Origin: Hysterangium stoloniferum | Taxonomy: Eukaryota > Basidiomycota > Agaricomycetes > Hysterangiales > Hysterangiaceae | NCBI GenBank assembly: GCA_015178975.1 | Contig: WHVD01000056.1 | Coordinates: 486,407 to 550,406 of the forward strand | Direction: 5' to 3' | Length of the DNA: 64,000 nt | Shown here: piece after piece, positions 1-64,000 of the stretch | Numbering within the stretch: position 1 is the first letter of the stretch | How the letters are laid out: every line of letters begins with the position of its first letter | Translations under genes and position numbers: made by a program | The notes under the pieces: model-generated | The model's database searches: none | What the model was told of the DNA's origin: nothing | The model's input: only the letters and a program-made list of their open reading frames with translations

Positions 1-808
1 GCCTTGCAATGGATAGAATTTACAACGCAATTTTTTTTTTTCCCTTTCTTTTCCCGGATCTGCTGCACCCACCACTGTATTTTAGGTTATTATTTTAGCA
101 TCTCTGTATGTCCCATCGAATTAATCTTTGTGTTTGCTTCTTCTCCTGGCTGAGGTCTATATCTTGAATTGAAGTCATCCCATCACACCACCCTTTGAAA
201 GAAGGAGATCTTTTATCCTTGCCTGGGTGCCGGTTCCAGGAACCAATGCCGGCGACCTACCCCACAAATGGCGGAAAGTCTCAAAATCACAGTGTAGTGA
301 GTGTATATATGTTGAAGGTGTTGAAATTTCGGCCGTTCGGTAATAATCTCAAACGTGATGACACTTGTGGGTCCTAATATATTTCGCGATAACACTACAT
401 AGTTCTGTATAGTAGCTTAGTAATATTAACGCTTTTTGTTCGCGTCCACGGTGTACCGACGTATACCCCCCCCTTTGCGTCAACAGAAGGTTCTTCAGGG
501 AAGATGGTTAAAGATAAAAAAGACACTAAAAGACAAGGAACTGAACTAACAAACAAGAAACTTAATATTACTATTGTTTCAAACCACTTTACTAACAAAC
601 GCTAGTTCTCAAATCAGGCGCTGGCTTCATTCAGGGTTTTAATGAAAGCTCTCTCATTGACAACGAGCGCTGGCCGTTCGGTTGACACGTGGCGCCAGCT
701 GAGTCCCGATCGGTATGTACCAAGGCTATCTAACGCGTCACGTTTGTAACGGGGGCTCCCATAGATAAGATCCGAACGAGCATGACTGGCGCCCGGTAAT
801 TCCCCATC
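1..808. other. Gene-free left flank
   Basis: No reading frame here looks like a conserved protein. A T-run near 31-42 and AT-rich stretches fit the 3' untranslated end of a gene lying left of the window, followed by the promoter region of the isovaleryl-CoA dehydrogenase gene. The short frames on both strands have no recognisable motif. Confidence 0.5.
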
Positions 809-2646
809 ATGAATGTCCCCTTCGCAGCTCGTAGATTCTCGCACTTCCCAATCTGCAGGTCGTTTACGGCAAGGCGCCATGCCTCATTTTATAATTCGGA
901 TGTCGCAGGCTTGACCGAAGAACAGACTGAGGTGAGCACACTGGTGAATGACTTGCTGTACCATCCCTCGACGTGACTTCTCGCTTGTTTTTTTTTCAGT
1001 TCAGGAATGCCGTGACTGAATTTGCTCAGCGGGAGGTTGCCCCGAGAGCTGCAGACATTGATAAGAGTAATAATTTCCCCATGGTGAGTCTATCACTGGT
1101 CTCGTATCGGGATGGAACTGAGGCCTCTGTTGTAGGATCTGTGGGAGAAAATGGGGTCGATGGGTCTGCTCGGTATTAAAGCCTTTCGGAACACGTTTCA
1201 TATGTTTACCGTTTCCTTTAGGTGTAACTGTTGCTGAAGAGTATGGTGGCCTGGCATCAGGCTATCTACAACATACATTGGCAATGGAAGGTGCAGTGCC
1301 CTCATTGTTGCTTCCCATAGTTTTTCCATCGACATCGACTCAGAGCTATCCAGAGCATCTGGATCTGTGGCACTGTCATACGGTGCACATTCCAATCTAT
1401 GTGTGAATCAGATCCACAGGCATGGCACTCTAGAGCAAAAGCGTAAATACCTCCCCGACCTCGTCTCTGGGCATAAAGTTGGGGCCCTTGCGATGAGTGA
1501 ACCTGGAAGTGGAAGCGACGTGGTCTCGATGAAACTGCGCGCGCGAAAGGTAGATGGTGGATTCGTTTTGGACGGAAACAAGTTTTGGTGAGCAGTGTGT
1601 GATTCAGCTTAGTTCTTCGTCTTAGTTTTTCCAGGATTACCAATGGTCCTGTAGCGTCCACACTAGTCGTTTATGCCAAAACGGAGCCAGAATTGGGATC
1701 GAAAGGTATCACAGCCTTTATTATTGAAAAAGGTTTCAAGGGCTTCTCGACACACCAGAAGCTCGACAAATTTGGGGTATGATTCATGTGATCACGTAGT
1801 ATTTGTTATATTAATTTAAATTCGTATAGATGCGGGGTAGTGACACTTGTGAATTGGTCTTCGAAGGTTGTGAAGTGCCAGAAGGTATATCGTGTATATT
1901 ATAAACCTGAATTTTCGAAACTTAACAATTCGCTTTGTTAGAGAATGTGCTTGGGACACTAAACAAGGGCGCGGCCGTGCTCATGTCTGGTTTAGATTTG
2001 GAGAGACTGGTTTTAAGCGGGGGTCCTCTTGGGCAAGCCCTTGTGACACATTTTTTTAAATGGTGTTTTCTAATGGGAACGATAGGTTGATGCAGGCAGC
2101 GTTCGACAATGCCGTAGAATATGTTCATGATCGTGTTCAGTTTGATCGTCCAATTGGTACATTTCAGCTCATGCAAGGTATGTCGTCCTTCACCGATCGT
2201 ACGTTGAGCATGTGGACTGATTCCTTGATAGCAAAAATTGCAGGTTAATTTCCTGATTGTCAAGAATTTTATTCCAGTATTGAAATACCTGACTAGACAT
2301 GTATACCAAATTAAATGCAAGTCGCTCGTATGTATATGCCGTGGCGCGAGCATGCGATCAAGGCCATATCAGTCGTCGTGTAAGTGTTTATGTAGTATTC
2401 GCGTTTCCTTCTATTTTGATATTTTACCCTCATAAGGATTGTGCAGGCGCCATACTATACTCAACCGAGCGGTCCATTGAAGTGGCCCTAGAAGGTATGC
2501 AGTGTTTGGGAGGAAACGGCTACATCAACGACTACCCTATGGGACGGATATTGCGAGATTCGCGACTATATGCCGTGGGGGCTGGTACCCAAGAGATCCG
2601 AAGAATGCTAATTGGCCGCGAATTCAATAATGAACTCGCTCGGTAG
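809..2646 (+). CDS. Isovaleryl-CoA dehydrogenase, mitochondrial
   Basis: FAD flavoprotein of leucine breakdown in the mitochondrial matrix; it oxidises isovaleryl-CoA to 3-methylcrotonyl-CoA. Twelve exons were inferred: 809-931, 1000-1083, 1136-1172, 1222-1290, 1344-1587, 1635-1776, 1830-1884, 1942-2032, 2086-2177, 2232-2243, 2297-2379, 2437-2646. They give 413 residues, normal for the family. The N-terminus is rich in Arg, Ser and Phe, like a mitochondrial targeting peptide. Family marks are [40 protein letters not shown] and [14 protein letters not shown]. The segment [13 protein letters not shown] carries the Glu that serves as catalytic base in isovaleryl-CoA dehydrogenases but sits elsewhere in most other acyl-CoA dehydrogenases, which decides the substrate call. 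One intron (from 2033) starts with GC, and one exon is only 12 nt. The start is the first in-frame ATG before the targeting-like segment. Confidence 0.93.
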
Positions 2647-3043
2647 GCATTCTTACCAGAAATCGTCTTCAGTCCTCGCTTTCCGTGTTTTAAGCTGTAT
2701 ATTATTTTTTAAAAGTGACCTGTATACGAGCATTGAGTTCTAGCAGTCAGAACAGTCTTCTTAATACTGTATACACAAATGTCTACCAGATAAAAACTTA
2801 GGTCAGTAAACCACAAGATTCTCCGATTCGCTTATGTTGCGCTAGGAATCGAAATCGGTCAAACACCATAAACCATTGAAAGAAGGGTGGTGGTGCATGG
2901 CCTTGAATTAAGCCAATGGTATGAATAAAAACTACAATTGCCATATAACATGCTCGTGTACTATATACATGCACATTACAATGCGAGAATCCTCCGAGTC
3001 ATAACCACGACAAAAGCATTACCATCGGCCATGTCATGTTAAT
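2647..3043. other. Convergent 3' intergenic region
   Basis: Lies between the stop codons of the isovaleryl-CoA dehydrogenase and arginase genes. It is AT-rich and presumably holds both 3' untranslated regions. I see no gene or repeat in it. Confidence 0.5.
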
Positions 3044-4487
3044 TCACAGTAGCGTCTCACCTATCAGAATGGTCGAAATGTGAGTTTCCGGGATGCTTAT
3101 AAGCGAACTTACCCAAGGCACTGCGAACGAGGGAACAGCCAACCTTCACAGTTTGTTCGACAGAGACCGGATCTAACAGGCTAGGGTTGACTTCCATAAG
3201 ATCCAAAGCGACGAGCAATCCGGTTTCACATATAGCTTCGCAAATGTAATGTCCCTCACGGAATGTCAAGCCCCCGCGAACCTTTTGGGGGCACATATGA
3301 ATTGACCATTAGGAAAAAAAGAGGGATAACACAGGAAACGCACTGGTGTACCGGTGCTCGGAGCAACGGAGGGATCTAATGCATCAACATCGAAACTAAG
3401 ATGGATTGGAAGGTCACGACCTGGATTGACATGATCGAGGGCCATTTCCACCACTTTTCCAATGCCATATTTATCCACCTCGTGCATGCTGAATGCTTTG
3501 ATACCATAGTCCTTCAAAATCTTTTTCTCGCCGGCATCCACATCACGAAGACCTATATATACTATTTTGTTCGGTTTAAGCACGGGGGAAACCCAGGAGA
3601 AAGCAGGGAGTTGATCGACTTTCTGTAGCCCGAGTAGGAAGGATACCGGCATGCCATGGATATTTCCTACGAAAAGCACGAATGACACATGCCTGTCCGA
3701 CGAGCATATAGCACATACCTGAATCAGTGGTTTCCGCGGTATTTATGTCGGTATGCGCATCGACCCAGACTACCTAACGGAGAAAATCAATTTAATGCTA
3801 GACATTGAGTTCAGGGGGCAAAATACCACCGCATCAGGATATTGACTGCAATAATCGGTGAATTAAAATTCCTATGCATACTTATGGAATACCAACCTGA
3901 AAGTTCCAGAGATGGTTCCCATGGCCTAAGTATGTCGTTAAAACCTACATACGTGAACCTGAAAAAATCACTGACCAGACTATGATCACCGCCTAGAGTC
4001 AAGGCTAGTTTTCCCTGTCGCATATGCCCACCGATGGTCTCTGCGACCGCTCCAGTAACACGGGAAACCAACCGCGGATTTTTTAACTTGCCAATCGGCG
4101 GGTCATCGGCGGCAGAAATTTCCTCAAACTGGTGGTGTCCTCCGAAGTCAACGGTCCACCCCAGTTCAGACAACTGGTCTAATAGACCAGCGTTGACTAG
4201 ATGGATTGGCCCGTCGTCCACACCAGGTCTTGGCTATTAATAAAACATAGAACGCTCTCAGCATCTAGCATGAAGTCTTAGGTTCGGCTCTCACCTGACC
4301 GCCACTTGGTAGCAAATAAAAGCATCAAAAATAGTACTTATAATGTATGGGCAACACACCTGAAAGGACAGCCTACTATCTGTAAGATCCGAGGAGTCGA
4401 GTTAGCATACAAGGAGGAGTTGAACGGCCCAAACAAATAACTTACAGCAACTGTCTTGGGCTCAGATAAAAAGCGGTGAGAAGTCAT
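3044..4487 (-). CDS. Arginase
   Basis: Binuclear manganese hydrolase that splits arginine into ornithine and urea, used for arginine catabolism in the cytosol. Ten exons on the minus strand: 4446-4487, 4360-4379, 4295-4304, 3976-4233, 3897-3925, 3827-3845, 3719-3773, 3344-3666, 3113-3281, 3044-3060. They give 313 residues, the usual fungal length. Metal-binding motifs are [17 protein letters not shown] and [10 protein letters not shown], and the C-terminal half has [10 protein letters not shown] and ALDLMEVNP. The exon at 4295-4304 is only 10 nt (SGGQ region), and four more are 17-29 nt, so automated predictors may miss them. The short exons are needed to keep the conserved segment [17 protein letters not shown]. 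Start chosen at the first ATG in frame with FLSEPKTVA. Divergent from the inositol kinase gene, with 190 bp between start codons. Confidence 0.93.
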
Positions 4488-4677
4488 GTTGATAGAATAA
4501 CTCAGATAAGCTGAAATGCAAGTAGTAGTATAATCGAAAGGGTAAGTCAAGGGTATGAAGTAGAAACTCGAGCGCTTAGCCCCTGTACATTATATAGCTT
4601 AATTACTCGCGGTCTTTCAACTTTGCCGTCCGCACCCGGTCTATTTTGCCGGAGAGCCTTCGGTGCTACATAACACG

Positions 4678-6121
4678 ATGTCGGCGCCAACAGTACGTTC
4701 AAGCACATGTCCTTCTCATAACTGGGGTGCCCCGCTGACACACCACATGGCAGACTTTCGTGGATATTACTACTACAGAGCCAAGAACGGCCTGGACCTA
4801 CCTTTCTGAAGGGGGCGCTACCATGGTCTTCTCATACACCGGCCAACCAAGTGATGAGTTTTCAGGGAAAGTTCTTCGTGTGCGAAAGTCCTTACGTCAT
4901 GGGGAAGATATCCATCATCATTCCGGAACACGGCAGAAGGCCGACTATCAGAGTGACGACGACTCAGTCGCCTTTCAAAACATCGTATCAAAGCTGATAC
5001 GGCCACAGTATCTGCCTGTGCTCCAGTATGTGCAAGTGTCGCAACAGTGGTTGAAAGAACTGGCAGAGGCGTCAGAGGCGCATCGACCGAGTGAAAGAAT
5101 TCAGACAGGCGGCATTGATACCGAAAGGCGTAATGCGTTGCTCGCCACCGATCTAATTGGTAAAGAAGGGTGGGCTGTAGAGATAAAGGTTATTAATTTG
5201 CCGTCATTGGAGGGATTGACAACTGATTCATAATGCCCCAGCCAAAATGGGGCTTTTTGCCCTCGTCAAAACATCTTTCTCCAGTCACGCGACCCCTTAA
5301 AATCCGACATTGCAGATTTTGCATGCATTCTCAGCTAAAAGGAGCTGAACCTAATGGGCCGGGCGCCACGGTGGCTGGATACTGTCCTTTAGACCTTTAC
5401 TCTGGTGAAGAAGAACGTGTGCGGTTTTCTTTGCGGTGCCTATGGAATATGTGGACAAGAACTCTAGGGAAGGCAAATAATCTCCGCATATTTAATTGCG
5501 GAGAAATCGTGGATCCAGCAGATGTGAGTGCTGTTGTATTCCAGTCTTACCAAGATAACACGCAAATCCCAGGCTGATTCTTTCGCTGCTTTCTCGAATA
5601 CCCTCAGCGATCACTATAATTCTGATTATACACTACCAAATTCAGATGTTGCCACAGTGTTTACAGAAGCGGTTCTTCCATTGATTCTAAACCATGACAT
5701 ATTGTCTGTACTTGGCGACCTTCAACGAACGCTTGATTCACTGGACATTGAAGGGCTTTCAAAACTATGGTCTGTTTCTCGACCAGGAATACCATTCGGT
5801 GAGGGTGAACTGGACCCCACACTCGCAGAATGGGTTGAGTTTGTCCAGGCATATTTGGCTGGTGACGTCAGTACCCTGAGATATGAGGTGCTTTCTTATC
5901 TGCTATCAGCAACGTTCAAGGATTGTTCTCTTATTTTACGATTCCCTTCCCAATCCAAAAATGGTCAGAAACCTGACGGTACCATTACCGTCATCGATTT
6001 GGATTCGAAAAGCGCAAGCCGGTTGGCCAGATGGGAGGCACTCGACTTGGAGATTGTAAAGAACTTTAGTGAAGTTTCAGTACAACGGAAGCCTTGCATC
6101 GACGCCAGACACAAGTCATGA
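4678..6121 (+). CDS. Inositol-pentakisphosphate 2-kinase (IPK1 type)
   Basis: Phosphorylates inositol pentakisphosphate at the 2-position to make phytate (InsP6), needed for mRNA export and signalling. Motifs seen: SEGGATMVFSYTG (ATP-binding loop), the EIKPKWGFLP family signature formed across an intron, CRFCMHSQLKG (zinc-binding cysteines known from this family), CPLDLYSG, and VIDLDSKS near the C-terminus. Exons used: 4678-4692, 4754-5188, 5242-5523, 5573-6121, giving 426 residues. The first exon is inferred. No in-frame ATG occurs between the upstream stop at 4736 and the ATP-binding loop, whereas ATG at 4678 followed by an intron with donor GTACGT and acceptor GGCAG joins in the correct frame. 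The start is therefore less certain than the rest. Confidence 0.88.
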
Positions 6122-6214
6122 GTTGGATTTCAGACGTGAATGCCTTGTAGAATACTCTGAATATAAACATACCTTGCTCGTTCGTCAGGGCTGCCCTCTT
6201 ATATTTTTCGCGCT

Positions 6215-7185
6215 TTCGTATAGGAAAACAAAGATGTCATTTTCCTGCCCCCGTACCACATAGAAACCACTTGGATCACTAATAAAAAATACTTTAAATA
6301 TCACAAATGTAATTTGCACGAAAAGAGCTAGTCAAAAGGAACGCTGGGCCTCGCGGCAAGGGGGTGCTATTTTTCCAGAAGTTGGACGCACGCTGCGTCG
6401 CTGTAATTGAGCCATATGTAAGAAAGAGGCTATTAGTAAAGTTTAACGAAGAGAAAATATTACTCTGCAGAGGACGAGGACATGCATATAAGGGCCTCCG
6501 AATCACTCACCGTATCCCGTTCTCTTCCCATCCCTCCGCGCAGTATTGCGATATTTTCTCTTCGTTAAAATCTACTATTAGCCTCCTTCTTCTATATGCT
6601 TCAAATACAGAGCCGCCGCATGCGTCCAACTTGTAGAAAAAATAGCACACCGTTTCTGCCCGCAGGCCCAGCGCTTTCTTTTTTTCGATTAGCTCTTTTC
6701 GTGTAGATTACATTTGAAGTACGTTTCTATTAGTGGTCCAAGTGGTGTTGGATTTCGAGCACCATACATGCGAATAGAGCTCCCTGCGCGATTGCGAGGG
6801 TCTTCTGCTATTCGAGGGCGTGATGAAAACACGCGTATTTCAATACAATCGCGCAGCATACCCTTTCGTGACATTCTAGTGGCTTGCTTCTAGTCTTAAA
6901 GGTTGCAGCATCTTACTAGCTGTAGAAGGCGGCGCAATGCCGAAAATACTGCAGAGAAGTTTCCATTACGATTTTGAAGGCGGGGCAGTGCCGAAAATAC
7001 TGCGGAGGATCACGATTACAATTTTTGACACCAAGAAGATTAAAGTCGCCATCGAGATTTGCGGGAATTTTTAAGTCCTCCAGAAGAATTTTCCGAGGAG
7101 AAGCACGTGCAGCGCCGCCGGGTGGTTTCTATGTGGTACGGGCAGGAAAATTACATCTTTGTTTTAGCGCTAAAATTTAGCAAAA
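6215..7185. repeat. Fold-back (long inverted-repeat) element interrupted by a 375-bp insertion
   Basis: The left arm, about 6224-6460, is an imperfect inverted copy of 6551-6746 plus 7127-7165. The outermost shared block holds AAAACAAAGATGT and GTACCACATAGAAACCAC. The loop is about 6461-6550. The right arm is split by 6747-7121, flanked by GTGGT on both sides (6742-6746 and 7122-7126), whereas the left arm is continuous at the matching point. This reads as a palindromic element later hit by a second insertion with a 5-bp target duplication. No transposase is visible. It sits between the inositol kinase and kinesin genes and probably belongs to non-autonomous DNA repeats. Short frames within it look spurious. 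Confidence 0.7.
6747..7121. mobile_element. 375-bp insertion inside the fold-back element
   Basis: Flanked by GTGGT direct repeats and absent from the mirrored left arm, so it is a later insertion. It contains a 51-bp tandem pair (6925-6975 and 6976-7026) sharing TGCCGAAAATACTGC, and an internal inverted pair GCGCGATTG/CAATCGCGC. I find no clear terminal inverted repeats and cannot assign a family. Confidence 0.5.
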
Positions 7186-7445
7186 CAGCGGAGTACAAAC
7201 TTATCTGCGAACAGCTGTAATTTGATAGTGCCAATGACATGTATACCCAGCCTGGCAATTTTTGGCAGGCAAGTCGCAACTAGAACGCCAGCTCGGTGAA
7301 AGGAAAGCAAGTAAGTATAAGGCTCAACGTCCGCGTTAACAGTGGTTGACAGCTACAAAGAAGCTCAAGAAAACTCAAACAAGTGTGCCTATTAGGTAAC
7401 ACACTAAAAGTCCGCCACACTCTGCTTCGCGACGTTGCTCAAGTA

Positions 7446-10400
7446 ATGGGCCCGCCATCTGCAGCCACAACCTCTGTGCAAGTTGGTCAGTATTGTATTT
7501 TTATTGTCACACAGTGCAGCTCTAATGCAGGTTACAGCTGTTCGTATCCGACCTACGACGAGCCATGATACCATTTCGATTCCAGCTAGATTTCAAAGGA
7601 CTGTCGTCCAGGCTGCCTCCACAACTTCTGTGCAGGTAGATTCGACACAGTCTGCACCTAATGGTATACCTAATAGCGGTGGAGGACAAGCTCCACCATC
7701 ATCCGCGGCCCCGACAAAGAAGCAGACCTACACTTTCGACCAGGTTCACTCTCCCTCAACCTCGCAGCATGCATTGTTTCAATCGACTGCAGAGCCTCTG
7801 ATATCTCGTTTTCTTCAAGGATTCAACTGTACTATCTTAGCTTATGGTCAGACATCTTCTGGTAAAACCTATTCAATGACTGGTGTTGACCTTGATGCGG
7901 ACCCTTCTGACCCCCATAACGGGATGGGAATCATTCCACGATCAGTATCGAAAATATTTGAACGCACTAGAAATATTAAGGAAGAACGAGGGGCCACCTG
8001 GTCATGTACCGTTAAAGGCTCCTTCATTGAAATTTATAATGAAGATCTCATCGACCTGCTTGGTGATGAGAACTTGAAACGAGAAGTTCAAATTCGCGAA
8101 GACAAGGATGGTCATATTATCTGGGGTGGTCTTCGAGAAATCACTGTCAAAAATGCTGGTGAAGTTATGAAGTACGTTTTTGCACCTGTACTGGACACAA
8201 TGCCTAATTTTGCCTTAGCCTCATTCGGCAGGGGACCTCAATCCGTCGCACTAACGAGACTGACATGAACGCTCAGTCTTCTCGGTCACATGCCATTTTC
8301 TCACTCACTCTAACGCAGAAGAAATACACTGGCTCAGGACTTCCAACTCGCAGCTCTTCTCCGCTCCCCCCTACCGGAAGGTCCCCATCCCGTCTCGCCC
8401 GACCTGGTTCTCTATACAGTGGCTCAGCGGGTCAAGTAAGTTCCCCTACTTTTGGTAGACCACCAACCCCTAGCTTTCATACTGCAATGAGTCGAGGTGG
8501 GGGCGGTCTTAGGCCAGGTAGTGCACTTGGGGGGCGTATCAGTCCAGCTCCTGGTCGAGATAAAGATGACGATGACGTTGGCGAATGGGTCACCATTGTT
8601 TCTAAATTCCATTTTGTAGATCTAGCCGGATCTGAACGGGTGAGCTCTCCAAGTAGGAACTGCCCGCTTTTACTGATGAATTCCTCAGTTGAAACGTACA
8701 GCAGCTGCCGGCGAGCGCATCAAAGAAGGCATTTCTATCAACAGTGGCCTATTGGCTCTTGGAAATGTGATCTCTGCACTGGGGGATCCTGCTCGCGCCA
8801 AGTCAAACACCGCGTCTCATGTACCCTACCGTGATTCCAAACTCACCCGTCTACTTCAAGATTCTCTGGGGGGCAATGCCAATACCCTCATGATCGCTTG
8901 CGTAAGCCCCGCTGAATGGAATGTTGGAGAAACGGTCAATACTCTGAAGTATGCTAACCGTGCCAGAAATATTCGGAATAGAGCTGTTGTAAATGAGAAG
9001 GAGGATGGTTGGGACGATATCGAATGGCTCCAGAATATGGTCACTCGGCTGAGGAAGGATTTGAAATCGATCAAAGAGGGCACCAACCTCAGTGGTCCGA
9101 CTGAACAGGAAACTGATGCTCCCAGCCGCGTGGCTTTGCAGCAATTCGTTGAACTCCAATCACAGCATGATGAGCTTCGTCACCAATTTACCCAGCGAAC
9201 GGAAGAGTTGACAAGACTGCGAAGGGAGCTCGGGGAATCTCAACGTGCCAGTGGTGGCAGCATACCCGGTACGGGGAAATATGAGGAGATTGTTGGCCCG
9301 GTCATCGAAGAATACGAGAAGGCTATTGCTTCCATGGAGGCAGAGCTCAGTCTTAACCGAGCGGCTCTTCGACACACCAATGATTTAATTACCGAAAAGG
9401 AGGAGGAACTTTCCGTTGTTAGTGAGCGTCATGCAGCGACAGAGCTTTATCTTGAAGAGCTTCGAGCCCGAGTAGCCAAGTTATTAGACCGGGAGGCTTC
9501 AACAGAGGTATGCGTGTTTTGCAACTATACGTACAGCGCCTTATGTCTACTGTATAGGCCTACGTCCGTGATCTCGAGGAGAAGATAAAAACTTTTGATG
9601 AAAAGAATGTCTCGTCAAGCTCAACTGTATCAGATTTGAAACGGGAAATACAGCAGCACAAAGACGCAGAATCACACTCTGTCGCGTATATTGCCGATCT
9701 TGAACTGAGACTTTCCCGTTCAGACGAAGATATCCTGTCACTTCGAGAGCGTGTGCAGCGCCTTGAGAATGAAGTAGAAGCTCGTATACAGGCAGCAGAG
9801 CTCCTTCAAAGGCGATTAGATGAAATAACTGCCGATGGACAAGCTTGGCGCAGCGATTTGGAACAACGCGAAGCCAAATTGAAGGAGCTTGAACGACAAT
9901 TAGAAGTTTGGGAGGAAAAGAAAAGAATCGTCGGCGAGGAGCGGGAACGCCTCGGGGACGTCGCAGGCGATGTGGCAAAGGCTAGACATAGCTTGGAGAT
10001 TGATATGCAGAGGCCCATTAACCCTACCTCAACTAGTGATGACAGTGTCGAAGAGCAACTTACTGCACTGCAACAAACTCATCAGGCGACTTTGGCAGAT
10101 CTCTCTGCCGTCACTGACAAATATCGAGATGCTTTACGTGAGATATCTGATCTTGCATCACAGATCCAGGAGGCGAAGCTCCAAGCTGCGGCAATTCCAG
10201 ACCCTTCTGACGACGGTTCGGAGCCTGTGGTGCCTCCTAGTCCTCGCCGACGACTTACCATGGGAGGGAGTCTTCGTTCACCTCGAGGTGGCGAACTTGG
10301 AATTGGCCAGACGAATGGGTCAGGACGACGGTCTTTTTTCAGGCAGGCGGCCTCAACCGAGTCGCTCCACGCGAGGTCGCTGTCACAATCGCAATCGCTT

Positions 10401-13400
10401 TCACAGGAGCTCTCTTCGGCGCGCTCGCGCAGGCCTTCTTCGAATAGTCGTCCTGAAAGCCTCGCCATACCTAGCCCGACGCTTCTCTCCCCCGTCATTG
10501 TGCGCCCCATGTCATACTCGCAATCACCTACCACGGATACACCCGCTACAGAGAAACGATCTGCAGCTAGTCTTGAAAAAGAAATTATGCGACTGCAAGA
10601 AGTGTTGAAGGAGCGTGAGGCCGAAATCAGTAGCCTTGAACAAAGTCTGAAGGAAAGACCTTTGGAGCCAACTCTTGTGCCTAAGGCTCTTACCCACATA
10701 TCTGAGGCAGACGATGCAGAGAACGAAGTGGATAATCCAACTCTCAAGGAACTTTCGCCTAAAACTTTGAAGCAATTCAAGGATTTACGACGATTGAGTC
10801 GTCGACTTAGCTTGCAACAACCTGCTGAGACACCAGCAGATCCATCTGAGACGCTGGATCGTCTAAACGAACTTATGCTGTTTGTACCATCCCATAACTT
10901 ATATTTATATATTATCCTAACGATGTGACAGATCTATGGCCCAGAAGGAATCTCAGCACCGCGAAGCAGTTGATAAGCTCAACTCCGAGCTGAACCAGAT
11001 ACGCCGACAGCACGACGACCTCAGCGCATTATCTCGTGATCAGGTTTGATTATCATGCCGCAAATCTCATGATGTCCATTGCTTACCATTTAACAGGCAT
11101 TGAATATGTCGACTGAGCTGGAGGCTCTGCGGAAGCAGCATGGTGTTACGGCCTCGGAGCTAGAACAACTACAGTTAAAGCACGCCGAAACTTCAACTGA
11201 GCTGGAGAATCAGCTTGTGTCACAAGCAAATCTCAAAACCGGCCTTGAGGAACTACGTCGTCGTGAGACAATGCTACTCGATCAACTTCATGACGTTCAG
11301 GAGAGCCACAGCAAGGATATCGAACGTCTCCGAGCCGAGCATGGGCAACTTCTCCAGCAGAAGAACTTGGAATGCGAGAATCGGCTGTCCGATGCGCAAG
11401 ACAAACACGAGTCGCAGCTTGCCAAGTACCGCAGTGAAGTTGCTGAGGCCGCTTCGGCCCTTGCACGTACCCAACAAGAAAATGAAGATGCGCTTGGGAA
11501 ACTTCGGTCAGATCATGCCGTGGAGTTGGAGCAGCGTAGTAAGGAAGTGGAGTCCTTTTTAGGACAATCACAGAGCGAGCAGGCTGAAACATTGTCTAAA
11601 GTACAAGGGGAGCATGCACAAGCGTTGAAAAAGGAGATCGAGCAAGCTCAAGCCCGTACGCAAGAAGTTAGGGATGAACATGCTGCTGCAATCGCGAAAA
11701 TCAATGCCGAGCATGACGGAATTTTACTCCAGAAGGAAGAGAATCAGGCCAAGGCCATCGAACGTTTACGCCACGAGCGCACTGCAGAACTATCTGCGCT
11801 TCAGCTCGCTTCGAAAGCCACGCTGACGGAGGTTCAAGTAAAGCATGACGCTGCTATCCAATTCTTGCGTGACGAACACGCTCTTCTACTGGCTGCTCAG
11901 CAGGAGATGTCTCAGGATTCCCTGGACGTATTGAAGCAGAAACACAATGAGCTTCTTTCGAGTTTAAAGGAATCGCACGCCGTCGCTTTGAAGGACGCCG
12001 AATCTGACCATGCTTCTAGTCGCGGAGAGTTGGAAGTCACTATTACTCAATTGGAAGGAGACATCCGTCGAGCGCGAGACGAGCAAGCAGCTATCACTCT
12101 TGAACATTCTAAGCAGTTAGAAGCCGCCGTGGAAGCCGCAAAACACCAGCATGCCCTGGAGCTGCAAGAGATTGGGAAAGGCCACCAGACGGTTCTGAAG
12201 AGCCTTCGTGCAGATCATGAAGATGCCTTAACCCGCATTGAAGCCACGTATCAGGAAGAGCAGTCTGCTCTCAACAAGACCCATACGGACGTGGTCTCCC
12301 AGCTGAAGCTTGAGCACAAAGCTGTACTTGCGGAAGTCAATCAAGCGTTAGTCTTTGCACAAGAGCAACATCAACAATCCCTTGAGACTTCTCGTCTTGA
12401 AAATGAAACGCTTTTGGCTGAAGCCAACGAGAAGCACGTTACCACCTTGAGCGAACTTGAAAGCAAACATGCGAAAGAGCGGCAAACTCTTCTCAAAGAG
12501 CATGAATTGCTTGTCCAGGAAGTTGCGGCCTATAGATCTGCCACGGACGAATTCGTAATTACGCGTGAACAGACCCTCGAAGCCCATGAAGAAACTATTG
12601 TGAAGAAAGACCTACTCATTGCTGCTTTAGAAGAAGAGTTAGCAACTACGAAGGCCCATCGCACGGAATTAACTTCCACTGTCGAGAGTTTGAAGGAAGA
12701 TCTAGAGCAGACACGTTCGAAGACAACTGAATTAGTGCAGGAAGCCTCCAAATGCGATTCGTTGGTCCATGACCTAGAACGTCACCGTTCACTTCTGGGT
12801 GAAATTCAAAGTAATCTGCAGAAGACCCGAGACGAACGGGACAATCTTGCTGCTGAGAAAAATAAACAAGAGGAGACACTTCGTCAACTTCAGACGCAGT
12901 TGGATGCTCAATCGCAAACGAGGGCTGTGGAGAGCCCAGTTTCTGCCCCACGACCCGTCATAGAACACCGGGGTAGCCCACTGTCCAGAGCTAATGGCAT
13001 TCCTCCGCCGATGACGCCGCCTCCAGCAGGACCGCCTCCCCCGACGCCGGGACAACTGTCCCGCGTTGCCGAGAGCGGTGCCACTCGCTCCTCAGCCGCG
13101 ATGTCAACGACTTCTTCTCGGACATCCCAGTTGGATGCTTCGACTCCAGCAACGTCCTTGTCGTTATCCAACGGTCATGGTCCGGCCGATGCAAAAATCC
13201 TGGCCCGAATCGAGGAACAAAACCGCCTTTTAGATGAAAAAGAGGCGATGATTAAAACTTTAAATAAACAGCTCACTCACTGTGAAGGCGACTTGCAAGC
13301 ACACATGGACCTCGTCGCCACATTGGAAACCCAGTTAAATGATTCGGAACGTAATTGTAAGTGATTAGAATCAGACCAGGCGATGTAGGCTAAATGTTCT

Positions 13401-13664
13401 TAACTAGTGCGGAAAGCCCGGATGCAAGCCACGGAATTCTCAAAGGAACGAGACCGTCTTAGTGGCCAAGTGGACACACTACGGAACGAACTCCAAGAAG
13501 CCAAACGCGAAGTCGTTAACGTGCGGCGTTCTATTGTCGAAGAGAAGCAATCGCTAGAGCATCGCCTCGATGAGGAGCGGAAAGCCAAGGAACGTGCTCG
13601 CGCACAGCTTGATTCTCGAATGGAGGAACTTCAGAAACGGAAAAGTAAATTTGCCTGCATGTGA
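7446..13664 (+). CDS. Kinesin-like motor with very long coiled coil, kinesin-4 type
   Basis: Microtubule motor of 1955 inferred residues. Exons: 7446-7481, 7531-8171, 8219-8639, 8689-9507, 9558-10879, 10932-11043, 11097-13356, 13408-13664. The motor domain is N-terminal: TAVRIRP, P-loop GQTSSGKTY, switch [12 protein letters not shown], switch [11 protein letters not shown], and [17 protein letters not shown]. About 95 Ser/Pro/Gly-rich residues are inserted between the strand after switch I and switch II (about 8330-8590). After the neck the protein is almost entirely heptad-rich coiled coil, broken by a Ser/Arg-rich stretch (about 10200-10550) and a proline-rich stretch with [13 protein letters not shown] near 13013-13050. 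The domain order suggests the KIF4/KIF21 group, but exact subfamily needs a tree. The 12-residue first exon is supported by frame and by joining at [10 protein letters not shown]. Confidence 0.9.
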
Positions 13665-14065
13665 TCCTCTATGACTCTTCGTTATTAATTTACATGCATA
13701 CTTTATTGCGGCATCCCTTGTATTTTTGCACACGCTTTATGCCCCCCACATTCTCTGTTAACCTGATATCCCATTTTCTCTAAGGATCTATATCTGCTAT
13801 AACCCATATCCTCTTCCCCTTTGGATTGTCATTCATTTGATACCCTACACTCACTGTACATACCTGCTAAGATAGTATGTTGTGAACGATTTCTACTTGC
13901 TATATGTGCAGTCACTGATTAAGGAGCCGCTGTTGAGTACATGTGCAACTCCATCCTCCACATGCAAATCTATCACTCTATATTAACTTATACGACCAAC
14001 GGGCGAGAGTCACGGGGACATCTGCAGCTCATAGCTTCTTCCAACCCCTCCTCACGATTCCGACT
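13665..14065. other. Intergenic, kinesin 3' end to dehydrogenase promoter
   Basis: Pyrimidine-rich, with no conserved reading frame. An ATG at 13943 is in frame with the downstream dehydrogenase, but the 14066 start gives a typical presequence, so the upstream part is taken as 5' untranslated. Confidence 0.4.
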
Positions 14066-15588
14066 ATGCTCGCACGACATTTCATTCGTCCTGCGCGTTT
14101 GAGGCATTTGCAGCCTGGGACTCTCTTTATTCAGAGAAGAACGTTTCAAGATGCAAAGATACAGCGTTCCAGAATGCTCCCTGAATTTTCTCTGCAGGGT
14201 AAAGTCTGCGTTGTAACTGGTGCAGCTCGGGGCCTGGGCAATGTATTTTGCAGAGCTTTCCTCGAGTCGTGCGTCGTTCTCTGGCCTGCAATCTCCAGGC
14301 TCGGTCTAATTTATAGTATTGCACCGTTAGTGGATGCACCTCTATCGCATTGATTGATCTTGTCAAAGAGGATGCTGATGCTGCAGCCGCTGAGTTGGTT
14401 GCATCCTTCGGTGTGTATTGCTCTGCATAGTTTTACGAGGGTCCGGGCAGTCCTCATCATCGGTAGTCAATAATGGCCAGGCGGAGGAAGGAGAGATTCA
14501 AGCTATGGGTGTGGAATGTGACGTAGCTTCAGAAGTATCGGTCAAATCAGCCATGGCTGATATCATCGACAAGTTTGGCAAGATTGATAGCCTTGTCACA
14601 TCTGCTGGTACGTATGCGGCCCTTTTTTGTAAAATTCCTTACTTGGCTGACAGAATATTCTTCTCCAGGTATCTGCGAAAATTATACCGCTCTAGAGTGA
14701 GAAATACAATCTACGTTTGGTCGTTTGAACTTGAAATTGTTACAGATACCCACATGAACGAATTAAGAAGCTGTATGATATAAATGTCCATGGTGCTTTT
14801 TTTTGCGCTCGAGAGGCTGCTCGGGACATGATGAAGCGCCAAAATGGCTCTATTATACTTATCGCTAGCATGAGTGCTAACGTACGCTTCCATTCTGGCT
14901 ATGCTCTTATAGATTTTCACGCCACTTACTTAGATCGTCAATGTCCCTCAGGTATCCCCTGCGTTGGTCATCTTTTCTGTCCCCTCACGTCTTCTGCGTA
15001 GTTCCAGATGCCATATAATGCATCGAAGGCTGGTGAGCAACGTTTATGTGACCACTTCTTACCACACCCTAACATTATAATATATCTGAAGCGGTAAAAC
15101 ACATGGCAGCCAGCTTAGGTGTCGAATGGGCTAAGCAAGGCGTTCGGGTCAACGCATTAAGGTAAACACTTTGGGGAACTATTTTTTGACTCGCAAAGAA
15201 CTCAGACGATGCTCATTAGTCCCGGCTACATGCTTACTAAATTGACCAGACAGGTCATGAGTGCCAATGAAGAATTGAAAGTACGTATCTATATATTTAC
15301 ATATATGGCTGGTGGTTCGCTCACACGCCGCTGTACAGAACACATGGGAGAAGCTTACGCCAATGGGACGAGTGAGTGTGCCATATGTATGTATAATCAT
15401 TACTAAATAAACTTTTTTAGATGGGCGACCCAGACGAATTAAAGGTATTCCCCATTTTGCTTTTTTTTCGCAGTGTGGGACCGTTCGCTGATTTTTGTTA
15501 GGGAGCCATTGTATTTCTAGCCAGTGATGCATCCAGGTTTGTCACCGCTACCGAAATCACTGTTGATGGTGGATACTGTGCTGTGTAG
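14066..15588 (+). CDS. Short-chain dehydrogenase/reductase, probably mitochondrial
   Basis: NAD(P)-dependent oxidoreductase of the classical SDR family, 299 residues. Exons: 14066-14268, 14331-14412, 14481-14607, 14669-14696, 14746-14881, 14934-14951, 15002-15032, 15092-15161, 15220-15280, 15339-15371, 15421-15444, 15502-15588. Seen: cofactor loop VVTGAARGLG, INVHGAFFCARE, catalytic Ser in IASMSANIVN, YNASKAA with the Tyr/Lys pair, RVNALSPGYMLT, and C-terminal DGGYC. The N-terminus (MLARHFIRPARLRHLQPG) is basic and lacks acidic residues, like an import sequence. Closest in feel to fungal sorbose/xylulose reductase or polyol dehydrogenases, but the substrate cannot be read from sequence. Exon 6 has only 18 nt. 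The stop is 177 bp from the stop of the convergent hydrolase gene. Confidence 0.9.
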
Positions 15589-15765
15589 TGGGCCTGAATG
15601 GATGGAATCTCAAACTTTAGTCTATTACGGATATATATCAATTATGCTTGGAAACCCTGGTGTGTCTATATACCGACTTTGTGGACAATAGAGTGTAGCA
15701 TAATTTGATATCAAGCTACAGTAGTGAGTAGCAGTACATGAATAAAAGCAAATCTTATTTTACAA

Positions 15766-16864
15766 CTAAACACTCCAATTCTCCTTGAGCCAATCTCGAG
15801 TCCTTTGACCCACCTCGCTTTGAGCCTCATTCACCAAAAAGTGGCCCGTGCCCTCACCTCCGACTTGATGATTCGTTACAAGTCCTTCGGAGGCAAGACT
15901 TTCCCAAATCTCACCGACGGCAAATCGGCGAAGAAGGTGCATGGAAGACAGAACCAACAGAGGTATTTTGAATACCCTCGAGGGATTTGCGGGATTTACG
16001 CCAGCCTGCAAGTCATGCTCTATGTCATGAGTGGCCCCTGCACGGTAGTCCTCACAGCTGGCCACAACCCTATCTTTTCCATTCTCCAGATCTGTGTACT
16101 GTTTAACAGCATCAGACATCCAGTTAGGAGAGTCTTGTGTGTCAGCACCCGTCCATCGTTGGATAAGATTATTGAAAAAAAATTCAGCATTTGATGAAAT
16201 CAATGTCTCGGGAAACGGACGAGGTGAGCTGAGAAACACCTAGAAACATTCTTAGGGAGCGTTTGGTAGAATACTCAAACTCTTACCCAGTGCCAGCTGG
16301 ATTTAGTTTCACGGTGCGTGTTATTCTCGAGCTTCATGTTGCCCCAAACAAAGGGTGTCGGAACAATGTCAAGCACCCCGGCTCCAGAGACCCGATCTGG
16401 AAAGTCTAATGCAAGTCGGTACGCTAGACGTCCGCCTCTATCGTGGCCATATGGGACGACCTTTACGAGATCTCCGGACCTTGTGAGACCGACAACAATA
16501 TCGATCGCTTCTATGATATCTTTTGCCCATTCTCGCTTGGAATGTGCCAATGAATCGCCCGAGGGAGAGGCGGCCTTTGTACTCTTCCCGTAGCTAAAAT
16601 ACGTGCATGTATGCAGTCATTGAGTACAAGAAGGCGCGAATGTATTTACCCGGGCAAATCTGGAACAAATACAGAATATTCTCCAGGTATTTCTTCGACA
16701 AATGTCTTCCACATAAGACTGTTCTGTGGGAATCCATGCAACAGGACAAGAACTGGCAAGTTGGTTCCCTTTGCAACCGCAGGGGACCGACGAAAGTAAG
16801 AAAATATATGAGCTCCAGATGAAACAGGAGTGATTTGCTCGACAAAACCTATCAAGTCCACCAT
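15766..16864 (-). CDS. Alpha/beta hydrolase, epoxide hydrolase / haloacetate dehalogenase type
   Basis: Three exons (16650-16864, 16287-16593, 15766-16239) give 331 residues. Seen in order: LLHGFPQNSLMW (oxyanion-hole HGFP), VPDLPGYGKS, GHDRGGRLAYRLA with Asp as the predicted nucleophile, VLDIVPT, and GTGHFLVNEA with the predicted catalytic His. An Asp rather than Ser nucleophile places it with soluble epoxide hydrolases and fluoroacetate-type dehalogenases. The substrate is unknown. No signal peptide, so probably cytosolic. Start taken at 16864, the first Met before GFVEQITPVSSG; the frame stays open upstream but without conserved sequence. Divergent from the Dad3 gene with only 99 bp between start codons. 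Confidence 0.85.
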
Positions 16865-16963
16865 GATAAGTCCAAGGGCAAGACTATTGTGAGAATTACC
16901 ACTAACCTCTGTGCCGTAAGCACTCGGAAACAAAACGTGACACCTTACTTCTGTATCCATGTC

Positions 16964-17415
16964 ATGGCCACAGATGCTGGCATCGACATTCAAGAGATAA
17001 ATCCGTACGACGGACATCCAGAACTATCCAATCTAGAAGCGGATGTCTTATGGGAATATGCAAAGCTAGCAAAGAACGTGAAAACGGTGCGTCGCCGGTT
17101 CAATGGTACTGACGCGTCTCCATCTCACGCGTCGCGCTGTCAGCTCTTGCATAGAACACGGGAGCTCAGTGAGGCCCCCGATCAGGCTCTATTGGGACAG
17201 CTGAGGGTGCTTGAAAGAAAATTGGGCTTGGTGTTGACGCTAGTATGCAATCCTCTTGTCCGAAATAGTCGGTTTTTGCGAACACTGATATATTGGTCAA
17301 GTTCAAAGCCTCCGTCTGGGCCGCTATTAATGACAAGCAGGCTGTGGAAGAGGAGGAAGAGGGATATTCATATGATGAGGATGAAACTGGTTACGATCGC
17401 ACAGTTACAACCTAA
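16964..17415 (+). CDS. DASH/Dam1 complex subunit Dad3
   Basis: Small kinetochore protein of the ring-forming DASH complex that couples chromosomes to microtubule ends in fungi. Exons 16964-17086, 17144-17242, 17302-17415 give 111 residues; the family is normally about 90-110. The conserved pattern is visible: HPELSNLEADVLWEYAKLA, then LRVLERKLGLVLTL, then FKASVWAA, followed by an acidic tail with EEEEEGY. All introns are phase 0 with canonical ends. It fits between two opposite-strand genes, 99 bp from the hydrolase start and 54 bp from the ARPC1 stop, and could easily be missed because no single open frame covers it. Recognised from the family pattern only, without alignment. Confidence 0.82.
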
Positions 17416-17469
17416 CATTGGATTACGTGTTGTTAATGTGTACTATCGACATAAAAGCTCAAAACCCGT

Positions 17470-18920
17470 TCAACGTAACCTCATTCCCCCGATGCGCGAA
17501 CTCAACCCCCCCACGGTGGATGTGCTCCATATGACGAGCTTACCATCGACACCACTAGTACTGACTTTGCTCACCGTACCGTCAGGAGCGTATTCATAAG
17601 GCCTAACACTCGTGATTGTGTTTTGATGCACAGTAGTGAGCTCTGTGTCACCATTACTAGATGTAGCACCAGATGGGGAATTTCTAGCTCCCCGTGTATC
17701 TGCATCTCTAAAAGTGTTGAAAGCTGCGCTATTCAATCGGCCAACAGTGCTGCGGGTGGGAGTCGCTGCGGATTTGTTCGTAGTGGGATCGTCCAGCGAG
17801 CCCACAGTGCTCCAGCCGGACTCCGACCCTTGAAAGACAGATGGTTGACAGTCATGACCAGCAGCAACCAGTGTGTTTTCCGTCGTCCATGTAAGTGTCA
17901 CATAGGGTAGCGATGAGGTCTTGACAGTAATAACACCAGGTGAACCTGGGTACACAATAGTGATAGAAGAATCGTGACCTTAAGAACTATTAATAATGTT
18001 CAATGCACCTGAGATGATCACTTACTTGCAAAAGCGAGCACATTACCTGAGGGAGAAAATCCGACAGAGTGAACCCAACCACCACTCGGGCTAGAATACT
18101 CTCCGCATATCGTATTGAATGGTAGCTTCTCACCCCATACAGTAGGGCTGGGCCTGTGATGGCAGATTTCAGCTAATATCGATCTCCAAAAAATACCTCG
18201 ATTCACTTTTTGTCTACATCTTTAATATAGGCAGAAAATACACGGGCCTTCATGTCAGCACTGCCGGCAGCGAGTAGAACGTTGTTCGGGTGCCAGTCCA
18301 CAGACAAGACTGTGGACCTGATAGGCTTCTTAAGCAGACGGGATACCCACCAATTTGGTTCGGGGTCGAAGTGGCAAATGGCAATGGCACTTGAAATGTC
18401 ATCAGGAAGAGATGATGAATAGTAGGAAATTTATGTACCGTGCACCACTAGCCACGGCGAACTTATCCTCCAAAGGACTCCACTTGACGGCCGTGGCCGC
18501 TCTGTTGATCCTGAGCAGGACTAGGGTAGGCTTCCAGACCAATTGGCCAGTGACAGGATCGGGAGTTTGTTGCCACACGTATGCATTACGATCCTGAGAA
18601 GCAGTGACAATCCGGTTCGAATTAGGTGCCCAATCAATAGATGTAATGAGTTTGTCATGCTACAAAACAATCGGCAGCGGTGAGAACCGACAAGCTGATA
18701 CGCAGAATTGCTCACTTCTGAAAGCGTCTCGGTGAGTTGCCAATCAGAACCTTTTCGTGAATAAATATGAGCATCGTTGGAATTCAAAGAAACAGCGACA
18801 TCTGCAGGCAGTCAGACAATGGTTGAACAACTTGGGGATATTCTCACTCTTTCTGTCTGCACTGAAGGAATGAGTATTGACAGGCCCATTGGAAAGGGAG
18901 AATATTTCGGGTGCAGCCAT
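17470..18920 (-). CDS. Arp2/3 complex subunit 1 (ARPC1), WD40 protein
   Basis: WD-repeat subunit of the Arp2/3 actin-nucleating complex. Exons 18848-18920, 18716-18801, 18439-18659, 18207-18389, 18026-18153, 17470-17978 give 399 residues, slightly longer than usual. The repeats show as [71 protein letters not shown] and [37 protein letters not shown] is typical of ARPC1. The sequence between the sixth and last blades (about 17600-17800) holds a Ser/Thr-rich insert, as in other fungal ARPC1 proteins. The last repeat ends in [12 protein letters not shown]. Start taken at the ATG giving [17 protein letters not shown], conserved in the family. Confidence 0.92.
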
Positions 18921-19469
18921 TAAGACGATAGGAGGTATAAGCAGAGGACGAGCAGTCTACTCTGGTTGTGACGGTGGAAGGCAATGAGCTGTATTATGTA
19001 AGAACTTGATTATGTCATCGGTGGCCTTCCTTTTTAATCAATCTTTTTTTTAATTCATTGACTACCTACAATACGTCATTCACGACATCTCCATCTTCTT
19101 GCCTAACATTTGATGATACTAGTGTCCTGGGCGTTGTTTTATTGTTGCTCTGGGGCTATTGACTGTTTAGTGTCTACTGTGAATGGAAATGTTGCTGTAT
19201 GGATAACCTATGGATAACCAGATCCAACCAGCCCTTCTTGGTTCCACCGCTGAGGAACCAAAAATACCTTTTCTAAATGGGCCTAGCATTTACGCCCCAT
19301 CTGTAAACTTCGATCACACCGCCTTGAGGCTTTGCTATATATAGACATCACGACGTGGGAGTTTCAGTACCCCTACAGACCCTGGCGACTATCTGCTGAG
19401 TTATCAGCCTATACTAGCCCCTATATCACTCAGTCTCTCACCACTCACAACCACTACCCTACACTGAAA
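18921..19469. other. Divergent intergenic region, ARPC1 / aminotransferase
   Basis: Holds both promoters. A near-repeat of GGATAACC occurs around 19200-19220. A TATA-like run lies at 19336-19343 on the aminotransferase side. No gene seen. Confidence 0.5.
19336..19343 (+). promoter_or_regulatory. TATA-like box of the aminotransferase gene
   Basis: TATATATA lies about 130 bp before the start codon at 19470, in the only AT-rich patch of this upstream stretch. The spacing allows a 5' untranslated region of about 100 nt. Confidence 0.4.
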
Positions 19470-22145
19470 ATGGCACACCCAATGGCTAGACACGAAAGGC
19501 CCGTACGCTCGGGGACACCCTTGGATCATTTCCGTGATGTCGTCAGGTTGTTCAATATCTATTCGACTCTAGTCGGTCATTGTTCATGTAGCTCTTAGAG
19601 ATGTAATGAAACACTATAGGTCTGAGCATGACTCCGAGGCACACCAGGCAAGTTTGTTGCTTTGAAACTATACATCCTTCCAGGCGTAAACGTAACTACT
19701 CAGATATTTCGTTCGCAAGCTGGACACGGTCCTAAGGGTGTTCTGCCTCAAACCATAAACCCCGACGAAGAAACGGTCCCGGGTATCGAGCATCCAGGTT
19801 CGTCTTAAGCCCGTTTAAGTCACTGTCCTAATAGCTATCCACATAGGCTCTACTGGTGTAATTTACTGCACTGATCGTGCTATTGCCAATGGATTTAGCT
19901 ACGCTGATTCCCACTCTTGGTCTAATTTGGGTCAGGGAGCCCCAGAGGTTGGGCCTATCCCCGGTGCACCAGCGAAACCGACCGCTTTCGAGATCCCTAC
20001 GGATTCCCTGGAATATGCCCCCACTACGGGTGTAAAAGGTAAGGAAGTGTCGGAAGTAGGATCACCATGCATATATATTGTTCTTACTTTCCTTACTACA
20101 ACAATAGCGTTACGTGAAGCAGTTGCTAAATTGTACAACGAAACATACAGAGTTGGTAAAGCTAGTCAATACACTTTCGAAAATGTAAGCGCATGTTTGT
20201 GGTAAATAGTTCATTAGTCTTATCGTGCTTACCAGGTTTGTATTGTTCCGGGAGGGCGTTCTGGTTTATCTCGTGTCGCGGCTGTCATAGGAGATGTGTA
20301 CTGTGTAAGAGTCCAACGCACGAGCCACCTTTCATACTGACTCTTGACCGTAGAGTTACCATGTTCCCGATTACACTGCTTATGACCAAGTTCTGTATGT
20401 ATCTAGAAAACTTCAAAAGACAGATCATTGACAACCCCGAAGCTCAGCGTTCAGACGACTTGTTCCCATCCCTACAGCGTAAGTTCCTTTGTTTTCGTTA
20501 AACAGTAAGCAATGTAGCTTGATATTTAATTTAGTCTTGTGCCAGAGGTACGAGTCTATCCTTGTTCTCACAATAGAAATTGTTAACTGGTCCGATATCT
20601 AATAGGAGAAATACAAGCTTAATATTGAACAAACTAAGAGAGATATCAGGACGCAAGGCTTGGCTGTGATAGTCGCCAGTAACCCGCGCAACCCCACTGG
20701 TCAAGCCATTATGTATGATTTATTTTCATTCTCCGTGGTGGCATTTACTGACCCCTATTGATCCTAGGGGTGAAGATCTGAAAAGCCTTGTCGCTCTCTC
20801 CCGTGAGAAAACGACGTGCGTTGGAAAGTTTAATGCCGGTAAAAGTCGTAGCTTATTTCTTTATACAGACTTGTGCTAGACGAGTTCTATTCTTGGTACA
20901 TTTATCCTGAAGAAGGGCAAGAGTATGGCCAGTCATTGTCGTCAGCAGCATATATTGAAGGTAAGCGAGATGCAGATGATGTAAAAATGAAAACTTAATC
21001 CAATCTTGTAGATGTCGATAAGGTTCGTATGGCACATATTTTTAGGATAATCTCTCATTTTCTATATGATTAGGACTCGATCATTATAGTTGATGGGTTA
21101 ACAAAGGTCAGATATTCTTTAACTATGTGACGGCGAGGTTATATGTCTTGGTGTGTAGAATTGGCGCCTTCCCGGCTGGCGAGTATGTTGGGTGTTAGGA
21201 CCTAAGAATCTTGTCACTGCGCTATCTCAGTCTGGTATGTCACTGTTCATTAATGGTTGAAAGCAGAGTGACGAGACCTGGTTTAGGTTCATTCCTGGAT
21301 GGCGGAGCCAATCACCCGTAAGAACAACTTTTGAAATGCAATACATCCATCTTTCTTATCTGTCACCAGTCTGCAATTGGCCGCCATTCCTCTATTGGAC
21401 GCAGAGCGCGTCAAACAAGAGAAGGTGCGAAGCATATAAATAATCTCTAAATTTGACCAGTTTGTCCAATCCTACTCCTAGATTGCGCTGCAAAAGCACT
21501 TTAAAGCCAAACGTGATCATGTCCTTAAAAGATTAGATGATATGGGCTTGAGGGTTGATATCCCGCCGACGAGCACATTTTACATTTGGCTGAACCTCGA
21601 GCATCTCCCTGCTCCATTAGATAACGGTCTGGTAAGTTACCATCCGTCTAGCTCCCTCGATACAGTTCCTTAATGGTGTCTGTGTGATGCAGACCTTTTT
21701 CGAGGAGTTGTTGAAAGAGAAGACTATCGTGGTACCAGGTGCGTTCAGATATAACACATTGGCGATATGCTGTGTTCACATGGATCGTTCAGGCATATTC
21801 TTCGAGATCAATCCCTCGCATCGCAGAGACCTGTTCAGCTCGCCATGCCACCATTTCGTTAGAATTTCGTTTGGCCCACCGTTGAAGGACTTGGATATGG
21901 GACTCGATGCCATTGAACGTGTGTTGCGGAGGGTGAGGTATGAAGGAATGCGGCATATTGGTCATAGCTGTGAGTCGATCACTAAGCTACAAGTGTATCA
22001 TCACATGCTGAGCGTGTCTTATGGCAATTTTAGACAGGAGAAGTATAGATGGCCTCAATGCAATCCGATCGTGAATACCAGGAAGACCACAACAGGACAA
22101 TGGGTCAAGGAGTTAAATGAGGTATGGTTGTGTCCGAAATATTAG
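19470..22145 (+). CDS. PLP-dependent aminotransferase, class I/II fold
   Basis: Fold-type I pyridoxal-phosphate enzyme with about 20 exons and about 540 residues. Seen: VIVASNPRNPTGQ, VLDEFYSWYIYPEEG (Asp/Tyr that contact PLP), VDGLTKNWRLPGWR carrying the Schiff-base Lys, SGSFLDGGANHPLQ, and FVRISFGPP with the Arg that binds the substrate carboxylate. The amino donor is not evident. One intron (donor just after 19648) starts with GC. Between YDQVL and EEKYKLN the frame is kept only with an intron from about 20394 to a CTACAG acceptor and a small exon ending LVPE; this part is the least certain. The C-terminus carries about 65 extra residues without family resemblance, and its last 15 are encoded in a duplicated 82-bp tract, so the true end may differ. 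Confidence 0.82.
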
Positions 22146-22264
22146 ACAAGTATGATACACAATTATTTATTCTTCCGGAGACTGGGTCAAGGAGTCAAAT
22201 GAGGTATGGCTGTGTCCGAAATATTAGACAAGTATGATACACAATTATTTATTCTTCCGGGGAC
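22101..22264. repeat. 82-bp tandem duplication across two convergent gene ends
   Basis: Copies at 22101-22182 and 22183-22264 differ at about three positions. Copy 1 encodes the last residues and stop of the aminotransferase frame. Copy 2 contains the stop codon of the minus-strand CWF19-like gene (22249-22251). The near identity implies a recent event. Confidence 0.9.
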
Positions 22265-24838
22265 TGGAATGCTGCAAAGATTGATTTGAATGCTTCTGCA
22301 TCTTTTCGCTCGTCGGCGTCAGACTGTGCACAGACTTTCCAGTCTAACCGCTCCGGAACACCGATGAGATCAGCGAGAACCATACTAAGTAGAATAAATT
22401 TCAATATTATTTCAATGTTCTAGGCCATGGAGTCCTCACCGCCCAAACTGCAAGTCAAATGGAGCTCCGGGCTTCATAATATGGATCAATGTCTTCTCAT
22501 CGGGTAGTTCCACCCGGAAATAATTCTGAGAAAGTAACGATTCTGGTGCGATATCTGCCTCCTCGATGAAATCAATCCCGAGACGTTCGGCGTGATTCCG
22601 AAATGCAGCCTCAATGCCATCGACATACTTGTTTGGAATGGGTATGACTTGGACATGGGCATGTCCGCCTTTACCTGTTAAGCGTGAAACTTCAAACGTG
22701 ACAGGCGATGCGTCATATTTGGCGTAACATTGTCGAAGGGCAGATTTAAACCTGTTTATTAGGAAATGGCTTAGACCGGATATAGCCGTGACAGCGCTGG
22801 AATGCTTACCGCCTCATTTCAGACATTATGGGTTCTGATAGATCTGTTGGCACACTTGACAAGGTAGGATAATGGGATATTGGACTAGCCAATAATGTCA
22901 ACTTTCGGAATTGACCGTTACAGTGAGAAAGATACACACACAATAAGTACATGTCCCCCACCAGGAATGGGTGCCAGTGGGGAAGGTTTTGGTGTCTGTG
23001 TTGGAGGAAGTTGCCCCTTTGGTAGGGTGACATAACATTCGCTGCCAATTGCGACGATGAGATGTTTGCTGCAAAACTTGTCAGTTTTCGGCACCAGTGA
23101 AGTCGTACACCGCTTACACCAAGTTGGGATTTGATAAACAAAACCAGCATTCGTCCGCTTTATACGGCAGTTAGAAATCGGTAAGGATGTAGACTCTCAT
23201 GTAATGGGACTCACGTTGGATCTCTCTAGGAGGACCCCGAGGGCGCGCTCTGTCCCTGGGACCACTTTGAACTATAGGGCAGTGCTGTATATAATGCTGA
23301 TCGCTGGCACAGGCTCTACAGACATATCCTTCAGGCGGCTTGCGGGTACCGTCTTCGTTCTTCTTTTGTGGACACTCTTGAATAAAATGAGCCGACTGGG
23401 AGGGGCGGAAGTTCAGCTAACAAGCGAGCGAATTACAAGAAGTCAACGAACAGATTTACAAATCCTACAGACATAACCTTCAGGCGGCGGCCCACGGGAC
23501 TTGCCACCACCGCCATCTGGCATGCGTTTTGTCTCAGCTATGGCGCGTCAGTGCTCTGTCAACCTATCGTACTACAAAACACAACATACAGCCTTTATAC
23601 CGTTTCTCAACATTACCCCAGATATGATTTTCGCCTTCTTCCAAAGTTTGTTCGAGGGGCCTTTTGCTTCCAAGCGAAGGTTCTAATGCAGTAGCCACGT
23701 AAGGATTGGGTGTGACTTTGGCCGGGGGAGGTTGCAGAGTTGTTGAAGGAGGCGCCAAAGATATCGAGAAAGCGTAAAACCACTAGTGATGAGGTTAGGC
23801 CCGAAGAAAAAAAAATCAATAATAAAACTCGCCCGTTCTTTTTTTCCTGATGCTGGGGTTGAAGTACCACCGAAATGTCCCAAACTGACAAATCGGGTGA
23901 TCCTGTTATTTTCTTCGGCCCAACAGAACGGTTCGCGTTCCCAAAACTTTCCACCGCAAGCAGTGAAGTAGTATCTAGGTTTAGTCTTGCGAACAAGCTC
24001 ATCCAGTTGGGGGGCGAGCTCGGGTTGCAGGTCGGGCGGCATCGTGGTTGCTCCTGTAGTTATGGATGTTGACCAAGTGTGAGTAAGAAGAATATCAATA
24101 TACTGGAATGAAGCGAGAGCTTTTATGCTGGCAAGAGAATTTGGATTGGACGCCATTGGATTTAAGGATGGCTGATTGAGGAGTTGTTTTAAGGTTGACG
24201 CGGTAAAGTATGGATTTGACAGGTCCTAAGATACTAGTTTGAGTGTGGGCCAAATGACAATATTTTCAATGATGGCTCACAGCACCATTTGATTTCCCGT
24301 AGAATTTCTCTGGAGCATAACTCCCACTCAGGCATGCTATTCGTAAGCCGTGCGCTGTAGAAAATACGCCAGATTTATCTGTGAGGTGTGTCAGATGGCC
24401 CTCGAAATGCCTATGGCTCTTAGCGTACTAAGGAGGTATACATTGGAGCATATCTGTCCCCCAGTCTTCTCAACTTTTTCGATAACTGTCCGGGGCAGAG
24501 GATGTTCGCCTTGCATGACATACACCTGAAGTGGAACTTTGCTACCTTCTCAGTAACCGATAAAGATATGAAGAGTATTCTTACCTTCTAGCTTTTCATT
24601 TAAGAGATCTGATAGTTCACCTTCTTGCAAGCCCTCTGTGGAGGGTCCAAAGAAATCTCCTGTTGCGAGAACGGCCTCGAACTTGCCATGTTTCTGGTCG
24701 ATGGCTTTGATCTTGGAAAATAGATTTTGAAAGGAGCCCAAAGCAGAGCCGACAGCGAGACTATATAAACAGTATGTTATTACATTGAGTATGTACAGTA
24801 AAGACAGCTATTCCATCTTACATTTTAAGGGTGGCCAT
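22249..24838 (-). CDS. CWF19-like protein (Drn1/CWF19L1 family) with two CCHC zinc knuckles
   Basis: Spliceosome-associated factor of the family that helps lariat debranching. Thirteen exons: 24822-24838, 24585-24760, 24429-24548, 24281-24378, 23833-24225, 23617-23782, 23452-23537, 23215-23395, 23118-23157, 22940-23068, 22810-22884, 22440-22751, 22249-22384; 642 residues. The N-terminal metallophosphatase-like part has MATLKILAVGSALGSFQNLF and LATGDFFGP. Two knuckles of form CX2CX4HX4C follow (YVCRICKSSAHFIQEC, YVCRACASDQHYIQHC), then DECWFCLSNP and the CwfJ C-terminal HIT-like part with GGHAHVQVIPIP. The intron after residue GKKER starts with GC (donor at 23832, minus strand). Neighbouring exon junctions were chosen for frame and family match; the one before the first knuckle is least certain. 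Confidence 0.87.
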
Positions 24839-26314
24839 AAGTTACGGTTTTCGGTGGTCACGGTCACACTTGACGTATGATAAAAATGTAATTGGGTCCC
24901 GCACGCAAGCCAGAAATGCACTAGCGCTTCCAACGTTCGAATTTCTCCGTACGTAAGTACTTGAGCAGTAACGTTAAACTAGGTGCTAGTCGATTAATAC
25001 TGCCTGCGTGGTACCCGTCCGGCACCATGTTTCCAGCGGAACGATCAATGCTTGATGCTGAGCCTTTTTACTTACCTTTTACTACCTATTATTTGACGAA
25101 ATCCATCCATATTCTCAAATAATCCTAGAAATTATCTTTTGTTTATTCACCCATCCTGTTTAACATTTCAGATCAGGTTCACACAATACCAAAACTAATA
25201 ATAAAAATCCACGGTACTAAAAATATTTCAGTGTTATATACCATATTGTTTCGGTTGGAGCAAAACCGCAGTTGTACTGCGTATCATAACCCTCACCTCA
25301 CGTGCACGTCTACCAAATCATATCATAGCTCTGTCACTGAGGCTGGATAGATTCTCTTTCGTAATGACCGTCACTGCTTTTTCGGATTGTATCACGAGGA
25401 AATGAAATGACATACAAGAAGTCCATGCGCAGCGGATGAATGGAACATCTAGTCTGTGTCGAACGGCAACGTTGGGGAACGGCCTTTATTGTCATGTCCA
25501 TTCCTGTTGATTCGCCTACGATCGCCTTACGATTGATATTGCTGAGCCTGACATGGATAATGTATAGTGCAGCACAATAAGCCGAAAACGTCTCGAATTG
25601 CCTTCCTGGGTTGGGCACGAGGCCAGCAGTTCTACCAAATCAGGCGAGTCATATAGAGTTTGGAGTGCAGACCGTGGTATCGGATGCTTTGTTCACTTCG
25701 CCATCGCTTCCAAGGTTTTCTATTTATAATTGAGTATCAACACAGCCACTTTCCAGGGCTCGTATTTCTCTGCAACTGGGATGCCTCAGCGCATGAAGCG
25801 AGCCATAACATTTCGACAGAGAGTATTGTTTCTGAATTTATCATGCCCCAACGTTTGTGGTGGATGTGGCGAACATGCCAGTAATGTCAATCTTGTTCTC
25901 TGAAAATTTTGTAGCGCCAGCACTGTCTGGCACTAGGCCGGGTTACCGTTCATCACCCAAGGTAAAACAATAAGGACTATTTGGGCCTACTGCTTTCTCT
26001 CCTTTTGGAACAACAATTGGATCGGTTTAAGATCTGTCTCTATAATATGCTCCTAGCTGCCTTACCCTCAGACCAGTAACAGTTTTTCCGGTCCACTCTC
26101 ACGTTTATAGTATCTCATAAAACTCTCTCAGACCACTTCCACCGTCAACACCCCTCTTCCCTCCGCACAATCAACCCCACTACATAGCGGTGGATATTCT
26201 ACGCAGCGGGGTAAAACAACACCCCTAATAACCAACATTTATTCTCGACTGGCACAAAAACCCCTATCTTCGGATTTGTTTAATAGTAGTTGACAGGATA
26301 CGACACGACACAAT
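24839..26314. other. 1.5-kb intergenic region
   Basis: Upstream regions of the CWF19-like and Clp1-like genes. Short frames at 25334-25618 (minus) and 25660-25884 (plus) have no recognisable motif or splice context. An AT-rich tract spans 25070-25260. I see no repeat or RNA gene. Confidence 0.4.
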
Positions 26315-27489
26315 ATGTCTCACAGTGAAGAAATGCGGACTACGTCTGAGGTGACTACCATGATTTCGTCTTCTCCATCTAGCGGCTCCGAGTCCTCTTC
26401 ACCAATGTCAAGCCCAACCACTTTCACCCCCAAACCGTTTCCCCCGCCTGCCTTGAAAGACATCCCTGAGAGCTATATTGTGTCCCAAGTGCGCTGATAT
26501 CTGCGGATTGCTTTAACTTTAATCGGTATTGATATTGTCACAGCTACACCGTCTGGCTTCTCACTACTGGGATAGGCCTGAAACTGCTGATTGCACTCTC
26601 AGTGAGTCCTCTCGTACATTATCTTACAGCCTTACAGAACCTATGGTCAAGTTATTCCATGCGACGTTAACACTAAGGCTGTTCCCTCTCCGCCGACTTC
26701 AGACCCCTTGACAACAGGGCCTTTTGCCAACACCATAAGCAAACACTCCCGAAGGGAAAACGAACCTCTGGGGAATGCTCGCAGAATGGTACTGAAGGTA
26801 CTGGGCTTATCGATCGATGGCTCCTGGATACATGTTAATGATGGCACTGAAAAAATTCCTAGCTTCACCAGCAGTATCTGTCCGCGCAGTCCGCATTCAT
26901 ACGCGCCCTTTTCAGTGGGTCCTCTCCAGTGGGCATCAATGCGGCATTGATAGGTTCGGTCAGCCTCCCGGCAACTCCCCTCACCGCCACATTCCCGCAG
27001 TGTTCCCTAGCCCCGGACCCGCCCATCTCACATCTTGCTCCTGGCGCGTTTCCCTTACATCCCTCTCGCCGGCCCCGTATTCTTCCATCTTCCCGAGTGA
27101 ACCATCCCGTCGTTTTTCTCCCGGTTCCGGATTCTGTTTCTATACCCCACTTGATCCATTTTCTTTATTTCGGAAGCTTCGACTACATGGAGGACTGTTT
27201 GCACAGGGGCGTCGTGACCTGGCATGGTATCGTACGGAATGTCGAATATCTTGGTTTGAGGGTGGAGTTGAAGGCGGCACTGGGCAGATATTACAGGCGT
27301 TGGCTCAAACCAAACGCTTTGGGCGCGGTCGAGATAAATAGCTTGCCTCTGGATGAAAGTGACGACGAGGAAGAGGACGACGAACACGAAACGCCAGAGC
27401 TGTCAACCAAGGCTGATACATCGGAAGGTGAAGATGAGATCCACTTCGCCACGCTTCCTCCGAAGCCAGTTACACCGCCTCTTCCGTAG
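26315..27489 (+). CDS. Clp1-like (clampless) protein
   Basis: Resembles the basidiomycete Clp1 family; in Coprinopsis, Clp1 is needed for clamp-cell formation on the dikaryon. Exons 26315-26488, 26544-26601, 26652-26797 and 26863-27489 give 334 residues. Ser/Pro-rich N-terminus, then IPESYIVSQLHRLASHYWDRPETADCTLIIPCDV, which I recognise only loosely from the family, NARRMVLKLHQQYLSAQSAFIRALFSG, HPVVFLPVPDS, LYFGSFDYMEDCLHRG and GIVRNVEYLGL, ending in an acidic tail. The middle reads like a divergent BTB-type fold. The second intron must use the acceptor at 26651 (CAAG), not the two closer CAG sites, to keep frame. The family call rests on recall and is moderate. Confidence 0.6.
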
Positions 27490-28241
27490 CTGTTGCTGTG
27501 CCGTAATGGCACACACAAGCAAAGCTGTGAGTGACTCAACACCATGTATGATTGGGATAGTCAACCTAACCGTGGCAACAGCTCATCTTTCCAGAATGAT
27601 CTGAATGGGATGATTTTGGATTTTTATCGTGCCCTCTCACTGTATTTTTAATTTTTATGGCAGAGTATCATGGGTTGTTGTATTTTCACCAAGTCCCAAT
27701 AGAATTGTATCTGTCGCAGATTTTGTCGCAGAAACGTTTGCTATACTATATATTTAGTGACAAGACAATAATTAGGCCCTTGGGGCCCCAAATTTGGCTG
27801 TCGCCTCCGGCCCAGATCGTCACTAGATACATTCTCTGACTTGTATACGATCTCATAATCATATTAACATTCGACCAGCCAACTTCTGTATGCCAAATAC
27901 CGCCAGCCACAGCCTAGGATCTTTTAGGATCTTGTAGACTTCCCCTGTCATATGGTCGTGACTTACACTTCATCAGTATATTTGATCAACTTGAAAGCAC
28001 AGTTCAGGGTAATCAGGCTAGTCCGTGCAAATATAGTTTCATATTCGTTCACGCATTGGATGCGCCGGACCCAGCAATCAAAATATTAATTGCAATCAGG
28101 CTGAGCGTAGAGCCCTTCCAATGATTCTCACTACAGCCAGCGGCACGAAAAGCGCCCGTGTTCTTATACCGCCATTAACAACGCTATCACTTCTTTTTTT
28201 TTGTCGACCACATCGTCAGCTTGCATTCTTTCCCAGTAACC
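27490..28241. other. Intergenic region
   Basis: AT-rich, no convincing frame. A direct repeat of GGATCTT occurs near 27918-27933. Holds the Clp1-like 3' end and the YTH gene promoter. Confidence 0.4.
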
Positions 28242-31056
28242 ATGTCTTCCCCTTCCCTACCCCATCCTATATCCCCTCCCCCAGTTCCTCCCTCCCCACC
28301 TCCCAATGCGTCGGGGGCTGGAGGTGTCCGACGGTACCATACCATTTCTACTCATGGTCGTTCTGGACGGGGTGCATCTAGGGTGCCGATATCTGAAGAA
28401 AACGGAGAATCGACTGTAGCGCAAGAGGACGAGTATGTTGTTCCGAGTGGCGAATGGGTCGCCCCGGGCGTTGGGGCTGTCGGCGAGAAAAATACGAGTC
28501 TTCATCGCCAGGCGTCCCTTCCGACCAAATACCGAGGTATCGTTGTCTTTTTGCATGTCTTTCTATCGTGACGAGTTCATTCCTTTGTCATGTTGGCACA
28601 GGCTATCAATCGCAATCTAGGCAATCGGGGTCATCTACCCCATTACGAGGCCTGAACAGCCTCTCTGCAATCCAGGCAGAGCATGGCATCGACGGGGAGG
28701 CTGAGGAGGAATGGGAGGCAGAAATGAGAGGTCTAAGAGAGGCAGAGGAGGAGGTAAATTACCGCTGGTTCTTCTCAATCTTGTTAGAACTGACTGTTGG
28801 TTTTGCGGCATTTTTTATATTCGTTGACTTTGCTCCATTCCGATCAGGCAGATGCAGCTTTATTAGCTCAACATCTATCCCATCAGCAGGCAGTGGATGC
28901 AAGTCAGCCCCAGTCGGCAGACCGACCTCGTTCACCGTCGTTTGGTCACACTGACACACCTTCACCTCCTCCCGTTTCTGCTGGTATGGGTGTTCGCAGG
29001 CATCAGTCGCTGACTTATGGGGCAGCCCAATCTAAGGGTGCTGGCCTCAAGCGGTCTGGGACACTTGCAGGTCCTAAACCTCGCAGAAATAACACCATTG
29101 GTCTCGGGGATACAGTTGCAGGATTGGCAGGACCGGAAAGCCCCAATCCACCAGATGTCGAAGAGAACTTCGTGGAGGAGGGCTACGAGGATGAGGAATA
29201 CTTTGACCAACAGCCCGCCGCCACACAGCAATCCCAGGGTCAGAGTTTCCCTGGGAGCCCTTGGAATCCGCCAACTAATGAGTGGCGTGCACCCAACGTC
29301 ATCGGGTCTCCGAATGCAGGCTACGGCAACCACATGCAAAGCAATTCCGGCATCGATGATGTGCAGCGCGCGCTCTCTGCGCTTGAACTGTCTTCGTCTG
29401 GCTCTCCGAGAGGAACGCCGCAGGTCATGCAAATGGGCACATTGCCGGGTCATGGCCAACCGCCCCGTTTCGGTAGTAATAACCCTGCGGGAAGAGGGGC
29501 TAACCCTTCGGGAAGCGGACAACGTTCCACTGATGCCAGGTTGGTCACCGATGCTGATGCTCAATTATTTGCTTCAACTCTCTATAATACTAGCCAAATG
29601 CCGCAAAACATAGGGGGACAAGGATATCTTGGTGCATTTAACAACGCAAGCTATGTTCCACCTATAGGACACGGTGCTCCGGGTCAACAAGGTGGTAATC
29701 GCACACCGAGTGGTATGGGTATGCATAATACAAGCGGAAGCCGCGCTCATCAGCAGGGACATGACCAAGGGCAAATGGTTCCAAGCCAAAGCGATGATCG
29801 TACATCATCTACGGGCAGTGGGATCTGGGAGCAGAGAGACCGTATTCTCTCTAGCCGTTCCTCCAACCCCAATTTGCAGTACCAGAATCAATTTGGTCAG
29901 GCCTGGAACAATCAAAATGGACCACCTCCTGTCCCTGTGATTCCGTCACAATATTTGCAGCAGCAACAGCAGCAAGCGCCGAGGCTTGGGGCAATGTCTA
30001 ATTATGGCGGGGGACATGGTCCACCCGGAAACAACGGTGGCCAAGTGCCAAATAATAATAACCAGTATAGCAATCAGAATCCTCCGGCTACTAGTGGCAC
30101 GCCTATTGATATCCCGAGTCTTATTGCAACAAAAGGTTATAATCCAACTAATTTCGAGATTCGGCCAAACTTTGCACGATACTTTGTTATCAAGTCGTAC
30201 ACTGAAGATGATGTGCACAAATCTCTCAAATATGAAATTTGGAGCTCTACCGATCCGGGCAACAAGAGGCTGGACAAAGCGTTCAAAGAATGTAATGGAC
30301 GGGGACCTATTTACCTGTTTTTCAGTGTTAACGCTAGGTGCGTCCACGATATATGTCTCGATAGGTACATATGTCAATCATTGATTGGTGTCTTCACCAT
30401 AGTGGTCACTTCTGCGGTATGGCTGAAATGTTAACTGCTGTAGATTATACACGAAGCAGCACGGTCTGGGCATCCGACAAGTGGAAGGGTGTGTTCAAGG
30501 TCCGATGGATTTTCGTCAGGGATATTCCTAATGCAAATTTGCGACACATTCGACTTAAGTAAGTGAGCATATGGCCCCTGTCGACAGCGATGGTTGACCA
30601 TCACTTTCCTAGCAACACGCAAGAACGCAAACCAGTTACGAATTCCCGAGATACCCAAGAGCTTCTTCCCGAAGCTGGCCATGAAATGCTCCGCATATTT
30701 TTCACTCACCCTGCTCGAACCTCCTTACTACAAGATTTTGCTTATTACGAGGTCTGTGACTATTATATCGTTTTGCTGTACTACTTTACAATTATTACCA
30801 TTCGTAGCTTCAGTCCATCCAGAAGGTTACTCCTCCTCAACCTTCGGCCAGCCCCTCTCCTTCTCAGGTGCCACAGTCTCCGCCACAGAATTTCCAAATG
30901 CCGGGCCCAAATGTCCCGATATACAGCACCGCCCAGCATCTCCCTGCGCCTATGCCCATGGTACAAGGCCAATACCTACAAAATGTGATGCGTAACCCTA
31001 GCCCCATTCCTTCTGGGGGATACGGCCTCCCCAACTCAAACAACAACAATTACTAG
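28242..31056 (+). CDS. YTH-domain m6A RNA reader, YTHDF type
   Basis: Cytoplasmic-type reader of N6-methyladenosine in mRNA. Exons 28242-28536, 28602-28753, 28848-30337, 30403-30558, 30613-30751, 30808-31056 give 826 residues. A long low-complexity region rich in Ser, Pro, Gln, Asn and Gly ([20 protein letters not shown]) precedes the C-terminal YTH domain: [69 protein letters not shown], and [17 protein letters not shown]. The three tryptophans that form the methyl-A cage in YTHDF proteins are all present (IWSS, TVW, KWKG). The sequence is closer to human YTHDF than to YTHDC1 across the domain. The end is a short Pro/Asn-rich tail. Start is the first ATG of a continuous frame. Confidence 0.93.
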
Positions 31057-31584
31057 GGGAATTCTCATTCTACCGTGTATAACAGGTCAAAATTGCATAT
31101 GCGATCGCAATCATTCCAATGCCATTTTCTTTCCACCTATTCGCGTAATGTCTGCTCATCTGTGTTACAGCCCATGTACCCGTATCCCGTATCATGCACG
31201 TTTTGGTTCCTCTCTCTTTCTGCATCTTAATCTGTCGTTGTTTCTATTCCCCGCAATTTGTTCGATGATGGACTGGGATGGGTGGGATAAATGTTTTAAC
31301 AATGGACGGGGACTGGATTCTAGATCGTGCATCTTGTTTTCGCGCACTTGAAGTACTGAATGTCTACATGTAACGACCATTTCTTAGCAAAATAAAGATC
31401 GCCTTTTCGTCGATTTTGAAATAGTAGGGATCGGAACTTGCCTGGAAAGCGGACAACTCCGACAATCGATTTTTAAGGTTGACGCACATGGTGTTTGCAA
31501 TTCATGTCACGGTATACATATAATAGTCTTAAACGTGAGATATCTCGAGCGTAAGTAGTGCCTCCTTTCTATCAGATACCCATC
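31057..31584. other. Intergenic region
   Basis: 3' region of the YTH gene with a possible polyadenylation signal AATAAA near 31390, then the short promoter of the histidine phosphatase gene. No gene seen. Confidence 0.4.
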
Positions 31585-32429
31585 ATGGCTTCTACATTGG
31601 TATATTTTGTACGACACGGCCAGACATCAGACAATGTCCTTGGGATCATACAGGGACAGAAGGATACAGCGCTTGACGAAACTGGAGTGCGACAAGCCAG
31701 CGACGTGGCAGAAGCCTTGAAAAATGTCAAATTTGATCTCGCATTTACGAGCGACTTGATCAGAGCAGTGGATGTAAATGCTACGTTTCGATATAGTTAT
31801 AAAGGCGTCTTCATAAATCTGAACGCAGACTGCCAATGCCATCCTGGACTACCATCCCACCGTAAATCTGACAAAGCTGGAAGTACTCCGGGAAAGGGTG
31901 CGTTGCAAGCTTCCTTATTCCGCGCCTCAGTTTTTCACATGGTAGTTCGAACACGGTTAGTACATGGGCACGCTTCAGGGAGAAACATTCAGAAAGGGAA
32001 TGAGACTTGTCAACGAGTCGGTGGAGAAGGACGCCGTGTTCACCCAGCGGACGATGCACTTTTGGGATGAGATACTCCTCCCGTCTGTGCAGAAGATACG
32101 CCGTGACACCCCGTCGAATATACTGGTTGTGAGCCATGGCGGGTTTATCAGTACGTGCTCGGCGCTGCGTGGAGTCGCCTGCTCACCGCCTTTGAATAGG
32201 CACGTTTGTCCGTGCGGCGATGAATAATAAAGGCGTTGTTCCGGCTTCAGGGGTGAAGATAAACTGGTGTCCCAACATAAGCTTGACGACTATAGAAGTC
32301 CGGCATGACGGCTCCAGCGTGCTGCATAGCTTTGGAGATGTATCACATGTACCTGAACGAGAGAGCGTCATTGTAGGGAATGTGGATGAGTTGAAGACAG
32401 TTAATGGGCTGTATCATGGTGGAAATTAA
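31585..32429 (+). CDS. Histidine phosphatase (phosphoglycerate mutase-like) family protein
   Basis: Exons 31585-31773, 31829-31897, 31961-32150, 32200-32429 give 225 residues. The catalytic RHG motif is at the N-terminus (YFVRHGQTSDN), followed by the conserved LTSDL-type segment as FTSDLIRAVD, MGTLQGETF, and the second catalytic His in LVVSHGGFIST. This pattern fits small cytosolic phosphatases of the TIGAR / fructose-2,6-bisphosphatase-like branch, but the substrate cannot be assigned. The third intron takes donor GTACGT right after ATCA so that SHGGFISTFVRAAM is kept. An in-frame ATG at 31558 would add nine residues; I prefer 31585 because MASTLVYFVRHG is the usual start layout. Confidence 0.85.
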
Positions 32430-32450
32430 TAGAAGTACATATTAAGTGCA

Positions 32451-32490
32451 GCCAAGTGGAGCCAAGTGGAGCCAAGTGTAGCCAAGCAGC
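32451..32490 (+). repeat. 10-bp tandem repeat, four units
   Basis: GCCAAGTGGA is repeated at 32451, 32461, 32471 (one change) and 32481 (decayed). It lies just after the histidine phosphatase stop codon and before the exchanger gene. Confidence 0.85.
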
Positions 32491-32607
32491 TAAGTGGGCT
32501 GTTTCGCCTGCTCGGCTGTGACGGCCCGGCCAAACCAGCCAGTTCACTGGTTTGGGTATAGTGTGCAAAACCCCTTGTAGCAACCACCTTACTCATCTTC
32601 ACCTAGT

Positions 32608-34841
32608 ATGCCATCCGAAAGGTCACCTCTTTTAGACAGTGGAAATGGACACCAAAATGCTTCTGAAAGATCATTTGGCGGTCGCGTAGTTGCCTTCATG
32701 AAGGGTGAAGGGGAGCCTGGGTTTCCCGCGTCTTATTATTATTTTTTCTTCTCATCCTGGTTTAACCTCTTCCTCATTTTCGTCCCATTGAGTGGGTTAT
32801 CTCACTATCTAAAATGGGACGCGGGTTTGCGATTTGTGTTCTCCTTCCTCGCAATTATTCCCCTTGCCAAGGTAGGCTCGACTTTCTTCAAGCCAAATTT
32901 GTTTCTACATTTCACCCATCCAGTTGATTGGGCAAGCCACTGAAGAAATGTCGTACACACTTGGTGACACCCTTTCTGGACTTCTAAATGCTTCGTTTGG
33001 GAACGCAGTATGTCACGCTACTCTAATCAGATTGTCCTTTATCAATCAATTTGTAGGTCGAAATCATCGTGGGTATTGCCGCTCTTCTCCAAAGTTCGTT
33101 CTATCTTCGCTTGTCACTTGCACAGCTTTTGAAGATAGTGCTTTTTTTCACACCCCTCAGACCAAGTCCGCATTGTGCAAACATCTGTGAGCTTGGAGAT
33201 GATCACTATAACGCCGTGTGACTAAATCACATTGGAGATGCTGGGCTCCATTCTGGGGAACATTCTGCTTGTTCTGGGGTCTTCCTTTATCGCAGGTGGC
33301 TTCCGAGACTTAGAGAGCAATTTCCAGGTCACGGCTGCCCAAACGTGAGTAAATCTCACCAGCCATCTATGTTTAAAATTTTCATGTCTTTATATATATA
33401 TAGTTCAGCGTCTGTATGTCGTGTTTTAATGATTAAAAAATCCTAATATTTACACATGTCCGTTGCAGTTGATGACCTTAGGGTGTATTAGTAAGGATAT
33501 TAGCATCATCTACAATGTCCCCGATGAATGTATAACTCGCAGCCCTCGTCATTCCCGCGGCGTATCGGTCCTCTAAATTACCTTCAAATTCATCATCCAG
33601 TGACCCCCTGAACAAACTCCTTTCTTCTGCCGGTATCTCGGACGAAGCGGACGCCGGCTTATTGACTATCTCAAGAGGAACAGCCATCGTTTTATTAATC
33701 GTTTATGCATCATATATGTGTTTTCAGGTGCGGGAGGATGATCAGCACAAAAAATACATACCAATTTGATAATATTTTTTCTAGCTTAAAACACATGCAC
33801 ACCTCTTCCATCCTAGAAATGAGCCTGAGAGCACTGGCGCCGAGTCGGAGGAACGTGGCCCGAGCATGAGCACGTTTGCGGCGGCAACAGCGTACGTTTA
33901 AATCCATGCGTCGAGTGTTTCGATATAAATAACTCCATTCAGTTTACTCCTGGTAACGGTAATAACTTCCTTCTGTGCAGATTGGCGTAAGTTTCGTAAG
34001 TTTCGTCTCGGAACCTCAATTCTGACACTGTCCCTGGCATGTAGTTGTATCATCAATCGAAGAGACGGCAGACCGTTATCACATTTCCAAAGCATTCATT
34101 GGGTACGCATCGTATTCGTACTTGGGGACTAATACTCAATCCCCCTCAGACTGATTTTGATTCCCATTGTCGCGAATGCAGCCGAACACACAACGTAACT
34201 ATCTTAACATCTATAGGCCTCGTCCAGCCCGATTGATATCCTCGTATCAGATCCATTTGGATGGCCTTGCGTGGCAGATATGAGTTGACCATTGGAATCT
34301 GTGTTGGGAGTTCCATTGTGAGAAGTCTCGTGCTCTAGGCTAGATCTTGTACTGAGGGATGACAGCAAATCGCTCTTTTTGTTGTACCTCTCCTTGTCCT
34401 CGTCGGCTGGATGTATGTGGTTTCATTGCATTACTTGTGGCCTGAAGTTGACTTTTTATTTGAAGATCTGGACATGAGCTTACTCTATTCTTTGCCGATT
34501 TCGAGGTATGCCATCCTGTTTTGCACCATCTTGATCTAACGTATTCGCATATAACCAGACAATTGTATTGTTCATGTCTGTTGTATTGGTCGACCTGCTT
34601 ATTATGTATGCCCTTTGTTCATGCTGCATGCGGCGTGGTTTGCTTATTGTGAACTATTTAGGGATGGGAAATCCAATTATATGGAAGGTCTTATGTGAGT
34701 TTCACCCATGTATCTCTGGTTTTGTTCCCTGACATCATTTAGGCTCGTCGCACTATACTTCGTGATTGCGCTTGCATGTGAGTGTCTCGACACTGGGGCT
34801 GTCATTTAGAGCTTACAAATTCTCCAGTCTGGGTTTCATAA
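32608..34841 (+). CDS. Vacuolar Ca2+/H+ exchanger (VCX1/CAX family)
   Basis: Proton-driven calcium antiporter of the vacuole membrane. About 16 short exons give about 422 residues; the first are 32608-32871 and 32924-33007. The two inverted halves of the family are visible: the first signature GNAVEIIVGIAALLQ and the second ANAAEHTTSIWMAL, each with the acidic residue that binds calcium, then ELTIGICVGSSIQIALFVVPLLVLVGW. Hydrophobic segments match about 11 membrane spans, with a hydrophilic central loop containing an acidic stretch. The N-terminal 45 residues are cytosolic and Ser-rich. The C-terminus YFVIALAFWVS ends at TAA 34839. All junctions use GT-AG ends and keep frame, so the gene looks intact. 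Confidence 0.92.
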
Positions 34842-35224
34842 AACCGATTTTTGGACGTCTCAATTCGGATCCCGGGTACCGCTTCTGCATTGCCTGTTTA
34901 GTATATTTCCCAGCCCATATCGGGAAGAACAGAGTTCTTTTCGACAACCTATGAGATTCCAAACGTATACCTATCTTTTATTTTAACATATTGTAATGAT
35001 TCAAATTTTTGGATAAAAAACAAGTATCTACAGTTCTTTCCAACGACTTGTGTAGCGTTTCAATTACCTCTATAAAAGTATATACTCTTGGGATTCTATT
35101 CTTTCAAATGAACTGGAGGTAAAATACGACATGATGATGTCGATAGACAGCGCGTGCGATACAACAACTTGATCTGTATTATGCTGAATATAATATAAAA
35201 TAAAGAACAGGTGTCAATATGCGA
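34842..35224. other. Convergent intergenic region
   Basis: AT-rich DNA between the exchanger and Gtr1 stop codons. No frame or repeat of note. Confidence 0.4.
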
Positions 35225-36401
35225 TCAATGGGTCCCGCCGTCTGCTTGCAGTTCCTCAAACTTCTGTCGTACCAAACCGATATTCATCCGTAGCGCTGCA
35301 GTCTCTGCGGGTATTCTCAGCGAAGGTAAATAACCAAAAGCCACCTAGCTTGCTCACCTATGGCGGGGTCATGCACTATCACCATGATATACGTGTTGCG
35401 CGTCAGTTCATCCAGCACAGCCGTGAACCCCGGAAGCTCCATTTCTAACGAGTGAAAATCTTCGCGTAAGCGTGTACAAGAATGTTTGAAGCCCTTGATT
35501 AGCTCGGACGTGCGTTCGTAACGGGTTGCTTCCATCACAGGCCGCGTGGCGTCTACGGCATTATGTGTTGACAAGTCGGTGCTTGTTTGTTCGGTAGATT
35601 CAGATGTAGCAATCACAAGGAATGTCGTACGCTCAAATAGGACAACCTCGGTTGCGCCACAGGCTTCGCCAAAAATGGCAAGGTGTTGAGCGAGAATCGG
35701 AGCGTTCGGAATCAAGTGGTGGACAATTCGGGACCATGCCTAGAAATATGGCAGGAATTCAGGTAATGAAGAAGCCGACGGAGCATGCGGCGTCGCTCAC
35801 TTTGTACAAACTCTCGTCCCATATGCTCGTACCAAAAATGGTAATGGGGATTTCGTGAGCAGTAGCCTCTAGATCCCGTTTCTTCGCCGCAAACAGCGCT
35901 TCTTTATCACCTCTAACGAGGTCCATCTTGTGAACCAGGACAAACACAGCAGCATTGGGACTGAAAGCGGACAATGACTGGAGACAATCTTTGTAGTACT
36001 GGAGATCTGTATCTCTATCGCGAGATTCGACATCAAAAACATAGATAAGCACGCCCACGTGCTGGAATATACTTGACCGTTGGGTCGTAAGGTAGTGATC
36101 CATGAATGCCTCTTGACCACCACAATCCCACAGGTTGAGTATCAAGTCACCGAGAAAGCGAACGTGGTTCTGCTCTACATCGATAGTTGCACCCAGACGA
36201 CCCGTCAAGGAGGCGGGATTGTTTGCACTGCAACAAAATCAGTATAGATGACCACTAGAACGTTTGCTGAGTGAGGCCTTACAAGATAACAGAGCGCATC
36301 GACGTCTTGCCACTACCGCTCTTCCCCATTAATAAAACCTTCGGAAGTCAATGAAAACTGTTCATAATACGACAATCGGCGATAAAAACCTTCTTTTTCA
36401 T
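35225..36401 (-). CDS. Rag-family GTPase Gtr1 (RagA/B type)
   Basis: Small GTPase that, with Gtr2, signals amino-acid status to TORC1 on the vacuole. Exons 36390-36401, 36283-36338, 35801-36227, 35358-35739, 35225-35304 give 318 residues, normal for Gtr1. GTPase motifs: LLMGKSGSGKTSMRS (P-loop), LGATIDVEQNHVRFLG, LNLWDCGGQEAFMDHY (switch II), VLVHKMDLV (base recognition). The C-terminal part after about residue 180 is the Roadblock-type dimerisation domain with FGEACGATEVVLFERTTFLVIA. The first exon encodes only MKKK, as often in this family. The gene is followed on the same strand by lumazine synthase upstream, with no sign of a functional link. Confidence 0.92.
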
Positions 36402-36631
36402 GATTACAGACAGTTTGTGGATCGGTAAGATTGTGCGTTGGATTTGCGCATCGGGACTTCCTAAGGCAGGATGCGCCGTGGGAAAGTTGTAATAGTTTTC
36501 CTGAATGCCTACCTACTATAACTTAAGACTTGCATGTTATTTAAACCCAGCAGTATATATAATACTATCGCTTTCACAATTGATTGCAGTGAGAACACAC
36601 AATAATGACAGTTGTTGCTGCAGAAACATCC

Positions 36632-37273
<642 letters not shown>

Positions 37274-37331
37274 GGCTGGCAGTGTTGCATCCAATGCGCT
37301 GGGCGCTTTTTCACATACTTTCTTCCAAAAC

Positions 37332-38636
37332 ATGGCTGTGGCCACCACCTCCCAATCAGATACAAATCTTGCCAGTAAGTCCTGATTATGGTCGATACGG
37401 TGCAGACCCATATCAATATGATTACAGCGACATACACTTTGATCCACACTTTCTTATTATCACGATCCCATGACAAGGCAGCTGCCGCTGTGAAAAAGGC
37501 TGCGAAAAACATCGTTGTCCTGAAGGATGATATCAAAGTGGACGAGGATGCTACTTTAGACGAGATTATTAAATGGTGGAAGACAAGGAAGGCGGAGAAC
37601 GCGTTAGTTGCATTACCCCGTCATTTTCGCAAGCTCATAGCTTCCCTGCAGGAAAACGGAGGAAAGCTCAGACTCGAGTGGTGAGAGTTCACCATCTAAT
37701 TCCAGAAGTTTAACTCAAATTATTTCTTTAGATTCTTCTGACGATTCTGATTCATCGTGTATGTGGTATATGTTACCCTTTTCGACTCATGTCTGATACT
37801 CCTTCAGCGGGCAGCTCCTCTGATTCGGAATCTAGCTCTGACAGCTCTGACAGCTCTGACTCCGATTGTAGGTTCGGATAATTATCGACTTCACACATTA
37901 ACATCCAGACTTAGCTGATGCGTCGACTTCCCCTGGGTCTGCAGCTGGAAAGCCAGCTCCCGGAGCCAAGGAGCTGATCAAACCACTGGCTAATGGGGGC
38001 AGCAAAACGCCAACCACAGTTGAGATACCAAAGAAGTCTAAAAAAGTGGAAACTTCCGACTCTAGCTCTGATAGCGAAAGTGTATCTAAAGGGGCCAGAG
38101 TCATAACCAAAGACAAACCACATAAGCCAGCTGCTGAATCGGAATCTGCTGCTGCTGAAGCGAGCGCAAGAGCAACGAAAAAACGACGCATTTCGGGATC
38201 TGGAGAGTCTGTTCCTACGGCTGTTGTGTCCGAGGAAACAGCAACCCCTACAGCAACCCCGAATGGCGGTAAAAATGGGAAAAAGCCACGTAAAAGTAAC
38301 ACGCCATTCCAGAGAATCAAAGCAGACAGTGTTCAATTCCATGATGAACGCCTGAAGGACAATGCTTTTGTTTCGAAGGTGAGTCAACCTTTGCCTCTAG
38401 AACATGACTTGACATGGATGGCTCGTTTCAGGGCGGATCGACCAATGACTATGGCGCTCGGGCAAACGCGGATTTAATAGTAACTCGAGGCGATGGCTTT
38501 AGAAAGGAGAAAAACAAAAAGAAACGTGGAAGTTATCGTGGGGGAGAGATTACTGTTGGTCCCTCTCCTGCAGAGTTGGGGGGTATTTCTGACCTTATAT
38601 CATTAGATGCAAAGTCACAGCATCAAATTCGATTGA
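37332..38636 (+). CDS. SRP40 / Nopp140-like nucleolar protein
   Basis: Acidic-serine nucleolar chaperone family linked to snoRNP biogenesis. The N-terminus reads as a short LisH-like helix pair (LIHTFLLSRSHDKAAAAVKKA). Then come Ser/Asp runs (SSSDSESSSDSSDSSDSDS), Lys-rich linkers (KKSKKVETSDSSSDSES, ATKKRRISGSG), and the strongly conserved C-terminal domain: TPFQRIKADSVQFHDERLKDN, NDYGARANADLIVTRG, FRKEKNKKKRGSYRGGEIT, finished by MQSHSIKFD from an exon at 38607-38636. Exons 1 and 2 start at 37332 and 37428. The junction near 37680 is unresolved: keeping frame needs either a 28-nt intron or another site I did not find. The C-terminal exons are secure. Confidence 0.85.
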
Positions 38637-38774
38637 TTGGCTGGGATGGTTTTGGTCATGCATATATGTTCTGGGATCTAGACTTATCTCTATACCTTAG
38701 AGAACTTCGTTTCCTATACCTTAGAGAAACTACGTCGGTTGTTGAGGCCATTCAGCAACAAGCACATAATATGA

Positions 38775-40590
38775 TCATATCGCTTCTAATGAACGTATGA
38801 AATTGTAGGTTACCCAATCCGAGTCTAATCCGACTACGTCTTTCTGTGGACTTTTTAACCCCACGCCCCCCAGTAGCAAAGGTTTGCGACCTTCGTACAG
38901 ACAAACAATTTTGGGTAACAACCAATTGCTATGTGGAACAACCAACACAGTCCCATTAGAGATTATAGAAGTTTGGATATCTTCAGGTAGTAACCATGGT
39001 CTAAGCGTTATGACAAAACGATTATCCCACAAGATAACTTGCTCCGTTTTTATAAACATAAATACAGACGTTATGTCTTGTTCACAGGGCGATGAAATGC
39101 CATGTCGCTTGATTGGCGGCTGTCGAGATGCAAGCCATCCAGGATTCCCTAACTCGTTTCCGTCTTGAGCTAGTTGAAACTCGCCATCGGACACGAAGGT
39201 TATAGGTCGCCATAAAACTTCACTACCGAGGGTGAATGGTTTTCTGTTACTATGTGAGTTCCAAAGATGATGGCAAATCTTCTGGAGATTAGTAGAGCCA
39301 CGGAACGCTTCGGCTGCAGGAGTGCCCCATGGCTTGGGAGAAATGAAACGGAGGATGCGGAGTACAATGGCTCGTTGGATCTGAGGAGCGAGTATCCTGT
39401 CGTAAATATAAGGTTGAAATGCCAGTGTCGATGGTGCGGACTGCCGTCTAGTTTTCAGTAAGAACCTAGTCACTATTGATCTCCGATCTTAGCCTCATAC
39501 AAACCATCCTTATCAATATTTTACCTTCATCGTCTATCTGGTGCTGTGACTGTAGCGCGACGTTCGCTGCCACCTGTAACCGTGATACCATGGGCATATC
39601 TCTTGACAGTCCACTGGTAAGCGCGTCGAGTTTGTTTACTGACCGTTCAATCTGCTTTACGTTAATTCGCGGCAGCTCCGCAGAGGGTCCAACAGGAGTC
39701 TGGAGACAAATTGAAGCTGGGTCGATATCAGAAGTTAACTATGAGAGAGAAGATATGAACCTTTCCTCCTAAGAGGTAATGTCGAATGTAATTGCGCGGC
39801 GTTAATAATGGCTGGAAATTGGTGGGGTCATTGACATAGGGTAGGTTATGGAGGTCACATGTCGCCAAAATGCGAGACTATTAAGATGAAAACATGTAGT
39901 AACGCATTTGGTGTTGCAAAAAATCCAACTCACCTTGGGCACACTCAATAAAGGCCGCACAATCCAATGGTGCATGCTTGATATTTTTTCATCTTCAAGA
40001 GTCATCCCCCAGCGACGACAGCGACGCATAGCTGTGAAGTTCAAAGAACCCTCGTTTTGAGTGGACAATCTCATAAGTAGCGTCTCGACATTATCATCTC
40101 CGTGATGACCGGTGGCTAAGACAGTAGCGTTCAGTTCTTTCATTGCGGTGAACAGAATCCTATATCGTGCTTCGCGAGCAACAGTTTCGAACGGCTTCCC
40201 AGGAAGGGGACGATTTGGAAAGGGTGGCTGCGACCATGGAATTGTGAGGACGCGAAATGGGATATTAAAGCGTTGAGCAAATTGCCGACAGCGCTCCGCT
40301 GTATCCGCAGACTTGGGTTGCAGTGAATGGTCTACAGACAACGCTACTACTTCAGACGGGCCATCATAGTCTACTTCCCTTTGTAGCAGCCAAGAGCGGA
40401 GAAGATAAAGTAGACAGGTAGAGTCAGCTCCGCCCGAGTACGCAACGGCTGCATATTATAAGAAAATTGATGCATAGCGTTGAGAATACTGAGTGAGACC
40501 TAGCACTTTCGATTTTCCCCATCCGTTGGGTGGTCGGCTTTGACGCAGCATGTGTCCAAGCTCCCCATAAGAGAGTGGTGATTTGCTCAT
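38775..40590 (-). CDS. tRNA(Ile)-lysidine synthase-like PP-loop protein (TilS family)
   Basis: N-type ATP pyrophosphatase; in bacteria and organelles the family converts the wobble C of tRNA-Ile(CAU) to lysidine. Exons 40500-40590, 39934-40448, 39761-39877, 39525-39699, 38775-39472 give 531 residues. The PP-loop is [16 protein letters not shown]; further marks are [45 protein letters not shown] and [24 protein letters not shown]. The C-terminal 230 residues are weakly conserved. Most likely it acts on mitochondrial tRNA, inferred from the family rather than from a clear presequence. Convergent with the SRP40-like gene, 138 bp apart. Confidence 0.88.
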
Positions 40591-41160
40591 GCTTTAGCTC
40601 TAGTTAAACGCAATGATTCAAGTTTTGAGATGATCTACTTGGCAGTCAGCACTGGGCATGAGGCTGTAAAAGATAGAAAGGTACACTAATTGAGCATTGT
40701 CTGAACACCTGAACTTGATGTGGTAGACACGCAGAGCGACGTCTAAGCGCTCAAACTACCCTCCGGAATTGTCACGGACACGTTTACAAATAAAATATTA
40801 TGAGACCATAGAGATATTCTTTGGACGTTATTAGATATTTCTATGGTCTCATATTTTATAAAAGAAAATAAATGAAGATGCAAACTCGAAAAATAAAATA
40901 AAATAAAATAAAATTCTAAATATTCTAATAACTCTTTCCAATTCACGGCGTTTTGGGAGCCCGTAGTCATTGTTCAAGCACCTATCCTAAAAACAATGAT
41001 GTGATCTAATGTTTAAGTTCCACATACTAGAACAGGTTTCCAGCTTCGTCTACTACGTAATGTATACTGTACGAGAAGTCGTATGGTTGGGTAGGAGAGC
41101 GTTAGCTCTCCGCGTATGCGTGGGAAGACTCGCCGCTCACCCACCAAAGCCTGCCTGCCA
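40591..41160. other. Start of repeat-rich stretch, no gene
   Basis: Contains a hairpin at 40797-40855 and an (AAAAT)n tract near 40888-40913. The short frames here have no motif. Confidence 0.5.
40797..40855. repeat. Near-perfect hairpin
   Basis: ATGAGACCATAG at the left and CTATGGTCTCAT at the right extend to arms of about 20-25 bases with a loop of about 14. It could be a small palindromic repeat or a transcription terminator-like structure; function unknown. Confidence 0.7.
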
Positions 41161-41833
41161 CTGTAAGTGTCAGTTCATTTGTTTGAATTGTACTTCTTGC
41201 TTGTTTTTGAAATACTGGAGTGCCCAGACAGTTCATGTGAGGGCACACACACATACATAAGTTAAAGCCAAACTCCACTTGTCTTTAGAACTGGACCCCC
41301 AATTAAGTACATACATACCCTCTGGCCTTCCACCTAGTTTTCCCTTGTTTCTGACACCTTAGCACCTTTGGACTCTCTTGAAGCACAAGATTTTACTATA
41401 TAATATGCCAGCTTCAGGTATTTGGCAATTGTGGGATAGTTGGACATTCCCGCTCTTACCTTAGTTAGTATTTCGAGATGCCAATAACTAGTATTTAAGT
41501 CCACCTGTAATGTAGCTACAAGGCAATCAGAATATCAACTCAGAACACTTGTATACATCTCTCATAGTCTCACTCTAAATATCTTGCTCTCCATCTCTGC
41601 TTGCACTTGCTCACCCTCGGTCCCTGACCCTTTGACCCAACACTCAACTTATCCTTCAGTTTCCAATCAGTGACTTACCGAGAGGTTTACTCAACAGGAC
41701 TAGTTTTCTGCCCACCCGAAATTTAAGGACACCTGATGGTAACTTGCGAGGGTGCAGCATATAAGCTGAAGCCACATCCTTCTGTTTGGTCCCCATCAGT
41801 CTACCGACATCAGTCAGTTTTCTGTTCTTAACA
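41160..41833 (+). mobile_element. Solo or degraded LTR of the same family as the gypsy LTR at 58381-59106
   Basis: The right end (TTAACA at about 41828-41833) and the 500 bases before it match the gypsy 3' LTR read in the element's own direction, sharing GGCAATCAGAATATC, CCCGAAATTTAAGGACA and CTTCAGTTT-type blocks at the same spacing. Divergence is clear, so the copy is older. The left boundary is not resolved. No internal element sequence is attached, so it looks like a solo LTR fossil. Confidence 0.7.
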
Positions 41834-41974
41834 CTTAGAAACTTTGGCTGGGGCCCATAACCTGTAACAAATCATGCTCAGTCAACACAAGTGGGTCATG
41901 TGACTATACAGTACATATATATATTTAGTCCCTGTAAAGGGTACTGTGAGCTACATATAAGTAAATATGGTAGT

Positions 41975-42583
41975 TGTCACGAACGTACAAGCTCAAATTT
42001 CGATAATATTCAATTTAACATTTCTTCGACTTTTCTTTGACTTTCCAACTCGATTTCCGACTCGACTTCCAATTCGACTTCCAACTCGACTATTCTTCAA
42101 CAATATCTTTGACTATTCTTCGACAATATCTTCAACAATATTGACTTGTCTCAGTGTCACAACCGTCACATGTCACATATTGTCACAAACATTCAAAGGT
42201 AACTTTCGACAACTCTTCGACCTATCGAATTCGACTCGACAAACCGAACATTAATCGACACCATCAAATCTCTTTCGACATGTCTCATTTCGACGTCATA
42301 TATGATTTCATAATTAGTTCATAACATAGTCATAACGATATGACGAAAAGCATAAAAGGGCTACGAAAGGAGCGAGGGAAGTCAGTCGAAATATCTGTAT
42401 ATTAGTGATATTAGTAATCTACTTTGTCGTAACTTCTTCGACAAATACTTTCGTGAGTTCTCGCGACTGGTAATAGCCTCTTACTTCATTGACAGGGCGA
42501 ATATATACTTCGTCAAACGAGGCTTTCGAGTTCGATTAGTAGAATATTATTCAACTTTATAGAAGAATAATCGATTCATGACA
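41975..42583 (+). mobile_element. LTR fossil, copy 1 of a tandem pair
   Basis: Begins TGTCACGAA and ends TTCATGACA, giving the inverted ends expected of an LTR. Length about 609 bp, with repeated TCGAC motifs. No coding part adjoins. A diverged relative follows directly. Confidence 0.6.
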
Positions 42584-42911
42584 CTCAGGTTGATGTCATT
42601 GATGATTTCACTTTGATATCATATTATCATCATAGGTAAATGATATATAGTATATAAGGGCAATGATAGGAACGAAGAAAGTCAGTCAGAAAACCTGTAT
42701 TATATTATATTATTACTGTATTACATAATCGTCGAACTTTTCCGAGTCCTTCTTTGACTTATTTATTCATGAGCCTCTGTGTCCTATTTTTGCCTCATGC
42801 TTTATCAACAGGACAAATTAATACTTCGTCGAATGAGGCATCTTTATTTGATATTGTTGAATATTCTTTGATTGTTTATTCGACTTTATTGAGTAAAATT
42901 CAATTCGTGAC
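42584..42911 (+). mobile_element. LTR fossil, copy 2, shortened at its left side
   Basis: Matches the second half of the preceding LTR: both have AAGGGC, then GAAGTCAGTC, then an ACAGG..AA..AATA..ACTTCGTC block and end near GTGACA/ATGACA. Divergence is roughly a quarter to a third of positions by eye, so the pair is old. Confidence 0.6.
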
Positions 42912-43676
42912 AGTGAGTAACATACCTCAATTGACACAAATGGGTGAATCAACTGATGTATGGGTAGTGTTAATATTGAAGATAAGTACAGTAAATTGAG
43001 AGAATAGGAATGAGATACAGTATACATATGTAAGGGAGACACAATGTGGGCATCAGGCTAAGCTGTTATGTATGTGGTGCATGAGTGTGTGAGAGCCTAA
43101 TTCAACATAAAGCATACTATTTCGAGAGAAATCAGGCATTTTGTGGGTGCATGCACAAGCAAAATTGCACTTCAGAGGCAAGTTTGAAACCTCACCTAGG
43201 TATAGTCCCATGGCCGATTTTAGCACAAGGTATCACAATTGCAGAACTTGACCAAACTACTTCAAATATTTGGCTTTGGACATTTTCAGCATATTTTTAT
43301 GATTATCACGAAGTCCCCAAATAGCCCTTGAAGCCTGGAGCCGTGGGGCCGAGCTGAAATTAGTGAGCCATGGGCAGTACCTGGAACAGCTGTGAAACAG
43401 GAGTCAATGAACAGTAATTCAATAATGTTTCAATAATGTTGAAACAAGAGTCAATAACGTTGACTACAATAAAGATAAGTGAATAATAAGGACTAGAGAT
43501 TGAAATATCTAACTCACCGACAGGCCCAAAACATGAATTTTCCTTCATGCATAATTTATAATCTGCAATAATGTCATGAAATGCAAGGTATCCATCAATG
43601 CATTCCCATTTAGTTCGTCATTTTTTTGGTGAATTTGAAGGCAAAGATTGTTAAATAAAACCTAGAGTACTAGTAG
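42912..43676. other. Non-coding stretch between LTR fossils
   Basis: AT-rich and without a supported gene. GTTTCAATAATGTTGAAAC around 43426-43444 is a short palindrome. Confidence 0.4.
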
Positions 43677-44095
43677 TGTTGACGGAACATCCAACTTGTA
43701 AGCCTGGCCACCTTACCACATATGTCATCACCAACCTCTCCCATCAACCACTCATTGTTCCGCCACTTGGTATCACCCTTGTGCCTTATCATGTGGTCAT
43801 CATCACCAACCTCTCCCATCAGCCACTCATTGATCCTCCACTTTATTGTTAAGTAGCACCCCTGTGCCTGATCATGGGGTTCCTTGTTCTTCCACCCCAT
43901 TCACCTTGACTCTATATAAAAACCCCATATCCTATAGTGATAGGATATCTTCTCTTTGACCATTAATCCTTTCCCCACTCTTCCCTAGGGAACCTCGCAT
44001 TCACCTTGTATCCTACTGATATGTAAAAATAAAGAAAACTTAGTCCTGTCTGTGTTGACCGAGTGAGGCTGATACCGACAGCCTTACACAACTCC
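43677..44095 (+). mobile_element. LTR-like fossil with TATA and AATAAA signals
   Basis: Starts TGTTGAC and runs to about CTTACACA. It holds a TATA box (CTATATAAAAACC near 43910), a polyadenylation signal (AATAAAG near 44028), and an internal direct repeat around ACCAACCTCTCCCATCA (43731 and 43806). The order fits U3-R-U5 of an LTR. The family and target duplication were not established. Confidence 0.5.
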
Positions 44096-44153
44096 CCAAT
44101 AAATCTTCGTGAACGCTCCCAGGAACACAAGTTATGAAAGCTGATTATGTGTA

Positions 44154-44650
44154 TCATGACCGACATCTTGTTGGGCACGTGCTAAAGTTGTCAACTATTT
44201 TTACATTGCTGGCATGAGTTATCGAGGCCAGCAGAAAATTTTGCCAGGTTATAATCCCAAAAGCGCACATGCCTGAGAAGATGAACATAAGATATATCCC
44301 TAAACATGTGCTGAAAGCCGTGGATACAAAATGCCCACCTCCAAATGCCATCGCAAACTGAAAGAACGAGACTGCAGCTCGACCGCTACCACCGAAGCAG
44401 TGGTCCATAATGGCAATGTAAGAGTTTCGACCACTCATTTTGGCATTGACCACAATAAGTCGAATTGTCCAATCGGTAACGGCGCATAGCACTACCATCA
44501 GGATTATTCCTGTAAAAAATCCAGCTTGTCGTACTGCATAAGGTAAACCTTTTAAATATGGTCTAAATTCCCACCTTAACTTTAGGAAAACAGCGAAATA
44601 CCTATAATGCCTTCTCATAACATTAGCTCGATACGCGGCCGAATCTCAAA
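44154..44650 (-). pseudogene. Amino-acid transporter remnant (vacuolar AVT / SLC38-like)
   Basis: Matches one end of the Aa_trans family: GLPYAVRQAGFFTGIIL, TDWTIRLIVVNAKMSGRNSYI, MDHCFGGSGRAAVSFFQFA and, after an apparent intron, GMCAFGII. Family sequence stops right after GII and gives way to unrelated residues and a stop. Upstream, the sequence before GLPYAV is not family-like either. About 130 of an expected 450 or more residues remain. The LTR-like sequence next to its 3' side may have caused the loss. The host copy here is clearly non-functional. Confidence 0.75.
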
Positions 44651-44689
44651 AAAAAACAAGACCGACCAGCTCCTAGGATGGAATTTGCC

Positions 44690-44800
44690 ATACGCAAGGA
44701 CCCATTAAATTTGATACATATTATGATTCCGAGACACTGCGGACAAACCGAGCGCGTCAATCAGACACTCATGTATCCCCAGAATATTGTGGGCCTTACC
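44690..44800 (+). mobile_element. Scrap of a Ty3/gypsy integrase
   Basis: A short stretch reading GQTERVNQTL matches the integrase segment common to gypsy elements. Only some 20 residues are recognisable, so this is a decayed fossil. Confidence 0.5.
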
Positions 44801-45718
44801 AGGCGGGTGTATTTTAAATCCGGTGGATCACTACTATTTTTTCGCATGGACAAACTTACATTTAAAAGCTTGTTATAATTATTTTGATACTCCATTAATA
44901 AAACATAAAATGAATCAGCTTCTCCTATTCTCCAAGTGTTAAGGACTTGAAGTAGACCAAAAAATGGTCAGTTTGATTCACCAAATCTTTTTTGGATCTG
45001 ACACGATTGGTAAACTTATGCAATTTCAGCCTTATAGAATAATTGGTGGAATATTAGGGAGGCGATCGACGTAGCAATAGATGTCAGGACAACAGGATGT
45101 CTGGGTATTACATCAATTACTGGGATGTTAGTCAGTGCACCTAGTCTTTTTGAAAAGGCCGCGGATCCGCAAGATTTGTCATCGCTCTGCCGAGGCCGAC
45201 TGGCATGCCACACGTTTAATCCTTAACCGAGTTCAAAAAAAATCGCATCAAACTTTCGGATGGCAAAAAAAAAAGCTGAAGTTTAACAGAAAAAATGTAA
45301 AAACCAAATTACAAGAGTCAAAGTCTGGCGGAGAGGTGAGTTCTTCAGTCACCTAAAGGTGAGAAATGATATAAAGGCACACCTGCGGAGAAAAGCCTAT
45401 TAGTGCTCTTCGGTGCATAAACTGTCCCCTCGCACCCGCTGTATGAAGGAGCAATATTGGGGTACCGGGGGAGATATTCGGCGAAATTACCTTAATATTC
45501 TACGTTCTGACCGCAGTCCTTGCAGTAATAGAACCCCGAATTGACCAAACGTTTGGCGGATGGCGCGGGGGTTTTATTATTCCGAACACTGTATGGTCCG
45601 ATATAGCGCAACTTTATTCTTCCCGTATAGTATGTTCTACATCCGGTCCCGCTCGCGAGTACGAGGTATAAAAGGATGGCCAGTTTTCCCTGATTCCTAG
45701 CAAGGCTTCACCTCAACC
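44801..45718. other. Repeat-derived and promoter DNA before the aldehyde dehydrogenase
   Basis: No supported gene. The last 100 bases are GC-richer and include the TATA box of the next gene. Confidence 0.4.
45667..45674 (+). promoter_or_regulatory. TATA box of the aldehyde dehydrogenase gene
   Basis: TATAAAAG lies 52 bp upstream of the start codon at 45719 and is followed by a pyrimidine-rich 5' untranslated region. Confidence 0.65.
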
Positions 45719-48093
45719 ATGAGCTCCCTTGAATACACCTCACTCGAAGAAATTCCTAAGGTAAAGGCGTGTTTTCTTGCCTGCTATAATGATTATTATT
45801 GGCTTGGTTGTCCTCTCTGAGCAGATTCGGGAACACCTGCGAGCATCTTTCCGCGCTGGGAAGGCACTTGACGTCGTTTATCGCAAGGAACAACTTCTAC
45901 AACTTGCATACCTCATACAGGATAATACAGAACGTCTTCAAGACGCATTATATCAAGACCTTGGTCGTCCAAAGCATGAATCCAATTTGTACGTGGCGCG
46001 CATATAGCTCAGATTCAGTGCTATCTGAGGGGAAAAACCCAGGTTTGATCTAGGTGTACTCCTCGGGGAATGTTTATATGCATACAAACACATTGAGCGA
46101 TGGCTCAAGCCCCAAAGCGTGCCATTCAATATCAATTGGTCAGCGTTCTCTCCAAGGGTTTATAAACAGGCGAAAGGCACGGTTCTTATTATCACCCCTT
46201 TCAATTTCCCGCTATATTGTTTGGCCCCAATTGTGAGCGATTATTCCACATCTTCCCGAGTTGAACTTACAAGTTACCATAGACTGGCGCCATCGCTGCT
46301 GGCTGTTCGGTAGTCGTGAAACTATCCGAACTAACGCCATCGACATCCAGTCTTCTCGCAGAACTATTCCCAAAATATCTGGATCCGGATATGTACCGAG
46401 TTGTCAACGGCGGGATCGATGAAAACATGAAAGTAAGGGAAACATAGGTTATCCCACGCATTTCGCTAATGAAATTATCGGCCACTTTCGCAGTTGCTGG
46501 AACTACAGTGGGATCACAGTGCGTAAACCATGTTATTTAAAATCTAAAAACATTTCAGAAAATTTCCGCAGTTTTGTATACGGGTATGATTGTTGTTGTA
46601 TTTCGTGTCGAACTTATCTAATCTTTCCCTTTTTGAATAACTCAGGTGGTGGTAAAGTAGGAAAAATCGTCGCAACTGCGGCAGCAAAGCATTTAACGCC
46701 AGTCACACTTGAACTGGGTGGTAAATGCCCCGCAATTGTAGACGAAAATGCCGATTTTGAGGTGGCAGCCAAGAGACTACTGTGGGGTAAAATGGTTAAT
46801 GCAGGTCAGGTAACGCTGCATACTAAAAAGGGAGAACAATTTAGACGGACTTACTGAGCATTAGACATGCGCTGCACCGGATTATATTCTTGTTGTGAAG
46901 GGTGCAGAAGCAAAGCTGATCGAGGCTCTAAAAAAGCAACATTCTAATTTCTATGGCACTAATCCGCATACCTCGTCCTCCTTCTCACGGATAATATCCC
47001 ACGGCCACTGGGACAGACTTTCGGATGTATTAAAGAAAACTAAAGGCAAACTTCCAGGTGAACTTCGAGTCGTTATATACTGATATTCTAAACAGGCCAA
47101 ATCATTACTGGGGGGGACAGAGTTCGAGAGGAGAAGTATATAGCACCAACGATAGTCCAAAACGTTACAGCCTATGACTCTCTTATGCAAGAGTACGTCT
47201 AATTGTCTTTCCTGGTTCCTCTATATTGACGAAAGTCTTCAGTGAAATATTTGGGCCAATCTTCCCTATTGTTTCAGTGCCTAGTATTGATACCGCTGTT
47301 AAATACGTCAATGACCAGTGAGGACGCGCACGCATTAAAGCAAATTTCTCACCTCTTAAGTATTTGATCCTCAAACCAATGTAGTGACCATCCCCTCGCT
47401 CTTTACGTGTTTTCCAAGGATGCGAAAGTCAGAGGCCATGGTTAGTTCTCGTTCTTGTATGTGTTATTGGTAATTTAACGTCTTATGGTCGACAGTTCGA
47501 AAATACACTAATTCTGGCGCTGTCGTGGAGAACGATGTCATGATGCATGGCTCAAGTTTATACAATTAGCTTGCCATTGTTCGCACTTCTAAAACTCAAT
47601 TTCAGTGCCTGCTCTTCCCTTCGGTGGCGTGGGGCCGTCTGGCTGTAAGCAACTTAGCACAGGAAAACGTCTGTGGTACTCAATTCACTAATTAACTCAC
47701 AGATGGATCGCATAAGGGCCAACATTCGTTTAACACATTTGTTTATCAGCGGCCGCTGCTCTATTCACCGAACTGGTATGACTTATAACTTACTGGTCTG
47801 CATTATGTTAAACATGGACCATAGGCTCGATCTATTATTGAGCATTCGTTTTCCGCCATATACCGTAAGTCATCATATCTAGGTGCTGGATCTGTATGCA
47901 CTGACTATGATGGAAATGTTTTTTTCCTTAGGACGCAACCTTGAAGAAAATCAATGGTGTCGCGTTGCCCACGATTCCATACCCACGGCCTGGGGAAAAA
48001 GGTGGTATAAGCTGGCAATGGCCTTTATTAGTGGTCAGCGCAGCACTGATAATTTACAAACAAGATGCTATCCGAAGAGCATTAAACGTGTAA
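45719..48093 (+). CDS. Fatty-aldehyde-type aldehyde dehydrogenase, membrane-anchored
   Basis: Class-3-like NAD(P) aldehyde dehydrogenase of about 513 residues in about 15 exons. Seen: [53 protein letters not shown] with the general-base Glu, [12 protein letters not shown] with the catalytic Cys, [10 protein letters not shown] and [12 protein letters not shown]. The C-terminus [22 protein letters not shown] is a membrane anchor, as in fatty aldehyde dehydrogenases of ER and peroxisomes. At first sight the frame looks broken after HESNL, but an intron from about 45991 to an AACCCAG acceptor restores [20 protein letters not shown]. One exon (46572-46583) is only 12 nt. It appears intact despite sitting among transposon debris. 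TATA box 52 bp before the ATG. Confidence 0.88.
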
Positions 48094-48580
48094 ATCGGGG
48101 AATCGTTCTCTCTTTTCTTGTAGACAGTGTTCGTGAAATTGTAAGGTTAGAGGATTGTGCGAGCCCATGTTGGCACAATTCCTGGATTGCAAATCGAATC
48201 CATCTAGTCGACGCGCAATAGTACATGCTGTGAAGTGCACTGTTCAAGATCATTCATGAAATTGGAGATTGAACATGCGATCATGATGGGTATTGGGATG
48301 GAGTAATCACAAACCAAAAAAACTGTCCCTGTGATCAAGAAAGCTCATATAAATACCATGGAAACGTATGGTTGAAACGTAATAAAAGGACCCGGAGCCT
48401 AGATCACTGCATGGCGGAAAAGATTCACGGAATTATTTGAGATCTGAAAGTCGAGGTGACTAAACGCTCCATAAGACAGACGACACAAGGAACGGGCACC
48501 GAGACTTTACACAGCTGTTTGCATTACGTAAGGCGTGTTAAATATCCGGAAATATAGCATCAAAATTTGTATCTATTTAA
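48094..48580. other. Intergenic, no gene seen
   Basis: 3' region of the aldehyde dehydrogenase followed by AT-rich DNA. No motif. Confidence 0.4.
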
Positions 48581-48960
48581 AGGGGCATACATGTCTTAAA
48601 GAGATGAAATTTTGGGGTAATGAAATACATAAACTCATAGAATATGTAGTCATAGCCAGAAGGAATAGTCTCACTTAAAAATGTGAGGGTTTTTCAGTAA
48701 AATTTTGGATATTGAAAAAATTGTGACCATCCTCCATTGTGCAATTTATTCCAAAAGGATAATCTGCAGATTGCTTGACTAACTTTTGTCTGATGCAGGA
48801 TATATATTAATATTTCCCCATTCTCAAGAGTATCATCTGATGGACTGGATCTGAATGAAATATGAATTTTTATGTCAAACAATATAAATATATATACTTG
48901 ATTGAGTAAATAATCTTCAAAGTTTTTGGTTATCCTCCATAGTTGACACGCCTAAGAACC
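48580..48960 (+). repeat. AT-rich composite repeat, copy A
   Basis: Two blocks. Block 1 (about 48580-48735) shares AACTCATAGAATA, GCCAGAAGGAATAG and GTGACCATCCTCC with 54640-54787 in the same direction. Block 2 (about 48733-48955) shares TTGTGCAATTTATTCCAAAAG and AACAATATAAATATATATACTT with 54195-54415 in the opposite direction. Non-coding; probably a non-autonomous element family. Confidence 0.75.
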
Positions 48961-51261
48961 CTTGCTACACTGCAGGGCAGTCACTCATTCCTTGTGACCT
49001 GGCCCACAACTTTTATCTGCATCAACAACTCCAAGTATTTATCTCATTGTCAGAGGGCATTGTAAATTAAAACTGTTAGAAGTCATAGTGTTGCACGTCG
49101 ACGCTCAGCTAATTGTGTACTATACAGTAGCTTAGTCACCCCTTCACCCACATGAAAACCCGTCTTATATTCTTACAAAAACTGTTTTAGAATTGAAACC
49201 ATTTTATTTGTGACACACTGAGACATGAGGACTTGCTTAATTTGGAAGGAGCCTTGCCTAATATGGAAGGGAAGAGAGTTCCAAAGTGGGTCCTAATCAT
49301 TTGCAGCGGCAGGCACTTAAGTATAAGACAGGGTTTTTCAGGCTGCTTGCTTGCCGCAAGTGTGTCAGACCCCGTCAGGTATGCATTTATTTTATGTTAT
49401 TTGGGTCTCAACCTTTTGCCTGACAGACCTCGTATAGTGTATATCAATATATTTTTTCGCTTTCCTCCTTTCCTTGTGTATTTCTCGTTAAATATACTTA
49501 GGGCCGGCGCTCACCTGCTCAGTTGCGATTTTGGCCTAATCGTCCGACTTTTGAGACAAAGTCTGTAATGGCGCTTACACGAGCTGAAGGATAATGCGGT
49601 GCTTAGAGGTAGGAAGGCAACAGAAGCCTTGCTGACTGCCACGAAACCGATTAGACCTGTGTAAACTCTGAATTTAAAACCACGACTAAGCTCATGGGTC
49701 GGCATCCTCAGCACGAAACATTTTACCCACCACTCACTCGGATATAGGGATCTCAATGTGACGGCGTACCACATCAAAGGACAAATACTGACAAATACCT
49801 ACCAGGAATACATTGAAAGTCTGACTGTAACAACAATTTGACACTAGACTGTGAGGATTCATGATCAGATGTGAATAACACAGTGGGTATGAACAATTTA
49901 TGCAATTGGAAGAGTCATCTGAGATGGGCGAGGAGAGCCAGTAGGTGGGAGTTGTGAAGGGGGCGCGGAAGGGAGATGAAACCCCGGTGCTTTCCGGAGG
50001 AGCGCATTTCTGAAACATGTCAGGAAGAACAGTTGGGGATAGATGACCTCATACCGTTGCTTGAAGACAGCAGGATATCCTCACAAGTGGTGCTAACCAA
50101 ATGCCACAAGAGGTATAACGTGAGCCATAGCGGGTGAGTCGTTGGTAAAGTCGTCAGCCCAAGTTCTACTGAGTGAATTGCTTTGTCACGTCGAAGTTGG
50201 ATTGGGGGAAGAAACGCATGATTCACTCTCTATCGCGTGAGAGTTTCAATAACGTACATCTTGGAGCTGTTCGGATGCTCATCGTCTGCCCAGGGACTTC
50301 AGCTACCTTTACACCGGCGACAGCAAGTGCTCACTGGTGATGTGGTAGTCCATGACAAGCACATGTTTATGATTGTCTGGTGTGGGAACAGGCTGGTCGT
50401 CACGAAAGTGATATTGGATTGTAACAGGGCGGATAGGGCTGTTGAGGGATTTAGAGTGCTGATGAAAGATCGGTATGAGAGAGAAGGATGTTGCTGCGGG
50501 GTGTGGGCATTGACACTGAGCAAGGTCTCAAATCACGTTCGCGAGGTATTGCCGTAGACAGGCGCCTAAGAAAATCTGCAGATATAGTGAAAGTTACCAT
50601 CATTAATTACAGGTCACCAGACGTTGTTTTAACACTCTGGTAGTGGCTCTACTAATTAATTTATATGTTTACAATTATATACTGGTTGTAACGATATTGT
50701 GTGGCCGTTGGAGGGTTATTTTAATCACGGCCCTTTTAGAGCCGCAGCATCAGGGATTCGGGAATGTCTACGCCCTTTATGTCTAGACTCCCTAACTTAA
50801 ATCCATAGGAAGTGTCGGCGGGATCTTGAAAAGTAGTCTCTAGCGAGCTCTCCTAGATGGCTCTAGACCATATATACGAGATATATACTGATCTTCTCAT
50901 TTTCCTGATGCAGCAAGCCATGGTATATGTAGTAGAAGGTTACTGTCACTATCAAGATTATTATCCTTATGCTTATTTTATTTGATTCTTTCTGGTTTCT
51001 ATGGTGCGCTTCTGTACTTTGTTGAGTTGAAATTTCGGACATACATCTGAACATCTCAGGTTGCCATATCGCCCCGGTCAGGATTACCCTGTTGCTTTCG
51101 TCGTCATGAGCTAAAATTTAATTGGATCACTCTGGCCGATTTGGCAGGTATTTAAACTAACGGTGGCTACGTGAATCGCACTTTACCTCTTGCCTCCATA
51201 TTTGTCTTTTACCTTGCCTCGGGGACTTACCATTCCATTCATTACATACCACTCATTCACT
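48961..51261. other. 2.3-kb stretch without a recognised gene
   Basis: Frames at 49233-49568 (+), 49734-50018 (-), 50020-50226 (-) and 50237-50557 (+) are 68-111 codons with no family motif and no clear splice partners. The 50237-50557 frame has reasonable composition (VVVHDKHMFMIVWCGNRLVV) and is the least unlikely, but I cannot support it as a gene. The last 100 bases form the CAP gene promoter. Confidence 0.4.
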
Positions 51262-52290
51262 ATGACAAAACTCTTCATCGCCGCCTCAGTGCTCATTGCC
51301 CTCGTCTCAGGTGGACACGCAATAGACCGCTCTGGCAGAAGAGGACACGCAAGGCGTGCCGCCTTCATCGCAGGCCGTCAAGACGGAGTGCCTCCCGTTT
51401 TACCCGGATGGGACCCGCGCTCCACAAACTCGACCCCGTGCCACACGCGCCCCCCACATACAGGTACAGTTGCTCTCCCTCCCCCAACATATCCTGATCC
51501 ACCCCCTAACTAAACATCTTCTGATTCCCCACCTCCCCAGAACCTAGTCCACCGCTGACGTCACCAACACTTTCTGATCCGGCGTCGAAACCTTCTGATC
51601 CTCTATCTTCTCCCCCCGCTTCCTCTCCGTCTCCGTTGCCACCTGTGCGTTTGGCCGGTGCATCAGACAATAGCTCCGGCACAACATCCGCTGGTGACAT
51701 CGCATTGTACCTATCCGAACACAATACTGTCCGCGTCGCTCATAATGCTTCCTTACTTACTTGGTCTCAGTCTTTGGCTGCGTCGGCACAGAATTGGGTA
51801 AATCAGTGTCAAGGGGGTCATAGCCAATCCGACGGGAAATATGGTGAGAATGTGGCGGAGGGTACCGGTGATGGATATGGCATCAAAGAGGCAATAGCAG
51901 GTTGGGCTGAGGAAGTTTGTGAGCAGTTTCTGCACTACTTCTTTAGATCCAATCTGATTTTCTCCTTTTTTGCTTTTTAGCGAATTACAATCCGAAAAAC
52001 CCAGTTGCGTCGCACTGGACCCAGATGGTGTGGAAAAGCACCAAGGAAATTGGATGCGCAGTGAACGACTGCAGTGGACTCTTCCCGGCTGAGTTCGGGG
52101 TGTGTATCCTCTTTCCCTTTCAGCTTCTCACCTCACCTAGACTAATCTCTCTACAGTTAGCACACTTTTATACTTGCCAGTATTACCCACCCGGCAACTA
52201 TAATGACGAGTATGAGTGAGTTCTTTTAACTTTCATCCGCTATTCCCCATTTCATTGCTAATATATATCAGCGCGAACGTTGTGCTCTAA
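51262..52290 (+). CDS. Secreted CAP-domain protein (PR-1 / SCP / fungal Pry type)
   Basis: Exons 51262-51463, 51541-51918, 51981-52099, 52157-52215, 52272-52290 give 258 residues. The N-terminus MTKLFIAASVLIALVSGGHA is a signal peptide. A Ser/Pro-rich linker (SPPASSPSPLPP) follows, with N-glycosylation sites such as NSTP and NASL. The CAP domain holds SEHNTVRVAHNASLLTW, YGENVAEGTG, HWTQMVWKSTKEIGCAV and YTCQYYPPGNY, including the paired His/Glu residues of the CAP cavity and conserved cysteines. Members in fungi bind sterols or lipids and are often made in fruiting bodies or during plant contact. It is flanked by repeats on both sides, but the gene looks whole. The final exon of 19 nt encodes only the end DANVVL. 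Confidence 0.9.
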
Positions 52291-53160
52291 TCGCTATACC
52301 GCCTCATTATCTAAGAAAATACCCTTATGTCTATCCATGCTGGAATTTTTTCCACCACTTGTCGTATCGCAGGTCGGTCTGGGTGCAAGGTGGTTTGCAT
52401 TTGATTTACTTAGACACCCGCTATTGTTCGTTCCGTTGTTGCACCTTATATGCATATATACCATCGTTACACCTTCAGAACTAGTCTAGTGTGCCGGGTA
52501 AGTGGAGTTTCTAGTCGATTGGTACTACTCCGATGTCCGCGAGGAGATCTGATGGTATTAAAAGTGAACCGACTCGAGGGTTGCCAGCCACTGCATTAAA
52601 CTAACAATATCCATAAAGAGTATTGTATGCGATTCCGGCAAGTATGCTGCGGGACACCCATCATTATTTGGTATATTATGTATTATCGTGAATTTAAAAG
52701 AATGTCAACTTTTTAACTATTAATAAAAGATTGAGGCAAACAAGAAAGAAAAAGAAAGTGAGCAGCAGAGATGGGAGAGTATAGAGAGTTCTGCCATGAG
52801 CATCTGTCAAAATCAATCATTGTGACAGACTTGACATACCAAAATATGAGCTTTGAACTCTTTTTGGGGGAAATAACCGGAAAGCATAACTGGCCAACCG
52901 GCCCACCATCCCTGCTCTTCCTCGCCCTACATTCGACCCTCTTGCCCATACCAACCAGCTACATACACATCCTGCCGCCCCCACCTACCATTAGGGTACC
53001 TTTTCTCCCAACTGCTATGTATCTTAGTTATGCAACGTGGTGTATGAATATATTAAAAAAAAAAAAAACTGTTGCAATCATCGCAGAACTCAAATATATC
53101 AGGGGATTTGTCACAATGACCACTCCCACTACCAGAAGGTGAGGAATTTATAGTACTAGG
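52291..53160. other. Intergenic, no gene seen
   Basis: Includes an A-run near 53056-53068. Short frames lack motifs. Confidence 0.4.
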
Positions 53161-54190
53161 TCTGGCAATGTATGTTAAGTTCTGGATCTCTGGGTGGAGT
53201 TTCCAGTGGATATTCCAGACACTTCCTGGAATGTGTCCATGGAGTTCTGGAGAATTAGTCTGGGAGTTTCCAGGGATTAGTCTGGGGTGTATTGGAATAT
53301 TACCAGAGTACAGGATGAACTTGGCTTCAGCTTATGTGCTGTGCCCTTGTGCACTCACTCAGGTGTCCATATTTCAGAGGGTGGATATACATATGCCAGA
53401 GTGTTTATGGATACTTGCTGTTCCAGAGAGTTCCAGATATTGAGCATACAGAAAGAACAAAGGAGCAGATTAGATCAAGACTAATTTGAGATTAAAACTG
53501 AGGAGTAAGTACATGACTATGGAAGACTATATAGATGTTCCAATAATTGTACTACAAGTCTGGGAGTATAATAAAACCTATTTGGAAACTGTTTCCAAAA
53601 TAAGCATACAATAACAAGTCAGATAAATGAGGAAACAAGGATGGGGACAGATCAGGGAATAAGAGTGAGAACAATAAACAGACAAATGAACATCTGTTAA
53701 CCAGTCAGTTACCAAATGTGGAACAAAGGAAGGGAGTTAGAATATCCACAGATATCTGCTGCTATCTGGAAATGGATCCTAACACTATAATAATTAAGTG
53801 TCCATATTTCTGGGAAAGCCATGGGTTCTGGGCAGGTCAGAACATTGGCATAGAGAAGTGACAAGGGTTAATAGGGATGATTGAGTGAAGGTTGGGTCAT
53901 GTATTAAAGATGTATATAGAACAAATGTAGGGAGCCTGGGTCAGGAAATGACTAGGGACATGGCAAGAAGTCAAATGTCAAAGGGTGGAGTCCAATGGGT
54001 TCTGGGTCATAACAGGAGGTGTGTAGTCGAGGGCAGAATGGGATTTGAGTTGAAGGGTACTGGAGGGATGAGGGTCAGGTTCTGGTGGATTCTGGATCTT
54101 GATCCTAGTCCAGAAGGTGGTTCAGAACCTGATATAATATCTGGGAAATTGTGAAGAGTGGTGGAAGTTCTAACTGTTCTATATACGAAG
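53160..54190. repeat. Degenerate repeat DNA, partly related to the gypsy LTR family
   Basis: ACTTGGCTTCAGCTTATGTG (53319 onward) is shared with the gypsy LTR at 58438, and the spacing to a following GGTGTCC/GATGTCC is similar. A second GTGTCCATATTTC block occurs near 53800. Many related TTCTGG/TTCCAG words give the stretch a simple-sequence look. No coding capacity seen. Confidence 0.5.
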
Positions 54191-54790
54191 AATATTGACC
54201 GTTTAGGAGGATAACCCAAAACTTTAAAAATTATTTATCCACTAAAGTATATATATTTATATTGTTTGTTGTAAAATTAATATTTAATCAAATTCAGTTG
54301 ATTAGGTATCACTCTGAAGAATGCAAAAATATTAATATTTATCCTATATCTGACAAAATTTAGTCAAACAATTGTCTGTAGATTATTCTTTTGGAATAAA
54401 TTGCACAATGGGGATTGGTACCCCAGATAGTTCTGGTTAACTCTCTAAACCAACTAAATTTAAATTATATGAAATATATTTGAAAGTTTGCTTGTATACA
54501 ACAGAATACATCATAACCCAAAGATTAAGTCATAACCCAAATAATCTTGTTTAACCCAAATGATCTTGTTTAACCCAAATAATCTAGGTTGACCCAAATA
54601 ATCTTGTGTAACTATATCATTTGTGTGTATTTTAAAAGGACATGCATATTTTAAAGATGAAATTTCAGGTAATTAAATATAAACTCATAGAATAAGTTGT
54701 CATGGCCAGAAGGAATAGACTCACTTAGAAAATATAAGGATTATTCAGTAAAATTTTGTATATTCAATAAAGTGTGACCATCCTCCTTAG
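54190..54790 (-). repeat. AT-rich composite repeat, copy B
   Basis: Counterpart of 48580-48960, with the two blocks in a different order and relative orientation. Between them (54520-54605) a run of CCCAAATAATCT / CCCAAATGATCTTG words is repeated about five times. Confidence 0.7.
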
Positions 54791-55489
54791 GTACGACATG
54801 TAGTTGTATTGACTGTCTAAGTCTAATACACACTGAACGAGTATTGACTACTTAGTTCAATACATTTGAGTGAAGTAGCTATCTAGAGTAGAGTAGAGAG
54901 CTACATAAAATGAATAAAGGGAATCGACCATTAGGTGCAATTCCAAAAGACTGCTCGAGTGTAGAAAAGAGTAACGAGAGTCGAATAATGGAGTAGCGCA
55001 GATGTGGTCCATGTGGATTGAGATATAGGTGGAGTTTTGACTGGTACAGTTCGAAACTCTGATTGTGTAGATAGTTGAAGCCCATCTGTGACGGTCGAGA
55101 CGATACCCCAATCACAACTTACAGGACACTAACTAGGTGTCTGAGTAAGTTGTGGTTGCAGGGTAAAAGTGTCTGAGTTTTAAACTATGGGCGCTAGAAT
55201 ACATAAGTCTGGCATGTATGCACCCACAAGAGTCGATGTACTGCATACATAGGTCATCGAACTAATTATAAGTGTATAATAAAATAGAGAGAGAGTAGAA
55301 ATAATAAAGGAAATATAGTATGAGCTCATCCAGACTATATTTCCTGAGTATATTTTGCCGTACCTCTCACAGTGCCCCCCAGGTCGAAGAGCTATGTCAA
55401 AGAAGGTGTCGAAGGATGTTTGGAACTCCTCCCCATACATGCTGTGATGAACCTCCGAGGTGTAGGATAACATTTCCCCGCCGGCCTTT
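54791..55489. other. Non-coding stretch before the pol fragment
   Basis: No supported gene. AT-rich, with repeated TAGAGTAGAG words near 54884. It may be flanking element sequence, but I cannot define ends. Confidence 0.35.
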
Positions 55490-56071
55490 TTGCTGATGGG
55501 ATACTTACCGAGAGGAATGTCTCGCTGCCTAGGAGGGGACGACCCCGTGGTTCCCAGGGAATTATCAGATAGCCCTTTAGCTGACCAATGGATCTTAGAA
55601 CTGGAAAACCATCGACAAGTTGCACGGGATTCGATTGCTCGAGCACAAGAAACACAAGCTCGCAGCTACAATAAGAAAAGGAGATCGGTGGAAGATATCT
55701 CAGAGGGGGATTATGTTCTAATCAATCCCCACTCCCTTGAGCTTGTCGAAGCCAAAGGACCTGGAAGGAAACTTATACAAAGACAGATAGGGCCGTTCAA
55801 AGTCTTGGAGAAGATCAATCCTCAAGTCTTTCAACTCCGCATTCCCTCAGAATACCAACTACACCCAGTGATCAACCGAGACCATCTTAAAAAGTACCAC
55901 CTCTCCCCTAAGGAATTCGGATCAAGGGAGCTACTCGAGAATCCTCGGGAACTCAATCATAATGACGAGGAGTATGAAGTAGAAGCTATAGTAGGGCATA
56001 AAAAGCATGAAATCAACTCCTTTTCTGAGTTTGATGGAAGGGATATGGACCGGAAGAGGACACCTGGTTAA
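55490..56071 (+). mobile_element. Ty3/gypsy pol fragment (integrase C-terminal end and start of a chromodomain)
   Basis: The reading frame contains RSYNKKRRSVEDISEGDYVL, GPFKVLEKINPQVFQLRIP and HPVINRDHLKKYH, the usual end of gypsy integrase, then EEYEVEAIVGHKKH, the beginning of a chromodomain. The rest of the element is missing on both sides, so it is a broken fossil. It lies on the opposite strand from the larger gypsy element to its right and is a different lineage by sequence. Confidence 0.85.
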
Positions 56072-56330
56072 ACGGCAACAACCTTTGTAATGCCCCTGCT
56101 CTTCTCAGAGCTTACAAAACTATTTATCGAATCTAATAATCATTTTATCTTCTCACGACGACAACACCATTTATTTACTTCTAACTCTACCCTTCACTAT
56201 TCATCCCCCTCGGCCTTTCACCTCAATAACCGAGCAGAGCTTGAAATTAATATAAAATATGTAAATTCACTAAGGAAAATTTCATCCCCCTGTCTCTTCT
56301 CTCCATGTCAACCTCTCAAATCGGTACACT

Positions 56331-57272
56331 ATGTCGCAGGAACAACAACCCAAACCCAAGTTCCCCAACTTCAAAAGAATACCGCGACCCCAACCTATTA
56401 ATACTTCTACCATGTCGTCTCGTACTGAAGAAGTCGAGCACTGCACAGGTAATTCTGGGATGTCATCGTCAATATACTCTGCCACACAGGACAATGTGGC
56501 AGGAACCTCCACCAACTCGGGGAACGGAACTGCTTTCACTCCATATGCTCCTCCCCCCAGACCCTGATTTCCCAACTTTAAAAGGATACCTCGACCCCAA
56601 ACAACGATTCCTCCTTCCCCACCACCTCAAACAGAAATTGTCGAGCACGTGGAGGAGGCCTCATTGTCCGCATACCCTACGTGAACGGACTCCGTTTCAA
56701 AAGCTACACCCCTGTCCCCTGATACTTGGGGGGCTCCCTCAGGAACATGGAGCGAAATCCCCCCACCTTCTCGTAGTATTTTCCCTTCCACTGAGGAGGA
56801 GATCAGGAAAAAATGGCAGTCCGAGGCTTTCTCCGTGCAGGTTCAGGAGGAATTAAAAATGCTCAAGAGGAAGAGGAGGGAGGAGTACTTAGAAGGACAG
56901 TGGAAGATGGGTGCTAGGGATAATGTCCCTTCAAGGCGGACATGACAGGAATGGAGGAGAATGGAAGGACACAACAATCCTTCAACCATCGCTCCCCCTT
57001 CAGGTCATAAGTGGACAGATTTTGCTGAGATGGATTGCAGCAACGGGAGGATGCCATGCATTTGGAGTGTAGGACAGAAAAGCAGGAAAGGAAAAGATGG
57101 GGTCACCTTCTATGATTGGGATAAAGTATGGAGAATCAAACTACAAAGCATTGCATTGCGATGTGGGGACAGAGCTGCACTACCCCCCAGACCTCCTTCC
57201 CAACGTGGGCCTCAGGAATGGACCTACCAGATGGGGCCCATCGATTCTTCATCCGATTCAGAGGATGACTGA
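56331..57272 (+). CDS. Unrecognised ORFs, possibly one split or element-associated gene
   Basis: Two frames, 56331-56567 (78 residues, KPKFPNFKRIPRPQ, Ser/Thr-rich) and 56961-57272 (103 residues, HKWTDFAEMDCSNGRMPC, FYDWDKVWRIKL, ending DSSSDSEDD). No known domain. The nucleotides coding FPNFKRIPRPQ recur in altered form near 56567-56605, which implies an internal duplication. The position just downstream of a pol fragment makes a transposon origin possible. I cannot give a reliable exon model; a short host gene is equally possible. Confidence 0.25.
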
Positions 57273-57434
57273 TCATGCTACCCTGCCTATGACGGTAAGT
57301 ACCTCGGTGCTGATTGCCACGAAGGTTTTTTACTTCCTGACAACATTCACTTCTTCACGAGTGACCCTAATCAATGATGAAAACTGCTGACTTCCGTCAG
57401 AGTTTGGAGGGGGTATCGTCCAGCCGACCCTGCG

Positions 57435-58380
57435 ATGCCGTCCAGCTCCACTCACCTCTCTCCACCTCCACCTGTTTCTTCTGTACCCCCACTGCAGCGC
57501 TTTACACCCTTTTCAGAGCTGCCAGGAGGTCTTGAACCATCCACCGACCTGCCTTTTCTTCCCCCTATACCGTTACCCCTCCCCTCTGCAGGACATTCTC
57601 TCATACCACTGCCCTCACCCGCACCCAAGCCTTCTCCAGCACCACGGCCGACCCCACCCCTCTGCACATCACCTGACCCCCTTGTCGCCACCCACTCTAC
57701 CCCGATGCCATTGCTCCCTGCAGTGTTGGACACTTCCCTTGTTCCTCCGCCAGTGCGGAGTCCACTGCCTGTCTCTCCCTATTCACCTTGTGTTTCCCTG
57801 GGAGCCCCATTCAACAACCCAACATTACATTCATGGATGTTGATCACCCTACCTCGGAAGTCCTCGCGATGCCTTCCTCAGGCATGGAGGAAGTCCTCAA
57901 GGTGCCTCCCTCAGCCACAGAGGTCTCCAAGGAACCTCCCCCAGCAATGGAAGTCTTCGAGGAGCCTCCCCCCTTGAGCGAAAAGGCGAAAGGGAAGCGG
58001 AAGACTGATGTTCAGGCCGACAAGCCCCTTGTCATTGACCCCTCCCCAGCCGACCCCATTTGCAGCCCCCCACCGCAGCCGCTCTCTCCCTCTCACTCTC
58101 GGGACACGGCCGACTAAGCTCGTTTCTTCCAGGCAGGTTGGATGCGCATGTCCATTAACTACCCCTCCAACATCTTCACTGTGGGATGCACGTTAATGCG
58201 ACTGGGACCAACTTTGTGGCACCCCCTTCTTAAAGGGCATATTCAAGGGTATAGTGGGTCTCTCACATTGTCGGACCGCATGAGTACATTTTATTTATGC
58301 ATCAACGACCCTAAGGAGCAGCTGCGTTTAGTGGAGGATATCGAATGGGTTGAACTCTCCATGTTTCGGTCCCTGCTCGT
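57435..58380 (+). pseudogene. Proline-rich ORF cut by the gypsy insertion
   Basis: Starts with a Pro/Ser-rich frame (LSPPPPVSSVPP, PAPKPSPAPRPTPP). Overlapping it in another frame is a stretch with four ten- to eleven-residue units of the kind MEEVLKVPPSA / MEVFEEPPPL (57857-57975). A third frame follows with NYPSNIFTVGCTLMRLGPTLWHP and LSDRMSTFYLCINDPKEQLRL. The last frame ends four codons into the LTR that begins at 58381, so the original protein continued elsewhere. Unknown function; splicing between the frames is possible but not proven. Composition and context leave open that it belongs to an older element. Confidence 0.35.
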
Positions 58381-59106
58381 TGTTAAGAACTGAAAACTGA
58401 CTAATGTTGGTGGCTGACAGGGACCGATCGGAAGGACTTGGCTTCAGCTTATGTGCTGCACCCTCGCAAATATCCGTAGGATGTCCTTAAATTTCGGGCG
58501 GGCGAAGACTAATCCTAATGAGTACCTTTCGGCGTGATACTGATCGGAATCGAAGGACAAGTCGAGCATCGGGCCAAGGGGTCGGGGCCGGGAGTGGGCG
58601 AGCGCACGCGAAGGCGGATGGATGGGGGGATTCTTAGTATGAGACTGATACAGGCGTATGAGGGTATTCTGAGTCGATATTCTGATTGCCTAGTGACTAC
58701 AACTACAGCGGGTTCATATACAAGTAACAGGTGTCTGGAAAATACTAATGGGGAGAAGGGTGGAACACGGTATTAACAATAAGCTTGACTAGGAACGGGA
58801 AGTTTATGATTAGTTCGGAGGCCGATGATAACCGAGAGCGGGATTACGATAAAAGGAAATAGTTCACGGACTACAAATATAGATAGACATATGCAAAACA
58901 TAAGATTGGACGGATCAACATAATAAAGGGGACATATCAAAGTTTGACCAGACAATACGAGTTATTTTGACGTGGGCATAAACGGAGTTTGATCTTCGCG
59001 AAAACATTCGTCAGCTTCGGGGCCGATGGTTTCCGATAGGATGACTTGAAACGTTGACAAGTGGCGATAACCTCGGGACCGATAGGGTTGCGACACGGTC
59101 GTAACA
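58381..59106 (-). repeat. 3' LTR of the gypsy element
   Basis: 726 bp bounded by TGTTA and TAACA inverted ends. On the minus strand it starts TGTTACGACC directly after a purine tract (59107-59122, AAAAGGGGAGATAC), the priming site expected next to a 3' LTR. Its far end abuts the interrupted proline-rich ORF. Confidence 0.85.
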
Positions 59107-59222
59107 GTATCTCCCCTTTTGGCCGAAATCCCAAGGAGGCCGAAAATCTAGATCCCGTACGTAAAACTTGTCGGGTACAGCTGGGTGTGTCAAAACATCA
59201 TGTGACTCGGCAAAATTTTGCA

Positions 59223-59230
59223 TATAAAAG
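59223..59230 (+). promoter_or_regulatory. TATA box of the antisense gene inside the gypsy element
   Basis: TATAAAAG lies 50 bp before the ATG at 59280, outside the LTR, followed by a pyrimidine-rich leader ending in AACCACC before the ATG. This suggests the antisense gene has its own promoter. Confidence 0.6.
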
Positions 59231-59279
59231 TTTGAGGGTTCCTGGCGCTTGAAATTTTACTTCCCTTCCTTTAACCACC

Positions 59280-60258
59280 ATGACCATAGGCTCGGGGTCA
59301 AAACCCTTCCCGGTTAGGTTAACAGTTGCGCCCATGTCAGTGCCGAGTGGTACGGCGAACGCGAAGGAGCGTCAGCGTATACTCGAGCAGAAGAAAAAGG
59401 CGCGTGAAGAGGAGGAGCGGAAGGAGAAGGAGGAGTTGGCGGCCATCGAGGCTGAGGAGAAGAAACAGGCGGCAGAAGAGGCTGTGTGCAAGCACTGGGA
59501 AGCAGTGCTTGCAAAGAACAAGCAGCAGGAGGCCGATCGGGTGCGGGAGGAGGCGGTGAAAAAGAAGCGGGAGGGAAAGGTAAGTCAGCTCTGGTTTCTT
59601 TTGCGAACCTTACTGACAATATTTGTTAGCGCAAGGCTGCAACGCCTTCGGAGTCTGATGACAAAGAGGGAGAGGAGGACGAGGAGGATGCACTGGGGCT
59701 GTCGAGCCCCAAGGTGGGTTCGATTTCCTTAAATAAAACTTCCCTAAATAATTTTTCCTATAGAAACAAAAGCAGGCCCCCAAGGTGGGGCCCGAAAATG
59801 ACCCCAAGTGCAATCAGTGCACAAAACGGGGTCGAAACTGTCATCCCCGGACCAATGGTCGGGGCCGCACTTGTCAAGAGTGTGCCGATCAGAAGCTTGG
59901 GTGTGTTTTCCCGGGGGCCGATGGTTCATTCCAGGAGCGACAGGCCGATGCTCTAGAAGAGCAAAACTGCCTCATGCGGACCTACTTCTCGGAGATGAGT
60001 CGGTTCCGATATGAGACGTTGCGACAACAAGGGCTCATAACTGAGCAATTGCGACTCTTGGGCGTCGGGCTGGAGAAACAGACCAGTGTTATCGAGTCTC
60101 TCGGTGGTCAACTTGAGCAGTATTTGGAAGTCTCGAGTTGCGATGGGCATGAAATTGGGGTTTCGGAGAAGGTCGGTGGTGTGGTATCGGTGGCTGTCGG
60201 TGTGGAGGAGGGTTCGGAGGCCGGAGAGGAGGGAGAAGTTGTAGAGGGAGAAACTTAG
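59280..60258 (+). CDS. Coiled-coil protein with Zn2Cys6-like cluster, antisense within the gypsy element
   Basis: Exons 59280-59579, 59630-59713, 59764-60258, with canonical phase-0 introns, give 292 residues. The N-terminal third is a highly charged helix (KKAREEEERKEKEELAAIEA). An acidic linker follows (DDKEGEEDEEDALG). A cysteine cluster CX2CX6CX10CX2CX6C (from CNQC to QKLGC) matches the spacing of fungal binuclear zinc clusters, though it is internal rather than N-terminal. A second helical segment (about residues 185-250) and an acidic Val/Glu/Gly-rich tail end the protein. It lies wholly between pol and the 3' LTR of the gypsy element but on the other strand. Function is unknown; DNA binding is only a family-based guess. 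It has its own TATA box. Its stop is 95 bp from the convergent end of pol. Confidence 0.75.
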
Positions 60259-60353
60259 ATAATGAAATTATATTGGTTTTTCTTTAAACAAACAAATCAT
60301 AGTGTGAAAACATAAGGCATAGTCGGAAAAAGGTCGGGTACCGCGTGATAGAC

Positions 60354-63269
60354 TTATAAAGAATTGAGAGGACCGGGTTTGTTCGGATAAGCTTGGTGAA
60401 ACCCTAAAATGATTTCCGAGGCATTACCAAGCTCTGTAGCTAGGATCCATGAAGTTTCTTCATCTGTACCTTCATAGCCAGCCCATTTGACCAAATAAAG
60501 TAATTTGCATGAGTGTCGGCGATTGTCGATTTTTGAGTCTAGGATCTCTGATATCTCAAATTCGGGTTCCCCATCAATAATCACGGGTGGAGGTGGTGGT
60601 TGTATGCGATCGGGTATACTGTTAGGAATGCACGGTTCTAACATAGATACATGAAATACCGGGTGCACTGCACGCATGTTGTCGGGGAGCCGAAGCGTCC
60701 ATGAAAGTGTGCCGGCTTGTGCTATAACTTCAAACGGACCTAAATATTTTTCAGAGAGCTTCTTAGAAGGTCTAGTAGTTTGGAAAAACTCGGCTTTAAT
60801 GAATACTCGATCTCCGATCTTGAAATCAGGAGGTGGAAGTCGGTTTTTATCTGCAGACCGTTGGTATCGTTCTTGGGCCATTGCGATAGTTTTACAAAGT
60901 TCTTGATGTAGCTCGTCAAGGTTGGTAACGAAGTCTTGAGCACAGGCAGATGCGAGATCGCGTTCCGGGTGGATTGCGATGTTGGGGTTGTAGCCTTTAT
61001 TTGCGAAGAAAGGCGAAATGCCAGTAGTGGCATTTGGTGCGTTGTTATATGCGAATTCAGCTAGCGGTAGTAGTGATTTCCAATTGTCTTGTTGATAGTT
61101 GCAATAGACACAGATGTATTGTTCCAAGGTTTGATTCATGTGTTTGGTTTGTCCATCGCCTTCCGGGTGATAGCCTGAAGTGAAATGTAGCTTCATGTCT
61201 AGTGCTTTTCCGAGTGACCTAAAGAAGTGAGAAACAAACTCGGATCCACGATCGGATGTGACATGCGACAAAACGCCATGCTTGGAGAATACGTGGGTGA
61301 CGAATAATTCAGCTAACTGTACAGATGTTATCGTGTCATATGTTGGAATGAAAATACTTTGCTTTGAGAGCCGATCCACAACAACTAGGATTGCTGTGTG
61401 ACCTTCGGATGCCGGTAGGTGCTCGATAAAATCCATAGAAATCGAGTTCCAAGGTTTTTCCGGTATCGGTAATTGTTTGAGTAGGCCATAAGGTTTGTGT
61501 CGCTGTGATTTAGAGCGTAAACACGTAGTACAGGATTTACAATAGTGCTTAACAAAATCTCGGATGCCGGGCCATGTATATTCTCTTCTAATGAGTGAGA
61601 GGGTCTTATTGAGGCCGAAATGTCCCGAGATTGGGTGGTTGTGCTTATGTTGTAGGATTCGCAGCCGAAGGGTGTCGGAATCCGGTACATAAATGCGATT
61701 GTCAAGTCTAATGAAACCTTGTGAGTCTAATGACCATCGGGGCTGATCGGGGTCGGACGGGTTATCGAGGTGTGCTTTGGTGACTGGGTCTAATGGAATT
61801 GCCGATAGTATATCTTGATGTAACTTTTCGGTATCCATAAGGATAACACTTCGCAAGACTGGATGAATGAGGTAAGTGGCTCGGATAGACGCGGACAGTT
61901 GTTCCGATGAAAACATAGGCTTGAAATTATGCGGGTTAACTGTGGCGTAGTCGCTACTCCCCTCTTTAGGATAGACGTCCCATCGTCTAGTCATAGCGTC
62001 GGGTTTTCCACCAAGGCGGCCGGGGCGGAAACGAATTACCATGTTGAAAGCAGAGAGGTATTCGGACCATTGAGCTTGTCGACGGGTGAGAGGTTTTGTG
62101 GTTGAAAAGTAAACTAAATTTTTGTGGTCTGTAATAACATCTACTGGGTGGGCCGAGCCTTCCAAATAATGTTGCCATGTCTTGAAAGCTTCAAATATTG
62201 CGAGTAATTCCTTATTGTGAACGTCATAGTTGAGTTCGGGCGCCGAAAATGTGCGAGACAGAAAAGCGACTGGGTGTACTTCACCATCGGTGTCCAGAAT
62301 GGACAATATTGCGGCAAGCGCATAGTCCGAAGCATCAGTTTCCACGATGAGTTGAACGTCGGGCTTCCAGTGCGACAAAATAGGGGCGGATGTAAACGCA
62401 CTTTTCAATTCCTGGAATGCCGATCGGCATTCTTCGGAGAAATTCCACGGGGCATCTTTACGAGTAAGACGGGTGAGCAGGATGGTAATTTTTGAGTAGT
62501 TGTGAATGAAACGACGATAAAAATTGGCGAAGCCTAGAAAGGATTGAATATCCTTAACCTTCCGGGGTTCCGGCCAATCTTGAATGACTTGAATTTTAGA
62601 GTCGTCCATGCGGAGACCATCAGGTCCCATCATAAACCCTAAATATTCAACTGTGTCGACATCAAAAGAACATTTTTTACCATTCACAAAAAGACCATGT
62701 TTTTGGAGTCTTCGGAGAACTTCACGAACGTGTCCGTCATGAAGTGTAGGATCTTCGGAGAATATGAGGATGTCGTCTAAATACACAATGACAAAGATGT
62801 CGAGGAGGTCGGAAAAGACGTCGTTGATAAAACATTGAAAGACCGACGGAGCATTGGTGAGGCCGAAAGGCATTACTAACCATTCAAAGGAGCCATAGCG
62901 AGTGCGAAAAGCCGTTTTCCATTCGTCGCCTTCAGCGATCCGAACCAAATGATAGGCATGCTTGAGATCTATCTTTGTATAGATTCGGGCTTCCGAGGGG
63001 CATCGAGTAAATCGGAGATTAATGGTAATGGGTACTTGTCTTTTCGAGTGATCGCATTTAGTCCTCGAAAAATCAATGCAAAGTCGAAGGGAACCGTCTT
63101 TTTTCCGAACGAATAGGACAGGGGCTCCATAAGGAGACTTTGAGGGTCGGATAAAACCTATAGCCAAATGTTCGTCCAAGAAATCTCGGATAGCCGATAA
63201 TTCGGACTGCGAGAGAGGATAAACCGGGCCTAGGGGCGGATGTGAACCATCTTCAATATCAATTTTCAA
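60354..63269 (-). mobile_element. Gypsy pol: reverse transcriptase, RNase H, integrase, chromodomain
   Basis: Long reading frame with the reverse-transcriptase palm (VIVYLDDILIFSE), RNase H (LIVETDASDYALAAIL), integrase zinc region (HPISGHFGLNKT, CTTCLRSKSQ) and core (SMDFIEHLP, GYHPEGDGQTKHMNQTLEQY), and a C-terminal chromodomain (LYLVKWAGYEGTDEETSW). The chromodomain puts it among chromoviruses. Described as a fossil; part of the reverse-transcriptase region does not read normally. Confidence 0.92.
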
Positions 63270-63342
63270 ATCGTAAGGCCTGTGAGGGGCGAGTCGATCG
63301 GCTTTTTGTTTACTGAAGACATCTGCAAATTCATGGTATTTT

Positions 63343-63957
63343 TCAGGAACACCTTCTAAATCTGCGATTGGTTTTGGTCACCGGGGATGCAAAGCGACCG
63401 GTGACTTCGTCAACTTTAAGATTGACTGTAAATGCTCGGGAGCCATCCAACTTGATGGCTCTCATAAAAGCTGCGGCATTTATTAGAGAGACGGGCGGCG
63501 GAGAGCTCGGATTTGCCACGGGGGCCGGAGGTGCTGTAGAGGCCATATTTGCCGAGACAGGCGGAAACAGACCAGTCATAACGGGCACCGACGGGGTTCG
63601 GAAATGGATACTGCCCAATACCCAATCAATCAACGGATTGTAGCAGGTGAGCCAGTTATGTCCTAGAACCACGGAGCAGCTCGGGTCCAACTGTGTTACA
63701 AAAAACGTAACTGTCTGAAAGGTTCCACACGGGAACCAAAGTCGGAGTTCGCAGGCTTGCGAGATTACGGAGTTTGAGGTACCATCAAAGAGTCGGAGCG
63801 GAATCGGATCTATTGCGTAGGTTTTTAACTGATTTTTTCTGGAAAAACTTGTATCTATAAAACAATGGGTTGAACCTGAATCTATGAGAGCTCGAAATGT
63901 GAGGGTCCCGAGAGGTTCCGAGGTAAGATTTATGAACAAGGAATTAGGATCATACAA
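63343..63957 (-). mobile_element. Gypsy protease region
   Basis: Retropepsin-like sequence with [13 protein letters not shown] and [17 protein letters not shown], typical of gypsy proteases of mushrooms, followed by a Pro/Ala-rich linker toward the reverse transcriptase. The upstream gag part continues past the window edge. Confidence 0.85.
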
Positions 63958-64000
63958 GGCGGATGCGTTAAGGTGACAATTTTCCGGTGTGTGAGGAGAT

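Follow-up and report, generated by a model that had tools for sequence, protein, structure and literature searches.

Antisense genes are known from retroelements of more than one kind: HBZ of HTLV-1 is spliced, and Zhao et al. reportedly described in 2011 that Boty-like elements of Botrytis cinerea carry an antisense gene, brtn. Two papers mention an additional antisense gene in these fungal elements (PMC8365987, PMC7264820), and antisense accessory ORFs have long been catalogued in LTR retrotransposons, with their function left open (PMC7264820, PMC11963269, PMC8365987). Among plant Ty3 elements, Grande gene23, RIRE2, Retand TRP28 and PvRetro13 are examples of aORF-3R; the Grande frame has its own promoter, and a DNA-binding role has been proposed for TRP28 (PMC7264820, PMC11963269). 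The main text of PMC11963269 does not contain the word "intron". The antisense promoter of retroviruses (HTLV-1 HBZ) sits in the 3' LTR (PMC7264820). A protein of another kind is VANC21 of the Arabidopsis VANDAL elements, which binds a short word of its own family and removes DNA methylation (PMC5735166). VANC words are located in noncoding sequence, frequently in tandem, and related proteins have different words (PMC5735166).

The gene described here lies in a stretch of 64,000 nucleotides from Hysterangium stoloniferum, hereafter the window, inside a Tf2-like chromovirus (Ty3) whose pol half is on the minus strand. Pol (60354..63377, minus strand) is open over 1007 aa in the window. Pfam detects reverse transcriptase, RNase H, the integrase H2C2 and core domains and SH3_Tf2-1, with a chromodomain just below the cut-off (24.8 in the window against 25.1; 29.5 in family D, see below). 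The Tf2-like integrase SH3, the chromodomain (sub-cut-off in the window), a 5-bp duplication and a self-primer are all present, a set of features that we take to define a Tf1/Tf2-type chromovirus. The LTR at 58381..59106 (minus strand, TGTTAAGAAC...GTAACA), 3' relative to pol, was delimited by the LTR pair and the 5-bp duplications of complete copies. Since the window stops at the contig end, inside the element, the 5' LTR was read in other copies. In one of these, L012, internal bases 3-13 after the 5' LTR (ATATTCTGATT) pair without mismatch over 11 nt with position 421 of the LTR sense strand, in the manner of Tf1-type self-priming. The corresponding 11 nt in the window (58677..58687, minus strand), whose sense strand is complementary to these first internal bases, are probably the self-priming site and likely the start of R. 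The polypurine tract (plus strand GTATCTCCCCTTTT) and the adjoining GGCCGAAATCCCAAGGAGGC block occupy 59107..59140 on the minus strand and have close counterparts in the related families B, C and D. Beside the tract, families A-D (L050, L058, L062) retain a block, GCCGAA(A/G)T(C/T)CCA..GAGGC, amid diverged surroundings; it is possibly a functional extension of the tract or a protein site. On the plus strand, window positions 54000-56100 hold the tail of another Tf2-like element (SH3_Tf2-1). In this DNA TCGA, which as a palindrome is scored once per strand, is in excess (30 vs 10), and its count in the pol tail of that element is 5 vs 3.3, not significant.

Between the pol stop and the 3' LTR, antisense to pol, lies the accessory gene, which we call aORF. 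It has three exons and two 50-nt GT-AG introns, and its predicted spliced product measures 292 aa. On the plus strand, exon 1 (59280..59579) encodes a charged part, coiled-coil-like by eye, that ends in EGK. It is followed by intron 1 (59580..59629, phase 0, GTAAGT..TTAG), exon 2 (59630..59713, RKA..SSPK), intron 2 (59714..59763, phase 0, GTGGGT..ATAG) and exon 3 (59764..60258), which comprises the zinc cluster, predicted helices and a TAG stop. The TATA box CATATAAAAG at 59221..59230 (plus strand) reads CATATAAAAG or CATATAAAAA in 34 of 41 aligned copies. The original prediction had proposed a three-exon frame with canonical introns and its own TATA box, on the strand opposite to pol between pol and the 3' LTR. 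All these parts were found where it had placed them, and the extents of pol and LTR bear out the location. The conserved TATA box suggests transcription from the gene's own promoter, and splicing is predicted from the exon-intron structure. By established logic, antisense introns do not present their splice sites in the pol-sense RNA; the aORF introns would hence persist through retrotransposition, since that RNA does not have them as introns.

The element of the window belongs to family A, and three further families of the same genome carry a related gene at the same place. Families B (L050, L053-L055) and C (L058, L059) were found by walking out from pol copies that had no close match. The family B aORF is about 68% identical to that of A in DNA. 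In family C, pol shares 84% protein identity with A over 160 aa, and the aORF 27% over 289 aligned codons. Family D was found as a nested element in L011; its reference is L062, from which the L011 copy differs beside the second acceptor. In the copies read, all four families share the architecture of a TATA box, a charged exon 1 ending in GK, an exon 2 of the form RKA..K and a cluster in exon 3. Both introns are in phase 0 at the same sites in A, B (L050), C (L058) and D (L062). In BLAST of the spliced proteins, B, C and D match one another, and A matches B and C. With exon 3 alone, E-values were 2e-7 for A-D (0.20, not significant, for the whole proteins with composition-adjusted BLAST), 4e-8 for B-D and C-D, 1e-4 for A-C and 9e-7 for B-C. 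At least eight family B places have an identical, open exon 3. The exon-3 matches considered were the best 150 of 960 candidates for family C and the best 150 of 1177 for family D, and 20 of the 150 places listed for D have the same score and an open exon 3. Recently active lineages therefore keep the gene. In the reverse complement of L011, at about 3740-9880, the D element, its pol broken into three frames, is nested in an A copy; there, the A insertion thus preceded that of D. Several family B and D places lie less than 5 kb from a contig start, and the window's element is also cut by the contig end; these families may break the assembly.

Searches for further copies showed the gene as a part of the element. 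With its DNA we obtained at least 41 matches, 39 of which covered the query in full at 93-100% (of 302 candidates, 40 were scored), and the exon 3 protein matched at least 150 places at 72-100% identity (best 150 of 416). The copies L010, L012, L018 and L021 are complete: they have both LTRs (about 720-735 bp), enclose the gene and are flanked by 5-bp target duplications (CAATC, GGGTG, GCAGG and CATAT, respectively; junctions read by eye). This rules out a single host gene caught between two elements, a possibility that the original prediction had raised against itself. The antisense ORF sits at the same place with both introns in other copies, too. Of the 146 listed places that match the last 261 aa of pol, 126 have exon 3 of family A, B or C next to them (97 A-like, 6 C and 4 B read directly, 19 B matched by eye); 5 more were read and have part of the gene missing, and 15 fall into neither class, these counts being lower bounds. 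The five with part of the gene missing, L049, L051, L052, L056 and L057, are half of ten regions picked for an absent exon-3 match, which is not a fair sample. The original reading as a gene carried antisense by the element is supported. It follows that a single copy can lose the aORF; perhaps, such copies are helped by others. In L049 and L051, the deletions lie beside pol frames open over 1302 and 1286 codons, and these two were possibly mobilized with the help of complete copies.

Conservation of the spliced frame was followed in a family A alignment of 41 copies, 21 of them close and 20 chosen by hand to span the identity range of the exon-3 matches. Both introns are GT-AG in 38 of the 41 (intron 1 in 40, intron 2 in 38). 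The spliced frame is fully open in 11/41, and the unspliced frame from the start is open beyond 156 codons in 0/41. By parsimony, non-CpG changes per site at codon positions 1/2/3 amounted to 1.15/0.92/2.62 in exon 1, 0.17/0.45/0.89 in exon 2 and 0.68/0.63/2.13 in exon 3; no steady third-position excess was seen in introns and flanks (1.07-2.19 non-CpG changes per site). A chance frame is ruled out by this third-position bias in the exons together with the conservation of introns and frame across the 41 copies. Of 36 copies compared with that of the window, the 15 whose dS exceeds 0.15 gave dN/dS values of 0.13-0.33, and the 21 whose dS is below 0.12 gave 0.26-0.83, as expected if decay after insertion dominates in close copies. 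L036, L038, L041 and L042, with exon 1, exon 2 or the end replaced or unalignable, were left out of this set. Variants found in at least two copies had an N/S of 58/133, singletons one of 106/54 (p 2e-11; counted without CpG transitions and without variants present in over half of the copies). The spliced frame is under purifying selection, and change among subfamilies is not neutral by codon-position rates, dN/dS and shared variants alike, which answers the question of synonymous versus nonsynonymous change raised by the original prediction.

The aORF protein joins the coiled-coil-like part to a CX2CX6CX10CX2CX6C cluster (CNQCTKRGRNCHPRTNGRGRTCQECADQKLGC, 59809..59904, plus strand). Its six cysteines are invariant in 6/6 proteins of the alignment, with X9 in place of X10 in family D. 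Zn2Cys6 domains (PF00172) have the spacing CX2CX6CX5-12CX2CX6-8C, into which the aORF proteins fall. The Zn_clus gathering score of 21 bits was not reached by any protein scanned. Pfam matched 3/7 family A members (best E 0.036) and, below the cut-off, a B fragment (12.4 bits), C (8.7) and a D piece (9.6); whole A and whole B proteins gave no match. In hhalign against five Gal4-type clusters, all six cysteines aligned (probability 73%, E 3.2e-5). The family D loop between cysteines 2 and 3 (NDRNTE or NDQNTE) is without the usual basic residues. AlphaFold modeled exon 3 alone with a mean pLDDT of 61, about 50 in the cluster, and with long helices of fair confidence after it; sequence searches of the PDB and one IMG/VR scan gave no lead. 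The Zn2Cys6-like character claimed at the outset is therefore partly supported, by cysteine spacing and profile similarity, while scores stay below the Pfam gathering score, and we call the protein Zn2Cys6-like rather than a proven member. Gal4-type clusters read CGG triplets. The aORF protein may bind two zinc ions and CGG-containing DNA.

A first sign of such a target came while testing U3 for CGG, when TCGG/CCGA was found enriched in most A and B segments (LTR, aORF and pol) and CGGAA, in place of TCGG, in family C. In the noncoding DNA beside the gene, an unsupervised word ranking against dinucleotide shuffles put TCGG first of 135 words in A (19 vs 8.3 expected) and in B (26 vs 10.1) and CGGAA first of 376 in C (16 vs 2.8). 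In D, CGGAC ranked third of 398 (9 vs 2.5), with GACTC and AGCGG ahead. Pol was ranked with protein and codon usage held fixed by synonymous shuffles. Here TCGG ranked first of 136 words of four letters in both A (54 vs 36) and B (30 vs 19); the first of 512 words of five letters in C was CGGAA (37 vs 17). For D, CGGAC came fourth of 512 (19 vs 9.4), behind CCACG, CACGG and GTGGA, GGAC topped the four-letter words and TCGG was low (27 vs 34). The top five-letter pol words of A (TCGCA) and B (ATGCG) are not CGG words, and C pol has a TCGG excess as well (57 vs 39), so that the family words overlap. In the aORF coding sequence, the word was in excess in A (20 vs 13.4) and C (19 vs 8.9), and in B for TCGG alone (14 vs 6.9). 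In D, CGGAC was not significant (2 vs 1.2) and its reverse GTCCG had p 0.04 (5 vs 2.4); in A and B, the rarer orientation was not significant. Each orientation alone exceeded expectation in the pol of every family, with p below 0.03 (0.08 for TCGG of B), p-values here being per word and uncorrected, from 200-1000 shuffles, and the ranks among all words the fairer measure. No orientation imbalance in noncoding DNA was significant. An excess in both orientations is as expected of a signal in double-stranded DNA; an RNA-level word on one strand is ruled out by the excess of each orientation in pol and the lack of significant imbalance in noncoding DNA.

Because the pol genes of the four families share ancestry, they do not count as independent trials. 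Another Ty3 pol, in L019 and 28% identical to that of A, showed no CGG excess (51 vs 50.0), CGG is absent from the seven highest-ranking words at each word length, and no zinc-cluster frame other than that of family A was seen at its locus. TCGG was not in excess in nine further window ORFs, taken from stop to stop and partly overlapping (z -1.7 to 1.1), nor was CGG in six ORFs of at least 200 aa that are neither A pol nor D (two in L012, two in L014, one each in L019 and L028; z -3.0 to -0.9). A general host word is ruled out by 20 kb of host DNA, where TCGG/CCGA occurs 132 times (127 expected). Between A and B pol, 54/65 TCGG sites are kept vs 418/540 other CG-containing 4-mers (p 0.34). Regarding spacing, pairs of the A word form direct repeats 10 bases apart 6 times, which is within chance (equalled in 123/2000 random placements), and among about forty spacings examined in U3, CGG-N2-CCG occurs in A only (2 vs 0.1 expected). 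No further zinc-cluster frame besides the aORF was seen in the whole window. One of the nine window ORFs, a 237-codon open frame on the minus strand (38778-39488), contains CGGA 10 times vs 3.6 expected (z 4.2 at the synonymous level).

Comparison of A with B pointed to a unit formed by the gene and the adjacent LTR part. In 150-base windows (L050 and L053), identity stands at 83-96% over the LTR as far as about 58900, falls to 59-77% across 58900..60375 and is 83-93% again in pol from about 60376. This divergent module, delimited by sliding identity and the dS contrast, comprises the distal U3, the polypurine tract region, the aORF promoter, the aORF and a spacer. For pol, dS is 0.21 (583 codons) vs 1.78 for the aORF, and fourfold sites differ at 38/265 vs 50/88 (p 3e-14). 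A subfamilies show the same tendency, with dS 0.11-0.52 in pol tails (75-105 codons) vs 0.26-1.03 in the aORF (10 copies). The simplest reading is that the module was exchanged as a block by template switching. Alternatively, the whole U3-to-aORF block may have evolved faster. Under exchange or faster evolution alike, the distal U3 and the aORF go together.

The conserved zinc-cluster gene, together with a CGG-core word whose flank varies by family as the protein does, suggests that the protein recognizes the DNA of its own family. We may thus propose the aORF as a standing accessory gene in a clade of Tf2-like Ty3 elements, driven by its own TATA promoter and with two spliceosomal introns that would persist through retrotransposition. 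Its product, a coiled-coil-like part with a Zn2Cys6-like cluster, would bind the family-specific CGG-core word across LTR, aORF and pol and would thereby recognize copies of its own family and regulate them. Our leading guess for the effect is anti-silencing, as by VANC for VANDAL. That the gene is a conserved accessory gene whose protein recognizes the CGG-core word of its own family and regulates its copies, most plausibly by keeping them unsilenced, appears to us somewhat probable; repression or copy-number control would fit the data almost as well as anti-silencing. Several results weigh against recognition of the word by the protein: the sub-cut-off Pfam scores of the cluster, the D loop lacking basic residues, TCGG sites not significantly better kept between A and B pol than other CG-containing 4-mers, the overlap of words through the TCGG excess of C, higher-ranking other words in places, non-significant counts in part of the aORF coding sequence, the CGGA excess of one window ORF and word-pair spacing within chance. 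Copies with gene deletions beside long open pol frames, too, speak against the accessory role. More tentatively, one may speculate on a self-recognition code. Here, the protein would read its family word (TCGG, CGGAA or CGGAC), selected even at synonymous pol sites, and counter the silencing of its own copies only; proteins and words would diverge together, and U3 and aORF could be exchanged as a regulatory cassette.

Other explanations may be weighed against this; they are not mutually exclusive, and their likelihoods need not sum to one. The same gene could encode a repressor, a copy-number brake or a regulator of the U3 promoter only, with the word as a by-product or a host-factor site. We hold this to be rather unlikely: the aORF and the distal U3 do go as one module between A and B, and CGG boxes are present in U3 too, but the word is enriched in pol and aORF besides the LTR, more than a promoter-only regulator needs. 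Alternatively, the CGG words might stem from mutational or codon-context bias unconnected with the gene. The null models hold dinucleotides or codon usage only, other ORFs have top words of their own, the four pol genes share ancestry and one Ty3 pol is a thin control; such a bias would however have to differ between families within one genome, recur in noncoding and coding DNA and spare both the other Ty3 pol and the 20 kb of host DNA, and we regard this explanation, too, as unlikely. A protein of the replication cycle, e.g., for nuclear import of the pre-integration complex or a chaperone, with a structural or RNA-binding cluster and CGG words of other cause, would be compatible with charged helical parts and a zinc cluster, and PMC7264820 proposes such roles for antisense aORFs. 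It would leave unexplained why LTR and pol hold family-specific words in either orientation and why another Ty3 pol is free of them, and we regard it as improbable. Very improbable is a once-useful gene that now decays neutrally as a passenger, with apparent selection as older history: raised dN/dS in the 21 close copies, only 11/41 aligned copies intact and deletions in 5/10 regions picked for lack of a match would agree with it, but any copy should decay once inserted, the variants shared by copies have a strong synonymous bias, and the identical open exon 3 at eight or more B places and the same-score, open D places among those listed speak against it.

Recognition of the family word by the aORF protein, which we prefer, also frames the comparison with known systems. 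Antisense accessory ORFs as such are already known from plants and from fungal Boty elements. New here is an intron-bearing, zinc-cluster-like aORF that four or more Ty3 families within a single genome possess, accompanied by a family-specific word; among the papers listed from the open-licence literature, no title or abstract opening pointed to a fungal LTR element whose antisense gene has introns or is Zn2Cys6-like. Like the plant aORF-3R, the gene is an extra one, antisense between pol and the 3' LTR, present in most copies and conserved as a protein. Unlike them, it has two conserved spliceosomal introns, encodes a Zn2Cys6-like protein, resides in a chromovirus of Tf2 type with a short pol-LTR gap and goes with a family-specific word across the element. 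With Boty, it shares the setting of a fungal LTR element with an extra antisense gene. The six-cysteine spacing and the fungal protein type are those of Gal4-type Zn2Cys6 factors (PF00172), whereas the aORF protein stays below the Pfam cut-off, has a long charged part before the cluster and is encoded by a retrotransposon. HTLV-1 HBZ is also antisense, spliced (as predicted for the aORF) and a regulatory protein of a retroelement, as the aORF protein would be; the aORF promoter, unlike that of HBZ, is internal and not in the 3' LTR. The introns provide a clean marker, as spliced plus-strand reads can come from the antisense gene only.

VANDALs are DNA transposons, while the carrier here is an LTR element, and the words are dispersed and found also at synonymous pol sites, unlike those of VANC. 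What both have in common is an element-encoded protein and short family-specific words in its own element, here at the level of word enrichment, which is weakest in family D. With the CGG-core word across the element DNA, the question of aORF function gains a concrete partner, and the word may let each element family recognize its own copies. If the protein reads the word, what antisense aORFs are for becomes a matter of a binding assay, and retrotransposons would gain a counterpart of VANC.
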